A stretch of 64,000 nt of DNA. It comes from Filimonas sp. Lineage in GTDB: Bacteria > Bacteroidota > Bacteroidia > Chitinophagales > Chitinophagaceae. Positions 1-64,000 of this stretch are shown piece by piece. Location: assembly GCA_017306865.1 (NCBI GenBank), contig JAFKHH010000018.1:124001-188000 (forward strand), in the 5' to 3' direction. How positions within the stretch are numbered: position 1 is the first letter of the stretch; each line of letters starts with the position of its first letter. Below the pieces are notes generated by a model that worked only from the letters and a program-made list of their open reading frames with translations, was not told the origin of the DNA and did no database searches. A program made the translations under genes and the position numbers.

Positions 1-1313
1 GCCTCTCTTCTATCTACTATGGAAATTGACTTTCTCTTACCAGCGGTATTCAATCCCGCTTCCATATCTTTTATAATTTCCTGAGGGTCTTCGCTACGCG
101 GATTGTCACTTGTCAGGATCACTTTATCACTCATATCCGCAGCGATCTTCGCCATTTCAGGACGTTTTGTTTTATCCCTGTCGCCTCCGCATCCTACAAC
201 CGTAATCACTTTTTCGTGCCCTTTGCGGAGTTTCTTTATTGTTGCCAGTACATTTTCCAATGCATCCGGCGTGTGTGCGTAGTCTACGATGCCGATTATA
301 CGGCTGTTGCTTACTACATAATCAAATCTTCCTTCTGCACTTGTCAGCATACTCAATACGCGCAGCACTTCATCACCTTTTTCCCCGAGACATATTGCCG
401 CACCGTAAATGGCTAAGATGTTGTACGCATTGAACTCACCAATCAACCTGAAGTGCACTTCTTTATCATTCACCATCATTACTAAACCTGTCAGGGCATT
501 CTCCAGTATCTTCCCTTTGAACTCTGCCATTGATTTCAGGCTGTAGTAATATTTTTTTGCCGGTGTGTTCTGCAACATAACCGTACCTCTTTTATCATCA
601 AGGTTGGATATGGCAAATGCACTTGAGCTTAAGTTGTCAAAGAAGCTTTTCTTTACCCTGATGTATTCATCAAAGGTTTTATGATAGTCCAGGTGATCGT
701 GCGTAATGTTGCTAAACAATGCACCTGTGAAATACAATCCCGTTATCCTGTGCTGGTGTATCGCATGGCTGCTGCACTCCATAAAGGCATACTTGCAACC
801 TGCTTCTACCATCTGGTGCAACAATGCATTCAGGCTAACTGCGTCCGGCGTTGTATGCGTTGCAGGAGATACTTCTGTACCGATCATGTTTTGCACCGTA
901 CTCAGCAAACCACATTTATATCCCAGTTCTGTAAAGAGCTTGTATAAAACTGTAGCGATCGTTGTTTTACCGTTTGTGCCGGTAACGCCTACAATTTTTA
1001 TTTTTTTAGATGGCTCACCATAATAATTGTGCGCCATATAGGCCACTGCTTCGTGTGTATTTGCCACCTGCACATAGATCACATTTTCACGCGTTACCTG
1101 GGGCACATCTTCACACACAATTACAGTTGCACCGAGATCAACAGCTTTGTCAATGAACGCATGGCCATCGGCCTGCACACCACGGATCGCCACAAACACA
1201 GAACCTTCTGTCACCTTCCTCGAATCGATCTGTATATCTTTCACCGGCACTTCAGTATTACCTTTTACTGAAAGCAGCCTTACCTTATATAATATGTCCT
1301 GTAATGTTTTCAC
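1..1313 (-). CDS. murE: UDP-MurNAc-tripeptide synthetase MurE (partial)
   Basis: MurE is the cytoplasmic ligase that adds the third amino acid to UDP-MurNAc-L-Ala-D-Glu in peptidoglycan synthesis. About 437 residues are visible and the C-terminus runs off the left edge of the window. The ATP-binding loop GTNGKTT lies at about residues 112-118. The motif DNPRSEDP near the edge is the DNPR signature of MurE enzymes that add meso-diaminopimelate, so a DAP-type wall is expected. No ATG fits. The start is taken as GTG at 1313, two bases after the ftsI stop, which gives a normal MurE N-terminus (KTLQDILYKV). It is the last visible gene of the mraZ-rsmH-ftsL-ftsI-murE run and is probably translated from that long transcript. 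Confidence 0.95.
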   Translation of the reverse strand, partial: MKTLQDILYKVRLLSVKGNTEVPVKDIQIDSRKVTEGSVFVAIRGVQADGHAFIDKAVDLGATVIVCEDVPQVTRENVIYVQVANTHEAVAYMAHNYYGEPSKKIKIVGVTGTNGKTTIATVLYKLFTELGYKCGLLSTVQNMIGTEVSPATHTTPDAVSLNALLHQMVEAGCKYAFMECSSHAIHQHRITGLYFTGALFSNITHDHLDYHKTFDEYIRVKKSFFDNLSSSAFAISNLDDKRGTVMLQNTPAKKYYYSLKSMAEFKGKILENALTGLVMMVNDKEVHFRLIGEFNAYNILAIYGAAICLGEKGDEVLRVLSMLTSAEGRFDYVVSNSRIIGIVDYAHTPDALENVLATIKKLRKGHEKVITVVGCGGDRDKTKRPEMAKIAADMSDKVILTSDNPRSEDPQEIIKDMEAGLNTAGKRKSISIVDRRE

Positions 1314-1315
1314 TG

Positions 1316-3460
1316 TTAGTTCAGTTGAATATTAATCAATTGTCCTTTAGCTATTGCCTGCCCCGGTATGATAGACTGCCCGCTCACTTTACCTTTTCCT
1401 TTCACATTTACTTTCAATCCCAGGTTTTCACACACATATACTGCATCTTTCAATCCCATACCTGACAACTGTGGCATTTGCCTGCCAGATACTGCATAGC
1501 TGGTTACGATCGGCGCATCTGTCTGCGACCTGTTGTACAACCTGACCATGTCGCCACCTGATCTTGCAGAATCTGCGAATGGCATTTTCAAAGAGGCAAA
1601 CACATTCTGCACTTCACTACGCATACCGATGAAACTATATGCACTGCTATCAATCCTCATCGGGTTGTTCTGTGTCGCATTGCTTTGCTTTACATACATC
1701 GTGTACAACCTGTCTGCTATCTCTTTAAACACCGGCCCTGCCACATCCGCCCCGTACACTTTTTTTGCCATCGGCTTGTTCTTGATGACTACTACACAAG
1801 TGTATTGCGGATTGTCTGCCGGGAAGAACCCTGCAAACGAAGACTGGTAGATCCTGTCCAAATACCCTCTCGAACCGTTTGCCACCAACGCAGTACCGGT
1901 TTTAGCCGCTACAGCATAAGGTGTATTTTTCATCAAAGATCTTGCTGTACCTTCTGTACACACACCGCGCAAACACTCTATCAATTGTTTCAGCGTAGCG
2001 TCTGAGCATATTTTCTCATGTAACACTACCGGCTGAAAATCTTTTACGTCTTTACCATCTTCCCTGATCGTAGTTACGAGATATGGCTTCAGCATTACTC
2101 CATTGTTGGCAACTGCATTGTACATCATTGCTGTGTGCAGTGGCGTAACCAACAGGTTGTAACCAAAAGCCATCCACGGCAAAGTAGTTGCGCTCCAGTA
2201 TTTACTGCCCGGCTTGTAAATAACCGGCCTTCTCTCACCTGCAAGGTCAACGCCTGTCAATGTATCGAGGCTTAACTTTTTCAGGTGCTGGATAAACAAC
2301 GATGGTGAAGAACTGTAATACGCTGAAACAATCTTTGCCATCCCTACATTCGAGCTCATTTCAAATGCCTTCTTCACGGTTGCTTCATGCAAGCCATGTT
2401 GCTCACTATCGTACACGGTCTCACCACCTACTTTCCACGTACCTCCTTCGAGGTTTACGATCTGGTTCAAAGAAACTTTTTTATCTTCCAAAGCTGCCAA
2501 CATAGTCGCCAGCTTAAAGGTTGATCCTGGTTCTGTAGGCGTCAGCGCATAGTTGAAATCTTCCCAATAACTTCCATCACTACGCCTTCCAAGGTTTGCT
2601 ATCGCTTTTATCTTGCCCGTCTTTACTTCCATTACAATGGCACATCCATGCTCTGCTTCATTGCCAACCATCATTTTCATGAGTGCATTTTCTGCAATGT
2701 CCTGCATGTGCACATCTATGGTGGTTACGATATCTTTTCCATTTTCTGACTCTACCTGGTAGTTATCCTCATCTACCGGCACACTTACTCCACCTCCGAT
2801 ATACCTAACCAAACGCTTACCTTTTATACCACGCAACACACTATCATATGTCATTTCCAATCCCACTTTAAAAGAATCCCTGTCGAGGCCTATCGTTCTG
2901 AACGCAAGCATTTGATATGGATTCAATCTTATACTGCGTGTATCTGCAATAAAACCGCTTTTGTTTTTCCCTTCGCGTACCAGCGGAAATTTTCTCAACG
3001 CCTGGTATTCACGGAAACTGATCTTCTTTTTTAAAGAGAAATAACGGTTCTTATCACGATAACCATCTTTCAGTATTTTTTTATACTCCGCTTCTGACCT
3101 GTCTTTAAAAAGAGCTGCGAGGCTATAGCTAAGGGAGTCTACATTTTCCCTGAAGCGTTTGCCACTTTTTTCTCTCAACCCGTCCGCACCAAAATCGATA
3201 TAGATGTCAAACTGTGGTATACTGGTACTTAGCATCTGCCCATCTTCACTATATATCGTACCACGCTCTGCATCTACCTCTACAATTTTTTCATGAAGAC
3301 TGTCGCTCATGCTGCGCCAGTACTTACCCTGCACCTGTTGTATATAGAACGCCTTGCCCAGAATTACAAGAAACACGATCACTACTGCTATGTAACCCAA
3401 ATACACGCGCCATAAAATGTCGCGCTTCACCTCCACCGTCTCCTGTTGCTTGTTCTTCAA
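1316..3460 (-). CDS. ftsI: Division transpeptidase FtsI/PBP3-like with PASTA domain
   Basis: This is a class B penicillin-binding protein of 714 residues that cross-links septal peptidoglycan in the periplasm. One N-terminal membrane segment (about 18-40) is followed by a PBP dimerisation domain and the transpeptidase domain. The serine box STFK (active serine at about 313), SSN (369-371) and KTGTA (520-524) are all present. A single PASTA domain forms the C-terminus (about 656-714), as in the Bacteroidota FtsI/PBP2x type. It lies between an FtsL-like gene and murE, the conserved dcw order, which favours the division enzyme over an elongation PBP2. Confidence 0.95.
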   Translation of the reverse strand: MKNKQQETVEVKRDILWRVYLGYIAVVIVFLVILGKAFYIQQVQGKYWRSMSDSLHEKIVEVDAERGTIYSEDGQMLSTSIPQFDIYIDFGADGLREKSGKRFRENVDSLSYSLAALFKDRSEAEYKKILKDGYRDKNRYFSLKKKISFREYQALRKFPLVREGKNKSGFIADTRSIRLNPYQMLAFRTIGLDRDSFKVGLEMTYDSVLRGIKGKRLVRYIGGGVSVPVDEDNYQVESENGKDIVTTIDVHMQDIAENALMKMMVGNEAEHGCAIVMEVKTGKIKAIANLGRRSDGSYWEDFNYALTPTEPGSTFKLATMLAALEDKKVSLNQIVNLEGGTWKVGGETVYDSEQHGLHEATVKKAFEMSSNVGMAKIVSAYYSSSPSLFIQHLKKLSLDTLTGVDLAGERRPVIYKPGSKYWSATTLPWMAFGYNLLVTPLHTAMMYNAVANNGVMLKPYLVTTIREDGKDVKDFQPVVLHEKICSDATLKQLIECLRGVCTEGTARSLMKNTPYAVAAKTGTALVANGSRGYLDRIYQSSFAGFFPADNPQYTCVVVIKNKPMAKKVYGADVAGPVFKEIADRLYTMYVKQSNATQNNPMRIDSSAYSFIGMRSEVQNVFASLKMPFADSARSGGDMVRLYNRSQTDAPIVTSYAVSGRQMPQLSGMGLKDAVYVCENLGLKVNVKGKGKVSGQSIIPGQAIAKGQLINIQLN

Positions 3461-3521
3461 GACAATTTGTTTTTTGACTTATAAATTTTTCACAGTTATT
3501 GAATCAGGATATATCGGTTTC

Positions 3522-3872
3522 TCATTTATCTGCCTGCTGTACCTTCGATGCTTCTGACACTATTCGCACCGGTGGCTCTGTCTGCAACTGCAAGCCCATT
3601 GGCTCAGCCGCTTTTATCATTTCCGTTTCACGACTCTTAAACATCACTTCACTTTTCAATGTCTTATACTCAAACTGCAACTCCTTCAAATCTTTTGAGA
3701 TCCTGTTGCTATCCCGGATCATTTTATCTGCCCAGTGACCGTTTGCTATATAAATGACCGCCAGTAACGCGAGAAACAGAAAGAATGTAATGTTGTTTAC
3801 AATCCATCTGTAACTGATCAGCCGCTTTAGCGACTTTTTACCGGTTGCCGTATTTCCCTTTTCCTCACTCAC
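3522..3872 (-). CDS. ftsL: FtsL-like cell division protein
   Basis: This 116-residue protein has a basic cytoplasmic N-terminus, one hydrophobic segment (about 27-44) and a heptad-rich stretch (about 50-80) likely to form a coiled coil outside the membrane. That is the FtsL layout. FtsL proteins bind FtsB/FtsQ and help activate the septal synthase. Sequence alone is too divergent for certainty; the assignment rests on topology, size and position between rsmH (6 bases upstream) and ftsI (61 bases downstream). Bacteroidota annotations usually call this family FtsL-like putative cell division protein. Confidence 0.8.
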   Translation of the reverse strand: MSEEKGNTATGKKSLKRLISYRWIVNNITFFLFLALLAVIYIANGHWADKMIRDSNRISKDLKELQFEYKTLKSEVMFKSRETEMIKAAEPMGLQLQTEPPVRIVSEASKVQQADK

Positions 3873-3878
3873 TATTTC

Positions 3879-4784
3879 TTATATTTTTTCCGCTACACGC
3901 AATTTTGCGCTACGCGATCTTGAATTTCTTTTTTGCTCTTCAGCACCAGGAAGTATTGGCTTTTTAGTAACGACGCGCAGGGTGCTTTTTCTTTCAATAG
4001 AAAGCAACGGATGATCTTCTACTTCTTCAAAAGTTCCTTGCTTGAAAAAATTCTTTACCAGCCTGTCTTCTAAGGAGTGAAATGTGATGATAGCTAATCT
4101 CCCGCCCGGCTGCAAGGCATTAGCTGCCTGCTCCAGCATATCCTTCAATGCGCCCATTTCATCATTCACTTCTATACGTAACGCCTGGAAAACCTGCGCA
4201 AAATATTTGTTCGGATTTCCTTTTACCACCGGCTGCAGCAGCGACTTAAAACTTTCGATACTGCTTAACGAGGCCTGCTTCCTGCTCTGGACAATATGCT
4301 TTGCCAGGGTTTTAGAATTGGTAACCTCGCCGTAGCGTTCAAACAATTTGTGCAACTGCGCTTCCGAATATTCTTTTAAAATATCTGCCGCTGTCAAATC
4401 CTGTCGCCGATCCATCCGCATGTCAAGCGGACCATCGAAGCGTATGGAGAACCCTCGGCCGCCTTCATCAAACTGATGACTACTTACGCCAAGATCAGCC
4501 AACACGCCGTTTACTTTCTCCGTTTTATATAAGCGCAGAAAACGTTCTATGTGCCTGAAGTTGTGCGGTACAAAAGTTATCCGGCTATCGTCGGGCACAT
4601 TCCTTTTCGCATCAGCATCCTGGTCAAACACGATCAATTTTCCATCTGCACCTAATTGCGATAGGATACCACGACTATGCCCACCACCGCCAAACGTACA
4701 ATCGACATACACTCCATCTGGTTGAATATTCAAACCATCGAGCGCTTCTTGAAAAAGGACAGGTATGTGATAGGCTTCAGACAT
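3879..4784 (-). CDS. rsmH: 16S rRNA m4C1402 methyltransferase RsmH (MraW)
   Basis: RsmH methylates N4 of C1402 in 16S rRNA in the ribosomal P site. The protein has 301 residues, close to the family's usual 300-315. The N-terminal SAM-binding signature is clear (VDCTFGGGGHSRGIL from about residue 27), as is the later FHSLEDR motif. It starts with ATG at 4784, 69 bases after mraZ, and is followed after 6 bases by the FtsL-like gene. This gives the standard mraZ-rsmH-ftsL order and implies one transcript. Confidence 0.97.
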   Translation of the reverse strand: MSEAYHIPVLFQEALDGLNIQPDGVYVDCTFGGGGHSRGILSQLGADGKLIVFDQDADAKRNVPDDSRITFVPHNFRHIERFLRLYKTEKVNGVLADLGVSSHQFDEGGRGFSIRFDGPLDMRMDRRQDLTAADILKEYSEAQLHKLFERYGEVTNSKTLAKHIVQSRKQASLSSIESFKSLLQPVVKGNPNKYFAQVFQALRIEVNDEMGALKDMLEQAANALQPGGRLAIITFHSLEDRLVKNFFKQGTFEEVEDHPLLSIERKSTLRVVTKKPILPGAEEQKRNSRSRSAKLRVAEKI

Positions 4785-4853
4785 TTATTTTCGGTTAACA
4801 CTTTTAAATAATCGCAATTAATAACAAGGCTTAAGGCGCGTATCAACTATCAA

Positions 4854-5315
4854 TTATTCGTTTTTCGTTCCTCCTACTGCCATCACCTCCTGCGCCAGCG
4901 AACTAAAGGCTTCAGGGGAGAATGCTTCAAAGAGCTGTTTGTACTTACCAGCATCCCAGATTTCAATTTTATTAGTGGCCGCAACCAGGATGATATCTTT
5001 TGTTAGCCCGGCAAATTCTTTAAGAGTGGGGGGAAGTAACATGCGGCCTGCAGAATCCAAATCCACTTCTGTAGCACCGCCGAGGAATTGCCGGCGAAAT
5101 TCCCTTACTTTAGGGTCGAAATCATTTAACTGACTAATCTTTTCGTAAATGGGCTTCCAACTCTGCATAGGGTACAACGTGAGGCATTTTTCAAATCCAC
5201 GGTTGATAATAAAACTACTCTCTCCCTCTAGCAACTGCTTTTTAAAGCCTGCCGGAAGGAGGAAACGCCCTTTTGCGTCAAGAGTTGCTTCATATTCACC
5301 GAGAAAACCTATCAT
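4854..5315 (-). CDS. mraZ: Transcriptional regulator MraZ
   Basis: MraZ is the DNA-binding regulator at the head of the division and cell-wall cluster. It forms rings and binds tandem repeats in its own promoter. The 153-residue protein has two SpoVT/AbrB-type half-domains, each with a DxxGR core: DAKGR at 13-17 and DSAGR at 87-91. It is the promoter-proximal gene of the minus-strand operon reaching at least to murE. The sequence just upstream carries phased repeats that look like its own operator and is listed separately. Confidence 0.96.
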   Translation of the reverse strand: MIGFLGEYEATLDAKGRFLLPAGFKKQLLEGESSFIINRGFEKCLTLYPMQSWKPIYEKISQLNDFDPKVREFRRQFLGGATEVDLDSAGRMLLPPTLKEFAGLTKDIILVAATNKIEIWDAGKYKQLFEAFSPEAFSSLAQEVMAVGGTKNE

Positions 5316-5328
5316 TTACAACTATTTA

Positions 5329-5385
5329 CACTTTGCCACCATTTATTACCACAAAATAACACTTTTTCCCACTTTTATGCCAAAA
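5329..5385 (-). promoter_or_regulatory. mraZ promoter with phased MraZ-type boxes
   Basis: Read on the minus strand, the stretch from 5374 to 5329 contains AAAGTGGGAA, AAAGTGTTAT and TTTGTGGTAA head to tail, then a diverged unit and a final AAAGTG. GTG cores therefore recur about every 10 bases, one helical turn. Known MraZ operators are GTGG-type repeats with similar phasing. A possible Bacteroidota promoter overlaps them: TTTTG (5385-5381), 21 bases, then TTATTTTG (5359-5352), a near match to TAnnTTTG. The array ends 13 bases before the mraZ start. Negative autoregulation is inferred. Confidence 0.6.
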
Positions 5386-5529
5386 TTTGGGCTTCCAATT
5401 TTTTCCACATATCGGAATTGGCTGTAACCCTTTACCACAAGGCGTTTGCACCATTTTCATGTTTATATGTGGTGAATGAAATGTGGATATCTGTGCAAAA
5501 CGTGTTAATTTATTCTACAACAATCGCTT

Positions 5530-5922
5530 ATGCCTGGCTATTCAACTACCCCATTAATCAAAAAATTGGGCATTTTGCCATCCTCAAAGGTATTATTGGT
5601 AAATGCACCGGATACCTACGCCGACTGGCTGGAAATTGATATTGCGGCCCAGTTAACACAAAAACCCACTTCAGCAGATTTCATCCATTTTTTTACCACT
5701 TCTTCCCACGAGCTTAAAAAAGTGTTTAAAAAACTGGTACAAACGGTGAATCCGGGGACCGTAATCTGGATTTCGTGGTACAAAAAAAGTTCCGGCAAAG
5801 CGACAGATGTTACGGAGGACAGGATAAGAGAGGTGGTATTGCCAACCGGCTGGGTAGATGTAAAAGTGTGTGCCGTAAGTGACGAATGGAGCGGATTGAA
5901 GATTGTGAGGAGGAAGAATTGA
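5530..5922 (+). CDS. DUF3052-family protein
   Basis: This is a 130-residue soluble protein with no signal peptide or membrane segment. The opening (GYSTTPLIKKLGI, then VLLVNAPDTY) and the later VIWISWYKKSS and LPTGWVDVKVCAV stretches match my recollection of the DUF3052 family, whose function is not established. It stands alone, divergent from mraZ across a 214-base gap and 176 bases ahead of queA. Nothing in the surroundings suggests a pathway. The ATG at 5530 is chosen because the conserved GYS...KKLGI start follows directly. Confidence 0.75.
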   Translation: MPGYSTTPLIKKLGILPSSKVLLVNAPDTYADWLEIDIAAQLTQKPTSADFIHFFTTSSHELKKVFKKLVQTVNPGTVIWISWYKKSSGKATDVTEDRIREVVLPTGWVDVKVCAVSDEWSGLKIVRRKN

Positions 5923-6075
5923 TGAATTGCTGAATGGTTATATGGTTGCATTGTTGTCGCTGCGCGACTGGTTCACCGCAGAGACGGGGAGTGCGGAGAG
6001 TTGCGCGGAGATGTATTTTTTATACTTTAAATATGCTATAAACTTATATACCTTATAAACTTTATAAACTCATTA
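5923..6075. repeat. Intergenic short-period repeats before queA
   Basis: No gene is visible here. The left part has the ATTGCTGAATGG / ATGGTTGCATTGTTG motif that recurs at many gene ends in this window. The middle resembles the CGCAGAG/GCGGAGA repeats common in Bacteroidota intergenic DNA. From about 6020 to 6072 the sequence is a 9-10 base periodic AT-rich run (TTATATACC, TTATAAACT, TTATAAACTC). The same class of run occurs near 9541, 9950 and 55860-55940. Confidence 0.5.
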
Positions 6076-6085
6076 AGCCTTGGTT

Positions 6086-6093
6086 TATTTTTG
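6086..6093 (+). promoter_or_regulatory. queA -7 promoter element TATTTTTG
   Basis: An exact TAnnTTTG element lies five bases before the queA ATG. No convincing -33 TTG is seen at the usual distance. If this element is used, transcription would begin at or within a few bases of the start codon, giving a leaderless or nearly leaderless mRNA. Confidence 0.5.
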
Positions 6094-6098
6094 CACCG

Positions 6099-7331
6099 AT
6101 GAAACATCCGAAAGACTTATCTATACTGGATTTTACGTATGATTTACCAGCGGAAAAGATTGCGCAATATCCTTTAGCGCAACGTGACGGGAGCAAATTG
6201 CTTTTGTATAAAAATGAAAATATCAGCGAAAGTACTTATGCCCACCTTGATGCCTACATTCCTGCTTCTTCTTTATTAATATTTAATAATACAAAGGTTG
6301 TAGAAGCCCGCTTGTTGTTCCAGAAGAACACGGGCAGCACGATAGAGTTGTTTTGCCTTGAACCGGCGGACAATTATCCAGACATTACTACGGCGATGTT
6401 ACAAAAGGGTAAGGTGAACTGGAAATGCCTGGTGGGTGGTGCAAAGAAATGGAAAAACCCTTCCACAGAGCCGTTGGTCAAAGAACTGCATACGTCTAAT
6501 GGTGTTATACAATTACAGGCGTTGATACTGGAAAAAAGAAATGATTATTTTCTTATTGAACTGAGCTGGAATGCAGACCTGGCTTTTGCTGAGGTACTGC
6601 ATGCTGCGGGCGTAATACCATTGCCGCCATACATGAACAGAACAGCAGAGCAGTCTGATAAGGAAAGATACCAGACTATTTATGCAAAGCATGATGGCTC
6701 TGTTGCAGCGCCAACAGCGGGCTTGCATTTTACAGAGGCGTTATTTGAAAAATTGACTGCGAAAAATATTGACCGCGATTTTGTAACGCTGCATGTGGGC
6801 GCGGGTACATTTAAGCCTGTGAAGAGTGCAACTATGGAAGAGCATGAAATGCATGCGGAATTTATAGATGTGCGTGTAGCTGCTATTCAAAACATCATTG
6901 CCCATATGGAGAAAGGTGTATTTGCTGTAGGCACTACTTCTTTACGTACGATAGAGAGTCTTTTCTGGCTGGGCGTGAAAACGATATTACAGCCAACCAT
7001 CACACATGACGACTTGCACATTACACAGTGGGAACCGTATGAACTAGATACAGCAAACATCTCTGCAGCGGATGCGCTATCTTCATTATTAGAATGGATG
7101 CAGCAGCATAATACGGACAGGCTACTTACAAAGACGCAGATCATTATTGCACCTGGCTATACGTTGCGTGTTGCTAAGGGATTGATCACTAACTTTCATC
7201 AGCCACAGTCAACTTTATTACTGCTGGTTGCAGCTATTACCGGTGATAATTGGAAGCGCATTTATGATTATGCTCTGACGCATGACTTCCGGTTCCTGAG
7301 TTATGGGGATGGTTGCTTTTTACAAGCATAG
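6099..7331 (+). CDS. queA: tRNA preQ1(34) S-adenosylmethionine ribosyltransferase-isomerase QueA
   Basis: QueA transfers and isomerises the ribosyl group of SAM onto preQ1 at tRNA position 34, giving epoxyqueuosine. The protein has 410 residues, somewhat longer than the roughly 350 of E. coli, as is usual in Bacteroidota. The family N-terminus (LDFTYDLPAEKIAQYP), the central PTAGLHFTEALFEKL block and the C-terminal NFHQPQSTLLLLVAA block are intact. It is a single-gene unit with a promoter element directly upstream and a strong hairpin terminator at 7449-7488 downstream. No other queuosine genes are in the window. Confidence 0.97.
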   Translation: MKHPKDLSILDFTYDLPAEKIAQYPLAQRDGSKLLLYKNENISESTYAHLDAYIPASSLLIFNNTKVVEARLLFQKNTGSTIELFCLEPADNYPDITTAMLQKGKVNWKCLVGGAKKWKNPSTEPLVKELHTSNGVIQLQALILEKRNDYFLIELSWNADLAFAEVLHAAGVIPLPPYMNRTAEQSDKERYQTIYAKHDGSVAAPTAGLHFTEALFEKLTAKNIDRDFVTLHVGAGTFKPVKSATMEEHEMHAEFIDVRVAAIQNIIAHMEKGVFAVGTTSLRTIESLFWLGVKTILQPTITHDDLHITQWEPYELDTANISAADALSSLLEWMQQHNTDRLLTKTQIIIAPGYTLRVAKGLITNFHQPQSTLLLLVAAITGDNWKRIYDYALTHDFRFLSYGDGCFLQA

Positions 7332-7333
7332 GG

Positions 7334-7373
7334 GGCACGCAAAGACGCAGAGGTACGCGAAGACGCAAAGAAT
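7334..7373. repeat. GCAAAGACGCA-type repeat
   Basis: Several copies of an approximately 8-base unit (CGCAAAGACG, CGCAGAGG, CGCGAAGACG) follow the queA stop. This degenerate repeat recurs elsewhere in the window at 45003-45068 in the other orientation. It has no coding potential. Confidence 0.5.
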
Positions 7374-7406
7374 TTAATTTCATGTTCGATAGCAAATCGG
7401 TTACAG

Positions 7407-7439
7407 AATCCTGACAGGTCTTCGAGACCTGTCAGGATT
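7407..7439. repeat. 33-bp palindromic repeat, copy 1
   Basis: A perfect 15-bp inverted repeat (AATCCTGACAGGTCT) around a TCG loop, with no T-run directly after it. A second copy lies at 27811-27843 with two arm changes (A to G and G to A), each matched by the complementary change in the other arm. It is therefore a dispersed, structure-conserving palindrome and not just a terminator. Confidence 0.8.
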
Positions 7440-7448
7440 AGCTAAACT

Positions 7449-7488
7449 AAAAAGGTGGTCCACTTTTAGAAAGTGGACCACCTTTTTT
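7449..7488. terminator. Bidirectional terminator between queA and the histidine kinase gene
   Basis: The arms AAAAAGGTGGTCCACTTT and its complement flank a 3-base loop, with T-runs on both strands. It sits between convergent genes and can end both. The core GGTCCACTTT is shared with the hairpin at 26762-26807 and, in variant form, with the arms at 30562-30627. Confidence 0.85.
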
Positions 7489-7510
7489 GATTGTATGTTG
7501 TACAAATATA

Positions 7511-8848
7511 TTATTTGCTTAACGGCATTTCTATAGTAAAGGCGCTGCCTTTGCCTAATGTACTTTCTACTTTTATCCTGCCTTTATGTGCATCGATCAC
7601 GGTCTTTACATAACTCATACCTAGGCCAAAGCCTTTTACGTTATGCAGGTTGCCTGTATGCGCACGATAGAATTTTTCGAAGATCCTTTTCACCGTTTCT
7701 TTATTCATACCAATACCATTGTCTTCTATGCGAATAACTAAATGCTTATTGGTACTATGGGTAATTATCTTAACGTGCAGACTGTCTTTCGAATACTTGA
7801 TCGCATTGTCTACCAGGTTGGAAATAAGATTGGTAAAGTGTACTTCGTCTGCTTCTATGAGATCGTGAGAGGCATTTAACAACAACTCTACACTTGCGCC
7901 TTTTTGTTGTAACACCAGCGAGAAGTTATCCATCACATCGTGAATGATGGTGTGGGCATGCAGGTGATCCAGGTTTAATTTCAATTCCTGTTTCTCCATC
8001 AACGCAGCCTGAAGAATCGTTTCCACATGTTTATTCATGCGCACATTTTCTTCTTTAATAATGCCGCTGAAGTATTGCATTTTTTCTACATTGCTTTGTA
8101 CTTTCTCATTGCGCAGTGCATCCACGGCTAAAGAGATAGTAGCCAACGGTGTTTTGAACTCATGCGTCATGTTATTGATAAAGTCACTTTTGATCATGCT
8201 TAGTTTTCTCTGGTTAAGCATGGTCTTTACAGTAAGATAGAATGCGGCTAATACAATAACGGTGAAAACTGCTGATGCAACGATCATCCAGGTAAGCGAG
8301 CGCCACACCTGTGTTTTAAAATCATTGATCACAATTACAATATGTTCAAAAGGAATCAATCCTTCCAGGTCACTTCCACCTGCAAGTGTAACAGGCACAA
8401 CAACGGTTCTGTTACGGGCACTATCCAGTTGCGCACTTACAAAATTCCGTGATTGTAGTTCTACTAAAAAGTCATCTGAATCTGATGTAACGGCAAATTC
8501 AAATTTAAGGCTGTGTAGTTGCCTGTCGTCAAATGCCTTTTTAAGCTTGGTATAAATATCGTAATCGGTGTACCGTTGCGATATTGTAGTGGGTTTGGCA
8601 ATGGCAAAATCAAAGCTGCCGGGAGATAATTTATTCCCTGGTGCAGTACGGTTGTGAAAGTGCATTGTTGCGCCCGAACTTTGTTTGCTCAGCTCATCAG
8701 TTACACTGATCACCCCCATGTTTACGCGGCTAAGAATGTCCTGAGACTGCACCTGTACCAGGTTTTGCAGCCAGGAGATCTGGAACCAGATAATACCAGC
8801 TATGGATAATGCAATTAGAACAACGATTACAGGAAAGACCTTTTTCAT
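7511..8848 (-). CDS. Sensor histidine kinase (orphan)
   Basis: This 445-residue membrane kinase has membrane segments at about 5-22 and 186-206 around a periplasmic sensor of about 160 residues. A HisKA domain follows, with phosphoacceptor H229 in MTHEFKTPLATISL. The HATPase domain carries an N box (NLVDNAIKYSKD), G1 (EDNGIGM), G2 (GFGLGMSYV) and GKGSAF. The periplasmic part has no sensor fold I recognise. No response regulator lies beside it, so its partner must be elsewhere. A good promoter starts 5 bases before the ATG. Confidence 0.93.
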   Translation of the reverse strand: MKKVFPVIVVLIALSIAGIIWFQISWLQNLVQVQSQDILSRVNMGVISVTDELSKQSSGATMHFHNRTAPGNKLSPGSFDFAIAKPTTISQRYTDYDIYTKLKKAFDDRQLHSLKFEFAVTSDSDDFLVELQSRNFVSAQLDSARNRTVVVPVTLAGGSDLEGLIPFEHIVIVINDFKTQVWRSLTWMIVASAVFTVIVLAAFYLTVKTMLNQRKLSMIKSDFINNMTHEFKTPLATISLAVDALRNEKVQSNVEKMQYFSGIIKEENVRMNKHVETILQAALMEKQELKLNLDHLHAHTIIHDVMDNFSLVLQQKGASVELLLNASHDLIEADEVHFTNLISNLVDNAIKYSKDSLHVKIITHSTNKHLVIRIEDNGIGMNKETVKRIFEKFYRAHTGNLHNVKGFGLGMSYVKTVIDAHKGRIKVESTLGKGSAFTIEMPLSK

Positions 8849-8853
8849 TACTA

Positions 8854-8884
8854 CAAACGTACATGAATCATGGAAAATTGCAAA
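8854..8884 (-). promoter_or_regulatory. Promoter of the histidine kinase gene
   Basis: On the minus strand TTTG (8884-8881), 19 bases, then TACGTTTG (8861-8854): an exact match to the Bacteroidota promoter pattern. The -7 box ends 5 bases before the ATG, so the mRNA is predicted to have almost no leader. Confidence 0.7.
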
Positions 8885-8970
8885 TCTTTGTTTAACGCAT
8901 TAACAAGTCTTAAGCAACATTTAGAAGTTTGGAATGATCCGATTGACTGAAAAAATCGTAATTTAAAACT

Positions 8971-9522
8971 ATGGACGAGATAAAGGCAGGCACATTACTG
9001 ATAGCAGACCCATTTTTGAAAGATCCCAACTTCATGCGATCCGTGGTGTTTATGTGCGAGCACCAGGCAGAAGGCAGTCTGGGTTTTGTATTGAATCAAC
9101 GGTACGGATATACCATTGGCGACCTTGTTTCCGGGCTGGAGGGATGTACGTACCCGGTTTATGTAGGAGGCCCCGTTCAGCGCGACACTGTGCACTTTCT
9201 ACACACCAGGCCGGATGCTGTTCCTGATGGCATGTTGTTAACTGACAATATTTACTGGGGTGGTGACTTCGAGCTTTTAACAGAGATGATACTGGCATCG
9301 GAAGTAAAGCCGGAAGAGGTGCGCTTCTTTATCGGGTATAGTGGATGGAGCGCTGGTCAACTGGAGGAGGAAATGAATGAAAAAAGCTGGCTTACAACTT
9401 ATGGCACGAGACAACTGGTCTTTCATAAGGACATCAGGGAGATCTGGCCGGATGCACTAAAGCAGATTGGCGGAGAATATGCGCAGCTTATCCATTACCC
9501 GATTGATCCGCAATTGAATTAG
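8971..9522 (+). CDS. YqgE/AlgH family protein (DUF179)
   Basis: This is a 183-residue soluble protein of the YqgE/AlgH family, for which no firm biochemical role is known. Family hallmarks are clear: AGTLLIADPFLKDPNF at the start, the G-rich NQRYGYTIGDL stretch, YVGGPVQRD, and GYSGWSAGQLEEE. It is complete and of normal length. It is a single gene divergent from the histidine kinase. The DNA right after it (9523 onward) is repeat-rich and holds an inserted element. Confidence 0.93.
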   Translation: MDEIKAGTLLIADPFLKDPNFMRSVVFMCEHQAEGSLGFVLNQRYGYTIGDLVSGLEGCTYPVYVGGPVQRDTVHFLHTRPDAVPDGMLLTDNIYWGGDFELLTEMILASEVKPEEVRFFIGYSGWSAGQLEEEMNEKSWLTTYGTRQLVFHKDIREIWPDALKQIGGEYAQLIHYPIDPQLN

Positions 9523-9548
9523 GGTTTGTTTATAGGGTTTATAAGTAT

Positions 9549-9952
9549 ATAGGGTATCATTGTTGTCCGACTAAAATTTATTTGCTTATTCGATTGTAAG
9601 CTTTCATTTGTCTACCGACGGTGTTACTTTTTGTCTTGATACCAAAAGTAACCAAAAAAATCAAGGCTCCAGAAAAGCAGGCTAAAAATTATCACGCCCG
9701 CCGAAATCCATTGAACTCGCCGCTTACAGCATGAGTAAGTTAGTTACGCCTGGCTCAAACAGCAATGGATTTTTCCGGCGTTCATGACAATTTTTTTAAC
9801 GCAGCTTTTCTGAGGCCGCACGTTTCTCTTTAAAAGCTGACCGGGGAAACTCCCCTGATTTTGAAACTATTCTTTTTCGTCTATAATCCTTTCTAGGAAA
9901 GGTTTACAGACAACTATCCATTAACTTTAGTCGGACAATAATAATAGGGTAT
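9549..9952. mobile_element. 386-bp MITE-like element with TIRs and 9-bp target duplication
   Basis: An 18-base inverted repeat with two mismatches bounds 9558-9943: left CATTGTTGTCCGACTAAA, right the complement of TATTATTGTCCGACTAAA. The direct repeat ATAGGGTAT abuts both ends (9549-9557 and 9944-9952), as expected for a 9-bp target-site duplication. No open reading frame of note lies inside. The interior has a long imperfect inverted repeat (arms about 9673-9713 and 9763-9809, both with AATCCATTG/CAATGGATT and CCGGCG-like cores) and a shorter one (GTTACTTTT / AAAAGTAAC). This fits a non-autonomous transposon mobilised by an IS that makes 9-bp duplications. The IS family is not identified. 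Confidence 0.75.
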
Positions 9953-10008
9953 ATAAAGTGGAATAGTTCACCTTATATACCCTATATACTTTACATACCT
10001 TACACACC
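9944..10008. repeat. AT-rich palindromic repeat interrupted by the element
   Basis: Right of the element, TAGGGTATATAAAGTG pairs with CACCTTATATACCCTA across a short loop, followed by TATACTTTACATACC. Joining it to 9525-9557 across one copy of ATAGGGTAT rebuilds a continuous repeat resembling the one at 55850-55940. The gap from 9523 to 10014 holds only this repeat and the inserted element. Confidence 0.55.
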
Positions 10009-10014
10009 TCTCCC

Positions 10015-13000
10015 TTACCTGATCAATGTTACAGTTCCTTTATATGTATATATTTCTCCAGTGTCGCACTCTACTTCTATTGCATATACATAAGTTCCTT
10101 GCGGGCACAGATCGCCTTTATACATTCCATTCCACCCTGTTGACCGGTCGTTGATGCTGATGTTTGCTTTCTCAAATATGGTTACGCCCCAGCGGTTGAA
10201 AATAATAAAGTGGCGAATATTACGAATGCCTTTTCCAAGCGGATAGAACACATCATTCTTACCATCTTTATCTGGTGTAAATGCCGTTGGCATAGAGATC
10301 GTATTGCCTACACACCGTAGATCGATAAAGAGACTGTCTTTGGCAATACATCCGAACTGTGTTTTTGCAGTCGCTATGTAAGTGATGGGTTTTCTTGGCT
10401 CTGTTATTGTCGCAAAACAATTTGTGCAGCTTAGATAGTCTGCCGGCGACCATATTACCTGCGTTGTATTGCTGCTGGCTTTTGCAATGAGGTTTGCAGT
10501 GGAACCTACAGGTAATACCAGGTCTGGCCCTGCGTTGATGGTGGGCAATGGCTTAATGCCAACTTTTACAATAGCTGTATCTGTAAAGCAGTTGTATGCA
10601 TCATACCCGACAACGGTATAAGAGGCATCAGCTTGTGGATTTGCATTTGGATTGCTGGCTTGGGGATCTGAAAGTTCCGTGGTATTGCTGATCCATTTAT
10701 AACTGTAAGCACCGCTTGCGCGTAATGCTACGGTACTGCCCGCACAAACAAAAGTATCTTTTGAAACATTTATTTTAAACGGAGCTGCTACTGCTACATC
10801 TGTAGAATCTTTATTAATACAGCCATAGCTATTCGTGACTTTCACAAAGTACCTCGTTGTTAACTGTGGCGATACGGTTGGATTATGCAGGGTTGCATTG
10901 TCTATAAAATCAACCGGTGTCCATTCATATTGTTCGCCGTTTTCTGCATTTAGCTGTACAGATTTACCGCGGCAGATGACAGGCATTTTAGGCAGCAGGT
11001 TTACTACTGGTTTGAAATGTACGTCAAGTGCTTTTACTGTAGTATCGTAGCAACTTTTGTATGCCGTGATCAGTTTTACCTGGTAAGGCGTAGACGAGCC
11101 ATTGAAGGTTACCGCAGCAGGTGTTTGCCGGTTGTCTGATTTGCCATTACCAAAATCCCATTGCCATGTTACATCTTTTATAATATCTGCACTGCCTGCG
11201 TAGCTTACGGGCATACCTTCACATACCTCAGCCGGCCCGGTGATGACACCTTTGGCAACAGGATTAACTTCAATGCTGTCTTTTGCAGCGAAGGAACAAC
11301 CGGCTACAGACTGCATAGTCAGGTTGATTATATACTTTCCTGTTGCTGTATATTGGAAAGATGCGGTTGCAGTATTAGCGGTATCTTTTAATACGCCTGT
11401 TCCAAAATCCCAATGCTGGGTAAGCGCGTCCGGAACGTTTGCAGCCGCAATGCTAAAGGTATTCATATCTACCAGCAGCTTTCCTGAACTGCACAATGTG
11501 TGTGTATTCATTTTTATAACTGCACTCAGCGAATCTATTAAGATAGGGTCGGCTAATTCAAAGGATGAGGCGCAACCTGTATCATCTTTCATGATCAATG
11601 CGGGTCTGTACATGCCAGGTGCGGTGTACTTGTGAGCAGAGGCTGGCCCCGTTGTTTCTTCTATAACGCCGTCACCATAATCCCACATGTAGGAAACAGT
11701 ATTTTTTGCTTCCGCAGTAAGATTAACACTTACAGGAGAGCAGCCTTTCATTACATCAGCACTCAATGTTGCATATGGCCCTTTAATGGTAATATAATCA
11801 TAGGCCGTATCTGTAAGATTATTTGCGCCATACCCGATCAAGGTTATTTTATAGACGCCGGGCTTGTTGTAAGTGTGGCTTGGGGAATAATTATTACCGG
11901 CATTGCTACCATCGCCAAACAACCATTTTACACTATTTACATTACTCACCGTTGTTTTGAAATAGGCGGCGACCGGAGGACAAGTATTGTTATTTACATA
12001 TTGCGTAGTAAAACTGAAGGCAACGCTTACGGTTTTTACAGGAACAAGTTTCGTTATAGAATCTTTACACCCTGTTGCAGCATTGTAGGCGACTAGTTTC
12101 ACTGTATCTACTAATGCAGCGGTATAGGAACGGCTGATGTTTGAATAGGTAGCAGTCGTGTATTTACTTGCAGAGAAGCTCCATAAGTATGCAATACTTC
12201 CACTGCCGCTTGTGTTGTTATAGAAGTATGCCGTTGTATTTGGATATACACTTGATGGGCTCCAGTAAAAATCTGCCTTTGGCCCTAGCACTTGTGCATA
12301 GATGCTGCTAGAGGTGGTAGAGAAGCAGCCATCTGCATCCGTTACTTTCAAGGTAGGATAATATGAACCTGGCGTAGGATAGTTGTGAGATACAGGATCT
12401 CCTGTAGTTGTGACCAGTGGCGTATATGGATAATCGCCAAATGACCACTCCCATTTTTTGATCGGTACACCTTCACCCAACGTACTGTTATCACCATACA
12501 CTACAGGCGATTGATAGCACACATTGTTTGATATGATCTTAATAGCGGCAGTTGGCCCTTTTACTTTTACTGTTATATAATTGGTCGTATCGTAACAGGT
12601 AATATAATTGGTCGTATTGGAGCCTCCAATAGTGGTAGAAATAATGGCCCTGAATTCTTTGTCGCCGCTGGTAAGAGAAGTGAGCGTAGCGTCATAATCT
12701 TTTGTCCAGGGGTAAGTATCGGAATATGTACCACCACCAAGTGGTGTCAGGTCTTTTTTCTGCCACGCGCTTAACCAATAGTTAGAGATGGAGCCATAGT
12801 ACGGAGAAGGATTGGTTTCTAAATTACGTACGTACACTTTCAGCGACCCGCTTGTACAAACAGTCGTCTGATCTGCCGACAACACAGGGTTTTGTTTGAT
12901 CAGCACATACGCAGTCACAGAGTCGCTAACCGAACACTGGCCATTTGTAGTTGTAAGCACTACTTTGTATGCGCCTGTTTTAGTGAACGTATGTTTTACA

Positions 13001-15021
13001 GTACTTACATTGGTCGTATATGTTTCTGCAGGTGATCCATCGCCAAAGGTCCACGACCAGCCTGTTGCCTGTCTTGATCCGTTGGAGAATATTACATCCC
13101 CTCTTGTACCGCTGCAGGTATATTGCTGCGCCGAAATTTTAGGAAATGGCGGCACAACTTTTATATAGTTCGTTTTTGTTATAGTGTCACTACAACCGTT
13201 ATTGGATGCGACCATTGTTACAGAATACGTACCCTCATTATTATATTGATGCCCAACATTACTCACGTAATAATAGGACGAACTACCGTCACCAAAGTTC
13301 CAGGTGGTACTTGTATAAGAACCTACGGTTGTATTGATAAAATTTACAGGTGTGTTACCGCAAATATTTGTACTGGCTGCATAGAAATCTGCTTTAGGTT
13401 TTTTATATACATCTACCGGCACTGCAAAAGCAATGTTACCGGTGCATCCGTTTTTGGTTACATAAGAAAGGCTGATATAGTAAGATCCTGCATTGGCAAA
13501 TACATGCACCGGCTCTGCCTCTGTAGATGTAGTACCATCTTTAAAGTCCCATTTGTATGTAGCAATGTTTGCCGGATCGCTTGTGGTAAATGTTAGCTTC
13601 AATCCCTCACAACCTGTGCTTGAATAAATACCATTACTGTTTTTTACATACACAGATACATTCGGCTTACGCATATCTATACCTTTGGAGGTGGTAGCCG
13701 TGCAGCCGATCGCATCGGTAATGGTTAATATTATAGTATAGACTCCATCGCTGGTAAAGTTATAGGTTGCCTCTTTGGTGGTCGCAAACGGGGTGCCGTA
13801 TGTATATGTTTGCCATGACCACTTTACTGCAGCACTGGATGTGTCCCGGAATTTTACCGAAGCAGGCGCACCACACAATGCAGTATTATCTACTTCAAAG
13901 CCATTCAATGCAGGGTTAGGAGATACTGTAAATGTTTTCTCCACGGTATTCTTACAGGTTCCAAATGTATTAACCAGTTTTACGGTATAATCTCCTGTTA
14001 CATTAAAGTACCTGGATATACTTGTACCAGTTGTATAGGGCATATTGTTGAAATACCATTCAGAAGAGGTAGCTGCAGGGGTATTTTGAGCTGTAAAATT
14101 TGCAGTAGTGTTCAGGCATATTACAGCAGGCATATTGATAGCAGAAGTAAAATTCTGCGCGTTTATATAATTAGTCTGTGTTGCAGTATTGGTACATCCT
14201 TCAGAGCTGCTGGTCGTAAGTTTTATAGTGTATGTTCCCTTTTGAGTGTACACATGCGAAGGTGTTTTATCTGTAGAGGTGGTACCATCGCCAAAATCCC
14301 ATGTATAAGTGAGTGTGCCAGGCCCTGTGCTATTATTAGAAAATACCGCTGCTTCACTCAGGTCGCAGAGGACTGTTTTGTTTGCAGCAAAGACACTGGC
14401 CACTGCGCCCACGCCCTCTACTGCTGCAGGCTTTGATACGGTAATACCACAGCCATAGCTATTTGTTACGGTAAGCACTACATCGTACTGTTGTGTGGCG
14501 GTGTACGTATGTGTGGTATTGGATAATGTACCGCTGTTGTTGGTAGTACCATCACCAAAATCCCAGAAATATTTACTGATCGTACCATCGCCCGGCGTAG
14601 CTGTACTGGTAAACGTAGTGGACAATGGGGTGCATCCTTTAGGATTCGATACTGTAAAATCTGCAGTTGGTTTCTGATATACCGTTACTTCCATTGTTTT
14701 GGAATAGGCTTGTCCGCCATCTGTTACGGTAAGGGTTACGGTATATTTTTTTGGTGTTGTGTAGGAGGCTGTTACTATTTCGTCTTTCCCTTTTGTTACG
14801 GGTGTATTACCATTGCCAAAATCCCATTTGTATGTTGCGCCTGCAGACGCTCCTGTGGTCGTATTGACAAAGGATGGTAAAAAGGGAGAGCAACCGCCTG
14901 ATGGGCCGTTGTCTTTTATTTTGAAATCTACAACCGGCGCTGCGTGGGCAACTACAGAAAAAATAAGGGCGACACAAAACAGCAGGTTATACTTTGATAG
15001 CAGGGTTTTAAGGGTATGCAT
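10015..15021 (-). CDS. Giant multi-PKD cell-surface protein with type IX sorting domain
   Basis: This 1668-residue secreted protein has an N-terminal signal peptide ending near HAAP (about residue 28). About 14 PKD-like modules follow, recognisable by WDFGDGT / WNFGDGS cores, HxY strands and closing GC residues. Three Ig-like modules (about 1330-1570) come next, then a roughly 90-residue C-terminal domain starting MPTAFTPDKDGKNDVF with FNRWGVTIFE and CPQGTYVYAI. That end is the gliding-motility-associated (CHU_C, type B) sorting domain recognised by type IX secretion. A segment around 700-800 lacks the PKD core. Adhesin or surface-scaffold function is inferred; no catalytic domain is seen. 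It is transcribed alone from a good promoter at 15061-15090. Confidence 0.93.
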   Translation of the reverse strand: MHTLKTLLSKYNLLFCVALIFSVVAHAAPVVDFKIKDNGPSGGCSPFLPSFVNTTTGASAGATYKWDFGNGNTPVTKGKDEIVTASYTTPKKYTVTLTVTDGGQAYSKTMEVTVYQKPTADFTVSNPKGCTPLSTTFTSTATPGDGTISKYFWDFGDGTTNNSGTLSNTTHTYTATQQYDVVLTVTNSYGCGITVSKPAAVEGVGAVASVFAANKTVLCDLSEAAVFSNNSTGPGTLTYTWDFGDGTTSTDKTPSHVYTQKGTYTIKLTTSSSEGCTNTATQTNYINAQNFTSAINMPAVICLNTTANFTAQNTPAATSSEWYFNNMPYTTGTSISRYFNVTGDYTVKLVNTFGTCKNTVEKTFTVSPNPALNGFEVDNTALCGAPASVKFRDTSSAAVKWSWQTYTYGTPFATTKEATYNFTSDGVYTIILTITDAIGCTATTSKGIDMRKPNVSVYVKNSNGIYSSTGCEGLKLTFTTSDPANIATYKWDFKDGTTSTEAEPVHVFANAGSYYISLSYVTKNGCTGNIAFAVPVDVYKKPKADFYAASTNICGNTPVNFINTTVGSYTSTTWNFGDGSSSYYYVSNVGHQYNNEGTYSVTMVASNNGCSDTITKTNYIKVVPPFPKISAQQYTCSGTRGDVIFSNGSRQATGWSWTFGDGSPAETYTTNVSTVKHTFTKTGAYKVVLTTTNGQCSVSDSVTAYVLIKQNPVLSADQTTVCTSGSLKVYVRNLETNPSPYYGSISNYWLSAWQKKDLTPLGGGTYSDTYPWTKDYDATLTSLTSGDKEFRAIISTTIGGSNTTNYITCYDTTNYITVKVKGPTAAIKIISNNVCYQSPVVYGDNSTLGEGVPIKKWEWSFGDYPYTPLVTTTGDPVSHNYPTPGSYYPTLKVTDADGCFSTTSSSIYAQVLGPKADFYWSPSSVYPNTTAYFYNNTSGSGSIAYLWSFSASKYTTATYSNISRSYTAALVDTVKLVAYNAATGCKDSITKLVPVKTVSVAFSFTTQYVNNNTCPPVAAYFKTTVSNVNSVKWLFGDGSNAGNNYSPSHTYNKPGVYKITLIGYGANNLTDTAYDYITIKGPYATLSADVMKGCSPVSVNLTAEAKNTVSYMWDYGDGVIEETTGPASAHKYTAPGMYRPALIMKDDTGCASSFELADPILIDSLSAVIKMNTHTLCSSGKLLVDMNTFSIAAANVPDALTQHWDFGTGVLKDTANTATASFQYTATGKYIINLTMQSVAGCSFAAKDSIEVNPVAKGVITGPAEVCEGMPVSYAGSADIIKDVTWQWDFGNGKSDNRQTPAAVTFNGSSTPYQVKLITAYKSCYDTTVKALDVHFKPVVNLLPKMPVICRGKSVQLNAENGEQYEWTPVDFIDNATLHNPTVSPQLTTRYFVKVTNSYGCINKDSTDVAVAAPFKINVSKDTFVCAGSTVALRASGAYSYKWISNTTELSDPQASNPNANPQADASYTVVGYDAYNCFTDTAIVKVGIKPLPTINAGPDLVLPVGSTANLIAKASSNTTQVIWSPADYLSCTNCFATITEPRKPITYIATAKTQFGCIAKDSLFIDLRCVGNTISMPTAFTPDKDGKNDVFYPLGKGIRNIRHFIIFNRWGVTIFEKANISINDRSTGWNGMYKGDLCPQGTYVYAIEVECDTGEIYTYKGTVTLIR

Positions 15022-15060
15022 GAACTGGTTTCAGTTTTATTCTGGATCGTTTTGGCTTGC

Positions 15061-15090
15061 CAAAGATAGCCAAAGAGCGATGCCTGCCAA
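15061..15090 (-). promoter_or_regulatory. Promoter of the PKD protein gene
   Basis: On the minus strand TTG (15090-15088), 19 bases, then TATCTTTG (15068-15061). It matches the Bacteroidota consensus exactly and leaves a leader of about 35 bases before the ATG at 15021. Confidence 0.75.
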
Positions 15091-15149
15091 TTAAAACTGC
15101 AACGGCTTAAATGATCTGTTTTTATAATATAACAACACGCATCCGGCTC

Positions 15150-15180
15150 TTGCGAATATGGCACGGGAACAGTAGATTTG
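15150..15180 (+). promoter_or_regulatory. Promoter of the SRPBCC gene
   Basis: TTG (15150-15152), 20 bases, then TAGATTTG (15173-15180), 19 bases before the ATG at 15200. It is divergent from the PKD gene promoter, with about 60 bases between the two -33 boxes. Confidence 0.7.
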
Positions 15181-15199
15181 AGGCATAATATTAACACCA

Positions 15200-15733
15200 A
15201 TGAAAGTACTTAAAAAGATCTTATTGGTACTGGTCACACTGATCGTACTACTGCTTGTGATTTCGTTCTTCCTGCCATCGTCTTACAATGTTTCCCGGTC
15301 TGCAACGTTTAAAGCTTCCCCGGATTCACTGTTTGCACAATTCAATGATTTCCGTAACTGGCAAAAATGGAATGCGTTTGACGATGACTACAAATCAGTT
15401 TCTTATGTTCTGTCTGAGCCTCCTTATGGCAAAGGCGCAAAGCAGAGTTGGGTAGCAAATGAAAAAGAAAAGGGTGAAATGACTATTACAGCCAGCGACC
15501 CTGCTAAATTCATGTCATACAATATTTACTTTGGCGGCTTTGATAAGCCTATGATTGGTGAGGTTAGTTTTGCGCCAACAGCAGATGGCGGTACTACTGT
15601 AACATGGGTAGATAAAGGAGAGTTGGGCAACAATCCGCTGTATAAATGGATGTGTGTACTCTTTATGAAATCGTGGATGAATAAGGCGATGGATAAATCG
15701 TTTTCAAACATTAAGGGTGTAGTAGAACACTAA
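15200..15733 (+). CDS. Membrane-anchored SRPBCC (polyketide cyclase-like) protein
   Basis: This 177-residue protein has one N-terminal hydrophobic segment (about 5-26) and then a START/Bet v1-like fold typical of the SRPBCC or Polyketide_cyc2 group. It shows the usual opening SRSATFKASPDSLFAQFNDFRNWQKW and the later TTVTWVDKGELGNNP stretch. Such domains bind hydrophobic ligands, but the ligand is unknown here. It is a single-gene unit with a clear promoter and a strong terminator at 15752-15793. Confidence 0.85.
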   Translation: MKVLKKILLVLVTLIVLLLVISFFLPSSYNVSRSATFKASPDSLFAQFNDFRNWQKWNAFDDDYKSVSYVLSEPPYGKGAKQSWVANEKEKGEMTITASDPAKFMSYNIYFGGFDKPMIGEVSFAPTADGGTTVTWVDKGELGNNPLYKWMCVLFMKSWMNKAMDKSFSNIKGVVEH

Positions 15734-15751
15734 TAACTTTTCACTATTAAC

Positions 15752-15793
15752 AAAAAAGCACCTTGTCGTATTTCTACGACAAGGTGCTTTTTT
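15752..15793 (+). terminator. Terminator of the SRPBCC gene
   Basis: A perfect 19-bp stem (AAAAAAGCACCTTGTCGTA and its complement) around a TTTC loop, followed by more T residues. Confidence 0.9.
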
Positions 15794-15919
15794 TTATTGT
15801 TGATCATACTTTTTATTTACCATCCATGTAATAAGTGGGAATTCATATTCATTTTTTAAATCAATCTCATTTCTTTGCTGCTCATTATTTTTCAAATAAT
15901 AATTTAACCTTATTCTCTT

Positions 15920-16528
15920 ATGAAAAAAATCGTAAAAGTTATTCTCGGTGTTATTGCAGCCCTGATTGTTATTGGTCTTCTTGCCAACATTTTCTCTAAA
16001 GGGAAAAAAGACGGCGCTCAAACTAAAGCTGCGACAGAAAGCACAGACAAAGACTCTGCTAAAGGGGGTACTTCCGACAATGCTGCTACTACTCCTGCCG
16101 CTGAAGAACATTGGAGTTACGAGGAAGAAGTAGATAAAATGACTTCTAAGAAATTGTTTTATGCTTCTACAACGTCTACTAACACAGTAGAATTTAAATT
16201 TCCTTACCAGGGCGGTTCTACATTTACATTAAACGTAATGAACAGAGAGGGAAAAAATGAAATAGCTATCCAGGTTTCCAAAGGACAGTTTATGTCAAGC
16301 CTTGGGGGTAATAAATCGGTAAAGGTAAAATTTGACAGTGCAGAGCCTGTTAACTACAATTACAGTTCTGCTTCTGACGGCAGCTCTAATATAATTTTTC
16401 TCAGCAATGCTTCTAAATTCATCACGAATCTGAAAGGTGCTAAAAAACTAATGGTTGAAGCAGAGTTTTTTAACGCAGGCAGTAAGGTGCTTGAGTTTGA
16501 TGTAGCAGGATTGAAATGGGATAAATAA
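15920..16528 (+). CDS. Unknown membrane-anchored protein
   Basis: This 202-residue protein is not recognised. It has one N-terminal membrane segment (about 5-25), a hydrophilic Lys/Thr/Ala/Asp-rich linker (about 28-62), and a roughly 140-residue C-terminal domain of alternating polar and hydrophobic strands that looks beta-rich (VEFKFPYQGGSTFTLNV, EIAIQVSKGQFM, LMVEAEFFNAGSKVLEF). The domain is probably periplasmic. The gene stands alone between two strong terminators, so it is its own transcript. Confidence 0.8.
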   Translation: MKKIVKVILGVIAALIVIGLLANIFSKGKKDGAQTKAATESTDKDSAKGGTSDNAATTPAAEEHWSYEEEVDKMTSKKLFYASTTSTNTVEFKFPYQGGSTFTLNVMNREGKNEIAIQVSKGQFMSSLGGNKSVKVKFDSAEPVNYNYSSASDGSSNIIFLSNASKFITNLKGAKKLMVEAEFFNAGSKVLEFDVAGLKWDK

Positions 16529-16547
16529 TTTATTTACTATACTACAT

Positions 16548-16589
16548 AAAAACAAACAGGCTGTCTTTGCGGACAGCCTGTTGTTTTTT
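16548..16589. terminator. Bidirectional terminator
   Basis: Arms ACAGGCTGTC and GACAGCCTGT around TTTGCG, with A- and T-rich flanks on both sides. It lies between the convergent genes ending at 16528 and 16606. Confidence 0.85.
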
Positions 16590-16605
16590 ATAAACGGGGA
16601 AACTG

Positions 16606-17238
16606 CTATAATGGGAAGCGTACACCAGCCTGTAAATCGATGGTGTTGAAATTATTCAATCCATTCTTGTTGTAAGAAATGTAGTTATACGTTGCTCCTA
16701 CAAAAAAGGCAGAGTTACTTAGCTTACTGAACGGTATCTGCACACCTGCTCCTGCCTGCGCCATAAATCTTGCAGATGCATCAGAACTGTTGAACTGTCC
16801 CAGGTATTGTGAATTGGTCAATAAGTTTAACCCGGCAGCAGCAGATATATACGGTTGTATCATGGTGCGCCTGTCATTACCCAATGGAGAGAAAACTGTT
16901 TTGATCAGGATGGGTGCAGACTGCACAGAGTTTGTAACAACTGCAGAAATATCCTGGTTTTTATCCAGCGAATAAATAGCGCGTGGATATTTCTGATAAT
17001 AATCCTGCCACGCCACATTCAATCCGAGGCCCCATTGACGGCTAAGGTTATACATTATTTCACCACCAACGCCACGCGGTGAGCCATTGGATATATAATC
17101 CGACTTAAAGCTACCAATAGGCATACTATAGTCATAATACAAACCCATTTTCACTGCACCTTTTTGTGCCTGCGCTGATAACGATACTCCTACCAGTACT
17201 GCGAGCATCGCTGTTATATTGATTATTCTTCTTTTCAT
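16606..17238 (-). CDS. Outer-membrane beta-barrel protein
   Basis: This 210-residue protein has a cleavable signal peptide (about 1-25, ending SAQAQ). The rest is alternating beta-strand sequence ending in an aromatic-flanked strand (DLQAGVRFPL), typical of small porin-like barrels of the outer membrane beta-barrel domain group. No specific family can be named. It lies 28 bases after the DUF4136 lipoprotein gene on the same strand, so the two are probably one operon. Confidence 0.85.
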   Translation of the reverse strand: MKRRIINITAMLAVLVGVSLSAQAQKGAVKMGLYYDYSMPIGSFKSDYISNGSPRGVGGEIMYNLSRQWGLGLNVAWQDYYQKYPRAIYSLDKNQDISAVVTNSVQSAPILIKTVFSPLGNDRRTMIQPYISAAAGLNLLTNSQYLGQFNSSDASARFMAQAGAGVQIPFSKLSNSAFFVGATYNYISYNKNGLNNFNTIDLQAGVRFPL

Positions 17239-17266
17239 AGTATCATGAGTTTATCAGGGTGAGTGA

Positions 17267-17899
17267 TTAGTTTGCTTTTATATACGGTGACTGATCAAAG
17301 AGTGCTTTTACCTGGCTGTCTGCTACAGAGGCATTTAATATGCCTGAACCTCTTATGGTTCCTGTCCAGATAATGCTGATCTTATTCGTTGTTTTTGCAC
17401 TCTTCAGATCCAACATGTCTACAGAGATCGCACCTTCAGTTACAGAATATACTGCATAGGAGTAGGGAACATAATATCCGTATCCCGGGTAACCCCAATA
17501 GTATGGATCCCAGTAGCCGCCGTAATAGCCCCAGTAATCAGGATAGCTGACCACTCCGGTAGATGTGCGGTAAATGCGGTTCACATTCAATCCAAGATCA
17601 GGTGACTGACTTTTGTTTACAAGCACATAACCTTGTTGCTGCATGTATTTTTTTACTGCATCCAGATAGGCCTGGTCCGTTACTGATATTTCTTTTGTTG
17701 CACGGCCATTGTCTATCACTGCAACCGAGTCAGCTATGCTAAATGTTTTGTAGCTGCCGAAATTGGCTGTAGAATCATAGTTGGTAATATAAATACGCGA
17801 GTCTTCGGCCGTCATATCTTTTAACGGGTCCTTTGTACAACTGGCTGCAATGAGCATTATCAATGCTGCCAGGCCTGGCAAAATCATACTTTTTCTCAT
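17267..17899 (-). CDS. DUF4136 lipoprotein
   Basis: This 210-residue lipoprotein has lipobox LIAAS-C with the lipidated cysteine at about 21. The body matches the DUF4136 pattern (YITNYDSTANFGSYKTFSIAD near the start, paired beta strands later). A Tyr/Gly/Trp-rich stretch at about 120-150 (WGYYGGYWDPYYWGYPGYGY) precedes the last strands, as in many members of this family. Function is unknown. It is first in a two-gene unit with the barrel protein at 16606-17238, which suggests that both act at the outer membrane. Confidence 0.88.
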   Translation of the reverse strand: MRKSMILPGLAALIMLIAASCTKDPLKDMTAEDSRIYITNYDSTANFGSYKTFSIADSVAVIDNGRATKEISVTDQAYLDAVKKYMQQQGYVLVNKSQSPDLGLNVNRIYRTSTGVVSYPDYWGYYGGYWDPYYWGYPGYGYYVPYSYAVYSVTEGAISVDMLDLKSAKTTNKISIIWTGTIRGSGILNASVADSQVKALFDQSPYIKAN

Positions 17900-18168
17900 A
17901 GAACTTATCCTTTTAAAAGATTAAAAATCAATTGGTATGTGTAAGCATAGCGTAGGCTGAAACCGGAACCGGTCATTTATTGCAAGACACGCCAGCGCAT
18001 TCACATTGTTTTTTAAGGAGAGAAGGAATGTGATAGTATTAGAACGAAAAAGTATGCTGAAGTTGATGTTCAACTTGCGTTTTAAGAAAACTTTTAACTA
18101 TTGAGGGAGAATGGGTTGAGTTTCTTAAAAAAATTATAACAGAAAAAGATTTCACTTCTCATCCTTAT
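17900..18168. other. Intergenic region before blaI
   Basis: No gene is supported here. Small dyads are present: ACCGGAACCGGT at 17962-17973, and AAGTTGA-TGT-TCAACTT near 18060-18077. TCACATT and AATGTGA form an inverted pair about 20 bases apart near 18003-18035. None has a T-run. The right end leads into the blaI operator. Confidence 0.4.
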
Positions 18169-18184
18169 TTCTACATTTGTAGAA
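18169..18184 (+). promoter_or_regulatory. Putative BlaI operator overlapping the -7 box
   Basis: The dyad TTCTACA-TT-TGTAGAA resembles known BlaI/MecI operators (TACA and TGTA half sites). It contains an exact -7 element TACATTTG at 18172-18179, 26 bases before the blaI ATG. A repressor bound here would block the promoter, so autoregulation is likely. No clear -33 box is seen. Confidence 0.65.
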
Positions 18185-18205
18185 CACAATACACAAACAT
18201 AGAAT

Positions 18206-18577
18206 ATGAGCCTTTCCAAAACAGAAGAGGAATTAATGGAGATCATCTGGAAATACGAAAAGGTTTTTATGAAGGATATACTGGAAAACTATCCTGAGCC
18301 AAAGCCTGCTTCTACGACCATTGCTACTTTACTAAAACGGATACAGGAGAAGGGATACATCGATTATGAGGTGTTTGGTAACTCAAGACAATATTATCCG
18401 CTGGTGAAGAAGGATGATTATTTCTCGAAGCATGTAAAGGGAATGATTGAAAAATATTTTGACAACTCTCCTTTACAATTTGCTTCTTTTTTTACTACTA
18501 CGTCTAACCTTTCGGAGAAGGAGCTGGAGAGTCTTCGTAAGATTGTGGAGGATGAAATTAAAAGAAAAAAGAAATGA
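18206..18577 (+). CDS. BlaI/MecI/CopY-family transcriptional repressor
   Basis: This 123-residue winged-helix repressor opens with the family core LSKTEEELMEIIWKYEKVFMKDIL. The recognition region ASTTIATLLKRIQEKGYIDY follows, then a C-terminal dimerisation part. In this family proteolysis by a membrane M56 peptidase releases repression. Here the peptidase gene overlaps the stop codon by four bases (ATGA), giving the classic sensor/repressor pair. The target genes beyond its own operon are not identifiable from the window. Confidence 0.93.
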   Translation: MSLSKTEEELMEIIWKYEKVFMKDILENYPEPKPASTTIATLLKRIQEKGYIDYEVFGNSRQYYPLVKKDDYFSKHVKGMIEKYFDNSPLQFASFFTTTSNLSEKELESLRKIVEDEIKRKKK

Positions 18578-20082
18578 TACTGTACCTGTTAAAATCAACG
18601 CTTTGCACTGTTGCATTCTTTGCACTTTACAAGCTTTTGTTTGAAAAAGAACAGATGCATCGCTTCAAAAGATATTATCTTTTACTCAGCGTGGCTGCTT
18701 CATTTATTATTCCATTGGTAACGCTCAACACCACCGGGGCACATACACAAATACTCCCGGCAACTTTTGATACAGGCTTTACTATTATATCAGCCTTACC
18801 AGTAGCCGACAATGCAGCAACAATTGATAATACAACGGTTTCGACTGTTTCATGGACAAGCATAGTTACTGTTCTTTATTCTGCCATTTCCATCTTGCTA
18901 TTGGTTCGTTTTCTGCTATCATTACGTGGTATTCTTGCAGTCATTAAAAAGGCTGGCAGTATTGTATATCAAAACAAAAGCACAATCGTTTTATTGGAAC
19001 AGCAGGTTGCACCTCATACATTGTTTAACTATATTTTCATTAACCGGGATGATTATAATAATGGCAACACAGAGAAAGAAATATTGCTGCACGAGCTTGT
19101 GCATGTACGCCAGAAACATACATGGGATGTAATGGTAATACAGCTTTTGCAAATATTTTTCTGGTTCAATCCTGTCTTACGTTATTACAGAAAAGCGATA
19201 CAACTAAACCATGAGTTCCTGGCAGATGAGGGCGTTGTTAAGCAATGTTCCAATGTAGCAGCGTATCAATACTTATTAATCGATAAGGCCTCTAGACAGA
19301 AAAGTTTTTCCCTAACCAGCCAATTCAATTATTCATTAACCAAGAAAAGATTACTTATGATGACCCGTATCACATCCAAACGAAATGCGCTGTTGCGGCA
19401 ATTAGCGCTTATTCCTACCGCCGCTGTTTGCATTCTACTTTTTTCAAAAAACGTGGAGGCTCAGACTAACAAGGCAGACCAGGCGCAGTCAGCAAAGGGG
19501 CAGACCGAAAAGAAAAAAGGAGAGCAACCACCGACTGTTTTTAATCCATCAAAAGCTGCTGTCTTTATGGAAAAAGATGTTCCTTTTACAACTGAAGGCG
19601 TGTCTCAACAGCAGTTAGATGAATACACTGCCCTTGTAAATAAGAACAAGAATATTTACGATAATCACCAAACTTACAATGGATTTTCTGACGAAGAAAA
19701 GAAGAAACTCGAAAGCATTTATGTGAAAATGTCGCGTGAGCAGCAGGCGGCCCAATCAGTCCGTTTTATCTCCAATCCTCTGCCATTAGAAAAAACCACT
19801 CCGTCTGCAAAACAATATGAATCTTACAAAGATGCCAGTGTATATGGCGTATGGATCGACCGCAAAAAAGTCCCGGTCAGCGAGCTGGATAAATATTCGA
19901 ATACAGATTTTTCCCAGGTAACTATCAGCAAATTGTATGGTAATGCAGCTAAAGGAAGAAGCTACACGCATCAATTGGACCTAATGACAAATGATTTCTA
20001 TAGTGCTTACTATAAAAAAGCAATGGAACGCCACAAGGAACTACAGTTAATAAGTATTCGTAAGTACAAACCGCAGAATTAA
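18574..20082 (+). CDS. M56-family (BlaR1-like) membrane metallopeptidase
   Basis: This is a 502-residue membrane sensor peptidase. Hydrophobic segments lie at about 5-22, 34-50, 97-117 and 272-290. Between the third and fourth lies the zinc site HELVH (173-177), with the downstream NHEFLADEG (212-220) of the BlaR1/MecR1 peptidase domain on the cytoplasmic side. The last 210 residues are predicted periplasmic and are not the penicillin-binding sensor of BlaR1; no SxxK/KTG set is present. The inducing signal is therefore unknown. It likely cleaves the BlaI repressor encoded directly upstream. Confidence 0.92.
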   Translation: MILYLLKSTLCTVAFFALYKLLFEKEQMHRFKRYYLLLSVAASFIIPLVTLNTTGAHTQILPATFDTGFTIISALPVADNAATIDNTTVSTVSWTSIVTVLYSAISILLLVRFLLSLRGILAVIKKAGSIVYQNKSTIVLLEQQVAPHTLFNYIFINRDDYNNGNTEKEILLHELVHVRQKHTWDVMVIQLLQIFFWFNPVLRYYRKAIQLNHEFLADEGVVKQCSNVAAYQYLLIDKASRQKSFSLTSQFNYSLTKKRLLMMTRITSKRNALLRQLALIPTAAVCILLFSKNVEAQTNKADQAQSAKGQTEKKKGEQPPTVFNPSKAAVFMEKDVPFTTEGVSQQQLDEYTALVNKNKNIYDNHQTYNGFSDEEKKKLESIYVKMSREQQAAQSVRFISNPLPLEKTTPSAKQYESYKDASVYGVWIDRKKVPVSELDKYSNTDFSQVTISKLYGNAAKGRSYTHQLDLMTNDFYSAYYKKAMERHKELQLISIRKYKPQN

Positions 20083-20089
20083 AATAAAT

Positions 20090-20134
20090 AGTAAATAAAG
20101 ACCCCGCATAAATTATGCGGGGTCTTTATTTACT
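20090..20134. terminator. Long terminator hairpin after the M56 gene
   Basis: A perfect 22-bp inverted repeat with a GACCCCGCATAA core around one central base, with T-rich tracts at both ends. It starts 8 bases after the M56 stop. Confidence 0.9.
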
Positions 20135-20151
20135 AATATTCTCCAAAAACA

Positions 20152-20178
20152 AAAACGTCCCGCAATGCGGGACGTTTT
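20152..20178. terminator. Terminator hairpin after atpC
   Basis: A perfect 13-bp inverted repeat (AAAACGTCCCGCA) around one central base. On the minus strand it is followed by further T residues. It most likely ends the atpD-atpC transcript. Confidence 0.8.
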
Positions 20179-20199
20179 ATATAGTAAGCTGATTATGTA

Positions 20200-20454
20200 T
20201 TAATCCAGCGCTTCAGCACCTTCTACCAGTACGGATACTTTATTGTTCAGCACTTCTACAAAGCCACCTTGAATACTGTAGTGTACGAAAGCATTTTTCT
20301 CTTTCAACACCTTCAATTTGCCTTTACCTAATGCACTAACCAATGGTGCGTGTTTATCCAGAATTTCAAACAAACCTGTAATGCCGGGTAACTGTACACC
20401 ATATACCTCGCCACTAAAGAGCTTTTTTTCCGGAGTTAATATTTCTAGTGTCAT
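20200..20454 (-). CDS. atpC: F1 ATP synthase epsilon subunit
   Basis: The epsilon subunit couples the rotor to the F1 catalytic head and can inhibit ATP hydrolysis. Only the N-terminal beta-sandwich is present (84 residues; LEILTPEKKLFSGEVYGVQLPG, then GGFVEVLNNKVSVLVEGAE). The C-terminal helical hairpin of long epsilon subunits is missing, as is usual in Bacteroidota. It lies downstream of atpD with an 82-base gap almost wholly filled by an inverted repeat that reaches the start codon (separate entry). Confidence 0.96.
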   Translation of the reverse strand: MTLEILTPEKKLFSGEVYGVQLPGITGLFEILDKHAPLVSALGKGKLKVLKEKNAFVHYSIQGGFVEVLNNKVSVLVEGAEALD

Positions 20455-20536
20455 ACCCCTAATCCCCTAAAGGGGAATATTTAATGATTAGAGATTTAAT
20501 TACTATACCACCATTCACCCCTTTAGGGGCTGGGGG

Positions 20537-20539
<3 letters not shown>
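20453..20539 (-). promoter_or_regulatory. Inverted repeat filling the atpD-atpC gap and covering the atpC start
   Basis: The arms (about 20513-20539 and 20453-20478) share the 12-base core CCCCTAAAGGGG / CCCCTTTAGGGG plus outer AACCCC / GGGGT pairs. In the mRNA the first arm begins at the atpD stop and the second ends within one or two bases of the atpC AUG. A stem of this strength should hinder ribosome access to atpC or pause exonucleases after atpD. Confidence 0.65.
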
Positions 20540-22087
<1,548 letters not shown>

Positions 22088-22127
22088 TTACAACCTATCT
22101 AAAAAGCACACCTTCCCATTTTGCCGG

Positions 22128-22163
22128 CAAAGGTAAGTGAATACTTGATTTCACCCTACAAAA
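22128..22163 (-). promoter_or_regulatory. Putative atpD promoter
   Basis: On the minus strand TTTTG (22163-22159), 23 bases, then TACCTTTG (22135-22128), leaving a leader of about 80 bases. The spacing is at the long end of the accepted range. Confidence 0.5.
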
Positions 22164-22318
22164 CCGCGGAAAATTTGCTGTTTCGGGGATAAATCGGGGA
22201 TATCCTACGTATCCCGGCTATTTTTTGAAAAACATCCGTCCCGGCCTTGCGAAAACCTTCCCCGGATATTAGTTTTAGAGTTGCAAGCATCGCGTTTTAC
22301 CCTTCAATTTTTCCCAAA

Positions 22319-23098
22319 ATGAAAAAAATAACAGCCACAGGCACCATTATGTTTAGCCTGGGCATGATCGCATTGGCCATTATCAGTTTCCTAAGCCAGG
22401 ATTTTATTGTAGGCCGCCCTCCTGCCTGGCCTGGTACGCTTCACATCAATCCTTTATTTGCTTACCTGTCTGGCAGTATCTTAATTATATTATCTGTTGC
22501 CGTACTGCTAAGGAAACAAGGTTACCGTGCCTCACTATCGATTGCTTTGGTACTTTTTCTTTGTTCTGTACTGCGCCATTTACCTCAGTTCATGGCAGAC
22601 TGGCTGAATAGTTATAAGTCGATCGCACTGATGGGCGGCGCTCTCATAATTGCAGCAGCATTTACCTCTAAAGCGCAAAACCGGCAAGTACTTATACTTA
22701 CCGGCTCTCTCTGCCTGGCAGCCTTTTTTATCTCTGCCGGGTATGCGCATTTTAAATTTGCCGCGTTTGTCAAAGATTTCATCCCGGCTTATATTCCTGC
22801 ACATAGTTTCTTTACTTACTTCTGCGGCATCTGCCTGGTTGCCGGCGGCATTGGACTTTTTATTCCTGCGCTCAATTATTGGGCAGCTTTACTTTCCGGC
22901 ATCATGGTGCTGGGCTGGTTTATATTATTACATATACCACGCTTTATGGCTAATATGAACGATGCAAGTGACAGAATGGGGCTGTGTGAATCGTTCGCAA
23001 TGGCAGGGGTATTCTTCGTGCTGGCAGGATTGCACGCTAAGTCGCAAAGCTCAGTAGAGAACACAAAGAAAGCGGAGGACACGCTACGTATCGCTTAA
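22319..23098 (+). CDS. Multi-pass membrane protein (DoxX-like topology)
   Basis: This 259-residue protein has about eight hydrophobic segments and short loops. The GYAHFKFAAFVKDFIPAY-type stretch and terminal FAMAGVFFVLAGL recall DoxX-like proteins, but the assignment is weak. The reading frame is open back to 22247; I chose the ATG at 22319 because it begins directly with MKKITATGTIMFSLG and the first membrane helix. It is a single gene, divergent from atpD, with no recognisable pathway context. Confidence 0.7.
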   Translation: MKKITATGTIMFSLGMIALAIISFLSQDFIVGRPPAWPGTLHINPLFAYLSGSILIILSVAVLLRKQGYRASLSIALVLFLCSVLRHLPQFMADWLNSYKSIALMGGALIIAAAFTSKAQNRQVLILTGSLCLAAFFISAGYAHFKFAAFVKDFIPAYIPAHSFFTYFCGICLVAGGIGLFIPALNYWAALLSGIMVLGWFILLHIPRFMANMNDASDRMGLCESFAMAGVFFVLAGLHAKSQSSVENTKKAEDTLRIA

Positions 23099-23179
23099 TA
23101 GGCGGATGGTGTTATGTTCGTGCAGATAGGTAATATATGGTTCAGCAATTAAACCATACAATCCTTAAACAATTATCCC

Positions 23180-25090
23180 TTAACTAAATAAATTATTCGT
23201 AAACTTCACTTTAATAGAATCCTGGAAGTTTTCTATTGTTTTAAATATTTCTTTCAGGGTTGCTTTTTCTATTTTGGTTAATCGCTTTATCGCTACATCA
23301 TTGCTTGGAAAGGTATGGTCCTGTATAATTTCTCTTGCCTGTGTACGCAACCTAAGCCGCATGAGCAGGTAATATGATTGCAAAAGTTCATTATACTCAT
23401 GCTCTTTAAATATACCTCTTTCATACAACGCTTTAATGCGCTCACCCGTGTTTTGCTCAAAGATCCTGTTGCGCAGTGCATATACGCGTACAAGGTCTAC
23501 AATAGGCGTCATAGCACGCTTTACGTCAAACACTTCCTGCTCATTCTTAGTGGTGGTGCGTATGTTTTTAAAGAATGTCAACGGTGGTACATATTGTAAA
23601 GCATTTGTTGCCAGGCGATGAAAAAACATTTCCTGGTGCGGGCGCTGTAACGCTTCATTCATAAATGAGCGCAATTCATCCATAATGCTTTCTTCGCCGT
23701 ATATATACCGGCAATCAAAAAAGGTAGAGAATTTCATTACGGTTTCAGGAACAGGTTCATCCAGCCAGCTCTCATAGTTGCGTTTCCAGTGAGAAAGAGA
23801 ATGTGTCCATTTGGGATTTTTTGCCATAAACCCGCCGGTGCAAAAACTGAACCCAATGCCATTCAGCCTTCCGGAAACAATATCTGCAAAGCGTAAAAAA
23901 TATTCCCGCACTAGTTCCCTGTGTTCGTTTGCTTTGTCTTCATAAATAATCGCATTGTCCTGGTCTGTCTTTAGTGTCTGTTCTTTGCGGCCTTCACTTC
24001 CCATGACCATAAAGGCAAACTTAGCAGGTGGCTCTCCTATTTTTTGTATGGTATCTTCTATTACTTTAACCGCAATTGTATCCGCTACTGTTGTGATCAC
24101 TTCATTTACAATTTCGGCATTCACTCCTCTATCCAGCAATTGCACTACAATGGATGGCACTTCTTCCCATTTGCGGCGCAATTCTTCATCTGACAGCGCC
24201 AATTTTACGGATTGAATAAAAATAAGCGGAGACTGTGCCTGCTCGCTTAGCAGTTTGTTGCGACTGAGGAAGCCTATGTAACGATTTTCTTTTTCTACAA
24301 GCAAGTAGCGTGTCTTTGTTCTGAACATCATTAATACAGCTTCATACACATACGCATCTGTGCTGATGGAAACCACGGGGTTTGCCATTACGGTATTAAC
24401 CGGCTGATTAACATCTATACCATTTGTTATCACGGTATCCCGCAAGGTAATATCCGTAACGTATCCTATCACTTGCTGTTGATCGTCTGTAATAAACAAG
24501 CAACTCACTTTGTTGGCGGCCATTATCCTGGATGCTTCACGTATTGACTCTGTGCGGTTGCAGGAAACAACGGCGCGATGTTCTATACTTTCTATTTTTT
24601 TTGAATATAGCTGGTCTGCCGCGAAGTAGTCTTCTTCAAAAGCATTTGGCTTTTTATAGAAATGGGCAAACTCGTCTTGCATCATTCGTTTGGTGAACAC
24701 TGTAGTGAAATGATGCAGGAAGGGTTCATACTGATCACAAAGATTTTTAAAAGAGGCTGCAGGTAATGTATATACTACGGTATCCTTTTTTGCAATAACG
24801 GTCCGTAATGATTTCTTCCTGTTGAGCAATACGGAAATGCCTCCATATACATCCGTCTTACGCAGGTACATGGTTAGCCGTTTGTTCTGACTGCTATCAT
24901 AGAAAAATGTTTCGAACTCCCCTTCTGCGATTATACACACGGTTTTCACAGGAGTAGCTTCCTGCCTGTAAATGACTTGTTCGCGGGTGTAGCGCACCAG
25001 CTCCATTTCTGTAGCTACTGTTTGTAGCACTTCATCCGGCAATAAATGAAACGGAGCGGTATGCTGTAAAAGTGAAAGAATATTTTCCAT
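23180..25090 (-). CDS. cNMP-binding/CBS/DUF294 nucleotidyltransferase-like protein
   Basis: This 636-residue soluble regulator has three parts. A cyclic-nucleotide-binding domain spans about 10-130. A pair of CBS domains spans about 165-285. A DUF294 nucleotidyltransferase-like domain carries GSEGRKEQTLKTDQDNA (364-380), in which GS and the spaced aspartates match the nucleotidyltransferase metal site. The C-terminal third (about 480-630) is the helical DUF294_C domain. The architecture resembles GlnD-type signal transducers; the substrate is unknown. It is 14 bases downstream of a DnaQ-like exonuclease gene, a pairing recurrent in bacteria. Confidence 0.92.
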   Translation of the reverse strand: MENILSLLQHTAPFHLLPDEVLQTVATEMELVRYTREQVIYRQEATPVKTVCIIAEGEFETFFYDSSQNKRLTMYLRKTDVYGGISVLLNRKKSLRTVIAKKDTVVYTLPAASFKNLCDQYEPFLHHFTTVFTKRMMQDEFAHFYKKPNAFEEDYFAADQLYSKKIESIEHRAVVSCNRTESIREASRIMAANKVSCLFITDDQQQVIGYVTDITLRDTVITNGIDVNQPVNTVMANPVVSISTDAYVYEAVLMMFRTKTRYLLVEKENRYIGFLSRNKLLSEQAQSPLIFIQSVKLALSDEELRRKWEEVPSIVVQLLDRGVNAEIVNEVITTVADTIAVKVIEDTIQKIGEPPAKFAFMVMGSEGRKEQTLKTDQDNAIIYEDKANEHRELVREYFLRFADIVSGRLNGIGFSFCTGGFMAKNPKWTHSLSHWKRNYESWLDEPVPETVMKFSTFFDCRYIYGEESIMDELRSFMNEALQRPHQEMFFHRLATNALQYVPPLTFFKNIRTTTKNEQEVFDVKRAMTPIVDLVRVYALRNRIFEQNTGERIKALYERGIFKEHEYNELLQSYYLLMRLRLRTQAREIIQDHTFPSNDVAIKRLTKIEKATLKEIFKTIENFQDSIKVKFTNNLFS

Positions 25091-25104
25091 AACAGGGCAA
25101 CTTA

Positions 25105-25797
25105 TCAGTTGAAGAAAGAAAAAAACTTTTTAGTAACAGGAATATGCGGCTGAGGCTGGGCATATTTATTTTGTGCTGTAACAACACGCCTTTTTTCCAG
25201 TTCAAAAAAACAAGCTGCTGTTGCATGTACATCAGCTATGGCATTGTGCTGCTCTTCCTGTGGCGTGCTAAACAAGACTTCATACAGCTCACCTAAACGC
25301 AGGTATTTTTTAGCCGGGTTTTCTGAGAATATTTCTGAGGCTATCATGGTACAAAAGACAGTTGCGCCTGATAGTGCGTTTTGCATGTTGCATCTTCCAA
25401 ACTCCACACCCAATACGTGAAAATCCAGCTCAATAAAATGTCCGACAACCAATGGCTGATACTGTAGCAGATCTGCCGATAGTACTTTCATCACTTGTAC
25501 TCTATCAGTACCATTTATGCGTAAAAAGCCTTTGGACAATTTATGTATAGCAAACGATGATGGTTCGATAGAGAAATCATCATTACTAATATAGAAATTT
25601 TCTTCTTTTACCTTTTCTCCTGCTTTTGTATATACGCCCCAGGCTACCTGTAATGCATATGGCCAATTGGCATTGTCGCTGTAGGGCTTATCCCAGCGTT
25701 TTGGCAAAGAGGAAGTTTCTGTATCTATTACGAGAATGTAATCGCTCACAAGTAATGGTTGTATTCCTGTAAATGTACTGATTTGAACCTGAAACAC
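25105..25797 (-). CDS. DnaQ-like 3'-5' exonuclease (DEDDh)
   Basis: This is an exonuclease-fold protein of up to 230 residues. The catalytic set is visible: D25 and E27 in VIDTETSS, the aspartate in HFIELDFHVLG, and H and D in HNAIADVHATAACFF. It lacks polymerase parts, so a standalone nuclease acting on RNA or DNA is likely. No ATG fits the N-terminus. The GTG at 25797 gives the longest form and a second GTG at 25749 (before SDYILVIDTET) may be the true start. It is followed after 14 bases by the cNMP/CBS/DUF294 gene and is probably co-transcribed with it. Confidence 0.88.
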   Translation of the reverse strand: MFQVQISTFTGIQPLLVSDYILVIDTETSSLPKRWDKPYSDNANWPYALQVAWGVYTKAGEKVKEENFYISNDDFSIEPSSFAIHKLSKGFLRINGTDRVQVMKVLSADLLQYQPLVVGHFIELDFHVLGVEFGRCNMQNALSGATVFCTMIASEIFSENPAKKYLRLGELYEVLFSTPQEEQHNAIADVHATAACFFELEKRRVVTAQNKYAQPQPHIPVTKKFFSFFN

Positions 25798-25847
25798 CGT
25801 TTACTTCGCTGTGTGATAATTCCTCTATCTACATGCTTTGGGTTCTT

Positions 25848-25855
25848 TATTTTTG
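25848..25855 (+). promoter_or_regulatory. -7 element TATTTTTG before the SH3 gene
   Basis: An exact TAnnTTTG box 20 bases before the ATG at 25876. A clear -33 TTG at 17-23 bases is not seen. Confidence 0.45.
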
Positions 25856-25875
25856 CAGCAACCTTAATAATAAAT

Positions 25876-26724
25876 ATGACTAAACACTTTCTTTTTTAAA
25901 CCGTATTACTCCTCGGCAGTTTTAGCACTTTCGCTCAATGGAATTTTTATGATGCAAAGGACACGTATGTTTTTACTGACACAGCATATATCAGAAGCGC
26001 GCCTTCCACCGGCAAACCTGCTATAGATACACTGTTCGCTGCTGATAACGTGAATGTGACGCAGCGATTAGAGGAGACGCTTACACTAAAAGGGATTACA
26101 GCTAACTGGGTAAAGATCAGTTATACAAAAAATGCTGTACAGCGGGAAGGTTATATATGGTCGGGCCTGCTGGCATTTAATCCTATACGCAGGGGAGACA
26201 CTAAGTTCTTTTACGGCGCAAACAGGATCGTTACAAAAGATACTATACTAAATAAGGAGAAGGTAACCGTGCAGGTAATGCAAATGGAAATAAAGGTGTA
26301 CCAGCAGGGCAAAAAGTTTACTTCACTGGTGTATCCGCTGATCTATAATGGTGAGTCATTTTCATTTACAGAATCCAAATTGTATGATGGCAAGGGTTTG
26401 AAAGATGTGGAACGGGTGTTATCTATTATGTTTAGCGGGGAGGCTTGTGGCGTACCTACGGATACGTACTATTTTGGTATCAGGAGAAATGAAATAGTTC
26501 CGGTTATATCAACAACAGACATTGGCGATGCAGATGTTTATTATCATACAGAGGAATTGATTTTCCCTTCTGACAAGGGCGGCAAACCAGATATTATTGC
26601 GTGGAATATGGAGGAAGGAGAAAGCACTGAAAAAGCAGATAAGAAGGGCAATACCATTTATAAAGTGAAGAAGGATAAGAAACGTTACGCGTGGGATGGG
26701 ATTAAGGTGAAGGAGATGAAGTAG
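25876..26724 (+). pseudogene. SH3-domain exported protein interrupted by a stop in the signal peptide
   Basis: Reading from ATG 25876, the frame gives MTKHFLF, then TAA (25897-25899), then TVLLLGSFSTFAQ and about 275 more residues to 26724. Ignoring the stop, this is a textbook signal peptide followed by an SH3b-like domain (AYIRSAPSTGKPA ... WVKISY ... GYIWSGLL). The nearest later start (GTG at 26050) would cut the SH3 domain and remove the signal peptide. The stop lies beside a run of six T. Options are a nonsense mutation, a consensus error or readthrough. Codons after the stop look fully maintained, so any loss is recent. Confidence 0.7.
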
Positions 26725-26761
26725 GGGTTAAATTGTTGCATTGATATATTGTTGCATTGTT

Positions 26762-26807
26762 AAAAAAAGCGTGGTCCACTTTTGAAAAGTGGACCACGCT
26801 TTTTTTA
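26762..26807. terminator. Hairpin terminator with GTGGTCCACTTTT arms
   Basis: An arm of about 20 bases (AAAGCGTGGTCCACTTTT) and its complement around a minimal loop, with A-run and T-run flanks. It serves the SH3 gene and possibly the convergent DUF92 gene, although the repeat cluster lies between. It shares its core with 7449-7488. Confidence 0.8.
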
Positions 26808-26811
26808 TTGC

Positions 26812-27013
26812 TACTCGCCCTGGTTCGTGTTGCGCTGTTCGACATGTTAGCGAAGCGCATGTCGAACTATAGATAAAGCAGATTTTAATTTGCTTATAAT
26901 AAAGGGATTACTCGCCCTGGTTCGTGTCTTCACGAACCAGTTACCTACCGGCGCGTGGAGACACGCGCCGGGGCCAGGAGCTATTCGACATGCGCTTCGC
27001 TAACATGTCGAAC
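26812..27013. repeat. Cluster of nested palindromes
   Basis: This non-coding stretch holds two oppositely oriented copies of a 29-base unit built on TTCGACATG ... CATGTCGAA with an inner TTAGCGAAGCG (26838-26866 and 26984-27012, exact reverse complements). It also holds two direct copies of TACTCGCCCTGGTTCGTGT (26812-26830 and 26909-26927). Two more hairpins are present: CTGGTTCGTG-TCTT-CACGAACCAG (26917-26940) and CCGGCGCGTG-GAGA-CACGCGCCGG (26948-26971). The whole gap 26725-27041 carries no gene. Confidence 0.8.
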
Positions 27014-27041
27014 AGCAATAAATATATCGAACAGCAACAGA

Positions 27042-27743
27042 TCAATAAAACAATGCAACAATTAATGCAGCAACCAATGTATTCAAAAAATTAACTGTAT
27101 CATTTTTTATGATCCCTTTTCTTTCCAATGTAGCGCCGAGTATAGAGTCCACTATATTTCCAATAGTGCCTGCAATGATGATGGCAAGGAATGTGGCTGC
27201 GTGCCAGCCAAAGCCGACAGCATAAACACTTGCTATTATACAACTGCCTACAATTCCTGCCACTGTTCCTTCAAGGCTGATAACACCATCCAGCCCTCGC
27301 TGATCTTTCTTAAAGGAAAGGATATTATAAAAACGTTTTCCATATACGCTACCTAATTCAGAAGACATGGTATCGGCAGTGGCGGAAGAAAAAGCTGCCG
27401 CAGCCATTAAGGTAAATATATGCTGCACCGGGTAGAGGTATGCAAGTATAGCTGCTATGCCTGCTACACCTGCGTTAGCCAATACCTGGCCTGCCGTGCG
27501 CTCGCCTTTGTTTTGCTCGGCGATACCGCGTGCGACTTTTTCTTTCATCTTCCATGAAGTAGCTAACGTACCTGCAATAAAAAATGTTGCCATCATGCAT
27601 ACGCCTGTAAATCCAAGGCCAAGGTATAATACTAATGCTAATACACTACCTGTAAGAGCGGCAACAGGCGTCAGTTTTTTACGTATAAGACTATACGCTA
27701 CACCGGCAACGATTATTACAAGTAGAATGAGAAAAGGTATCAA
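27042..27743 (-). CDS. DUF92 family membrane protein
   Basis: This 233-residue protein has six or seven hydrophobic segments and the DUF92 signatures FSSATADTMSSELGSVYGKR and GVISLEGTVAGIVGS, with GTIGNIVDSILGATLE near the end. In some organisms relatives are tied to phytol or isoprenoid kinase steps, but for this bacterial branch the role is not established. It is a single gene on minus, 130 bases after the GH35 gene. The gap between them contains one copy of the 33-bp palindrome. Confidence 0.88.
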   Translation of the reverse strand: MIPFLILLVIIVAGVAYSLIRKKLTPVAALTGSVLALVLYLGLGFTGVCMMATFFIAGTLATSWKMKEKVARGIAEQNKGERTAGQVLANAGVAGIAAILAYLYPVQHIFTLMAAAAFSSATADTMSSELGSVYGKRFYNILSFKKDQRGLDGVISLEGTVAGIVGSCIIASVYAVGFGWHAATFLAIIIAGTIGNIVDSILGATLERKGIIKNDTVNFLNTLVAALIVALFY

Positions 27744-27810
27744 TTGTCTTTGTTGTTATATGCTAAAAATACAACAGCTTATGATGAATTACCGGAAGTA
27801 TATAAAAAGA

Positions 27811-27843
27811 AATCCTGGCAAGTCTTGAAGACTTGCCAGGATT
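27811..27843. repeat. 33-bp palindromic repeat, copy 2
   Basis: Arms AATCCTGGCAAGTCT and AGACTTGCCAGGATT around TGA. Relative to copy 1 at 7407-7439 both arm differences are compensated in the opposite arm. It lies between the GH35 and DUF92 genes. Confidence 0.8.
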
Positions 27844-27872
27844 CACAACGTTTTATATCTATTTGCAGATAC

Positions 27873-29678
27873 TTATTTATTCATTTCTTTCTCACCGGAA
27901 ACAACTTCTGCCTGTTGCTGATGCAGGTCGAATACAACAATCTCGTTGCTGCCTTTTTTCAGCCATGATGCAGGGCAATACAAACGCTGTTGCGGGCCTA
28001 TATTCCAGTATCTGCCAAGGTTATGTCCATTTACATACACAATACCTTTGCTGTATTTACTCATGTCAAAATAGGTGTCACCAACCTGTTGCAGATCAAA
28101 AGCGCCTTTGAAGAAGATACCGTTGGTTGCACCATCTATTGCTTTTGGTTTCACGCCTGCTACAAATTTTTCATCCATTGGTAACGGGAATATCTGCCAG
28201 TCCATCAGCGTCATACCATTTAGCGTAACACGGTCAGTAATACCTTTTCTATCTATCATGTATTGCGCAAAATTGATATGCCCCATTCCTTCTACCAATA
28301 TGTCCAGTTCAGGATCTTTTACATTTGTCTGAGGCAGTTTTACAGTCCACTTTCCGCCATTGCGTTTTACGGTATCAATGAATTTACCATTTAAGAAAAT
28401 CAGCGCATAGTCATGTGGCTCCGTAATGGTAAGGTTTCCGCTTTTATGACCAATGAGTTTGGTCCTGTACAGCATTAGTCCCTGGTTCTGATCAAACGCT
28501 TCCATTGGTTTTGGTTGCGGAGATGCAATACCGGTAGGCAGTGCATTCCAGATACTGCTGTACGCGGTCATTTTGATCGGGTCTATGGTAATGGTTGAAA
28601 TAGGAGCCGGTACTTCCGGCACGGTATAACTTACGTGCTGCTTTATGAGATTGCGCAGCATATAATATTTTGGCGTAGCATTACCTTGTTCGTCAATTGG
28701 AGCATCGTAATCGTAGCTGGTAATATCGGGCTGATACTGTGTTGGGCTGAATGCGTTGGCACCTGCTGTAAAGCCAAAGTTCGTACCTCCATGTATCACA
28801 TAGAAGTTGAAGGATTTCTTCTTGCTCAGCAGGTAGGTTATTTCTTTTTTCAGGCCATTTGTATCAGGTCTTGCAAACTTCTCACCCCAGTGTGTAAGCC
28901 AGCCGGGATAGGTTTCGCTGCTGAAGGAAGGAACGTTTGGATTTTGCTTGGCTGCTTTTTCAAAATCTTCATCGCTTGATCCACTATCGAGGCCAATAGC
29001 AGCGCCATCTATTCCACCTGCTTCCAGCATATAAGCTGTAGCGCCATCGGCTGTATAGAAAGGTACATTGATGCCATTTTGTACCCACATTTGTTTTAAT
29101 TCGTTCAGGTATTTCTTATCGTTTGCATAGCTGCCATATTCATTTTCCACCTGTACCATTATGATCGGGCCGCCGTTTGTACACTGTAATGATTTTACTT
29201 CTGCAGCCAGTTTTTTTACATAACTGCTAACAGCGCTTATATAGCGGGGATCCATGCAACGGATCTTAATATCAGGTATTTTCAGCAGTGAGGTAGGCAG
29301 GCCACCAAAATCCCACTCCGCACATACGTATGGACCGGGGCGTAGCAATACCCACATGCCTTCTTCCTTACATATTTTCACAAACTCGGCTATGTTATGA
29401 TTGCCGGTAGAGAAGTCAAACACACCTGGTTTTGTTTCGTGATAGTTCCAAAAAACATAAGCGGCAATTGCATTACATCCCATTGCTTTTGCCATGCGTA
29501 TGCGATGGCGCCAGTACTCATGCGGAATACGTGCCGGGTGCATTTCACCACTTATAAGCTGAATAGGTTTGCCATCAAGCAGGAAATCTTGTTTGCTTAG
29601 AGAAAAAACATGTTTTTGTTGGGCGTGCGTTGTTACTATAAGCAGTAACAACACGATCATAAGGCTACTTTTTTTCAT
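27873..29678 (-). CDS. Exported GH35 beta-galactosidase
   Basis: This 601-residue glycoside hydrolase has an N-terminal signal peptide (about 1-19). The GH35 barrel is unmistakable: ISGEMHPARIPHEYWRHRI, FWNYHETKPG, RPGPYVCAEWDFGG, acid/base E180 in QVENEYGSY, and nucleophile E255 in SSETYPGW. C-terminal jelly-roll domains follow, ending with NGHNLGRYWNIGPQ and CPASWLKKGSNEIVVF. It should release terminal beta-galactose in the periplasm or outside. No SusC/SusD, regulator or other glycosidase lies nearby, so it is not part of a recognisable polysaccharide utilisation locus. Confidence 0.96.
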   Translation of the reverse strand: MKKSSLMIVLLLLIVTTHAQQKHVFSLSKQDFLLDGKPIQLISGEMHPARIPHEYWRHRIRMAKAMGCNAIAAYVFWNYHETKPGVFDFSTGNHNIAEFVKICKEEGMWVLLRPGPYVCAEWDFGGLPTSLLKIPDIKIRCMDPRYISAVSSYVKKLAAEVKSLQCTNGGPIIMVQVENEYGSYANDKKYLNELKQMWVQNGINVPFYTADGATAYMLEAGGIDGAAIGLDSGSSDEDFEKAAKQNPNVPSFSSETYPGWLTHWGEKFARPDTNGLKKEITYLLSKKKSFNFYVIHGGTNFGFTAGANAFSPTQYQPDITSYDYDAPIDEQGNATPKYYMLRNLIKQHVSYTVPEVPAPISTITIDPIKMTAYSSIWNALPTGIASPQPKPMEAFDQNQGLMLYRTKLIGHKSGNLTITEPHDYALIFLNGKFIDTVKRNGGKWTVKLPQTNVKDPELDILVEGMGHINFAQYMIDRKGITDRVTLNGMTLMDWQIFPLPMDEKFVAGVKPKAIDGATNGIFFKGAFDLQQVGDTYFDMSKYSKGIVYVNGHNLGRYWNIGPQQRLYCPASWLKKGSNEIVVFDLHQQQAEVVSGEKEMNK

Positions 29679-29769
29679 GTCGATTTTGGTCTGATAAACA
29701 ATCTATGACTTACAAAGATGTAGTTTATAACCTATCAAAACCCACGCAACCGTTTGTGTGTTTTGGCCT

Positions 29770-30444
29770 CTATTCCCTATTTATGCGTTTTAATGCTTCA
29801 CGGGTACTTAAGGGTGCAAGTTTGTGCTGGTTAACAAACTTTTCTACCCATTGCGGATCTATTTTGGAATATTCCCGGAGTGCCCAGCCTATGGCTTTTT
29901 GTATAAAGAACTCTTTTGAATCTTTAAGGTGTATTATGTATGCGGACAATAAGGTAGTATCGGTATCTTTCTTAAATGCTTTCTGAAACATAATGCTGCT
30001 ACGTTGCAGCCATATATTCTGCGATTTATTCCACTTACCTGTTACGGAAATTATTTCGCCGGGGAATAATCTGAAATAATCTGTCAACCAATCGGAGGCA
30101 ATGCCATCCACACTATCCCACCAGCTTTTGTGTGTAAGGCAGTGTTCCATTAGCCGGATCGAATTTTTCTTCCATACTTTTTTATGGTGCTTCACTATTT
30201 CTATTGCACAATGCTGGTATTCGCGCTCGGGCATTTGCCATAACTCTTTCACTACTTCTTCCAGATCATCCCATGTGAGGGGATCGTTTTGTTTAATGTA
30301 GTCCACACATAGTTTTCGCCTGACGGCTGTTGCTATTCCAAAATGTTCAAACTGATTGAGCAGGTATGCTTTTGCGCCGGCAGCTGCTTCTGCATTGGCC
30401 TCTGCTTTTAATAAACGGGAAAGTGGAAGTATGTAAGGGTGCAT
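29770..30444 (-). CDS. AlkD-like DNA alkylation repair protein
   Basis: This 224-residue all-helical protein matches the DNA alkylation repair (AlkD) family of HEAT-like glycosylases that remove bulky or cationic N3/N7-alkyl purines. Diagnostic segments are THKSWWDSVDGIASDW (with a conserved aspartate) and KEFFIQKAIGWALREYSK. It is a single gene, 91 bases ahead of the GH35 gene and without obvious partners. Its promoter region is repeat-rich. Confidence 0.88.
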   Translation of the reverse strand: MHPYILPLSRLLKAEANAEAAAGAKAYLLNQFEHFGIATAVRRKLCVDYIKQNDPLTWDDLEEVVKELWQMPEREYQHCAIEIVKHHKKVWKKNSIRLMEHCLTHKSWWDSVDGIASDWLTDYFRLFPGEIISVTGKWNKSQNIWLQRSSIMFQKAFKKDTDTTLLSAYIIHLKDSKEFFIQKAIGWALREYSKIDPQWVEKFVNQHKLAPLSTREALKRINRE

Positions 30445-30561
30445 GGATGAATTTGAAATTTGATATTCGAGATTTGAAATTGTGTGATGGTTGATTGTTT
30501 TATTGTTAGATGGTTTAATTGTTGGAGGACGCCCATATTTGCGTTCTTACAAATGTTGTTA

Positions 30562-30627
30562 AGAGTGGGCCACTTTCAAAAGACATATTTTACGGGTTAT
30601 GGATACATTTAAAAAGTGGCCCACTCT
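30562..30627. repeat. Inverted repeat related to the GGTCCACTTT hairpins
   Basis: Arms AGAGTGGGCCACTTT (30562-30576) and AAAGTGGCCCACTCT (30613-30627) are perfect complements separated by 36 bases. They resemble the terminator arms at 7449 and 26762 (GTGGTCCACTTT) with a changed centre, again matched in both arms. The gap holds no gene. Confidence 0.65.
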
Positions 30628-30658
30628 GGCGCTCTTCCTGTAAAGCGCGAAGCCTATC

Positions 30659-30682
30659 ACTCACAACTGACCACTCACCACT
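30659..30682. repeat. 24-bp direct repeat, copy 1
   Basis: This 24-base sequence (containing CACAACTGACCACTCACC) is identical to 46169-46192. Both copies end a few bases beyond the stop codon of a minus-strand gene (tamL here, batA there). Read on minus, the unit is a degenerate AGTGGTG heptamer series. Confidence 0.75.
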
Positions 30683-30687
30683 TACTA

Positions 30688-32985
30688 TTAGAATGGATAG
30701 CCGATCGCTAAATTCAGCATCCAGTTTTCCCGTCGCCAACTTTCTTTCCAGTCATAAAACCACTGGAAGCCTCCGCCACCGGGCAATGGTTTACGAATAG
30801 GCATACCGAGGTCTACTCTTAGTACCAATATACTAAAGTCGAAGCGCAGCCCTACACCTGTATTCACAGCCATTTGGCTTAGGAAGGAGGAAGAAAATTT
30901 ACCACCGGGCCTTAAAGAATCTTCCCGCACCAGCCAGGTGTTACCTGCATCTATAAACAGTGCGCCTTTAACCACGGAAAAGAGTTTGCCGCGCAGTTCT
31001 GTATTGAATTCAAGTTTCATGTCGCCCGGCTGATCACCAAGATAGCCTACTGCTGCGGGGTTGCCTGCGTAGTAATTACCCGGGCCAAGTGAGCGGGACA
31101 CAAAACCACGCAGGTCATTTGTACCACCGGCAAAAAAGGCTTTTACAAATGGCATGGACTGACTGTTGTCATAGGCATATCCCAAGCCTGCAAGCGCACG
31201 GCTTGCCAATACCGTGTTTTTATTGATTTTATAATAGTGCCGGAATTCTGCTTCCAGTCTTATGTATTGTGAGTAAGGCACTCCTACTATTGTCTTTTGC
31301 TTACCTGCTTCTACATTCGCGCCGGAAATGATTCCAGGGATATTACCGGAGAGATCAATATTGCCGTTAAAGTAAAAATTATTCCGCCTGTTGTTTTGCT
31401 TCAGTTGAGAGTTGTAGTTAAAGTTATAAATGCTGCCAATGATAAATTGCTTTTCTATGCTTCTTGCCAAAACAATATTGGTATCTAACTGGCGCTGGAA
31501 GCTATCGGTTATATTTGACGGCCTTACAAAATTGAAATTAAACACAGTCAACTGGTGTTCTTTTTGCAGGCTTTCTTTCCAGATATAACCAAAGGTGGCG
31601 CGTGCAGAATTGAGTGTGTACTGATCTGTTCTGCTATACAGTTCATAACCGATCGTTGCTTTTGTTTTAGGCATAAAGCCACTATTGGTCTGAAATTTAA
31701 ACGGCGCGATAATGCGGGGAACAGTAATACTTGCATCGCCTCCATAGCGAAAGATGTTTACGTCCGGCTGATTGGCAATCACCTGTTTTTCCATACCGCC
31801 GTAAATACTTAACGTAAATAACTCAGCCCCTTTCAGCAAATTCCTGTGGCGCCAGCTCAGGGACAATTCTCCACCATTAGAGTTATTGGACTTGGTTAAA
31901 GCTGAGGCCTCGAAACGGATCGATTTTTTTTCTGTAGGCGTGAGATAATAAAAAGCATTGAGCCAGTATTCGCCATGAGCAGTATCTGTTGGTACAAAGC
32001 GTGCTTTTACAAATTTGAATGTGCCGAGTGTCACTAACCGGTTTAGGGACAGGTTGTGATCATCCCTGCGATATATAGCTCCGGTATCGAAGATCAATGC
32101 GCGGCTGAAGACCTTGGGTTTAAATTTCTTCTCAGGGTCTACAATCGTGTATCCGCCATACTTCTCCACACCAGGCTGGCTCAGGCTTGTATCTGTATTA
32201 ATGTCATAGTCTGCAAATACAACCACTTCCTTTATATGATAAATGTGTTTTGCCTGGTCAGGTGTACGTCGTTTCACCGTCATATTAATATCTACTTTGT
32301 GGTTACCCACTGCCGAGTCTGCATTTGCCAGCAAGTAGTCAGGACTGAAATAATAGAAGCCCCGGTTCTTTAACCTGTTGTCAATTCTGTCACGCTCGTC
32401 TTTGATCACATCCAGGTCATACGGGTCATCTTTCTTTAATAGTGACCTGCGCACTGGTGTTACTGCACGATGAATTTCTTTACCCAGCTCACTGGAATCT
32501 ACGGGAAAAGTAATATTGCGGAGTTTATATTGTTCACCCACATACGCCGTATAATGTCCCTGGGTCTTTTTATTTTTTGTAGTCGTGTCAAACATTACTG
32601 TATCGCTAAAGTAGCCCCGGTTTTCCAGCCTGTTCTGCAATACAGCCCTGTTCTTTTCCAAAGCAGACATGGAGGTAAGTACAGGTGGCTCTCCTATCTT
32701 TCTTTTTATCCATCCGGCTATACCCTTTTCTGATTTACCCATCAGGTTATACATCGTCAGTTTAAACCGGCCGCCTAATATTTTTTTATTGGGAGCAGGG
32801 CGAAGCAGGGCATTCAGCTCCTCTTTTAACTCCTTGGTATTCGCTTTTTTGCTACTATCTACAATTTTAATATCCGAACCTATGTACAACGACTGATTTG
32901 CAGCAAGGTGCTTTGTATTGTTGCACGCTATCAGCAATGTACTGCCAATAAGAAATATAAACAGGTATCGGAGTTTTATCATCAT
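30688..32985 (-). CDS. TamL: lipoprotein outer-membrane BamA-like assembly factor
   Basis: This 765-residue Omp85-superfamily protein has POTRA-like repeats in the N-terminal half and a C-terminal surface-antigen barrel (LRGFVSRSLGPGNYYAG and terminal NWMLNLAIGYPF). Unlike proteobacterial TamA it has a lipobox (STLLIAC, cysteine about 21), which defines the Bacteroidota TamL type. It overlaps the tamB stop by four bases (ATGA), so the two are translationally coupled. Together they are expected to assist outer-membrane protein assembly or lipid transport. Confidence 0.9.
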   Translation of the reverse strand: MMIKLRYLFIFLIGSTLLIACNNTKHLAANQSLYIGSDIKIVDSSKKANTKELKEELNALLRPAPNKKILGGRFKLTMYNLMGKSEKGIAGWIKRKIGEPPVLTSMSALEKNRAVLQNRLENRGYFSDTVMFDTTTKNKKTQGHYTAYVGEQYKLRNITFPVDSSELGKEIHRAVTPVRRSLLKKDDPYDLDVIKDERDRIDNRLKNRGFYYFSPDYLLANADSAVGNHKVDINMTVKRRTPDQAKHIYHIKEVVVFADYDINTDTSLSQPGVEKYGGYTIVDPEKKFKPKVFSRALIFDTGAIYRRDDHNLSLNRLVTLGTFKFVKARFVPTDTAHGEYWLNAFYYLTPTEKKSIRFEASALTKSNNSNGGELSLSWRHRNLLKGAELFTLSIYGGMEKQVIANQPDVNIFRYGGDASITVPRIIAPFKFQTNSGFMPKTKATIGYELYSRTDQYTLNSARATFGYIWKESLQKEHQLTVFNFNFVRPSNITDSFQRQLDTNIVLARSIEKQFIIGSIYNFNYNSQLKQNNRRNNFYFNGNIDLSGNIPGIISGANVEAGKQKTIVGVPYSQYIRLEAEFRHYYKINKNTVLASRALAGLGYAYDNSQSMPFVKAFFAGGTNDLRGFVSRSLGPGNYYAGNPAAVGYLGDQPGDMKLEFNTELRGKLFSVVKGALFIDAGNTWLVREDSLRPGGKFSSSFLSQMAVNTGVGLRFDFSILVLRVDLGMPIRKPLPGGGGFQWFYDWKESWRRENWMLNLAIGYPF

Positions 32986-35900
32986 GGTTTGCCTGGTGTT
33001 GGTGTTGAGTTACTTTTGTTCTCCTGGTTCACATCGGTCGCTGTTTTATTATCAAGCGCTTTTTCTCTTTGCTTCCGTTCTTTCTTTTCCTCTTTCTTTA
33101 CGCGCTGGAATAATTCTTTGAATTCGTTATAGTCAAACGTAAGGATGAAGCTCAATCCTGTTTCCACCACTTGTCCTTCTATTACGCTTTCATACTGATC
33201 TTTCCTATAGGCTCTTACCATATAGCGTCCATCTTTGCTTAACTGGTAATCGATCTGCACATCGCCGGCAATGTTGGTTGTTTTATTTGTTTCAGATGCA
33301 GAAGGACCATCTAACTGGAAGTTGCTGCCTACGTTTACACGCAGTCTATCATTCAGCAGTTTTTTGGAAACACCTACCGTCAGGTCTGTACGTTCCTGCG
33401 CATTCCCTGTGGAATAGTCTGTTTCAGAATTCACGCCAAAGTTTACATCAACGCCTTGTATAAGGCTGCCCGCAAACCTATTGAGCTGATCAGCCAATAT
33501 ATTACTTGCGCTCTGACGTGCCATGTCTCCTGCACTTGGCGCATCGGCGCCACTTTGGGTAATATCCTCCTGCACAAACCTGTTAAGCAACAGTAACGCA
33601 AATACCTGTTTGTTTAGCTCAGACTGGTCATTTCTTACCTGTTGCAGTTTGGTTCCTACGTCCGGCCATTGCGAAAGCTCGCTTTGTGGCAAGGTAATGT
33701 CGAACGTGATAACAGGTTTTAGCAGTTCGCCCTGCATTTTCAGGTTTACTAAAAACGGTAACTTCTCTTTATACTTATTGGTATTATCTGAAGATTTACT
33801 TAAGGACGAAGCCATAAGATCTATAGACGGTGTTTTTGCCAGGTATGTTGCAGTAATATCTACCTGTGCAGATGTAGGATCACCCGTCCAGGTGATGGTG
33901 CTTCCCTTTACAATGTCAAACTTCTTTTTCAGCACGCTCAATGATAAACTGTAGGCGCCTGAGTTTAATATATAATTGCCTGTCAGGCTTATTTTACCAC
34001 TTGGGTCCATGCCTCCATTGAGGTCAGCTTTACCACGGAAAGTGAGTGCATCTCCATTACGCTCGTCAATGATCATAGTGAACATAGCTGCGGTATCCGT
34101 TTCTATGTTCAGCGATACATCCATACCTCTTACTTCTGCTGTTCTGTTGAGAGAATCCAGGAAGGTTCTGAGACGCGTGCTATCTGCTCTGCGCGGATTT
34201 TTATCTACAAAACGCACCACCCCTTTGCGATCCTCTACTTCGGGATCACTGCTTGGCAGTATGAGCGTAAAGTTGGTTTCTTTATTCACCCGGAAACCGC
34301 CTTCTATTTTTGGCGCATCTATCGTGCCCAGCACATCTACATTAGCATCTATATTTAGCCTGCCATAAAAGAGCCTTCCACTCGCCTGCGGTGCGTTTAC
34401 CACTCTGAAGTTGTTCGCAGCCAGGCTCATATCAAAACGGTATTTTTTATAGTCTGTTGTATAAATATTACCGTCAAGGGTTGCTTTGTTACCAGCGGAA
34501 TCAATTAAAGTGAATTTGGAAAAATTGATCCCTTCTTCATCGAGTGAGATCTTGTCTTTCGCAAATCTTAATTTTTCGCCGGTCATCACCGGAACAATAT
34601 AGGCGTTATCAAAACTTAGCTCACCGCGCAGTACAGGTTTGTCAAGCGTACCTGTTGCAGCAATATTACCTTTCATAAAACCACCTACGTCTGTCAACTG
34701 TTCCTGGGCAAATGCTTTTACAATTGCAAGATTCAGTTGATTGATGTCCATCTTCATATCCATTCTACCTTCGCCGGTGTAATATTTCCCGGTAGCAACC
34801 ACATCGTTGTTGTTCCCTTTTATACTAAGGTTAGCGGCAAAAGCATTAGCCGTTTCATTATCTACTTTTACCATGATGGTCCCCAGCGTGTCTTTGTTAT
34901 ATACCAGGTCATGTATATGAATATCTGAAGTAAACTGCGGATCTTTCATCACATTCTTCACCACAGCTTTACCATCTATAATACCATCTACCTGCAAAGA
35001 ATCTTCATTAACAAAAGCTGTCAGTGTTTTTATCCTGAACTTGCTGAAGTTGACTTCGATAGGTGCGGCAGTAGAAAGCGACTCACTATTAATCTTCAGT
35101 AGTTCCTCTTGCTTGCTTAATGCAAGGTTGCTGACAATAATCCCTGTAGAGTCGTATTCTACATAATTATCATTTGCCATACTCCATTGCTCATAGTTCA
35201 GCAATAGCGTGTCTTGCGAAAAAGCAAAGCGGATACCTTTTTCAGTTTGCGACAGGCTACCACCCAACCTATACTTATACTTGTCGGCTTTATCTTTCAG
35301 ATAGATGTTGGTGTGGAGTATATTATTTGCCACGTAGCCGGTCACCCCACTTTTATATAAAAGTAAACTACGGCTACCGCCTTTGTCTATAGTGGCGCCA
35401 TATTGCAAACGGTCCGCTTCTGTATTCGCATATACATGTACGCCTGTAAAAGTTTGCCCGGCATAGCGGACTTTAGGCGCAACAATGTTGGCATTTATTG
35501 CCCCTTCGTTGCTGTTGAAATTTATTTTACCAGTAATGGTGTCTGTACCTTTCAGCCCAGGCTGAAACTGTAATAACAATGGGGATGTCCTGATCTTCAG
35601 GTCCAGTTGCCAGTTTTGCGCAGTGAAAGCAGTGTCTTTAAAAGTGCGCACTGCATAATATTTTTTGATCACCTGCTGTAGCGCAGTGCCGGTTTCAGTC
35701 AGTTTGTATTCTCCTTCCATTTTTACATCCGCAAATTCCGTATGCAGGCTTAAGGCCTGGATATTTGCATTTCGCTCCGCTACCAGTGAAATGCTATCCG
35801 TATTATAACGCATAGAATCCTGCAGCATGATTACGTCTTTCATTACCAGTACACCTTGTAATGAATCAGGGTTTGTGTTGGCAAAGTCTGCATTGATATT

Positions 35901-38057
35901 ACCATGAAACTGCAACGTATCTGTAACCAAGTGCAAGGCTTGCAGGTTCAATGTATCTAACTGAAGCTGCATTTTTACAGAAGGATATTTATTGGTCAGG
36001 TTACTTGCTGCATCCAGCGTGTAATGAATATTCGGATCATTTATAGATGACTTCACCGTTGCTTCACCATTATTCGCAGTAGCATCCAGCAACAGATTTT
36101 TGTATTCGTATCCTTTCACTTCTGCATTGATCACTTTTGCGTGCAGGTCTGCCGTCATTTTTTTATAATCAAACCCGTTCCCTTTTGCAGTTGCTTCCAG
36201 GCTTACTTTGCCGATGTTTTTTTCCTGCATGGTTATGTACCCTACATCTACTTTATCTACAGTTGCTTTTACATCGTAACTGGTTTTATTCTTCATACTG
36301 CCTGACACAAGCAGGTTACCATTGGTTGTCCTGGCATCCAGCAGTGCAGTAAAATCATTTTGCGTTCCTTTGAAGTTTCCGGTCATGCTGATGTTTTCCG
36401 GTATGCGTATGCTGTCAGGCATTGTTTTAGGCGGCGCAAAATTCTGAATATCCCGTCGCGAGGTTACAAGCTTCTTCAGGTTGATGTTGTAATATGCTTT
36501 TGCACCATCAGGTAAGCCTTGTATGTTACCATTTAGTTGTAGCGCAGTATTACCTATACCACTTGCTTCAAAATTCGGAATACTAATATTTTTTACATAC
36601 CCTTTTGCTTTACCATTTACATGCAGCACATTACGTTCATACTTTTTTAGCTGTGCTTGCATTGCTGGCATTATCATTATCACATCCCGTACAGCAATGC
36701 TGTCATGCACCAGGTCCAGATCTACAAATGTGTTGCCCGGTTGTTTGCTCAGTTGTGTTACAGATGTATATCGCGCATAGGCCTGCGAGCGTATTACGGA
36801 ATGATTGGTTCTTACCAGCAGGTTCTTTAATGACATCGCTGTATCTGTATACACTGCATCTGTCGATAACTGGGACAATTTGAACCCGCTTTTTTCATCA
36901 AAGCTAACCTGCTTAATATTTGCACAATACTGATCAGATGCGGCGACAACTGCATCTGCATCTATTGCTATCTGTGACAGATACAAGTGGCTGTAGTCCA
37001 TACCTGTCTTCAGTGGCTTTTGTGTATTATCATTATAGCTCACTGTATCATTGGTAAGGCTTAGCTTAGCTATATCCACACGCCAGGGCAATGGCTTTGC
37101 AACAGTCTCTTTGGGCACTTCCTTTTTAGGAGTGGTAGCAGCAGGCGCTTTCCCGGCATCCATTGTTAATTTTGTTGCTGCCAGTTCCAGTTGTTTTATT
37201 TTAAATGCAGTATTGGCTATGTCTATTTTTTCAGGCAAGGTGCGAAAATGTCCCACATTCAACGCCATGTCTGTTGCAGATAACTCGTCTTTATATACAA
37301 GTTTAAAACGTTGCATGCCGATGGTATCCAGCTTTAACCCGATCTCAGATGGTTTTGTTGCCACAGTATCTACCACAGCATTCAACGCCTGTTTTAAAAT
37401 AACCGTTGGTTTGAAAAAGCGAACGCCTGCACTCACATCATCCAGGTGAAGCGCAGGTATTGTATATTTTCCATGTGTAGGATCGAACTGAGTAATACTT
37501 GTTCTGACATTTCCCAGGTAACAGGTAAATGTATTTCCGGCTACATCGTCACTGTATCTTGCCGATACTTTCTTTAACAGGATTTTACCCAGGGTAAATT
37601 TGAACCCGCCGGAGGTATCCGTGCTTTTTGTTGTTGTGGTATCTGTTCCAGCAAACGCTTTTACGATGTACTCGTAATTGAAAACGGTGTCGGGGTTATT
37701 CCGGTAAATGTTAGCTTTTATATTATTAAGCTCTATATAGCTTACGTTGATCTCTTTTTTCAGCAGTTTTAATAGTGCAATATCTATACGCAACGTATCG
37801 CCTATGAGCAGTGTATCTTTTCTCTGATCTTCTAAGTAAACACCCGTTAATACGATCCTTTTAGGAAAAGTAATATTGAGCCGGTTGATCCGTACTTTGG
37901 TACCAATCTTCTTTTGCAGGTAGGCTACAGCTTTGTCTTTCGCAAAATTTTGAACGGAAGGTAGCTGAATGAGAATAATGACCAGTACCAGTAGCAGTAA
38001 AATGCTTACCAGTAACCAGGCAATAGTTTTCAAAATTCTGCGAATTATCCGTTTCAA
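32982..38057 (-). CDS. tamB: TamB translocation and assembly module protein
   Basis: This 1691-residue envelope-spanning protein has one N-terminal membrane anchor (about 13-35). A very long run of beta-rich repeats follows, like the AsmA/TamB hydrophobic-groove fold. The C-terminal DUF490 domain (about 1200-1640) carries the family-typical DPSGKISLTGNYILNSGAY and QALLLLNRF-like stretches. The tail is Lys/Glu- and Asn/Thr-rich and hydrophilic. It works with TamL, whose gene overlaps by four bases. The E. coli homologue is implicated in protein insertion and phospholipid movement to the outer membrane. Confidence 0.93.
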   Translation of the reverse strand: MKRIIRRILKTIAWLLVSILLLLVLVIILIQLPSVQNFAKDKAVAYLQKKIGTKVRINRLNITFPKRIVLTGVYLEDQRKDTLLIGDTLRIDIALLKLLKKEINVSYIELNNIKANIYRNNPDTVFNYEYIVKAFAGTDTTTTKSTDTSGGFKFTLGKILLKKVSARYSDDVAGNTFTCYLGNVRTSITQFDPTHGKYTIPALHLDDVSAGVRFFKPTVILKQALNAVVDTVATKPSEIGLKLDTIGMQRFKLVYKDELSATDMALNVGHFRTLPEKIDIANTAFKIKQLELAATKLTMDAGKAPAATTPKKEVPKETVAKPLPWRVDIAKLSLTNDTVSYNDNTQKPLKTGMDYSHLYLSQIAIDADAVVAASDQYCANIKQVSFDEKSGFKLSQLSTDAVYTDTAMSLKNLLVRTNHSVIRSQAYARYTSVTQLSKQPGNTFVDLDLVHDSIAVRDVIMIMPAMQAQLKKYERNVLHVNGKAKGYVKNISIPNFEASGIGNTALQLNGNIQGLPDGAKAYYNINLKKLVTSRRDIQNFAPPKTMPDSIRIPENISMTGNFKGTQNDFTALLDARTTNGNLLVSGSMKNKTSYDVKATVDKVDVGYITMQEKNIGKVSLEATAKGNGFDYKKMTADLHAKVINAEVKGYEYKNLLLDATANNGEATVKSSINDPNIHYTLDAASNLTNKYPSVKMQLQLDTLNLQALHLVTDTLQFHGNINADFANTNPDSLQGVLVMKDVIMLQDSMRYNTDSISLVAERNANIQALSLHTEFADVKMEGEYKLTETGTALQQVIKKYYAVRTFKDTAFTAQNWQLDLKIRTSPLLLQFQPGLKGTDTITGKINFNSNEGAINANIVAPKVRYAGQTFTGVHVYANTEADRLQYGATIDKGGSRSLLLYKSGVTGYVANNILHTNIYLKDKADKYKYRLGGSLSQTEKGIRFAFSQDTLLLNYEQWSMANDNYVEYDSTGIIVSNLALSKQEELLKINSESLSTAAPIEVNFSKFRIKTLTAFVNEDSLQVDGIIDGKAVVKNVMKDPQFTSDIHIHDLVYNKDTLGTIMVKVDNETANAFAANLSIKGNNNDVVATGKYYTGEGRMDMKMDINQLNLAIVKAFAQEQLTDVGGFMKGNIAATGTLDKPVLRGELSFDNAYIVPVMTGEKLRFAKDKISLDEEGINFSKFTLIDSAGNKATLDGNIYTTDYKKYRFDMSLAANNFRVVNAPQASGRLFYGRLNIDANVDVLGTIDAPKIEGGFRVNKETNFTLILPSSDPEVEDRKGVVRFVDKNPRRADSTRLRTFLDSLNRTAEVRGMDVSLNIETDTAAMFTMIIDERNGDALTFRGKADLNGGMDPSGKISLTGNYILNSGAYSLSLSVLKKKFDIVKGSTITWTGDPTSAQVDITATYLAKTPSIDLMASSLSKSSDNTNKYKEKLPFLVNLKMQGELLKPVITFDITLPQSELSQWPDVGTKLQQVRNDQSELNKQVFALLLLNRFVQEDITQSGADAPSAGDMARQSASNILADQLNRFAGSLIQGVDVNFGVNSETDYSTGNAQERTDLTVGVSKKLLNDRLRVNVGSNFQLDGPSASETNKTTNIAGDVQIDYQLSKDGRYMVRAYRKDQYESVIEGQVVETGLSFILTFDYNEFKELFQRVKKEEKKERKQREKALDNKTATDVNQENKSNSTPTPGKP

Positions 38058-38181
38058 ATTTTCTTTGGTTCAATTGTTTCAACGTTTCTTTAGCACCAGT
38101 CCAGAAACACTTCTACCCGACTGCATAGGTCAGGTAGCTCAATATTGAAACAATCCGGGTTTCAATAATGTGATTGTATTA

Positions 38182-38586
38182 TTATGCTTCTTTTTTTCTT
38201 TTACGAAAAAGAGAATAAGCTGTTTTTAATGCGGCAAAGAAACCTATTTTACCAGATCCTTTCAGTAAAGAACCAACCAATGTGTCTCCCCCATTTTTTT
38301 CGCCTTTCCCCAGCAACATTCTCACTATGGTGGACAACAGGCTCCATGTACCACCCGCAATTTTATTATTCAGGAAAAGCGGTATAACAGACCCCAGGGT
38401 TGCTTTTATACTTTCCTGCGGCAATCTTTTCCAGCGGTCTTCCATATCCAGCTCAGATTGCCTGATACGGACCTTCGTTGCCAGTATTTCTGCCTTCAGG
38501 TCGTCTATATTGTTGATATGAGACAGGTCCTTTTTTTTCTTATTTTGTACTGTCTGTGTCATTTTCTTTATCCTCTGTTTTATCAA
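38182..38586 (-). CDS. Unknown protein, third gene of the YtxH/holin-X unit
   Basis: The frame gives 134 residues; an internal ATG at 38562 (MTQTVQNKKKKDLSH) would give 126 and reduce the overlap with the upstream gene from 47 to 23 bases. The sequence is basic at both ends, has a charged helix (about 25-55) and two short apolar stretches (near 65-90 and 110-125) that may be membrane-associated. I do not recognise a family. Its overlap with the holin-X gene implies co-translation with the two upstream membrane proteins. Confidence 0.75.
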   Translation of the reverse strand: MIKQRIKKMTQTVQNKKKKDLSHINNIDDLKAEILATKVRIRQSELDMEDRWKRLPQESIKATLGSVIPLFLNNKIAGGTWSLLSTIVRMLLGKGEKNGGDTLVGSLLKGSGKIGFFAALKTAYSLFRKRKKEA

Positions 38587-38923
38587 ACAAAATCCTGATA
38601 ATGGTATTCATGATGAGCTTATCGAGGATTTTTTTTCTCAAAACGATCGCCAGGATGAGGGCAAGCAGGTAAACGCCCGTAACGATACCAAACCCTATAT
38701 ACAGGTTGCCGGTCAGATGCCCCAGTAAAAATCCCGCCATTGTACTTACAAAAAGCAATACAAGAAAGGAAAGGATCAGGATGAGCAGCGTCGAAAATGC
38801 AAGGGCACTCAGGTTAGCCACTTTTTCCGTCAACTGTAAGCGGACGAGTAAAAGCCTGTCCTGTACATATTCTTCTACTTTTTTACGGGAATCGGTGAAA
38901 AATTGCTCCTCTTGTTGTTCCAT
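38540..38923 (-). CDS. Phage holin/Holin-X family-like membrane protein
   Basis: This 127-residue protein has a hydrophilic N-terminal helix (about 1-35) and two long hydrophobic segments (about 38-65 and 72-95) with a charged tail. That is the topology of the Holin-X or DUF1469-like group, often annotated as phage holin family but normally chromosomal and not part of a lysis cassette. It follows a YtxH gene by 15 bases and overlaps the next gene. Such three-gene sets are common in Bacteroidota and probably concern envelope stress, which is an inference. Confidence 0.75.
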   Translation of the reverse strand: MEQQEEQFFTDSRKKVEEYVQDRLLLVRLQLTEKVANLSALAFSTLLILILSFLVLLFVSTMAGFLLGHLTGNLYIGFGIVTGVYLLALILAIVLRKKILDKLIMNTIIRILFDKTEDKENDTDSTK

Positions 38924-38938
38924 ACATAGGTTTTAACA

Positions 38939-39181
38939 CTATAAAGATTCTTTTGTTTCGCCCAGGTCGTTTACAAACTGTTTGCCCTTACGCACCAGTT
39001 CGGAAACACTGTCGTCGAATGTTTCCATTTTCTCTTTAAGGCCGTCAGTGGCATCATCAGCCCAGTCTTTTACACCGGAAAGGATTTCTTTACCTTTTTC
39101 GCTTTGCAAAAACAGCGTAATTGCTACGCCCGCAGCAGCACCGAGAATGATGCCGGCTAAGAATTTCTGGTTGTCAGTCAT
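38939..39181 (-). CDS. YtxH domain protein
   Basis: This 80-residue protein has the YtxH pattern: a short N-terminus, one glycine/alanine-rich membrane segment (FLAGIILGAAAGVAITLFL), SEKGKEIL right after it, then an amphipathic helical region. YtxH is a general-stress protein family in Bacillus with no known enzymatic role. It is the first gene of the unit continuing with the holin-X-like and unknown genes. Confidence 0.85.
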   Translation of the reverse strand: MTDNQKFLAGIILGAAAGVAITLFLQSEKGKEILSGVKDWADDATDGLKEKMETFDDSVSELVRKGKQFVNDLGETKESL

Positions 39182-39279
39182 AAGCCTGTTTTTATATGAT
39201 GAATAAAAGAAATGCTATATAAGTTATTAGCGTACAATCATTATACCACAATCGTGAAACGTGAATCGGTAATCGTGAA

Positions 39280-39366
39280 TGATATATTGTTTAATTGTTG
39301 CATAGCTAAATTGTTGTTGTTTCCAAATCCTTATAACAATTAAACAATACAACCATATAACAATTC
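39280..39366. repeat. ATTGTT-type repeats in inverted arrangement
   Basis: The left half (TATTGTTTAATTGTTGCATAGC) and right half (ATAACAATTAAACAATACAACC, opposite strand) form an inverted pair with TATTGTTTAATTGTT as core. The same degenerate ATTGTT unit is found after many genes in this window. The sequence is non-coding. Confidence 0.55.
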
Positions 39367-39372
39367 CCCCCT

Positions 39373-40569
39373 TTAACCATTCACCGTTTCAATGCTCTCT
39401 ATTATCAAATCGCACACTTTGTTCAACGTCTCTATGTCTATTGTCAATGGCGGGGCTATGCGCATACATTCCGATGCAAACAGGAACCAGTCTGTGATCA
39501 GCCCTTTTTTAATACATTGGTGAATGACCTTTTTGTTTGTTTCAAAACTATCAAATCTTACAGCCGCCCATAAGCCGGCAGTAGTTAGCCCTTTAATGGC
39601 GGGGTGCTGTAACCGTTCCCGCAACAACGCCTCCTTTTCCCCCGTTTCGTTTATCCAGTTGTGCCTCAGCAATACCTCAAAGGCTGCTTTGCCCGCAGCA
39701 CAGGAAACAGGATGCCCCGCAAAGGTGCTGATATGCCCCAGTACCGGGTCCGCTGTCAGTGTTTGCATAATTGCCTGATCCGCTATAAATGCCCCTAATG
39801 GCATGCCACCACCAAGCGCTTTACCTAATAATAATATATCCGGTTCTACATCATACTGTTGAAACGCCCATAAAGTGCCTGTTCTGCCAAAGCCGGCCTG
39901 TATCTCGTCCAGGACCAGCAATGTTCCCTGTGCAGTGCATTTTTCACGCAACGCTTTCAGCCATTCTTTATGCGGCCTGTTTACCCCACTTTCTGCCTGC
40001 ACTGTTTCCGCAATTACACAAGCAGTCTGCTGGTCTATTGCATCTATCGCCTCCTGGCTACCGTAGTCGTAATGGTACACTTCCGGCAATAGCGGGCGAA
40101 AGGCATTGCGCCAGTATTCATCCCCCATAATGCTTAATGCACCTTGCGTGCTGCCATGGTAGCTTTTACTGAAAGAAATTATTTTTCTTCGATTGGTTAC
40201 CCTTTTTGCCAGTTTCATTGCCCCTTCCGTTGCTTCAGTCCCGCTATTGGTAAAATAAACCGTGTTCAAACGCTGCGGCAAATGATCTGTCAGCAATTTG
40301 CCATATGCCACTTGCGGCGCTTCTATAAATTCACCATATACGATCAGGTGCATATACTTTGCCGCCTGCTCCTGCACTGCGCGGATCACGTCTGGGTGGC
40401 TATGCCCTATATTACATACACTAAAGCCAGATATAAGGTCTATATATGCTTTCCCTTCTGTATCGTATTGCCAGATGCCTTCTGCACGTACTATTTCCAA
40501 CCCGATTGGTTCCGGTGACGTTTGTGCTATGTGCCTGAAAAATAACTGCCTGTTAGAGATTTGTTGCAT
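39373..40569 (-). CDS. Class III PLP-dependent aminotransferase
   Basis: This 398-residue fold-type I aminotransferase of the acetylornithine/ornithine/4-aminobutyrate group has NSGTEATEGAMKLA (phosphate-binding, 108 onward), DEIQAGFGRTG (221 onward) and the PLP lysine K250 in LLLGKALGGGMPLGAF. Substrate cannot be read from the sequence, and arginine- or lysine-pathway partners are absent. It is a single gene flanked on both sides by short-period repeats. Confidence 0.93.
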   Translation of the reverse strand: MQQISNRQLFFRHIAQTSPEPIGLEIVRAEGIWQYDTEGKAYIDLISGFSVCNIGHSHPDVIRAVQEQAAKYMHLIVYGEFIEAPQVAYGKLLTDHLPQRLNTVYFTNSGTEATEGAMKLAKRVTNRRKIISFSKSYHGSTQGALSIMGDEYWRNAFRPLLPEVYHYDYGSQEAIDAIDQQTACVIAETVQAESGVNRPHKEWLKALREKCTAQGTLLVLDEIQAGFGRTGTLWAFQQYDVEPDILLLGKALGGGMPLGAFIADQAIMQTLTADPVLGHISTFAGHPVSCAAGKAAFEVLLRHNWINETGEKEALLRERLQHPAIKGLTTAGLWAAVRFDSFETNKKVIHQCIKKGLITDWFLFASECMRIAPPLTIDIETLNKVCDLIIESIETVNG

Positions 40570-40572
40570 CTG

Positions 40573-40640
40573 TTATCGTTAAATTGCTGAATTGTTTAAC
40601 TGATATATGGTTAAATTGTTTAATTGTTGCATGGTTATTA
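40573..40640. repeat. ATTGTT-type repeats
   Basis: Degenerate 8-9 base units (TTAAATTGC, TGAATTGTT, GGTTAAATTGTT, TAATTGTTGCATGG) fill the space upstream of the aminotransferase start. They are the same family as at 5923, 26725, 30478, 39280, 44748, 50224 and 52690. Confidence 0.5.
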
Positions 40641-40786
40641 TTGAGTAACACACATTACTTAGTTTCAGGTAATCAACAGGGGTGCTACTATCATCACCTG
40701 TTGTGTCACTCACTTCAACTGAAGTAATGCTATGGAACAATAAACCGGTTTGGCACAATTCATTAAAAACCAAAAATCGCATTTTT

Positions 40787-41317
40787 ATGGCAACTATATT
40801 ACCTGTATTGGGAAAGGAACCGCAGCTTGGCAAGAATTGTTTTGTAGCCCCTAACGCCACTATTGTAGGTGATGTGGTGATGGGCGATGACTGCAGCATT
40901 TGGTTTAATGCAGTAGTAAGGGGAGATGTAAATTTTATAAAAATGGGTAATAAGGTAAACATCCAGGATGGAGCGGTTATTCATTGCACATATGAGAAAA
41001 ATGGTACAACCATTGGCAATAATGTCTCCATCGGGCACAATGCACTTGTGCATGGATGCGTTTTGCATGATGATGTATTGATCGGCATGGGCGCTATTGT
41101 AATGGACCGCTGTGAAATACACAGCAATTCTATTATCGCTGCCGGGGCGGTAGTGCTGGAAGGGACTATTGTAGAAGAGGGAAGTATATATGCCGGTGTA
41201 CCCGCCAGAAAGGTGAAGGACCTGCCAAAAGATACTGTTCATGGAGAAATTCAACGTATAGCCACCAATTATGTAAAATATTCTTCGTGGTTTGCTGATT
41301 TTAATGCAGCGAAATGA
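40787..41317 (+). CDS. Gamma-class carbonic anhydrase-like hexapeptide protein
   Basis: This 176-residue left-handed beta-helix protein of the gamma carbonic anhydrase (YrdA/PaaY) group shows hexapeptide repeats throughout (NATIVGDVVMGDDCSIWFNA, VVRGDVNFIKMGNKVNIQDG). The metal-site histidines appear in VIHCTYEKN, SIGHNALVHGC. The upstream frame is open to 40682, but the family N-terminus (ATILPVLGKEPQLGKNCFVAP) begins at the ATG at 40787. Many relatives lack proven anhydrase activity, so the enzymatic call is tentative. Confidence 0.88.
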   Translation: MATILPVLGKEPQLGKNCFVAPNATIVGDVVMGDDCSIWFNAVVRGDVNFIKMGNKVNIQDGAVIHCTYEKNGTTIGNNVSIGHNALVHGCVLHDDVLIGMGAIVMDRCEIHSNSIIAAGAVVLEGTIVEEGSIYAGVPARKVKDLPKDTVHGEIQRIATNYVKYSSWFADFNAAK

Positions 41318-41388
41318 TTTCTTTATTGTCTATATACAGTAGGACAGGCCGAGACAACTGAAACTGACTGCTTAAAACATTTCATATA

Positions 41389-41574
41389 ATGGTAAAACCA
41401 TTAACGAGGTCTGTCCTCTTTTTATTTCTTATATTTACGATATTCTCCTGCAGAGTGAAGAAAGGATGCCCGAGCAATGGGAAAAACGTAGGAGCAGAAA
41501 AAATCTTAAGTGGTGACCCCCAAGCCATGAAAGACGCCAAAAAAGCTAAAAAATTTAAACTTAATAAGTACTAA
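41389..41574 (+). CDS. Small lipoprotein
   Basis: This 61-residue protein has a hydrophobic signal ending in FTIFSC (cysteine about 21), a lipobox. Mature sequence is about 41 residues, basic, with one further cysteine (GCPSNGKNVGAEKILSGD) and a lysine-rich end. I recall similar tiny lipoproteins in Bacteroidota but no function. It starts 71 bases after the carbonic-anhydrase gene and is followed after 24 bases by another small gene. Confidence 0.75.
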   Translation: MVKPLTRSVLFLFLIFTIFSCRVKKGCPSNGKNVGAEKILSGDPQAMKDAKKAKKFKLNKY

Positions 41575-41598
41575 AGTATTAAGTTTTAGGGGGGAACT

Positions 41599-41883
41599 AT
41601 GAATAACAACTACTACACCAATTTCGGAGGCACAATCATTGAAGAGCAAGCTAGCCTAAACAGATTTTACGTATTTACTACAGAGCTAAGCAAAAACAAG
41701 CACGTGCGTTTCACAGGTAAAGATGATGATGTGGACAACATTGACTGGCATTTTAAATACCGTGGCAAACCACTTACGCTTCAGTTCAACATGTTTAATG
41801 GCATAAGCCTGTTATCACAACGGGACAAAGATATTCCGGCCATCAATGAGGTGGCAGGATTGCTAACCGGAAAAACGGCATGA
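41599..41883 (+). CDS. Unknown 94-residue protein
   Basis: This is a short acidic soluble protein without signal or membrane segment, mixed alpha/beta in appearance (NRFYVFTTELSKNKHVRFTG, PLTLQFNMFNGISLLSQ). The family is not recognised. The start is supported by an unusual purine block AGGGGGGAAC ending a few bases before the ATG, one of the very few Shine-Dalgarno-like sequences in this window. It is probably co-transcribed with the small lipoprotein, and a terminator follows at 41908-41947. Confidence 0.75.
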   Translation: MNNNYYTNFGGTIIEEQASLNRFYVFTTELSKNKHVRFTGKDDDVDNIDWHFKYRGKPLTLQFNMFNGISLLSQRDKDIPAINEVAGLLTGKTA

Positions 41884-41907
41884 CTAATTCTCTAAATTTG
41901 AGTGCTT

Positions 41908-41947
41908 AAAATCCAAATTTCATGTTTAGTGAGATTTGGATTTTTTT
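41908..41947 (+). terminator. Terminator after the 94-residue protein gene
   Basis: Arms AAAATCCAAAT and ATTTGGATTTT with a roughly 15-base loop, then a T-run. Confidence 0.8.
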
Positions 41948-42233
41948 ATTTATTTCACGCAAAGGCACAAATAGAGTCGTGAGACGTGAATCAATAATCA
42001 AGAATAAAATTCTGCTTCATCTATAGCCAACAATTAAACTATGTAACAATTGTTAACGCATTCTAAATATCAAATCATATAGCTGCAAATTATTTCTCGC
42101 TTCTTCTGTAACATTCTTTCCCGGTTGCCGTTGAACAATCAAAATTTCCATTTATCCTAATTCATTCTTTTTCCCTTATGTAATGTCACATCTTTGAAAT
42201 ACGAAAAGATACGTAGACAACAAAATAACACTT
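41948..42233. other. Intergenic region before the barrel receptor gene
   Basis: No gene is seen. It has decayed GTGAGACGTGAATCAATAATC and CAACAATTAAACTATGTAACAATTG short-period repeats, then about 170 bases of leader. A near -7 element (CATCTTTG at about 42190-42197, first base off consensus) lies about 36 bases before the ATG. Confidence 0.4.
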
Positions 42234-44702
42234 ATGTGCACCCTGATCAAAAAATTTATTGGCGGCATTTTATTGCTTGGCCTATCCATTCATTCCTATG
42301 CGCAAACCGGCAAAATTTCGGGCGCAGTAAAGTCTTCAGAAAACAAACCTGTGGAAGCAGGTACCGTTTCTTTATTAAATGCAAAGGATTCTTCCCTGGT
42401 GAAGTTATCCCTTACAGACAAAGCGGGCTTATATGAAATAGATAAAATAAAATATGGTAACTACCTGATAAAGGTAGAAGCTGTAGGACATGATAGCGCT
42501 ATTATCAGCGGCATTTCACTATCTGCAGCTACGCTTACGGTAAAAGATATTGAACTAAAATCAACTGCTTCCTCACTGGGAACAGTAAGCGTTTCTGCAA
42601 AGCGCCCTATGATCGAAAACAAGATCGATAAGATGGTGGTGAACGTAGACGCTTCTCCAACAAATGCGGGACTGAATGCGCTGGAGGTTTTAGAAAAATC
42701 TCCTGGTGTTACAGTAGACAATGATGGCAATGTGAGCCTGAAAGGAAAAAAAGGCGTTATTATATTAATAGATGGCAAACCTACTTACCTGAGTGGTGCA
42801 GAGCTGGCAAACTATCTGCGTAGCTTGCCATCAAGTCAACTGGACCAGGTAGAGGTAATGACGCAGCCTTCTGCAAAGTATGACGCTTCAGGTAACTCAG
42901 GTGTGATCAATATTGTTACCAAGAAAAGCAAGATGAATGGCTTTAACGGTACGTTTACTACGAGTGCCATTTTTGCCAAATACTTTAAGAATACCAACAA
43001 CATAAATATAAACTGGCGTAAGGGTAAATTAAACTTCTTCGGCAGCCTTGCATATTCGCATTGGGAGGGCTTCAATGATATCTTCATTGACAGAAGCATA
43101 CGTAAAGATGCGCTTACACCATTCAGCCGGTACACAGAACAGCATACGTATGGTAAATTCTCCGACAATTCTACTTCATTCAAAGCCGGTGCAGATTTCT
43201 TTGCTACCAAGAAAACAACTTTTGGTGCAGTTGTAAAGGGAATGATTGACCGTTCTACTTTCCACTCAGAGGGCACTGCGAATATCTATGACAGCACCCA
43301 TAAATTTGTTCAATACAACGATGCTACTTCTGAAAATAAGAGCCCGCTGAATAATATGAGCGTGAACCTGAACTTCCAACAGAAGTTAAACGATAAGGGA
43401 AGCGAAATCTCTGCTGACGCTGATTACGTTTTCTACAATACGAAGGGCACACAGTACACAAACAACTACTTATACAACGCAGATAAAACACCTTCAGAAA
43501 AGCCTTACTTGCTGAATGGTAACCTGCCATCGCGTATAGATATCTATAGCTTTAAAAGTGATTACAAACTTCCGTTAAAGGGCGGTGCTACGTTTGAAGC
43601 AGGTATTAAAACCAGCTATGTAAAAACTGATAACAATGCAGACTATACCTATTTTGACCAGGCAAGCAGTTCATGGAAAAGAGCAGATAGTATAAGCAAT
43701 CACTTTATCTATAAAGAGAATATCAATGCTGCTTATGTAAACATCCAGAAGACAATTAAGAAATTTTCTATGCAATTGGGACTTCGTGCAGAGCAAACTA
43801 TTGCCGATGGTAACCAGGTATCAAAAAATATCTCTTTCCATAAGAATTATACGCAACTCTTCCCTACTGCTTATTTCAACTACAAACCAAATGATGATAA
43901 CACATGGGGTATATCTTACGGCAGAAGAATCGAACGCCCGGGTTATGACCAGTTAAACCCTTTCCAATACCAACTGGACAGATATACGTACAACCAGGGT
44001 AATCCTAACCTGCAACCACAGTTTGCTAATAATATTGAGTTGTCTTATAATCACAAAGGTCAGATCACTGTTACAGGTAGCTATACTGTTACAGATGGCA
44101 TTATTAATGATGTGCTGATCACAACAAAGGAACCTGGTGACTCTAACTATATTACTTACCAGACTTCGCAGAACATTGCGCGCAGCACAAACATTGGCCT
44201 TTCTATTAATTTTACGAAGGAGCTGAAAAAATGGTGGACGCTGAATGTGTTTGCGAATGTGTATAACAACCGTTACAAAGGACAGATCGCAAATGATATA
44301 ATAGATGTAAACCGTACTGCATTCAGTGGCAACTTCAGTAGCCAGTTCACCTTTAAGAAAGGCTGGTCAGCAGAAGTATCCGGCTGGTTTGACGGTAAGT
44401 CGTATGTATCGAGCAATATATTGTCGGAAAACATGGGCATGTTTAGCGTAGGTGGCAGCAAGAAATTCTGGAAGGACAAGGCATCTTTGAAACTAAGCGT
44501 ACGTGACCCTTTTTACTTAGCCAGCTTCCGCGGTACATCTGAGTTGAGCAATAGTATTACCAAGATCCACTCATACTGGGACAACCGTCGTGCTATCCTT
44601 ACTTTCACTTACCGCTTTGGTAAAACAACAAGTGGTGGCGAAGAACGCAAACGCAATAATGTGGATGAGCAGAACAGGGTGAAAAGCGGAGGAAATAACT
44701 AA
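42234..44702 (+). CDS. TonB-receptor-like outer-membrane beta-barrel protein
   Basis: This 822-residue protein has a signal peptide (about 1-24). A carboxypeptidase-regulatory-like domain comes next (about 25-105; GKISGAVKSSENKPVEAGTV). A plug-like domain follows (about 115-215; LEVLEKSPGVTVDNDGNVSLKGKKGVIILIDGKPTYLSG), and then a large C-terminal barrel of the OMP_b-brl_3 type with WGISYGRRIERPGYDQLNPFQYQLD. This group resembles TonB-dependent transporters but lacks an obvious TonB box, and its substrate is unknown. No SusD or transport partner is adjacent, so it is a single gene. Confidence 0.92.
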   Translation: MCTLIKKFIGGILLLGLSIHSYAQTGKISGAVKSSENKPVEAGTVSLLNAKDSSLVKLSLTDKAGLYEIDKIKYGNYLIKVEAVGHDSAIISGISLSAATLTVKDIELKSTASSLGTVSVSAKRPMIENKIDKMVVNVDASPTNAGLNALEVLEKSPGVTVDNDGNVSLKGKKGVIILIDGKPTYLSGAELANYLRSLPSSQLDQVEVMTQPSAKYDASGNSGVINIVTKKSKMNGFNGTFTTSAIFAKYFKNTNNININWRKGKLNFFGSLAYSHWEGFNDIFIDRSIRKDALTPFSRYTEQHTYGKFSDNSTSFKAGADFFATKKTTFGAVVKGMIDRSTFHSEGTANIYDSTHKFVQYNDATSENKSPLNNMSVNLNFQQKLNDKGSEISADADYVFYNTKGTQYTNNYLYNADKTPSEKPYLLNGNLPSRIDIYSFKSDYKLPLKGGATFEAGIKTSYVKTDNNADYTYFDQASSSWKRADSISNHFIYKENINAAYVNIQKTIKKFSMQLGLRAEQTIADGNQVSKNISFHKNYTQLFPTAYFNYKPNDDNTWGISYGRRIERPGYDQLNPFQYQLDRYTYNQGNPNLQPQFANNIELSYNHKGQITVTGSYTVTDGIINDVLITTKEPGDSNYITYQTSQNIARSTNIGLSINFTKELKKWWTLNVFANVYNNRYKGQIANDIIDVNRTAFSGNFSSQFTFKKGWSAEVSGWFDGKSYVSSNILSENMGMFSVGGSKKFWKDKASLKLSVRDPFYLASFRGTSELSNSITKIHSYWDNRRAILTFTYRFGKTTSGGEERKRNNVDEQNRVKSGGNN

Positions 44703-45101
44703 CCATGTACGATGTTAGATGTACGATGTAAATATTAAGTACTAAGCATAAATTGTTGAATGGCTAAATGGATAAATTGTTATCTGTTTAGCCATTTGGC
44801 GTTTGGGGAAGTGAGTAGAGAGTTATGCGTGTGATCAATTAGTACTTTAGAAGCAATCTTTTGCCACAGAGGCACAGAAACACAGATAAGCTCTTCTGTG
44901 TTTCTGTGCCTCTGTGGCATTAATAGCATTTCTGCTCATATCTGCTTCAGAACATATCGAACAAGATAATATAGAATTTTGGGAGTCTGTTGTGCTTAAC
45001 AAGTAATCTCTCTTTGCTTTCTTTGCGAAACCTCCGTGTACTTTGCGATACCACCTTTATCGCAGAGAAAATAACAATGCACCAATTAAACAATACAACA
45101 A
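44703..45101. repeat. Repeat-filled intergenic region
   Basis: This 399-base stretch contains no gene. In order it has two copies of ATGTACGATGT (44704-44731) and an AAGTACTAAGC stretch. An inverted AATGGCTAAA / TTTAGCCATT pair within ATTGTT-type repeats comes next (about 44755-44800), then the hairpin at 44863-44918. Last are GCAAAG-type repeats (about 45003-45068) and CAATTAAACAATACAAC before the rsgA stop. Confidence 0.6.
44863..44918. repeat. 24-bp perfect hairpin (CCACAGAGGCACAG type)
   Basis: The arms (GCCACAGAGGCACAGAAACA onward, 44863-44886, and 44895-44918) are exact complements around an 8-base loop. There is no T-run, so it is not a standard terminator. Single-arm versions of this sequence are frequent in many bacterial intergenic regions. 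Confidence 0.85.
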
Positions 45102-46028
45102 TTAATAATTCTTATCATCAATCGTATCGAAGATACTGAGGTAGCTAGCGTAACGTTCTACGGAGATAGAACCATCCTGTACAGCTTCTTTCACTGCACA
45201 GCCAGGTTCGTTAATGTGTTGGCAATTGTTGAATTGACAATCATTGATCAATTCACGCATTTCGGGGTAGTAATGAGAGAGTTCGTGTTTTTCTATGTCT
45301 ACCAGGCCAAACTCGCGAATGCCTGGTGTGTCTATCACTTGTCCGCCATAGGGCAGGTCAAACATTTCTGCAAAAGTTGTGGTGTGCATTCCCTTTCCGC
45401 TCCAGCCACTTACTTCCTGCGTACGCAATCCCATATCCGGGAAGAGTGTATTAATAAAGGTGGACTTACCAACTCCGCTATGCCCGCTTAACAGGGTAAC
45501 TTTATCTTTCAAAACAGACTGCAGCTCTTCCGTTCCCGTTTTTTGCTCGAGACTTAAAAGCAATACCTTATAGCCAATAGATGTATAAATACCGTGCAGC
45601 AATTCGTATTGCTCCAATTCTTTCTTTTTATACAGGTCTGCTTTATTAAACACAATAATCGCCGGTACATGGTAAGCTTCTGCCGCTATTAAAAACCGGT
45701 CAATAAATCCATTGGATGTTCTCGGATTTTTTAGCGTGGCAAACAACAATGTCTGGTCAAGGTTAGATGCGATGATGTGATGTTGCCGTTTGTTGTGCGG
45801 AGAAGTACGGGCTATATAGTTCTTCCGGTTGGGTAGCGCTATTATTGTCGCTGTATTTTCTGTTTCATTCTCTTCTTCCAACAACACGTGGTCACCCACC
45901 GCTATTGGGTTGGTAGAGGTAATGTCTTCTATCTTAAACACACCTTTCATCCTGGCATTATAAAAACGCCCATCCAGTGTTTTCACACTATACCAACTGC
46001 CCGTAGATTTATAAACAACTGCCTCCAT
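45102..46028 (-). CDS. rsgA: Ribosome small subunit-dependent GTPase RsgA
   Basis: RsgA is a GTPase that acts late in 30S subunit maturation. The protein has 308 residues: an N-terminal OB-fold (about 1-70), then a circularly permuted GTPase domain with NKAD (128-131) before GHSGVGKS (182-189) and DTPG (233-236). A C-terminal zinc site follows with C264, C269, H271 and C277. The order G4-G1-G3 confirms the family. It is a single gene 171 bases after batA. Confidence 0.97.
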   Translation of the reverse strand: MEAVVYKSTGSWYSVKTLDGRFYNARMKGVFKIEDITSTNPIAVGDHVLLEEENETENTATIIALPNRKNYIARTSPHNKRQHHIIASNLDQTLLFATLKNPRTSNGFIDRFLIAAEAYHVPAIIVFNKADLYKKKELEQYELLHGIYTSIGYKVLLLSLEQKTGTEELQSVLKDKVTLLSGHSGVGKSTFINTLFPDMGLRTQEVSGWSGKGMHTTTFAEMFDLPYGGQVIDTPGIREFGLVDIEKHELSHYYPEMRELINDCQFNNCQHINEPGCAVKEAVQDGSISVERYASYLSIFDTIDDKNY

Positions 46029-46199
46029 CGGGAACGAAGATACGATCTATGTACGATGTGGGGGAAAAGTACGAGGTACAAAGTACTAAGTACAAAATTG
46101 AATTCTTGCCACAGATCTACTGCAACTCAGAAATATTGACGATTATCGTTTCACGATTGACGACTTATACTCACAACTGACCACTCACCACTCACATTC
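46029..46199. repeat. Intergenic repeats between batA and rsgA, with 24-bp repeat copy 2
   Basis: This holds TATGTACGATGT, AAGTACGAGGTACAAAGTAC-type units, and a CGTTTCACGATT unit. At 46169-46192 lies the second exact copy of the 24-base repeat found at 30659-30682. It ends 8 bases from the last base of batA. No gene is visible. Confidence 0.65.
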
Positions 46200-47207
46200 T
46201 TATGGTAATTTCTTAAACAGCGTATATCGCAATACAAATTCGCAAATGAGGATGACGAGGCCGATGAGGAGAATGGCATAATATTCATCTGTAAAGCGGT
46301 CCAGCATTGTCACTTTTACATGCGATTTCTCCAATGTATTTATGCTTGCATAGATATTTTTCAGCGCATTTTTATCCCCGGCATGAAAGTATTGGCCACC
46401 AGTCTGCTCTGCCAGGTCTTGCAGCAACTGTTCATTAAACTCTAGCTTTTTTCGCTGCACTACCTGTCCTGCAGGTGTATTCACCACCTGGTCCACTTCT
46501 TTCTGTGAGCCTACCCCAATCGTGTACACTTTTACTTTGTACAAGCGGGCCATGTCTTTTGCAATATCGGGAGGAATGATACCGCCAAAGTCTACGCCAT
46601 CAGTCAGCAACACAACTACTTTTGATTTTGCCTGGCTGGTACGTAAGCGGTCCACGCTTGTTGCCAACCCGGTACCTATTGCCGTTCCTTCATCTCTTAA
46701 AAAACCGCTTTCTACATTTTGTATCTGCCGCAAGACTGTATTGTGGTCTACCGTAATTGGGCAAAGTGTAAAGCTTTGATTGCTGAATATAACAATCCCG
46801 ATCCTGTCGCCCGGGCGGTCTTTTACAAATTGTGTGGCTACTTCTTTCGCAGCTTCCAGCCTGTTAGGTGTAATGTCTTCCTCTGTCATGCTACCGCTTA
46901 TGTCGAAGCATAATACGATATCAATAGCATCTCCTTCTACCCTTTGCTCTGCAAATTTTTTCTGCGGCCTTGCGAGCGCAATAATGAACATGACCAATAC
47001 TACACAGCGTAGTACAAACATAATATGGCGGAAGCGTGTGCGCGGACTGGAAAGATTGGCTATAAAATGAGTGGTGGTAACATACATGGACGCTTCGGAC
47101 CGTTTGATCCGGCGTACATATTCATAAGCAAGCAGGGGAATAAGCAGAAGAAAGCTTAATACCCAACCATAGGCAAACTCTATATTTTTAAACCACTCTG
47201 TAAGCAT
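46200..47207 (-). CDS. batA: BatA-like VWA-domain membrane protein
   Basis: This 335-residue protein has two N-terminal membrane segments (about 15-30 and 62-80). A von Willebrand A domain with the MIDAS motif DISGSM (102-107), conserved TDG and D residues follows, then a C-terminal membrane segment (about 310-330). This is the Bacteroides aerotolerance BatA layout. It ends the moxR-DUF58-BatD-like-batA unit, which here has no batB, batC or further bat genes after it. Confidence 0.92.
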   Translation of the reverse strand: MLTEWFKNIEFAYGWVLSFLLLIPLLAYEYVRRIKRSEASMYVTTTHFIANLSSPRTRFRHIMFVLRCVVLVMFIIALARPQKKFAEQRVEGDAIDIVLCFDISGSMTEEDITPNRLEAAKEVATQFVKDRPGDRIGIVIFSNQSFTLCPITVDHNTVLRQIQNVESGFLRDEGTAIGTGLATSVDRLRTSQAKSKVVVLLTDGVDFGGIIPPDIAKDMARLYKVKVYTIGVGSQKEVDQVVNTPAGQVVQRKKLEFNEQLLQDLAEQTGGQYFHAGDKNALKNIYASINTLEKSHVKVTMLDRFTDEYYAILLIGLVILICEFVLRYTLFKKLP

Positions 47208-47208
47208 T

Positions 47209-48159
47209 TTATTTTTTATTCACAACCAATTGGTCTATCTGCTGTATGCAGGCAGCGGCATCTTCAATAGCAGCTATATGCTCTGAAGATCCGGGAACAT
47301 ACTTCGCAAATTTAACGGCATCGCATACATGTAATACACGGCTGAAGTCTTTTCTTACAGCTCCACCCGGTAATTGCGAATTTAATGCCACCATTAATTC
47401 GTCGGTTGTCTGCTTTAATGCCTGGATAGGCATTGTGGCGTGAATATATTCTCTGCAAATATGATCCAGTGTGGTATAAAGATGTCTTATATCTGGCGTG
47501 CCATCGGCCTGCTGCTTACGTAAAACAGACAGTTGCTTTAGCGCTACCTGTAAAGGTGTGGCCTGAGTTGGCGATTTTTTTACGACTTTTTTCTTTTTTG
47601 GCTTCTTGATCATCCTGCGCACAATGATGGCTACTATTACCAGCAGTAGTATGAGCAGTACAGCAAACGCAATAATGATCCACGGATTCTTTGTTATCTC
47701 TACTTCAATAATGTCTTTAATATCGTGATACTCCTGTAACGTAGAAACATCTACCGGCACTACACTTAGTGTAACCGGGTCTGCTGTAAGGGTTGTCTCC
47801 TTACCGCTGGCTATATCTTTTACTACGACGCTTAGTTCTGGTAATGCCCACCTGCCGGAGTCGAAGGAGGTTATCGTAATCTTTTGAACAAGGTTTGTTG
47901 CCCCGTTTACATTTACGGTATCTATCGCTTCTCTTTTTACAAACTCTAATTTGTCAGAAGTATCTTTTGGATTGAACCAGCTTTTAACGACTGTTGTGTT
48001 AGGGTTAATATCTTCCAGCTTTACCTGCAAAATGGCTTGCTCGCCAATCAGCATTTTATCGCGGTCTAATGTAGCGGAGGCCTTTTGTGCTATTGCAGCG
48101 TGTGCAGCCAGTACAAAAAGGCAAATTCCCAAAATGCGGTATGTTAGTTTTGTAATCAC
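47209..48159 (-). CDS. BatD-like membrane protein of the Bat operon
   Basis: This 316-residue protein has a signal peptide (about 1-24) and a beta-rich periplasmic domain (QKASATLDRDKMLIGEQAILQV, as in BatD/oxygen-tolerance proteins). One membrane helix follows (about 158-180), then a basic cytoplasmic part (KKPKKKKVVKK) and a helical tail. The middle gene between DUF58 and batA often has this form. The start is GTG at 48159, whose first G is the last base of the DUF58 stop codon, so the two are coupled. batA begins one base after its stop. Confidence 0.82.
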   Translation of the reverse strand: MITKLTYRILGICLFVLAAHAAIAQKASATLDRDKMLIGEQAILQVKLEDINPNTTVVKSWFNPKDTSDKLEFVKREAIDTVNVNGATNLVQKITITSFDSGRWALPELSVVVKDIASGKETTLTADPVTLSVVPVDVSTLQEYHDIKDIIEVEITKNPWIIIAFAVLLILLLVIVAIIVRRMIKKPKKKKVVKKSPTQATPLQVALKQLSVLRKQQADGTPDIRHLYTTLDHICREYIHATMPIQALKQTTDELMVALNSQLPGGAVRKDFSRVLHVCDAVKFAKYVPGSSEHIAAIEDAAACIQQIDQLVVNKK

Positions 48160-49085
48160 TATGCGCGCCTGATAAAAAATTCTTTTAATGATTTTACATA
48201 ATCTTCGCCCGTTGCCAGTTGCATAAAATCAGCTCCTGCATTTTTGAATGTCTGCTTTGCTTCATTTAAGATGCGGGTAAACTGCTGATTGTACCTGATA
48301 CGGCTTTCGGTATCGTTGGTATCCAGCCATACTTTCTGCCCGGTTTCAGGATCCTCTATTTGTATCAAACCTACTTTAGGTAATTGTTTGTCTTTTTTAT
48401 CATACATCTGTACGCCAATCACATCATTCCGTTTAGCCGCAATTCTCAACGCATCGCGGTATCCGGAGTCCACAAAATCGCTCAACAGGAAAACTATGCT
48501 CATACGCCTTGTAGTCCTGTTTAGAAATTGGAGTGCTTTTATAATATCTGTTTTGGCAGAAGACGGCTCAAAAGAAAGCAGTTCACGCACCATATAGAGT
48601 ACGTGTTCTTTTCCTTTTTTAGCTGGTATATACTTTTCTACTTTATCGCTAAAGAAAATAAGTCCTACTTTATCTCCGTTACTCATTGCCGCAAATGCCA
48701 GTACTGCACAAACCTCTGTCATCAGGTCTCGCTTGGTTTGCTGAAATGTGCCGAACATACTACTTGCGCTCACATCTACCAGCAGGTAAACGGTCAACTC
48801 TCTTTCCTCCTCAAATAATTTGCTGTAAGTATGCCCCATACGGGCAGAAACATTCCATTCAATAAAGCGGATATCATCTCCAGGCTGGTATTCGCGCACC
48901 TCTTTAAAAGACATGCCGCGCCCCTTGAAAGCACTATGGTATTCCCCGGTAAATAGGTGGTTGGAAAGGCGTTTGCTTTTAATCTCAAGCTCACGCACTT
49001 TTTTCAGGACCTGGCCAGTGTCTACAGCCTTCCTGCCAGTGGTTGCGGGGTTACCTGATATGTCATTTTTCCTGAAGACATTCAT
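48159..49085 (-). CDS. DUF58 domain protein of the Bat operon
   Basis: This 308-residue soluble protein of the DUF58 family, with a VWA-like fold, carries FTGEYHSAFKGRGMSFKEVREYQPGDD (the family signature), IEWNVSARMG and LLVDVSASSMF. Proteins of this type are encoded next to MoxR ATPases and are thought to be their partners in assembling or remodelling other proteins. It is 37 bases after moxR and shares its last base with the next start. Confidence 0.93.
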   Translation of the reverse strand: MNVFRKNDISGNPATTGRKAVDTGQVLKKVRELEIKSKRLSNHLFTGEYHSAFKGRGMSFKEVREYQPGDDIRFIEWNVSARMGHTYSKLFEEERELTVYLLVDVSASSMFGTFQQTKRDLMTEVCAVLAFAAMSNGDKVGLIFFSDKVEKYIPAKKGKEHVLYMVRELLSFEPSSAKTDIIKALQFLNRTTRRMSIVFLLSDFVDSGYRDALRIAAKRNDVIGVQMYDKKDKQLPKVGLIQIEDPETGQKVWLDTNDTESRIRYNQQFTRILNEAKQTFKNAGADFMQLATGEDYVKSLKEFFIRRA

Positions 49086-49122
49086 CTTCTACTGGATTAT
49101 TGGAATTTGATTGTAATATACG

Positions 49123-50121
49123 TTACGGAACGGGAACAACCCTAATAATTTCATCCACAATCTGCTCTGAAGAAACATTTTCAGCTTCGGCTTCATACGT
49201 CAAACCAATACGGTGACGCATCACATCTTTACAGATAGCTTTAATATCATCAGGTATCACAAATCCCCTTTTGTTCATATAAGCATGTGCTTTTGAAGCC
49301 ATTGCAAGATTTATGCTGGCACGGGGTGAACCGCCATAGCTGATCATGTTTTTTATTTTGCCCAATCCATATTGTTCCGGGTAGCGCGTTGCAAATACCA
49401 GGTCTACAATATACTGCTCTATCTTTTCATCCATATACACCTTCTTCGTTAGCTCACGCCCTTTGAGCAATTGCGCCATTGGCACTACAGGATTGATCTT
49501 TGGCGCAGTCGTACCCTGTACCATATTCCGGATGATCATCTGCTCCTCTTTTTTTTCGGGATAGCCTACGACAACTTTAAGCATAAAACGATCCAGTTGC
49601 GCTTCCGGCAACGGATACGTACCTTCCTGCTCCAGGGGGTTCTGTGTTGCCAATACCAGGAACGGGTCATCCAATTTATAGCTTGTATCACCAATTGTCA
49701 CCTGCCTCTCCTGCATCGCTTCCAGCAGCGCACTCTGTACTTTAGCCGGGGCACGGTTAATCTCATCCGCCAGGATAAAGTTGGCGAAGATGGGCCCTTT
49801 TCTAACCATAAATTCGTTGCGGGCCTGGTTATAGATCATAGTACCGATCACATCCGCAGGTAATAAGTCCGGTGTAAACTGGATACGGCTGAACTGTGCA
49901 TGCACAGCCTGGGAGAGAGATTTGATCGTCAGGGTTTTTGCCAATCCGGGTACCCCTTCCAACAGCACGTGGCCATAACTGAGCAATCCTATTAAAAGCC
50001 TGTCCAGCATATATTGCTGGCCTACGATAACCTTGCTTAACTCTTCGCGCAGCGTTTCAATAAAAGCCGTTGAAGATTCTATTTCCTGGTTTAACTGCCT
50101 TATATCATCTCCGGTTTGCAT
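49123..50121 (-). CDS. MoxR-family AAA+ ATPase
   Basis: This 332-residue AAA+ ATPase has Walker A in GVPGLAKT (56-63), Walker B LADEINR (117-123), then ATQNPLEQEGTYPLPEAQLDRF and a C-terminal lid with GGSPRASINLAMASKAHA. MoxR proteins act as chaperones for VWA-containing partners, and two such partners (DUF58 and BatA) follow in the same operon. It is the first gene of that operon. Confidence 0.95.
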   Translation of the reverse strand: MQTGDDIRQLNQEIESSTAFIETLREELSKVIVGQQYMLDRLLIGLLSYGHVLLEGVPGLAKTLTIKSLSQAVHAQFSRIQFTPDLLPADVIGTMIYNQARNEFMVRKGPIFANFILADEINRAPAKVQSALLEAMQERQVTIGDTSYKLDDPFLVLATQNPLEQEGTYPLPEAQLDRFMLKVVVGYPEKKEEQMIIRNMVQGTTAPKINPVVPMAQLLKGRELTKKVYMDEKIEQYIVDLVFATRYPEQYGLGKIKNMISYGGSPRASINLAMASKAHAYMNKRGFVIPDDIKAICKDVMRHRIGLTYEAEAENVSSEQIVDEIIRVVPVP

Positions 50122-50223
50122 GCCGTTGTTTTAAGTTTTTGTGAATGTACAAAGTAAACAGAGTGAAACTTATTACCAAAATAGTTGATTTATATTTTTT
50201 AGAAAAAAGATATTTAAAAGTCA

Positions 50224-50326
50224 ATGAGTCAACAGTATTATATGAATTGCTGCATTGCAAGATGGTTAAATGGTTTCCTAAACAGCCTATCAATTTAACC
50301 GTTAAACAATTAAACCATCCTCTTTC
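50224..50326. repeat. ATTGTT/ATGGTT-type inverted repeats between moxR and ubiE
   Basis: Left part GAATTGCTGCATTGCAAGATGG and TTAAATGGTTT, right part (opposite strand) ATTTAACCGTTAAACAATTAAACC, make an imperfect inverted pair. The unit family is the same as at 39280-39366. It is non-coding. Confidence 0.45.
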
Positions 50327-50347
50327 TCAGTTCCGCGCATACTTCTC

Positions 50348-50355
50348 TATCTTTG
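50348..50355 (+). promoter_or_regulatory. ubiE -7 element TATCTTTG
   Basis: An exact TAnnTTTG box only four bases before the ubiE ATG, predicting a leaderless or nearly leaderless message. No clear -33 element is seen. Confidence 0.5.
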
Positions 50356-50359
50356 CGCC

Positions 50360-51103
50360 ATGGCGAAGTTTGAGCATGATAATATAGTACCATACCAGGA
50401 GAGTACGTTGAATAAGAAGGAACAGGTGGCTGAGATGTTTGATAGCATTGCCGGCAAGTATGACTTTATGAACAGGTTCCTGAGTGCGGGTATTGATGTG
50501 AAATGGAGAAAAAAAGCCATTCGCCAGTTATCTTCACTTCATCCGCAAACTGTATTGGATGTTGCAACGGGTACTGCCGATGTAGCTATATTGACGCAAA
50601 AGATCCTACACCCGTCCGCTGTTACCGGTATTGATATTTCGGAAGGTATGCTGGAACTGGGCAGGAAAAAAGTAGAAAAATTAGGTTTGCAGGATAAGAT
50701 CAAACTATTTAAAGGCGATAGTGAAACAATAAATTACCCTGATAATTCGTTTGATGCAATAACAGTATCTTTTGGCGTTAGAAATTTTGAAAACCTGGAA
50801 AAGGGGCTTTCAGAAATGCGAAGAGTGCTAAAACCAGGTGGCAAAGTGGTGATACTGGAATTTTCAAAACCCGCAGTCAAAGGCTTTAAGGGCCTTTACA
50901 ACCTGTATATGAACATGATTGCACCCGGCATTGGAAAGGTATTTGCAAAAAATAAAGATGCCTACCAATACCTGAATGATTCGGTACAGGCGTTTCCTGA
51001 GCGGGAGCAGTTCATCAGTATTATGCAAGCCTGCGGCTATACTAATACGTACTTTAAACCGCTCACATTAGGAATATGTTGCATATACTGCGGAAGCAAA
51101 TAA
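50360..51103 (+). CDS. ubiE: Demethylmenaquinone methyltransferase
   Basis: This 247-residue SAM-dependent methyltransferase catalyses the last step of menaquinone synthesis. The family is clear from VAEMFDSIAGKYDFMNRFLS, SAM motif I LDVATGTAD (66-74), ISFGVRNFENLEKGL-like DAITVSFGVRNFENL and KPGGKVVILEFSKP. Bacteroidota use menaquinone only, so a menG role is expected. The porT start lies 28 bases inside its 3' end, which ties both genes into one transcript. Confidence 0.96.
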   Translation: MAKFEHDNIVPYQESTLNKKEQVAEMFDSIAGKYDFMNRFLSAGIDVKWRKKAIRQLSSLHPQTVLDVATGTADVAILTQKILHPSAVTGIDISEGMLELGRKKVEKLGLQDKIKLFKGDSETINYPDNSFDAITVSFGVRNFENLEKGLSEMRRVLKPGGKVVILEFSKPAVKGFKGLYNLYMNMIAPGIGKVFAKNKDAYQYLNDSVQAFPEREQFISIMQACGYTNTYFKPLTLGICCIYCGSK

Positions 51104-51807
51104 TTTTTCTCCTCATAGCATACCTATGCTGCACCACTGTTACAGCCCATGCCCAGTTCCGGCAATGGATGAACAGGCCGGAGCATGACAACTGGCCGTA
51201 CTATTTCGGGATGAGTCTTGCTTACAACAATTCCTATATACATACTTCCAAAAGCACAAAATTTCTTCAAAGCGATAGTATATTATATGCAAACCCAGGC
51301 TCGGGCAGCGGCATTGCATTAGGCTTGCTGGCAACATTAAAACTGACGAATCGTTTTGAATTACGCGCTAACCCTCAACTGATCATCGGCGGGGCGCGTA
51401 CGTTTACTTACAGGTTAAAGTACCCGGCGTTAGGTGAAGATTCTATTATGAAGCAGTCGCTTCCATCAACTATTGTGAGTTTTCCTTTCCAGATAAAATT
51501 TAATTCAGACAGGATACGAAATTTCCGCACTTATTTATTGGCCGGTGTAAAATATGATATTGATCTTGCCAGCAATTCTGCAGCACGTAATGCTGAAAAC
51601 CTGATCAAGCTGAAGAAGTATGATGCATCTATAGATGTGGGAATAGGATTCAATTTCTATCTTCCTTTTGTAACACTTTCTCCCGAATTACGCTTTAGTA
51701 GTGGCCTTATGAACATTCATAGCCGTGATCCAAACCTTAAATATTCCAGCGTGTTTGACAAGCTGCAATCCAGGATGTTCTTTATAACCTTGAACCTGGA
51801 AGATTAA
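51076..51807 (+). CDS. porT: PorT-type outer-membrane protein of type IX secretion
   Basis: This 243-residue protein has a signal peptide (about 1-26, ending AHAQ). The rest is an eight-strand-type barrel with WPYYFGMSLAYNNS near the start, FELRANPQLIIGGARTF in the middle and LSPELRFSSGLMN near the end. PorT/SprT proteins are needed for type IX secretion and gliding. The location directly after ubiE, with overlapping frames, is the typical place for porT in Bacteroidota and supports the name. The multi-PKD protein at 10015 is a likely client of this system. Confidence 0.85.
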   Translation: MLHILRKQIIFLLIAYLCCTTVTAHAQFRQWMNRPEHDNWPYYFGMSLAYNNSYIHTSKSTKFLQSDSILYANPGSGSGIALGLLATLKLTNRFELRANPQLIIGGARTFTYRLKYPALGEDSIMKQSLPSTIVSFPFQIKFNSDRIRNFRTYLLAGVKYDIDLASNSAARNAENLIKLKKYDASIDVGIGFNFYLPFVTLSPELRFSSGLMNIHSRDPNLKYSSVFDKLQSRMFFITLNLED

Positions 51808-51874
51808 TCGTTCCAATTGTTTCAAAGTTTACACGTTTCATTTGAAACATTGAAACCTGCAAACTCTTCTGAAA

Positions 51875-52663
51875 CTATTTTACTTTGATCAGGTAATACA
51901 CACAGGTTGTAAAAAAATTACGGATGTAAGGAAGAGCGGATATTATACCTAATTGTTTCCGGGCTTTCCATCCAAATTTCCATTCATAAATAGGATTAAG
52001 AAAGAAATGCGTTTTTCCGACCACATTATATCCTGTTTGTTTTACAATGCGCTCAAACCGCTCAATAGAAATGCCGGTATCTTTTATTTCTAAAAAAGCC
52101 TCTACATTTTCTTTCTTACTTCTTAAAATAGCAGCATAGATAGATCGCGGTAATAAATGGTAATATGGCAACCTGCTCAACCATTTATTCATACAAATCT
52201 GCTGATGACCGCCAAAAGGCATTTGCCATGGTGGAAACCCAAAAAATATTGTTCCGCCCGGCGCCAGGAAGCTTTTCATCCAGCTAATGAGTTTAGGCTG
52301 GTCATGTATATGTTCGATCACATCTTTAAGAACGATGATATCAAACAAGCCGCCCAGTTCTTTCTCCGGGTCTACTTTATAAATATCCCGGTCTATGAAT
52401 TTTATTTTACCTGCGTCTATGTCCTCTTTCAACCAAATAGCCGCATTATCAAGTCTTGGTGTATCCATTTCTACCCCAACTCCTATACATCCTTTGTTTA
52501 CAAAGGCCTTCAATACGCCCCCTTCACCACAGCCTATTTCTAAGACGCGGAAACCTGGCTTTACTGCAACACCGCTCTGTTCAATAAAAGGAATTACATA
52601 CTTTTCTGCATTCAAAATCTGCATATCAAAGTATCCTCTCCTGTCTCCATGGAATTCAAACAT
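51875..52663 (-). CDS. Class I SAM-dependent methyltransferase
   Basis: This 262-residue Rossmann-fold methyltransferase has motif I VLEIGCGEGG (40-49), the acidic VGVEMDTPRL, DIIVLKDVIEHIHD and LAPGGTIFFGFPP. The C-terminal part (about 165-262) is basic and hydrophobic and may touch the membrane. The substrate is unknown. Similar proteins often sit in surface-polysaccharide loci, but only a RemB/Wzi-like barrel gene lies near here. Confidence 0.88.
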   Translation of the reverse strand: MFEFHGDRRGYFDMQILNAEKYVIPFIEQSGVAVKPGFRVLEIGCGEGGVLKAFVNKGCIGVGVEMDTPRLDNAAIWLKEDIDAGKIKFIDRDIYKVDPEKELGGLFDIIVLKDVIEHIHDQPKLISWMKSFLAPGGTIFFGFPPWQMPFGGHQQICMNKWLSRLPYYHLLPRSIYAAILRSKKENVEAFLEIKDTGISIERFERIVKQTGYNVVGKTHFFLNPIYEWKFGWKARKQLGIISALPYIRNFFTTCVYYLIKVK

Positions 52664-52689
52664 GGCAGCAAATTAAGGACAAGAATTTG

Positions 52690-52738
52690 AAATACGGATA
52701 AATTGTTATATGGTTTAATTGTTGCGTTGCTGAATTAT
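52690..52738. repeat. ATTGTT-type repeats
   Basis: GATAAATTGTTATATGG and TTTAATTGTTGCGTTGCTG are the same degenerate units seen after many other genes. It is non-coding. Confidence 0.45.
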
Positions 52739-52753
52739 CATACCCCCACAAAT

Positions 52754-52784
52754 AAAAAAGGCTACATTGTTAAACAATGTAGCC
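52754..52784 (-). terminator. Terminator of the RemB/Wzi-like gene
   Basis: Arms GGCTACATTGTT and AACAATGTAGCC around one to four loop bases. Read on the minus strand it is followed by a T-run. Confidence 0.8.
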
Positions 52785-52805
52785 CTATAATAATTAAGTA
52801 ATTCT

Positions 52806-54488
52806 CTAAAAATTAAACTGTCTTCGCTGCATATTCACCCGGAATCCTACCGTGTAGAAAAATACGTTCGACTTTGGCTGATCTTTGATATTGTATGTTC
52901 TGTATGTTCCGCTAAGGTCCAGGAACATATTTTCGAATATTTCATACGAAGCATTCAGCCCGGCAGTGAAGCTATGTACCGGGATGCCATTACCAATATA
53001 TATGCCGCTACTGCTTGCACGTGTATTATAATCCAGGAAGATGTTAGACCCATAGTTTTTATTGGCACTATCCAATCCTTGTAAATAAGTGATGATCCGG
53101 CCTTGCAGGTACAATTTTTTCAATGGTTGGTAATTTGCCAACAACACCAGCTCTCGAAGGTTAGCCCCTAATGGATGCGCCAATGGCTGATTGTAATGCG
53201 TAAAGTCGCCAACAGAATCATTATGTGTATACATGTATGGTCTGATAGAGTTTAGCTCGGCCTGCACATTCAGGTTCTTCAATCCAAAGGCATCTACGTA
53301 TTTCATGCCTAATTGCCAAGCCTGTTTGTTTCTCCAGCTTCCACCTTCCATTATTTCTTTGATTACAAACTCTGTGATAGCCAGTTGCCCGTAGAACTGT
53401 ACATTCTTGAACGCATTGGATTTAAAGTTGAGGCCAACACTCGCTTTATCAGGACTACCCTCTTGTTGTTCCATAGAGCGGAGGAAGATAATCGGGTTCA
53501 GATATCCCAACTCAAATCCATTGGAACGGCCAAACATTACATTCTCATACAAACCTACATTCAACCATTTAAAAGCCTGGAAACTTAAATGGTGCATGGC
53601 CATGTATTTCTGAGGACGCAAAAAATCACCGGTTGGCTTAAATGAACCCACCATTTGTGCAAACACGTTTTCATAATTAAACTTCCAGATGCGTGTATTG
53701 ATCTTGAGAAAGAGAAACGGGCTGCTCGCGTCACTTAGCATCAAGCTTCTGTAGCCGTCGCCTATAAATAATTTATCGTAGGCAAATACGAAGTCAAAAT
53801 ACTTGCCTGCGTTGAAGGTAATACCGCCACGCGCATCGAAATAATCGTAGCCGTTGGTCTTGTAATTTTTATAATACCCCTCGCCCGGCAGGCCATAATG
53901 TTTCGCAGTGTACTGGCGCACATACAATGGATCGCGCTCCTGGTTTTCAGTCAGGTAAGTATAAAACCCAACCCGGTTATCTATATTACCATGAAGTTCA
54001 AGTCCTCTTGTATTTACAAAAATGCTCCCTGTACCATCATTGGTACGTCCAATCTGCAGGTTTAGCAACGGATTTACCTGTAGCTTAAAGTCAGGGATGT
54101 TCACCGCCAGCATAGTACCCGGGTTTTTATAAAAAGCATGTAACACCGGCTTTTTCAATTTGAACGAATCATAATAAGCTGGCGCCCACTCCTGGTTATC
54201 CATCAGTAGACGCTGCATATTCCAGCGGTCTATCTCGGATAGTGTGAACGGTAATGCCCCCGCCTTGTCCAGGGAGTCGATGTACTGTACACGCTGAGTA
54301 ATGTATTTTCTATTAAACGGCTTTGTTGTAGAAAAAGATAAAACAGAATCATTTCTTAACTTGATGTCCAGTTTATCAATGAGGTCGTACTGCTTATCCC
54401 CAAATCTTAAGTAATCTGATTGCCCAAAAGATGTTGTTGTAAGGGAAAGGATGATAATGATGATCATCCATGATTTCATACCTTGCAT
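52806..54488 (-). CDS. RemB/Wzi-like outer-membrane barrel protein
   Basis: This 560-residue protein has a signal peptide (start at 54488, or an internal ATG at 54479 giving MKSWMIIIIILSL). It shows many aromatic beta strands. The segment FDFVFAYDKLFIGDGYRSLMLSD is shared by the capsule-assembly Wzi group and the gliding-motility protein RemB of Bacteroidota. Its exact role is not decidable: surface polysaccharide retention or gliding are the options. Its predicted promoter lies inside the divergent dihydroorotase gene. Confidence 0.75.
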   Translation of the reverse strand: MQGMKSWMIIIIILSLTTTSFGQSDYLRFGDKQYDLIDKLDIKLRNDSVLSFSTTKPFNRKYITQRVQYIDSLDKAGALPFTLSEIDRWNMQRLLMDNQEWAPAYYDSFKLKKPVLHAFYKNPGTMLAVNIPDFKLQVNPLLNLQIGRTNDGTGSIFVNTRGLELHGNIDNRVGFYTYLTENQERDPLYVRQYTAKHYGLPGEGYYKNYKTNGYDYFDARGGITFNAGKYFDFVFAYDKLFIGDGYRSLMLSDASSPFLFLKINTRIWKFNYENVFAQMVGSFKPTGDFLRPQKYMAMHHLSFQAFKWLNVGLYENVMFGRSNGFELGYLNPIIFLRSMEQQEGSPDKASVGLNFKSNAFKNVQFYGQLAITEFVIKEIMEGGSWRNKQAWQLGMKYVDAFGLKNLNVQAELNSIRPYMYTHNDSVGDFTHYNQPLAHPLGANLRELVLLANYQPLKKLYLQGRIITYLQGLDSANKNYGSNIFLDYNTRASSSGIYIGNGIPVHSFTAGLNASYEIFENMFLDLSGTYRTYNIKDQPKSNVFFYTVGFRVNMQRRQFNF

Positions 54489-54507
54489 AGGCTAAAAATA
54501 ATTGTAT

Positions 54508-55845
54508 ATGAATTATGTGGTCAAAAATACCAGTATAGTAACCGATGGCAAAATTATTAATGGTGATGTTTACATACGGGATGGAATCATTAAGCAAATT
54601 GGAAGCCAAATTTCCCCTTCGGGTAATGTAAAGGAGATAGATGGTAGCGGGCAATACCTGTTGCCTGGCGTTATAGATGACCAGGTACACTTTCGCGAAC
54701 CGGGGCTTACGCATAAGGCTACTATATATACAGAGGCGAAAGCAGCAATTGCAGGTGGCACAACGAGTTTTATGGAAATGCCAAATACAAAACCGCCTGT
54801 TTTTACACAGGAATTATTGGAAGACAAATACAGGATTGCCTCACAATCATCTCTGGCTAATTACTCTTTTTTTATGGGTACTTCGAACGATAATATAGAC
54901 GAAGTACTACGTACAAACGACAAGAAAAATGATGTTTGTGGTGTAAAAATATTTATGGGCGCCTCTACAGGAAACCTGCTTGTAGATAATCCATTGATGC
55001 TGGACAAGGTATTTGAAGGCTCCGAGGTGCTGATTGCGACACACTGTGAGGATGAAGCGATCATTAAACATAACCTGGAAGTATTGAAACAAAGCAAAGG
55101 TGAACTTGAACCTTCAGACCACCCGATCATTCGCAATGAGGAAGCTTGCTTTGAGTCATCTTTTCGTGCCATTCAATTTGCTAAAAAGTACAATAGCCGC
55201 CTGCATATCCTGCACATTACTACTGCAAAAGAGCTTCAGTTGTTTACCAACATGATCCCACTCACAGAAAAGCGTATCACCGCTGAGGTATGCGTACATC
55301 ATTTGCATTTTACAAGTGAAGATTACCCGAGATTAGGTAACCTGATCAAATGCAACCCGGCTATTAAAGCTCCGCATAACAGGGCCGCCCTATGGGAAGG
55401 ATTGCTGGATGACAGGCTGGATGTGATAGCAACAGACCATGCCCCACACACATGGGAGGAAAAAAATGAGCCGTATGCACATGCGCACGCGGGCTTGCCA
55501 CTTGTACAGCACTCGTTACAACTGATGTTGCATTATGTAAAAGAAGGCAGGTTAACAATAGAGCAACTGGTACGTAAAATGAGCCATGCAGTAGCAGACT
55601 GCTTCCAGATAGAAAAAAGAGGATATATCAGGGAAGGATATTATGCAGACCTGGTATTGGTAAACATGAATGATCCTTATACCATCAACAAGTCGAATAT
55701 CTTATATAAATGTGGCTGGAGCCCGCTGGAAGGGTTTACATTCCCTGCAACTATCACACATACATTTGTAAATGGCAACCTCGTTTATGGAAACGGGGTG
55801 TTTGATGAATCTAATATGGGCAAACGGTTAAGGTTTGAGAGATAG
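54508..55845 (+). CDS. pyrC: Dihydroorotase-family amidohydrolase
   Basis: This 445-residue cyclic amidohydrolase resembles dihydroorotase, the third step of pyrimidine synthesis. The ATG at 54508 is preferred; a TTG two codons earlier is also open. Metal-site residues seen are H61, carboxylated K147 (GVKIFMG), H179 (ATHCED), H236 and D310 (ATDHAPH). The usual first histidine of the HxH pair is glutamine here (IDDQVHFREPG, Q59), a variant I recall from other Bacteroidota members. Allantoinase is the alternative. No other pyrimidine genes are near. It starts 19 bases from the divergent barrel gene start. Confidence 0.85.
   Translation: MNYVVKNTSIVTDGKIINGDVYIRDGIIKQIGSQISPSGNVKEIDGSGQYLLPGVIDDQVHFREPGLTHKATIYTEAKAAIAGGTTSFMEMPNTKPPVFTQELLEDKYRIASQSSLANYSFFMGTSNDNIDEVLRTNDKKNDVCGVKIFMGASTGNLLVDNPLMLDKVFEGSEVLIATHCEDEAIIKHNLEVLKQSKGELEPSDHPIIRNEEACFESSFRAIQFAKKYNSRLHILHITTAKELQLFTNMIPLTEKRITAEVCVHHLHFTSEDYPRLGNLIKCNPAIKAPHNRAALWEGLLDDRLDVIATDHAPHTWEEKNEPYAHAHAGLPLVQHSLQLMLHYVKEGRLTIEQLVRKMSHAVADCFQIEKRGYIREGYYADLVLVNMNDPYTINKSNILYKCGWSPLEGFTFPATITHTFVNGNLVYGNGVFDESNMGKRLRFER
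54522..54553 (-). promoter_or_regulatory. Promoter of the RemB/Wzi-like gene, inside the divergent CDS
   Basis: On the minus strand TTTTG (54553-54549), 19 bases, then TATTTTTG (54529-54522), matching the consensus fully. It lies at codons 5-16 of the dihydroorotase gene and leaves a leader of about 30 bases for the barrel gene. Confidence 0.65.
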
Positions 55846-55946
55846 GAATAAGTATATAGCGTTTATAAGGTATATAAAGCAATATAGCGGTTGTACACTT
55901 TTACATACTATATAAACCATATATACCTTATATACTTTACCCCACC
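55846..55946. repeat. AT-rich palindromic repeat
   Basis: The left half (AAGTATATAGCGTTTATAAG then GTATATAAAG) and right half (CTATATAAACC, TATATACCTTATATACTTTA) form an imperfect inverted repeat with a 9-10 base internal period. It is the same family as the target interrupted by the element at 9558-9943 and as 6020-6072. Confidence 0.6.
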
Positions 55947-55965
55947 CAGCTAAATAATAATACAC

Positions 55966-57282
55966 ATGCAGGCAGACAAAACCACGCTCAGCGACCTTTC
56001 TATTTTCAATTCGGAAGAAGAGTTATCTATTTTACACCACCTGGACTTTACCAAAACAGCGGGCGGACGTGACTGGTTACGTTTGCTGTTGAGCAGACCG
56101 CTGGACAGTATCCGTCAAATAGAGGAAACGCAAGCCGTTTTGAAACAGATGATCGCCGTGTATCAAAACTGGCCATTAAAGATCAGCAATGGTACTGTAA
56201 TGGTGATAGAGCGGTTTTATGACACTGCCATCAATGATATGCCTGCACACCCAAACATGTTTAACAGCGTTTCCTATAAATTATTAAATGGGCCTGACTA
56301 TTCTCTCACACGCTATTCTGTCAGCCATTTTATAGATTTTGTGCAGGGTATGAATAACATTATAGAACTGTTGGGTGATCATGACTCTCCTGGCATGTTA
56401 CAGAGTATTATACACCGTGTAAAACAACTTCTAGAGTACCCCCAGGTGCGGGAAATGCTGGCTCATAAAAAGGAGAACAAACTGACGCCTCCGGAAATAC
56501 TTTATTACGGCAACTTTGCGCGGAGACATTATAAGGAGCAGGTTTATGAGCTGATCAATATTTATAGTAAGCTGGATGCTTATCTAAGTCTGGCTACGGC
56601 ATGTGTACAATATAATTACGCATTCCCAACCTTTGTTGATAACGAAAAACCGGCTATTGCAGCAACGAAATTATTTCACCCGCTACTTTCAACTCCCGTC
56701 GCTTATAATATAGGGTTATCCCAAAAAGAAAACTTCCTTTTTCTTACAGGGGCTAACATGGCAGGTAAGAGTACATTTATAAAGGCTGTAGGGGTAAGCA
56801 TTTACCTTGCACACATTGGTATGGGTGTGCCTGCTGAAACCATGTCGCTTACTCTGTTTGATGGTTTGTTAAGCAATATACAAGTGGCAGATAATATTAT
56901 TAAAGGTGAAAGTTATTTCTTCAATGAGGTGCAGCGTATCCGTAAAACGATAGAGAAGATCAGCGATGGTAAAAAATGGCTGATACTGATAGATGAGCTA
57001 TTTAAAGGCACCAATGTACAGGACGCTATGAAATGCAGCACAGTTGTTATTGAAGGTTTGCGAAAAATGCAGAATGCGTTATTCATTCTTTCTACACACT
57101 TATATGAGATTGGTGATGATCTGAGACGATACCCTAACATACAATTTCGCTATTTTGAAACAGAAGTACAAAACGACCAGCTATTATTTAGCTATCACCT
57201 GAAAGAGGGCATTAGCAATGACAGACTGGGTTATCTTATTTTGAGAAATGAAGGTGTAGTGGATATGCTGGAGAAGTTGTAA
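55966..57282 (+). CDS. MutS-like ATPase lacking mismatch-recognition domains
   Basis: This 438-residue protein has the helical lever/core region (about 1-240) and the MutS domain V ATPase with TGANMAGKSTF (261-271). Walker B LILIDELFKGTN lies near 338, followed by ILSTHLYEIGDDL. It has neither the N-terminal mismatch-binding domain of MutS nor the Smr nuclease of MutS2. It is therefore unlikely to do ordinary mismatch repair, and its target is unknown. The family is common in Bacteroidota as DNA mismatch repair protein MutS-like. It is a single gene. Confidence 0.88.
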   Translation: MQADKTTLSDLSIFNSEEELSILHHLDFTKTAGGRDWLRLLLSRPLDSIRQIEETQAVLKQMIAVYQNWPLKISNGTVMVIERFYDTAINDMPAHPNMFNSVSYKLLNGPDYSLTRYSVSHFIDFVQGMNNIIELLGDHDSPGMLQSIIHRVKQLLEYPQVREMLAHKKENKLTPPEILYYGNFARRHYKEQVYELINIYSKLDAYLSLATACVQYNYAFPTFVDNEKPAIAATKLFHPLLSTPVAYNIGLSQKENFLFLTGANMAGKSTFIKAVGVSIYLAHIGMGVPAETMSLTLFDGLLSNIQVADNIIKGESYFFNEVQRIRKTIEKISDGKKWLILIDELFKGTNVQDAMKCSTVVIEGLRKMQNALFILSTHLYEIGDDLRRYPNIQFRYFETEVQNDQLLFSYHLKEGISNDRLGYLILRNEGVVDMLEKL

Positions 57283-57560
57283 CGGACGTGAATTGTCAGT
57301 AGTGAATGGTGAAAATGTCATAGTTATTAATAAAAAGACATTTCCTTATACATTATTTTTTATTCAAAAACGCTTGCCGCAAAAAATGCACAGAGATCGA
57401 AAAGTGATCCTATATGTTCTTCTGCCACGTATATCTATCTGTCAAAACAACCACGCGCCATCTGTGTCTCCTTATGCCTGAAATTTTGCCCCCTTTACCC
57501 TTCCATCCCACAATAGTCTCAACGTAATCGGCGTTACTTGCAAAAATCTTCGATTATCCA
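57283..57560. other. Intergenic region before yifB
   Basis: No gene is supported. It has remnants of GTCAGTAGTGAATGGTG and of the TCTGTGTCTCC repeat class and otherwise ordinary AT-rich sequence. No clear promoter consensus is found. Confidence 0.4.
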
Positions 57561-59102
57561 ATGCTGATAAAAACCTATGGAAGTGCCGTGTACGGCGTAG
57601 ATGCTACTACCATCACTATTGAAGTAGATGTAAGTGGAGGACAAAAATATTTCATTGTAGGCTTGCCTGACAATGCCGTAAAAGAAAGCCTTCAACGCAT
57701 AGAAAGCGCTATAAAAAATAATAATTACTACATGCCACGAACTAAGATCGTGGTAAATCTTGCTCCTGCTGACATAAAGAAAACCGGGTCTGCGTTTGAT
57801 CTCCCTATAGCAGTAGGTGTGCTTGGTGCTACGAACCAGGTAAAGAATGCAGAGAGATTACGGGAATTCGTTATTATGGGCGAACTCAGTCTGGATGGAG
57901 CCGTACAGCCCATAAAAGGCGTTTTACCAATGGCAATACAGGCACGCCAGGAAGGCTTTAGGGGCTTAATTGTACCTGTGGAGAATGCGCGAGAAGCTGC
58001 GATAGTCAATAACCTTGAAGTATATGGTGTTTCTCACCTGAAGGAAATAGTTGATTTCTTTGCAGGCAAGCATGCATTAACAGCAACCGAGGTAGATACG
58101 CGCAAAGATTTTTTTGACAACCAGGCTTTATTCGATGTGGACTTTAATGATGTTAAGGGGCAGGAGAACATTAAGCGTGCTTTAGAAATTGCAGCAGCAG
58201 GCGGACATAACGCAATATTGATAGGGCCGCCGGGCGCGGGCAAAACAATGCTTGCAAAAAGACTCCCTACCATACTTCCGCCACTATCGCTACAAGAAGC
58301 TTTGGAAACAACTAAGATACATAGTGTGGCGGGCAAGCTTCCTTCCAATAGTGCCCTGGTCAGCAAGCGCCCTTTCCGCTCACCTCACCATACCATAAGC
58401 GATGTAGCGCTTGTAGGTGGTGGAGGCATGCCACAACCCGGAGAGATCTCTCTATCGCATAACGGCGTTTTATTTCTTGATGAGTTACCAGAATTTAAAC
58501 GCACAGCGTTAGAGGTAATGCGTCAGCCAATGGAAGAAAGGCGTGTAACCATTTCCCGTGCTAAAATTGCCCTGGACTTTCCTGCTAATTTTATGCTGAT
58601 AGCTAGCATGAATCCTTGTCCGTGTGGTTTTTACAATCACCCCGAAAAGGACTGCTCCTGCCCACCAGGAGCAGTACACAAATACTTGAACAAAATATCC
58701 GGGCCGCTACTGGACAGGATCGATCTGCATGTAGAGGTAACACCTGTGCCTTTTAATGAGCTTAGTCAAAAAGCAATTGGAGAGAACTCTGCGGCTATCC
58801 GCGCACGTGTTATAAAAGCAAGAGCAATTCAAAGTGAACGCTATAAGGATATGGAGACAATTCATGCAAATGCGCAGATGAGCAGCAAAATGCTCAGAGA
58901 GGTCTGTCATATAAATGAGGTTGGTGAAAAATTGCTAAAGCGTGCAATGGAGCATCTTAATTTATCTGCACGTGCTTATGACCGTATTTTAAAAGTGAGC
59001 AGAACAATCGCAGATCTTGCAGCCAGCAATACTATTGAATCTGAGCATCTCGCTGAAGCCATTCATTTCAGAAGCCTTGACAGGGAAGGATGGGCCGGGT
59101 AG
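57561..59102 (+). CDS. YifB/ComM-family Mg-chelatase-like AAA+ ATPase
   Basis: This 513-residue protein has an N-terminal ChlI/Lon-like domain (about 1-170; FIVGLPDNAVKESLQRIESA, GSAFDLPIAVGVL). The AAA+ domain carries IGPPGAGKT (221-229), SLSHNGVLFLDELPEF and the cysteine-rich NPCPCGFYNHPEKDCSC insert, followed by the C-terminal helical domain. The homologous ComM helicase promotes branch migration in natural transformation. No competence genes are nearby. It is a single gene ending before a repeat hairpin and a terminator. Confidence 0.95.
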   Translation: MLIKTYGSAVYGVDATTITIEVDVSGGQKYFIVGLPDNAVKESLQRIESAIKNNNYYMPRTKIVVNLAPADIKKTGSAFDLPIAVGVLGATNQVKNAERLREFVIMGELSLDGAVQPIKGVLPMAIQARQEGFRGLIVPVENAREAAIVNNLEVYGVSHLKEIVDFFAGKHALTATEVDTRKDFFDNQALFDVDFNDVKGQENIKRALEIAAAGGHNAILIGPPGAGKTMLAKRLPTILPPLSLQEALETTKIHSVAGKLPSNSALVSKRPFRSPHHTISDVALVGGGGMPQPGEISLSHNGVLFLDELPEFKRTALEVMRQPMEERRVTISRAKIALDFPANFMLIASMNPCPCGFYNHPEKDCSCPPGAVHKYLNKISGPLLDRIDLHVEVTPVPFNELSQKAIGENSAAIRARVIKARAIQSERYKDMETIHANAQMSSKMLREVCHINEVGEKLLKRAMEHLNLSARAYDRILKVSRTIADLAASNTIESEHLAEAIHFRSLDREGWAG

Positions 59103-59151
59103 AGAGTAGGTGAACAAGGAATATAGAATCTCGAACGAGGAAGTAAAGAAA

Positions 59152-59210
59152 ATGTTTAATGCTCAACACCAAATGAAAATTGATCATTGGGCGTTGAGCA
59201 TTGAACATTA
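59152..59210. repeat. Imperfect 25-base inverted repeat
   Basis: AATGTTTAATGCTCAAC... (59152-59176) pairs with ...GTTGAGCATTGAACATT (59186-59210) with three mismatches and a 9-base loop. There is no T-run. It lies between convergent genes. Confidence 0.7.
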
Positions 59211-59293
59211 GTTTGTTCTTTTATTCAAAATCCCCTGCTCTTTGTTCAATATTTTCACTTGTCGCGCTGATACAGTAAAATAGTTCATAGCAC

Positions 59294-59323
59294 AAAGAAG
59301 CCCTCAAAATTGAGGGCTTCTTT
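59294..59323. terminator. Bidirectional terminator between yifB and the Calx-beta gene
   Basis: Perfect arms AAAGAAGCCCTCAA and TTGAGGGCTTCTTT around two bases, with A- and T-rich ends for both strands. Confidence 0.85.
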
Positions 59324-59359
59324 TCGTAACTGAACCGAACAAATATGAAATGAATAATA

Positions 59360-61819
59360 TTATCGCCCTTTAATATCCGCTGATGCTTTTTGTTGCTTTT
59401 CGTTTGGATTGATAGATAACATGCCCGCATCTTTAGGCCCTGTTACAGAAACGAGTTTAACTGCAATCGTTTTGTCTGACAGATCCAGTTTACCATCCTG
59501 CGTTCTACGATTAATGGTCACAACTTTTAAGACTGTTTCTGCATTATCACAATCACCCATTATTTTAATCATATCACCTTCCAGTATAGCAAAGTCTTTT
59601 CCTAATACTGCAGTGGAAGAATCATCTACCGCGAAAACAACATTTACATCATCACCTGTACAATTTGTAAGTGTTTTGCCATCAGCTTTTGTCAATACTA
59701 TTTTAAACATTGCAGATGGCGCAGTAACAGATGCATTTCTGTCTGCAAGTTTTACAATACTTACATACGCTGGCTGATCTATAATGTACTGCATTCTTGC
59801 TGTAGATGCTGCACCTCCTTCAAATCCTACAGAAGTTTCATTAACAGCAGTTGTTCCTGTCATCTGAAGGATAACACTTTTCTTCAATTCATACGCATTA
59901 TCATCCTTCACTTTCACCTGTATAGCACCTTCACTCTTCTCATTATCAATAGAGAAAACCGGCTTGGTTGATGCAACAAAATCTACACCTGGCACAGCAG
60001 ATCCGTTCCTGAAGCTATAGTCAATTTTCAACGGCGCTCCTGTTTTATTGATCAGTGGCGTGTTATCTTGCTTAAATATGCCTACATAGTAGTTCAATGG
60101 AACCAGGTCTTTTTCCGCGCCATCAGAACCACCTATAAATTTCAATACAGCAGGCTGATCAATGATCGTCACTTTGCCTTTTGCTTTTGTAATAAACGCA
60201 TTTTCTGCTTTAGCTAAAGAAACTTCAAACGCTTCTTTTCCTTCCATGAAATTATCCGCCAAAACTGGCACTTGGATTGTTTGTGTAATAGGCGATCCTA
60301 TTACATAGTCAGCAGGCACAAAAAGTAAGGAACCTTCTGTCTCCTGATAATCGGCCTGTGCTTTTGCTGTACCTTCCACTGTTTTATAAGCAACGGATAC
60401 AGGGCTACGTATACCTTTTTTGCGGAGGAACCCTGTAATAGATACTGTCATTGTCGCATTTGCAATACCATTGATCGGCTCTGACACAACTACGTCGTTG
60501 ATCATTACACCATGTGTTACTTTTACTAAACGGCCACCATCTTCCAATCCACCACCACCGGCAATAATCTCTCCTGAAGGTGTTTGCTCAAGGAACTCAA
60601 ATGTAGACTTACCATAACTACCAAAGTTTTTATTAAACATCATAGTACCACTTGGGCTATATTTAAGCAGGTTGTATCCTTTTGCAGACAGCGCATATAC
60701 TTCGCCATCTTCAGTCAACAACATTTTTGTAACAGGTACATCAAAGATTGTTTCATATACTACATTACCGTCTGCACGCAACTTCACAATTTTTCCTTGT
60801 AGTTTATCTACATCGCCTACAGCTACTACTTCTGCGTTAGGTGCCATCTTTAAGGCGTGGAATGCGCCACGGAACGTTTTGTTATAAATCTCCGTACCAT
60901 CTGGCCTTAATCTTACAATACGTCCTTGTTCATACTCTTCAGCACAAGCTACTACACCGCCGTCCTGATTTACAGAAACATCTGTAAAACGCCCATCGAC
61001 TGCGCTGTACGGTTTGTCATAGATCACTTGTCCATCATCACTACGCAACTTTGCAATACGGCAAGGGTTTGTTGTACCATATGTACCACCACCTACAGCT
61101 AATACATTATTATCGCTTAGTAACACTACTTTCGTGAATGAGCTACCTACCCGCGCCAACTCTACGTCAAATACAACTTCTCCTGCGGGAGATATTTTCG
61201 TGATTCTTGCACGACCTTCATTATCACCCACATCTCCACCTACTGCTATAATGTTTCCATCTTCATCTATTGCAGCATCTGTGTACACATTGTGTGAACC
61301 AAAGCCTTTATCAAAAATGATATCGCCCTTAGCAGACATTTTCACAATCCTTGCTTTCGAAGGTTTGCTACCATCTGTACCAATCGCGATATAGTTATTC
61401 ACAGAATCTACAATCACCTTTGTAAAATAGCCGCCGGTACCTTGTCCTATGCTCTTATCAAAAATCGGTTCTCCTTTCACATTCAGCTTAGTAATACGCG
61501 CACTACCATAAGCAATCGAGCCGCCACCGACAACCAGCAGGTTACCATTGCGATCAATAGCTATATCATTGTAGGCAACTACACCGCCTTTGTTAATAGT
61601 TTTATTGAAAATCACCTCTCCATTACGACTGCATTTTGTAATAACGCCGTCTTTCCCGCCACCAATTGCAAAGATCTCTTCCTCGTCGTTAACGATTGCC
61701 TTTTTATATGCATTGCCTGATGCGGTAAAACTTTTATTAAAGACGGCAGGCATTTCCTGGGCATATGTAGCAATGCTACCTGCGATGGAAATTGATAAAA
61801 GTAAATATTTCAGCTTCAT
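59360..61819 (-). CDS. Secreted beta-propeller and Calx-beta domain protein
   Basis: This 819-residue protein has a signal peptide (about 1-20). The N-terminal half (about 25-430) consists of repeated strands of the form GNLLVVGGGS...ARITKLNVKGEPIFDKS, like the delta-60/two-bladed repeats of outer-surface propellers. From about 440 there is a Calx-beta domain (GTAKAQADYQETEGSLLF, ...ADNFMEGKEAFEVSL), followed by two more Calx-beta-like modules with VPGVDFVAS and LGKDFAIL cores. No type IX sorting domain is seen at the C-terminus. It follows the OmpA lipoprotein gene by 11 bases, so the two are co-transcribed and may act together. Confidence 0.85.
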   Translation of the reverse strand: MKLKYLLLSISIAGSIATYAQEMPAVFNKSFTASGNAYKKAIVNDEEEIFAIGGGKDGVITKCSRNGEVIFNKTINKGGVVAYNDIAIDRNGNLLVVGGGSIAYGSARITKLNVKGEPIFDKSIGQGTGGYFTKVIVDSVNNYIAIGTDGSKPSKARIVKMSAKGDIIFDKGFGSHNVYTDAAIDEDGNIIAVGGDVGDNEGRARITKISPAGEVVFDVELARVGSSFTKVVLLSDNNVLAVGGGTYGTTNPCRIAKLRSDDGQVIYDKPYSAVDGRFTDVSVNQDGGVVACAEEYEQGRIVRLRPDGTEIYNKTFRGAFHALKMAPNAEVVAVGDVDKLQGKIVKLRADGNVVYETIFDVPVTKMLLTEDGEVYALSAKGYNLLKYSPSGTMMFNKNFGSYGKSTFEFLEQTPSGEIIAGGGGLEDGGRLVKVTHGVMINDVVVSEPINGIANATMTVSITGFLRKKGIRSPVSVAYKTVEGTAKAQADYQETEGSLLFVPADYVIGSPITQTIQVPVLADNFMEGKEAFEVSLAKAENAFITKAKGKVTIIDQPAVLKFIGGSDGAEKDLVPLNYYVGIFKQDNTPLINKTGAPLKIDYSFRNGSAVPGVDFVASTKPVFSIDNEKSEGAIQVKVKDDNAYELKKSVILQMTGTTAVNETSVGFEGGAASTARMQYIIDQPAYVSIVKLADRNASVTAPSAMFKIVLTKADGKTLTNCTGDDVNVVFAVDDSSTAVLGKDFAILEGDMIKIMGDCDNAETVLKVVTINRRTQDGKLDLSDKTIAVKLVSVTGPKDAGMLSINPNEKQQKASADIKGR

Positions 61820-61830
61820 TTCTTTATTGT

Positions 61831-63669
61831 TTATTGTTCAGATGTTTCTTTTTCAAAAATGGTGATCTCACAACGCCTATTCTGCATCATATACTTTATA
61901 CACTGATCTTTATTGAGATAGCCATCACACACAACTTTAAAATTGCTAGGCCCAAACGCATTCGTTTCAATCTGACTTGCAGGAATGCCTCTGCTTAACA
62001 GGTAGTTTTTAACTGCTTCAGCTCTGCGCTGTGACAATGACATATTGTATTTCCAGGTACCCAAAACGTCTGTGTATCCATCAACACGAATAATATATTT
62101 TGGAGCAGAATAATTAGCAAGTATATTCTCCAGGAACCTGATATCATCCGGCATCAATACATCTTTATTAAACTCAAAATGCACCAGGTAAGTAGGTAAT
62201 ACCTGTTTTTCTTTCTTCGGCTCTACCATTTCATCTGTTATACCTCTAACATCTGTTACAGTAGTATCTTTTTTCTTTTCTCTAGGTTTATACCCTAACT
62301 CTACCAAAGGATACTTCAACATATCCAAAATATAAAGCCGATCATTACCATTGAAACCAGGCCTGTCAGATGTTAGGTAAAACATGTTTGTGGAAGGCAT
62401 GAATACCGGGTTCACATCGTCATATTGTGTATTGATCGGATAAGGCAAATGCACTATTTCCTTTTTATCCTTATTCAGATTTGTTACATAAATATCTTGC
62501 CTGCCATACCCTTCCTGGCCATTAGAGGAAAAAAGGAACATACCATCAGCAAATACTTGTGGAAACAATTCGTTACCGTTTGTATTGATGTCCGGGCCAA
62601 GATTTACTGCAGCACCCCATATATTATGCTTACTATCCCAGTCAGCGTAATAGAGATCGCTACCACCATAACCTCCCGGCATATTAGATGCGAAGTATAA
62701 GCGTTTGCCATCTGGTGTTAATGACGGATGCATGAATGAGTATGCAGAAGATTTACCGCCAGCCCAGTTGGAAATTCTTTTAGGATCTGACCATTTGCCA
62801 GATTTAGGATCATAGCTAGAGGTCACTAATTGCAATTCGTTAGTAACTGCGGTATTTAGTTGTTTCTCCGTTTTTACTTTACCATAGCGGTTTGTTGTAT
62901 AGATAACGCTCTGCTCGTTGTTATAAAAAGCCGCAGGGCCAGATTGTATGGTGTACTCAAGAGATTTATTAAATGGCGTAATACCTTTACGATTCTTGAA
63001 ATACATTCTTGAATTCGTGTACAACGTTTTTGCTTTATCTGTCTGTACATAATTTGACATAAAAACAATACCGTCTTTGTAAACAGAAGCGCCATATTGA
63101 TAGCCGGACAAATTGATATTTATACTCTCTACACGATCTCCTATATCTTCCAACCCATAACGCCCGAGCGTATCCAGGCGAATGCTAAGAAAGCCTTCAT
63201 ACTTCTTTACGGCGCTTTTAATATTTGTGAACCTTGTATCGGACATAAGGTTATTGAACTTGTCTACAACTACGTTTGCCTGGCTGATAGAGCCGGACAT
63301 ACGCAATAGGTCCAGATAGTTATTAACGTCCATAGAAGTAAGGCCATCCAACATGCCGTCGGCAATTACATCTTTATATAGACTCTCAGCTTTTTCAAAT
63401 TGTTTGGTTTCATAGTACAGGCGGGCCAATTGTAACTTGGCGGCATGTACATCCGCAGGTTTTTCACCTTTGCGTTCTAATACAGCATTATATTTTTTTA
63501 CAGCGCCTTCGTACTCTTGTATTTTAAAGTAGTAATCTCCGGCAACACTCACTTTAGTAGAAGAATTTGCAGATAAAGCGTCAGATTGGGATTGCGTCAT
63601 CCTGTTATTGCAGGCTGCAATAGCACCAGATGCCACTAATAGCAACAATGTATTTCTTATATTTTTCAT
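61831..63669 (-). CDS. OmpA-family lipoprotein with TPR and PD40 propeller
   Basis: This 612-residue lipoprotein has lipobox SGAIAAC (cysteine 20). TPR-like helices (about 30-170) are followed by a PD40/WD40-like propeller (about 180-430; YFASNMPGGYGGSDLYYAD, YLTSDRPGFNG). The C-terminal OmpA peptidoglycan-binding domain (about 480-605) carries VDGYTDVLGTWKYNMSLSQRRAEAVKNYL. The frame is open upstream to 63741, but the ATG at 63669 directly begins the lipoprotein signal. This is the arrangement of PorE-like and related gliding/type IX proteins. No PorP/SprF gene lies beside it; the co-transcribed partner is the Calx-beta protein. Confidence 0.88.
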   Translation of the reverse strand: MKNIRNTLLLLVASGAIAACNNRMTQSQSDALSANSSTKVSVAGDYYFKIQEYEGAVKKYNAVLERKGEKPADVHAAKLQLARLYYETKQFEKAESLYKDVIADGMLDGLTSMDVNNYLDLLRMSGSISQANVVVDKFNNLMSDTRFTNIKSAVKKYEGFLSIRLDTLGRYGLEDIGDRVESININLSGYQYGASVYKDGIVFMSNYVQTDKAKTLYTNSRMYFKNRKGITPFNKSLEYTIQSGPAAFYNNEQSVIYTTNRYGKVKTEKQLNTAVTNELQLVTSSYDPKSGKWSDPKRISNWAGGKSSAYSFMHPSLTPDGKRLYFASNMPGGYGGSDLYYADWDSKHNIWGAAVNLGPDINTNGNELFPQVFADGMFLFSSNGQEGYGRQDIYVTNLNKDKKEIVHLPYPINTQYDDVNPVFMPSTNMFYLTSDRPGFNGNDRLYILDMLKYPLVELGYKPREKKKDTTVTDVRGITDEMVEPKKEKQVLPTYLVHFEFNKDVLMPDDIRFLENILANYSAPKYIIRVDGYTDVLGTWKYNMSLSQRRAEAVKNYLLSRGIPASQIETNAFGPSNFKVVCDGYLNKDQCIKYMMQNRRCEITIFEKETSEQ

Positions 63670-64000
63670 TGCAGAATTTATTTCACATTTAAATTGAGAA
63701 GATCCTTCTGACTGCATTTTTCTACATTCCTCGTAATGCACTATTTTTTCGGATAATGTTGGTCAACAGGTCAGAATAACAAACCATCTGGCTTTTACAC
63801 AGGATTGGAGTTATATTGGAATTAGCATGCAAAATTGCATAACACTATCCTCTATAAATGCGCCAAAAGTCTTTTAAAAGACTCATTCCCGCACAATCTG
63901 ATCAATTTGAAAATCAATGAATAATAAATATGTAAGGGGTAAAACAGACGAAAAATGTTCGAACCATTTTTTTATTCGTCAAATATGAAAATGAGCCAAA
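63670..64000. other. Upstream region of the OmpA lipoprotein gene
   Basis: About 330 bases to the window edge hold no supportable gene. A small GAAGGATCTTC palindrome lies near 63700, and weak AT-rich dyads occur further right. No full TTG-N19-TAnnTTTG promoter is seen on minus. Confidence 0.4.

Follow-up and report, generated by a model that had tools for sequence, protein, structure and literature searches.

An IS4-family MITE of Filimonas and its conserved structured module, which probably acts as RNA

MITEs are usually taken to be functionless remnants. MITECca01 of Cardinium, for instance, has been described as an IS remnant with more than 100 copies (PMC9769881). The element described here shares with bacterial IS MITEs such as MITECca01 a short form without ORFs, terminal inverted repeats, target duplications, a known parental IS and a copy number that probably exceeds 100. 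In contrast to MITECca01, its interior is a selected structured module found across a phylum, and the parent IS is missing from the genome (PMC9769881). REP/RAYT elements, which bear GTAG/CGTC tags, are likewise chromosomal repeats with hairpins (PMC3733652), but the present element has DDE-type ends and no association with a Y1 transposase.

The module itself has its counterparts among structured RNAs. Telomerase RNA and SAM-II are H-type pseudoknots with a major-groove triple helix. The SAM-V riboswitch is built in the same way, and both its topology and its U.A-U / C+.G-C code are shared by the fold predicted for the module (PMC6061858). Unlike triple-helix pseudoknots such as SAM-V, however, the module is repeated many times per genome and has no known ligand or gene association. 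Type III antitoxin RNAs such as CptI also contain a pseudoknot, which in the module is a predicted one, but no toxin gene was recognised beside the module, and each element holds a single unit (PMC4627078). Flavo-1 RNA (RF01705), a structured RNA of Bacteroidota, has a different structure, and its match lies outside the element. This match, at L036:1635-1710 on the minus strand, is below threshold (36 bits against a gathering score of 42) and adjoins an element bearing the core. The core had no match in Rfam at E up to 0.5-1, either in the window or in 17 related loci. No description of the core sequence or of such repeats was found in the open-access papers searched; subscription journals could hold one.

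The window, the whole stretch of 64,000 nucleotides that was analysed, spans positions 124001-188000 of its contig in a Filimonas genome of 6.15 Mb and 42 contigs. The gene-less element at 9558-9943 and its surroundings consist of the following parts, with the strand given where one applies:

9543-9991: AT-rich palindrome split by the insertion (arms 22/23 complementary once rejoined)
9549-9557: left copy of the target duplication, ATAGGGTAT
9558-9575, plus strand: left terminal inverted repeat, CATTGTTGTCCGACTAAA, with the same ends as IS4-family elements of related genera
9576-9612: left arm, variable among copies (16% divergence)
9623-9634: first arm of pseudoknot stem 1, GTTACTTTTTGT as plus-strand sequence
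9635-9640: loop CTTGAT, which pairs with 9660-9665 (stem 2)
9641-9652: second arm of stem 1, with one mismatch in the window copy (A to C at 9643)
9653-9659: connecting strand CAAAAAA (UUUUUUG on the minus strand), which tracks stem 1 base by base and is the proposed third strand
9660-9665: ATCAAG, second half of stem 2
9665-9694: first side of helix P1/P2, with conserved GGCTAAAAAT
9700-9719: first arm of hairpin P3 and conserved AACTCG
9720-9751: apical part of P3, variable among copies (18%)
9752-9779: conserved GGCTCAAACAG and second arm of P3
9786-9817: second side of helix P2/P1, consensus CAATTTTCTTAACGC...GAGGCC
9818-9925: right arm, variable among copies (22-28%)
9926-9943, minus strand: right terminal inverted repeat, TATTATTGTCCGACTAAA in reverse complement
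9944-9952: right copy of the 9-bp target duplication, ATAGGGTAT

The preliminary description had recognised here a 386-bp non-coding element with facing 18-bp terminal inverted repeats and a 9-bp target duplication, and each of these features was confirmed. The element overlaps no ORF of at least 60 aa, the terminal repeats are near-identical (16/18 identical, 13 exact), and the duplication borders both ends in exact copies. The claim that removal of the element restores an AT-rich palindrome was also borne out. When the element and one copy of ATAGGGTAT are taken out, the flanks rejoin as a palindrome whose arms are complementary at 22 of 23 positions, indicating that the insertion is real. 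AT-rich intergenic palindromes of the TATATAGGGTATATAAAG type recur in the window (9543-9557 with 9953-9991; 6044-6074 with 55847-55877) and may form a separate repeat family. The interior had been described as long imperfect inverted repeats without an open frame. The inverted repeats are indeed present, but this account is incomplete, as they constitute a conserved module that is under selection and occurs phylum-wide.

The possibility that the element has no other copy can clearly be set aside. At least 40 matches were found in the same genome, about 40 of them at 83-94% identity over 240-386 bp. A first look gave 123-134 candidate copies, and the 11 strong core matches in 400 kb of another contig scale to roughly 170 per genome. 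The number of copies is well over 40 and probably lies between 120 and 170. Most full-length copies have their own AT-rich 9-bp duplication. Among the 29 copies whose 9-bp flank pairs differ at no more than three positions, the duplication is exact in 11 and has one mismatch in 9 (20/29 in all), and a few of the 29 may be spurious because chance pairs reach three or fewer mismatches in 12% of cases. No second genome of the genus was among the genomes searched.

An IS with matching ends is present in other genera of the family. These elements of 1.41 kb (L206, L216, L221, L202) share the ends of the MITE and are bordered by AT-rich 9-bp duplications that are exact or nearly so, and their transposase belongs to the IS4 family (NCBIfam NF033592, E=4e-63; Pfam DUF4372 and DDE_Tnp_1). 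The identification of the element as a MITE, as first proposed, is thus supported by many dispersed copies with duplications of their own and by an IS of related genera with matching ends and the same 9-bp duplication; the parent of the MITE is an IS4-family insertion sequence. The MITE shares with this family (NCBIfam NF033592, PF01609 with PF14294) the ends CAYTRTTGTCCGACTAAA and the 9-bp AT-rich duplications, but it lacks a transposase, and its interior is unrelated to the IS. PF01609 (DDE_Tnp_1) had no match in the Filimonas genome, so the MITE family looks stranded there. Its spread in this lineage may date from a time when a matching transposase was available; judging from the absence of that enzyme, the family would now be immobile in this genome. 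In other genera, core-free MITEs of about 140-180 bp carry these ends. Four of them (L200, L220, L209 and L225; 141-179 bp) have 9-bp duplications, and those at L200 and L220 contain a GC-rich hairpin, CCCTCTCC...GGAGAGGG. Among the loci read in other genera, the core was never found within the same terminal ends. The genomes that share the terminal repeats have the IS and core-free MITEs, and the cores read in them are located elsewhere, so that the pairing of these ends with the module appears to be lineage-specific.

A REP-like element that depends on a RAYT (Y1) transposase would also be chromosomal, multi-copy and palindromic. Nevertheless, such an origin is extremely improbable in view of the DDE-type ends and the 9-bp duplications, and it is refuted for this genome, in which four Y1_Tnp genes have neither the core nor the element ends nearby. 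These Y1 (RAYT-like) transposase genes (L186-L189) have different hairpin repeats of their own alongside.

Among 41 copies of the MITE, divergence from the consensus is 1.3% in the pseudoknot and about 1-3% in most stem segments, whereas the apical loop reaches 18% and the terminal repeats and arms 15-28%. Because some arms come from different subfamilies, the divergence of the arms partly predates insertion. The target duplications serve as a clock that is free of this problem. The two copies of a duplication differ at 11.9% of sites, which amounts to about 6% of change in each copy after insertion, and the pseudoknots of the 29 clocked copies contain 2 changes in 1247 sites compared with 74 expected, one polymorphic position having been left out of the count. 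When only pairs with two or fewer mismatches are considered, the expectation falls by arithmetic to roughly 45, and the conclusion is unchanged. The difference between 2 and 74 changes indicates strong purifying selection on the module once it has been inserted, in a genome that has no transposase. Since each inserted module hardly changes, the module apparently serves some purpose in the cell, and it would be the cell, not the transposase, that keeps it intact. Here the part required for transposition decays, while the internal fold is conserved site after site. It could be argued that this is an ordinary, functionless MITE whose interior is uniform owing to a recent burst or gene conversion, given that the copies are paralogues in one genome and that MITE bursts are common. 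The duplication clock contradicts this, with target duplications that have diverged by about 12%. Moreover, conserved and variable stretches alternate every 15-40 bp, following the stems and loops, and compensatory changes accompany the conservation of the module across the phylum. This explanation is therefore very improbable.

The structured module, at 9623-9819, combines an H-type pseudoknot with covarying helices. In hits that were gathered by sequence and had passed a filter of 5/10 pairs, 98% of the cells of stem 1 (ACTTTTTGT/ACAAAAAGT and variants) hold Watson-Crick pairs. The six-base loop covaries with its partner (CTTGAT-ATCAAG, CTTGAC-GTCAAG and CTTGAA-TTCAAG), and the module thus has two interleaved helices with covariation, as does triple-helix pseudoknot RNA. 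The connecting strand follows stem 1 by a base rule that holds in a single register only (T-A 404/407, internal C-G 18/18, G-A or G-G 59/59, a constant C at the base of the stem being excluded). Loci gathered on stem 1 alone in two pattern searches, including genera new to the set, have the predicted G at the predicted place; one such locus has an insertion in the connecting strand, and further cases of a predicted G were recognised by eye. The proposed third strand thus obeys a triplex code along the duplex. Read on the minus strand, the rule corresponds to the U.A-U / C+.G-C code, in which the third strand runs parallel to the purine arm, and the triple helix itself is predicted for this strand from the sequence pattern.

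The remaining helices are specific to their own partners. Pairing of P2 gives -9.5 kcal/mol with its own partner and -5.5 with swapped ones, and that of P3 gives -10.0 and -3.1, respectively (0/2000 permutations). Folding of the minus-strand RNA with a tool that does not predict pseudoknots yielded z = -5.3. On this strand the module, about 200 nt long, would form a long hairpin (P1/P2/P3) followed by the H-type pseudoknot. The U-rich strand of the pseudoknot would occupy the major groove of the A-U-rich stem, giving a U.A-U / C+.G-C triple helix. As the base rule is simple, mutations could test this triple helix. The Filimonas genome also has a second family of pseudoknots, with a ACTTTCTTTTT stem followed by a different conserved hairpin, CCCGATCGCTCCGCGCG, in place of P1/P2/P3; its loci are L062:887, L089:10933, L090:19340, L281, L284, L286, L288 and L290.

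The core extends far beyond Filimonas. A scan of genome contigs with a 26-base core pattern found at least 90 stretches, for which the titled records listed were almost all from Bacteroidota; a few bins of Delongbacteria, Chlorobi and Margulisbacteria, and some that bore no taxon name, were also among the matches listed. Of 296 Bacteroidota genomes sampled, at least 85 proved to contain the core, often in many copies, under a sequence-only model, as did at least 43 of 140 genera; both figures are lower bounds owing to filters and the small number of candidates scored. Deeper scoring recovered it in 11 of 16 genomes of the same family. In plasmids, phages and viral contigs, the whole element had no match, and the core query returned only two weak partial matches to Prevotella plasmids and one viral contig. 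The elements that contain the pseudoknot have ends of at least four unrelated kinds:

Ends AACGTGAGTTTTGGG: 275-278 bp, with 4-5-bp duplications
Ends AGAGATGGTCAATTGT: 383 bp, with an 11-bp duplication
Ends CTAATTCTTATTTT: 345 bp, with an 11-bp duplication, at one locus
Ends CTGAYATTGCCCATA: 326 bp, with a 9-10-bp duplication, at one locus

In Arcicella, Emticicia and Flectobacillus, the core is found in short elements with inverted ends and no clear duplication, and it also occurs in tandem arrays. One such array, in Kaistella antarctica (L119:1845-3656), comprises about five units of 356 bp, each with the pseudoknot and a long form of the module, and similar arrays are present at L263, L260, L261 and L262. 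Several multi-copy cores (L258-L260, L264, L266 and L267) are situated between variable-island genes that resemble polysaccharide synthesis or DNA methyltransferase clusters.

The functional strand is quite likely the minus strand. Where basal pairs of the folded copy are Watson-Crick, wobble changes number 34 on the minus strand and 3 on the plus strand, by an author's count in which inherited changes are counted repeatedly. The orientation of codirectional neighbours is weakly biased in the same direction (75 for the minus strand versus 47), and the pyrimidine triplex code fits the minus strand. Wobble in stem 1 was rejected as strand evidence because it is too rare on either strand, and its rarity cuts against RNA, since a DNA-level structure would give the same result. 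A scan for sigma-70 promoters found none around the element. The constraint on the core is equal whatever the direction of the neighbouring genes, with 2.0-3.0 changes per copy in 148, divergent sites included. This equality makes a simple 3'-UTR model less convincing and leaves room for a DNA-level role; a purely cis 3'-UTR role was rejected because the constraint is independent of gene orientation. On the whole, a structured RNA on the minus strand is the reading adopted, with moderate confidence. A structured RNA appears to be the most likely function of the module, and action as RNA rather than DNA is likely.

The module might instead be a DNA structure, such as a hairpin, cruciform or intramolecular triplex, that provides a chromosomal protein with binding sites scattered over the chromosome. 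The near-absence of wobble pairs from stem 1, the independence from gene context, the near-absence of the core from plasmids, phages and viral contigs and the weak orientation bias all speak for such a structure, and the base rule also suits a purine-motif DNA triplex on the other strand. However, the basal-pair wobble changes favour one strand, a long multi-helix architecture, with bulges and apical motifs that are conserved, is what RNA typically shows, and no partner protein was identified, so that a DNA structure seems rather unlikely. A small RNA acting in trans, or an RNA sponge, produced from many loci would be consistent with the high copy number and with a constraint independent of neighbours. 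Redundant copies should, however, tolerate single losses, whereas nearly every copy is constrained, and the sigma-70 scan revealed no promoter; this role is improbable.

If the module acts as a structured RNA, its compact fold could resist degradation or passage in transcripts that run through it, and it might act as a stabiliser of mRNA 3' ends or be a processed small RNA. A role at 3' ends or in stability can be proposed only tentatively, and a stabilising or insulating role is weakly suggested. Transcription termination has also to be considered, as the minus-strand hairpin is immediately followed by a U-rich tract. The module forms that were read contain the hairpin and TTGATTTTTTT, and there is a mild excess of genes reading in from the hairpin side. 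Yet divergent sites are equally constrained, and termination needs no primary sequence conserved across a phylum. Termination before the pseudoknot is contradicted by the covariation of the pseudoknot, which must therefore be made. A terminator is thus decidedly improbable.

On balance, it is fairly probable that the element is an IS4-family MITE with a structured module that is kept by the cell and acts as RNA. The chances are even that the module is an undescribed mobile structured RNA of the whole phylum, composed of a triple-helix pseudoknot and a hairpin, carried by unrelated MITEs to up to hundreds of sites per chromosome and selected at nearly every site. If so, unrelated transposons would have repeatedly distributed one functional RNA part; confirmation would establish a structural part of RNA (or DNA) that transposons have spread widely. 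Elsewhere in the window, a perfect 33-bp inverted repeat (GCTGTTCGACATG...) is located at 26834-26866 and 26984-27016, with its two halves 117 bp apart.
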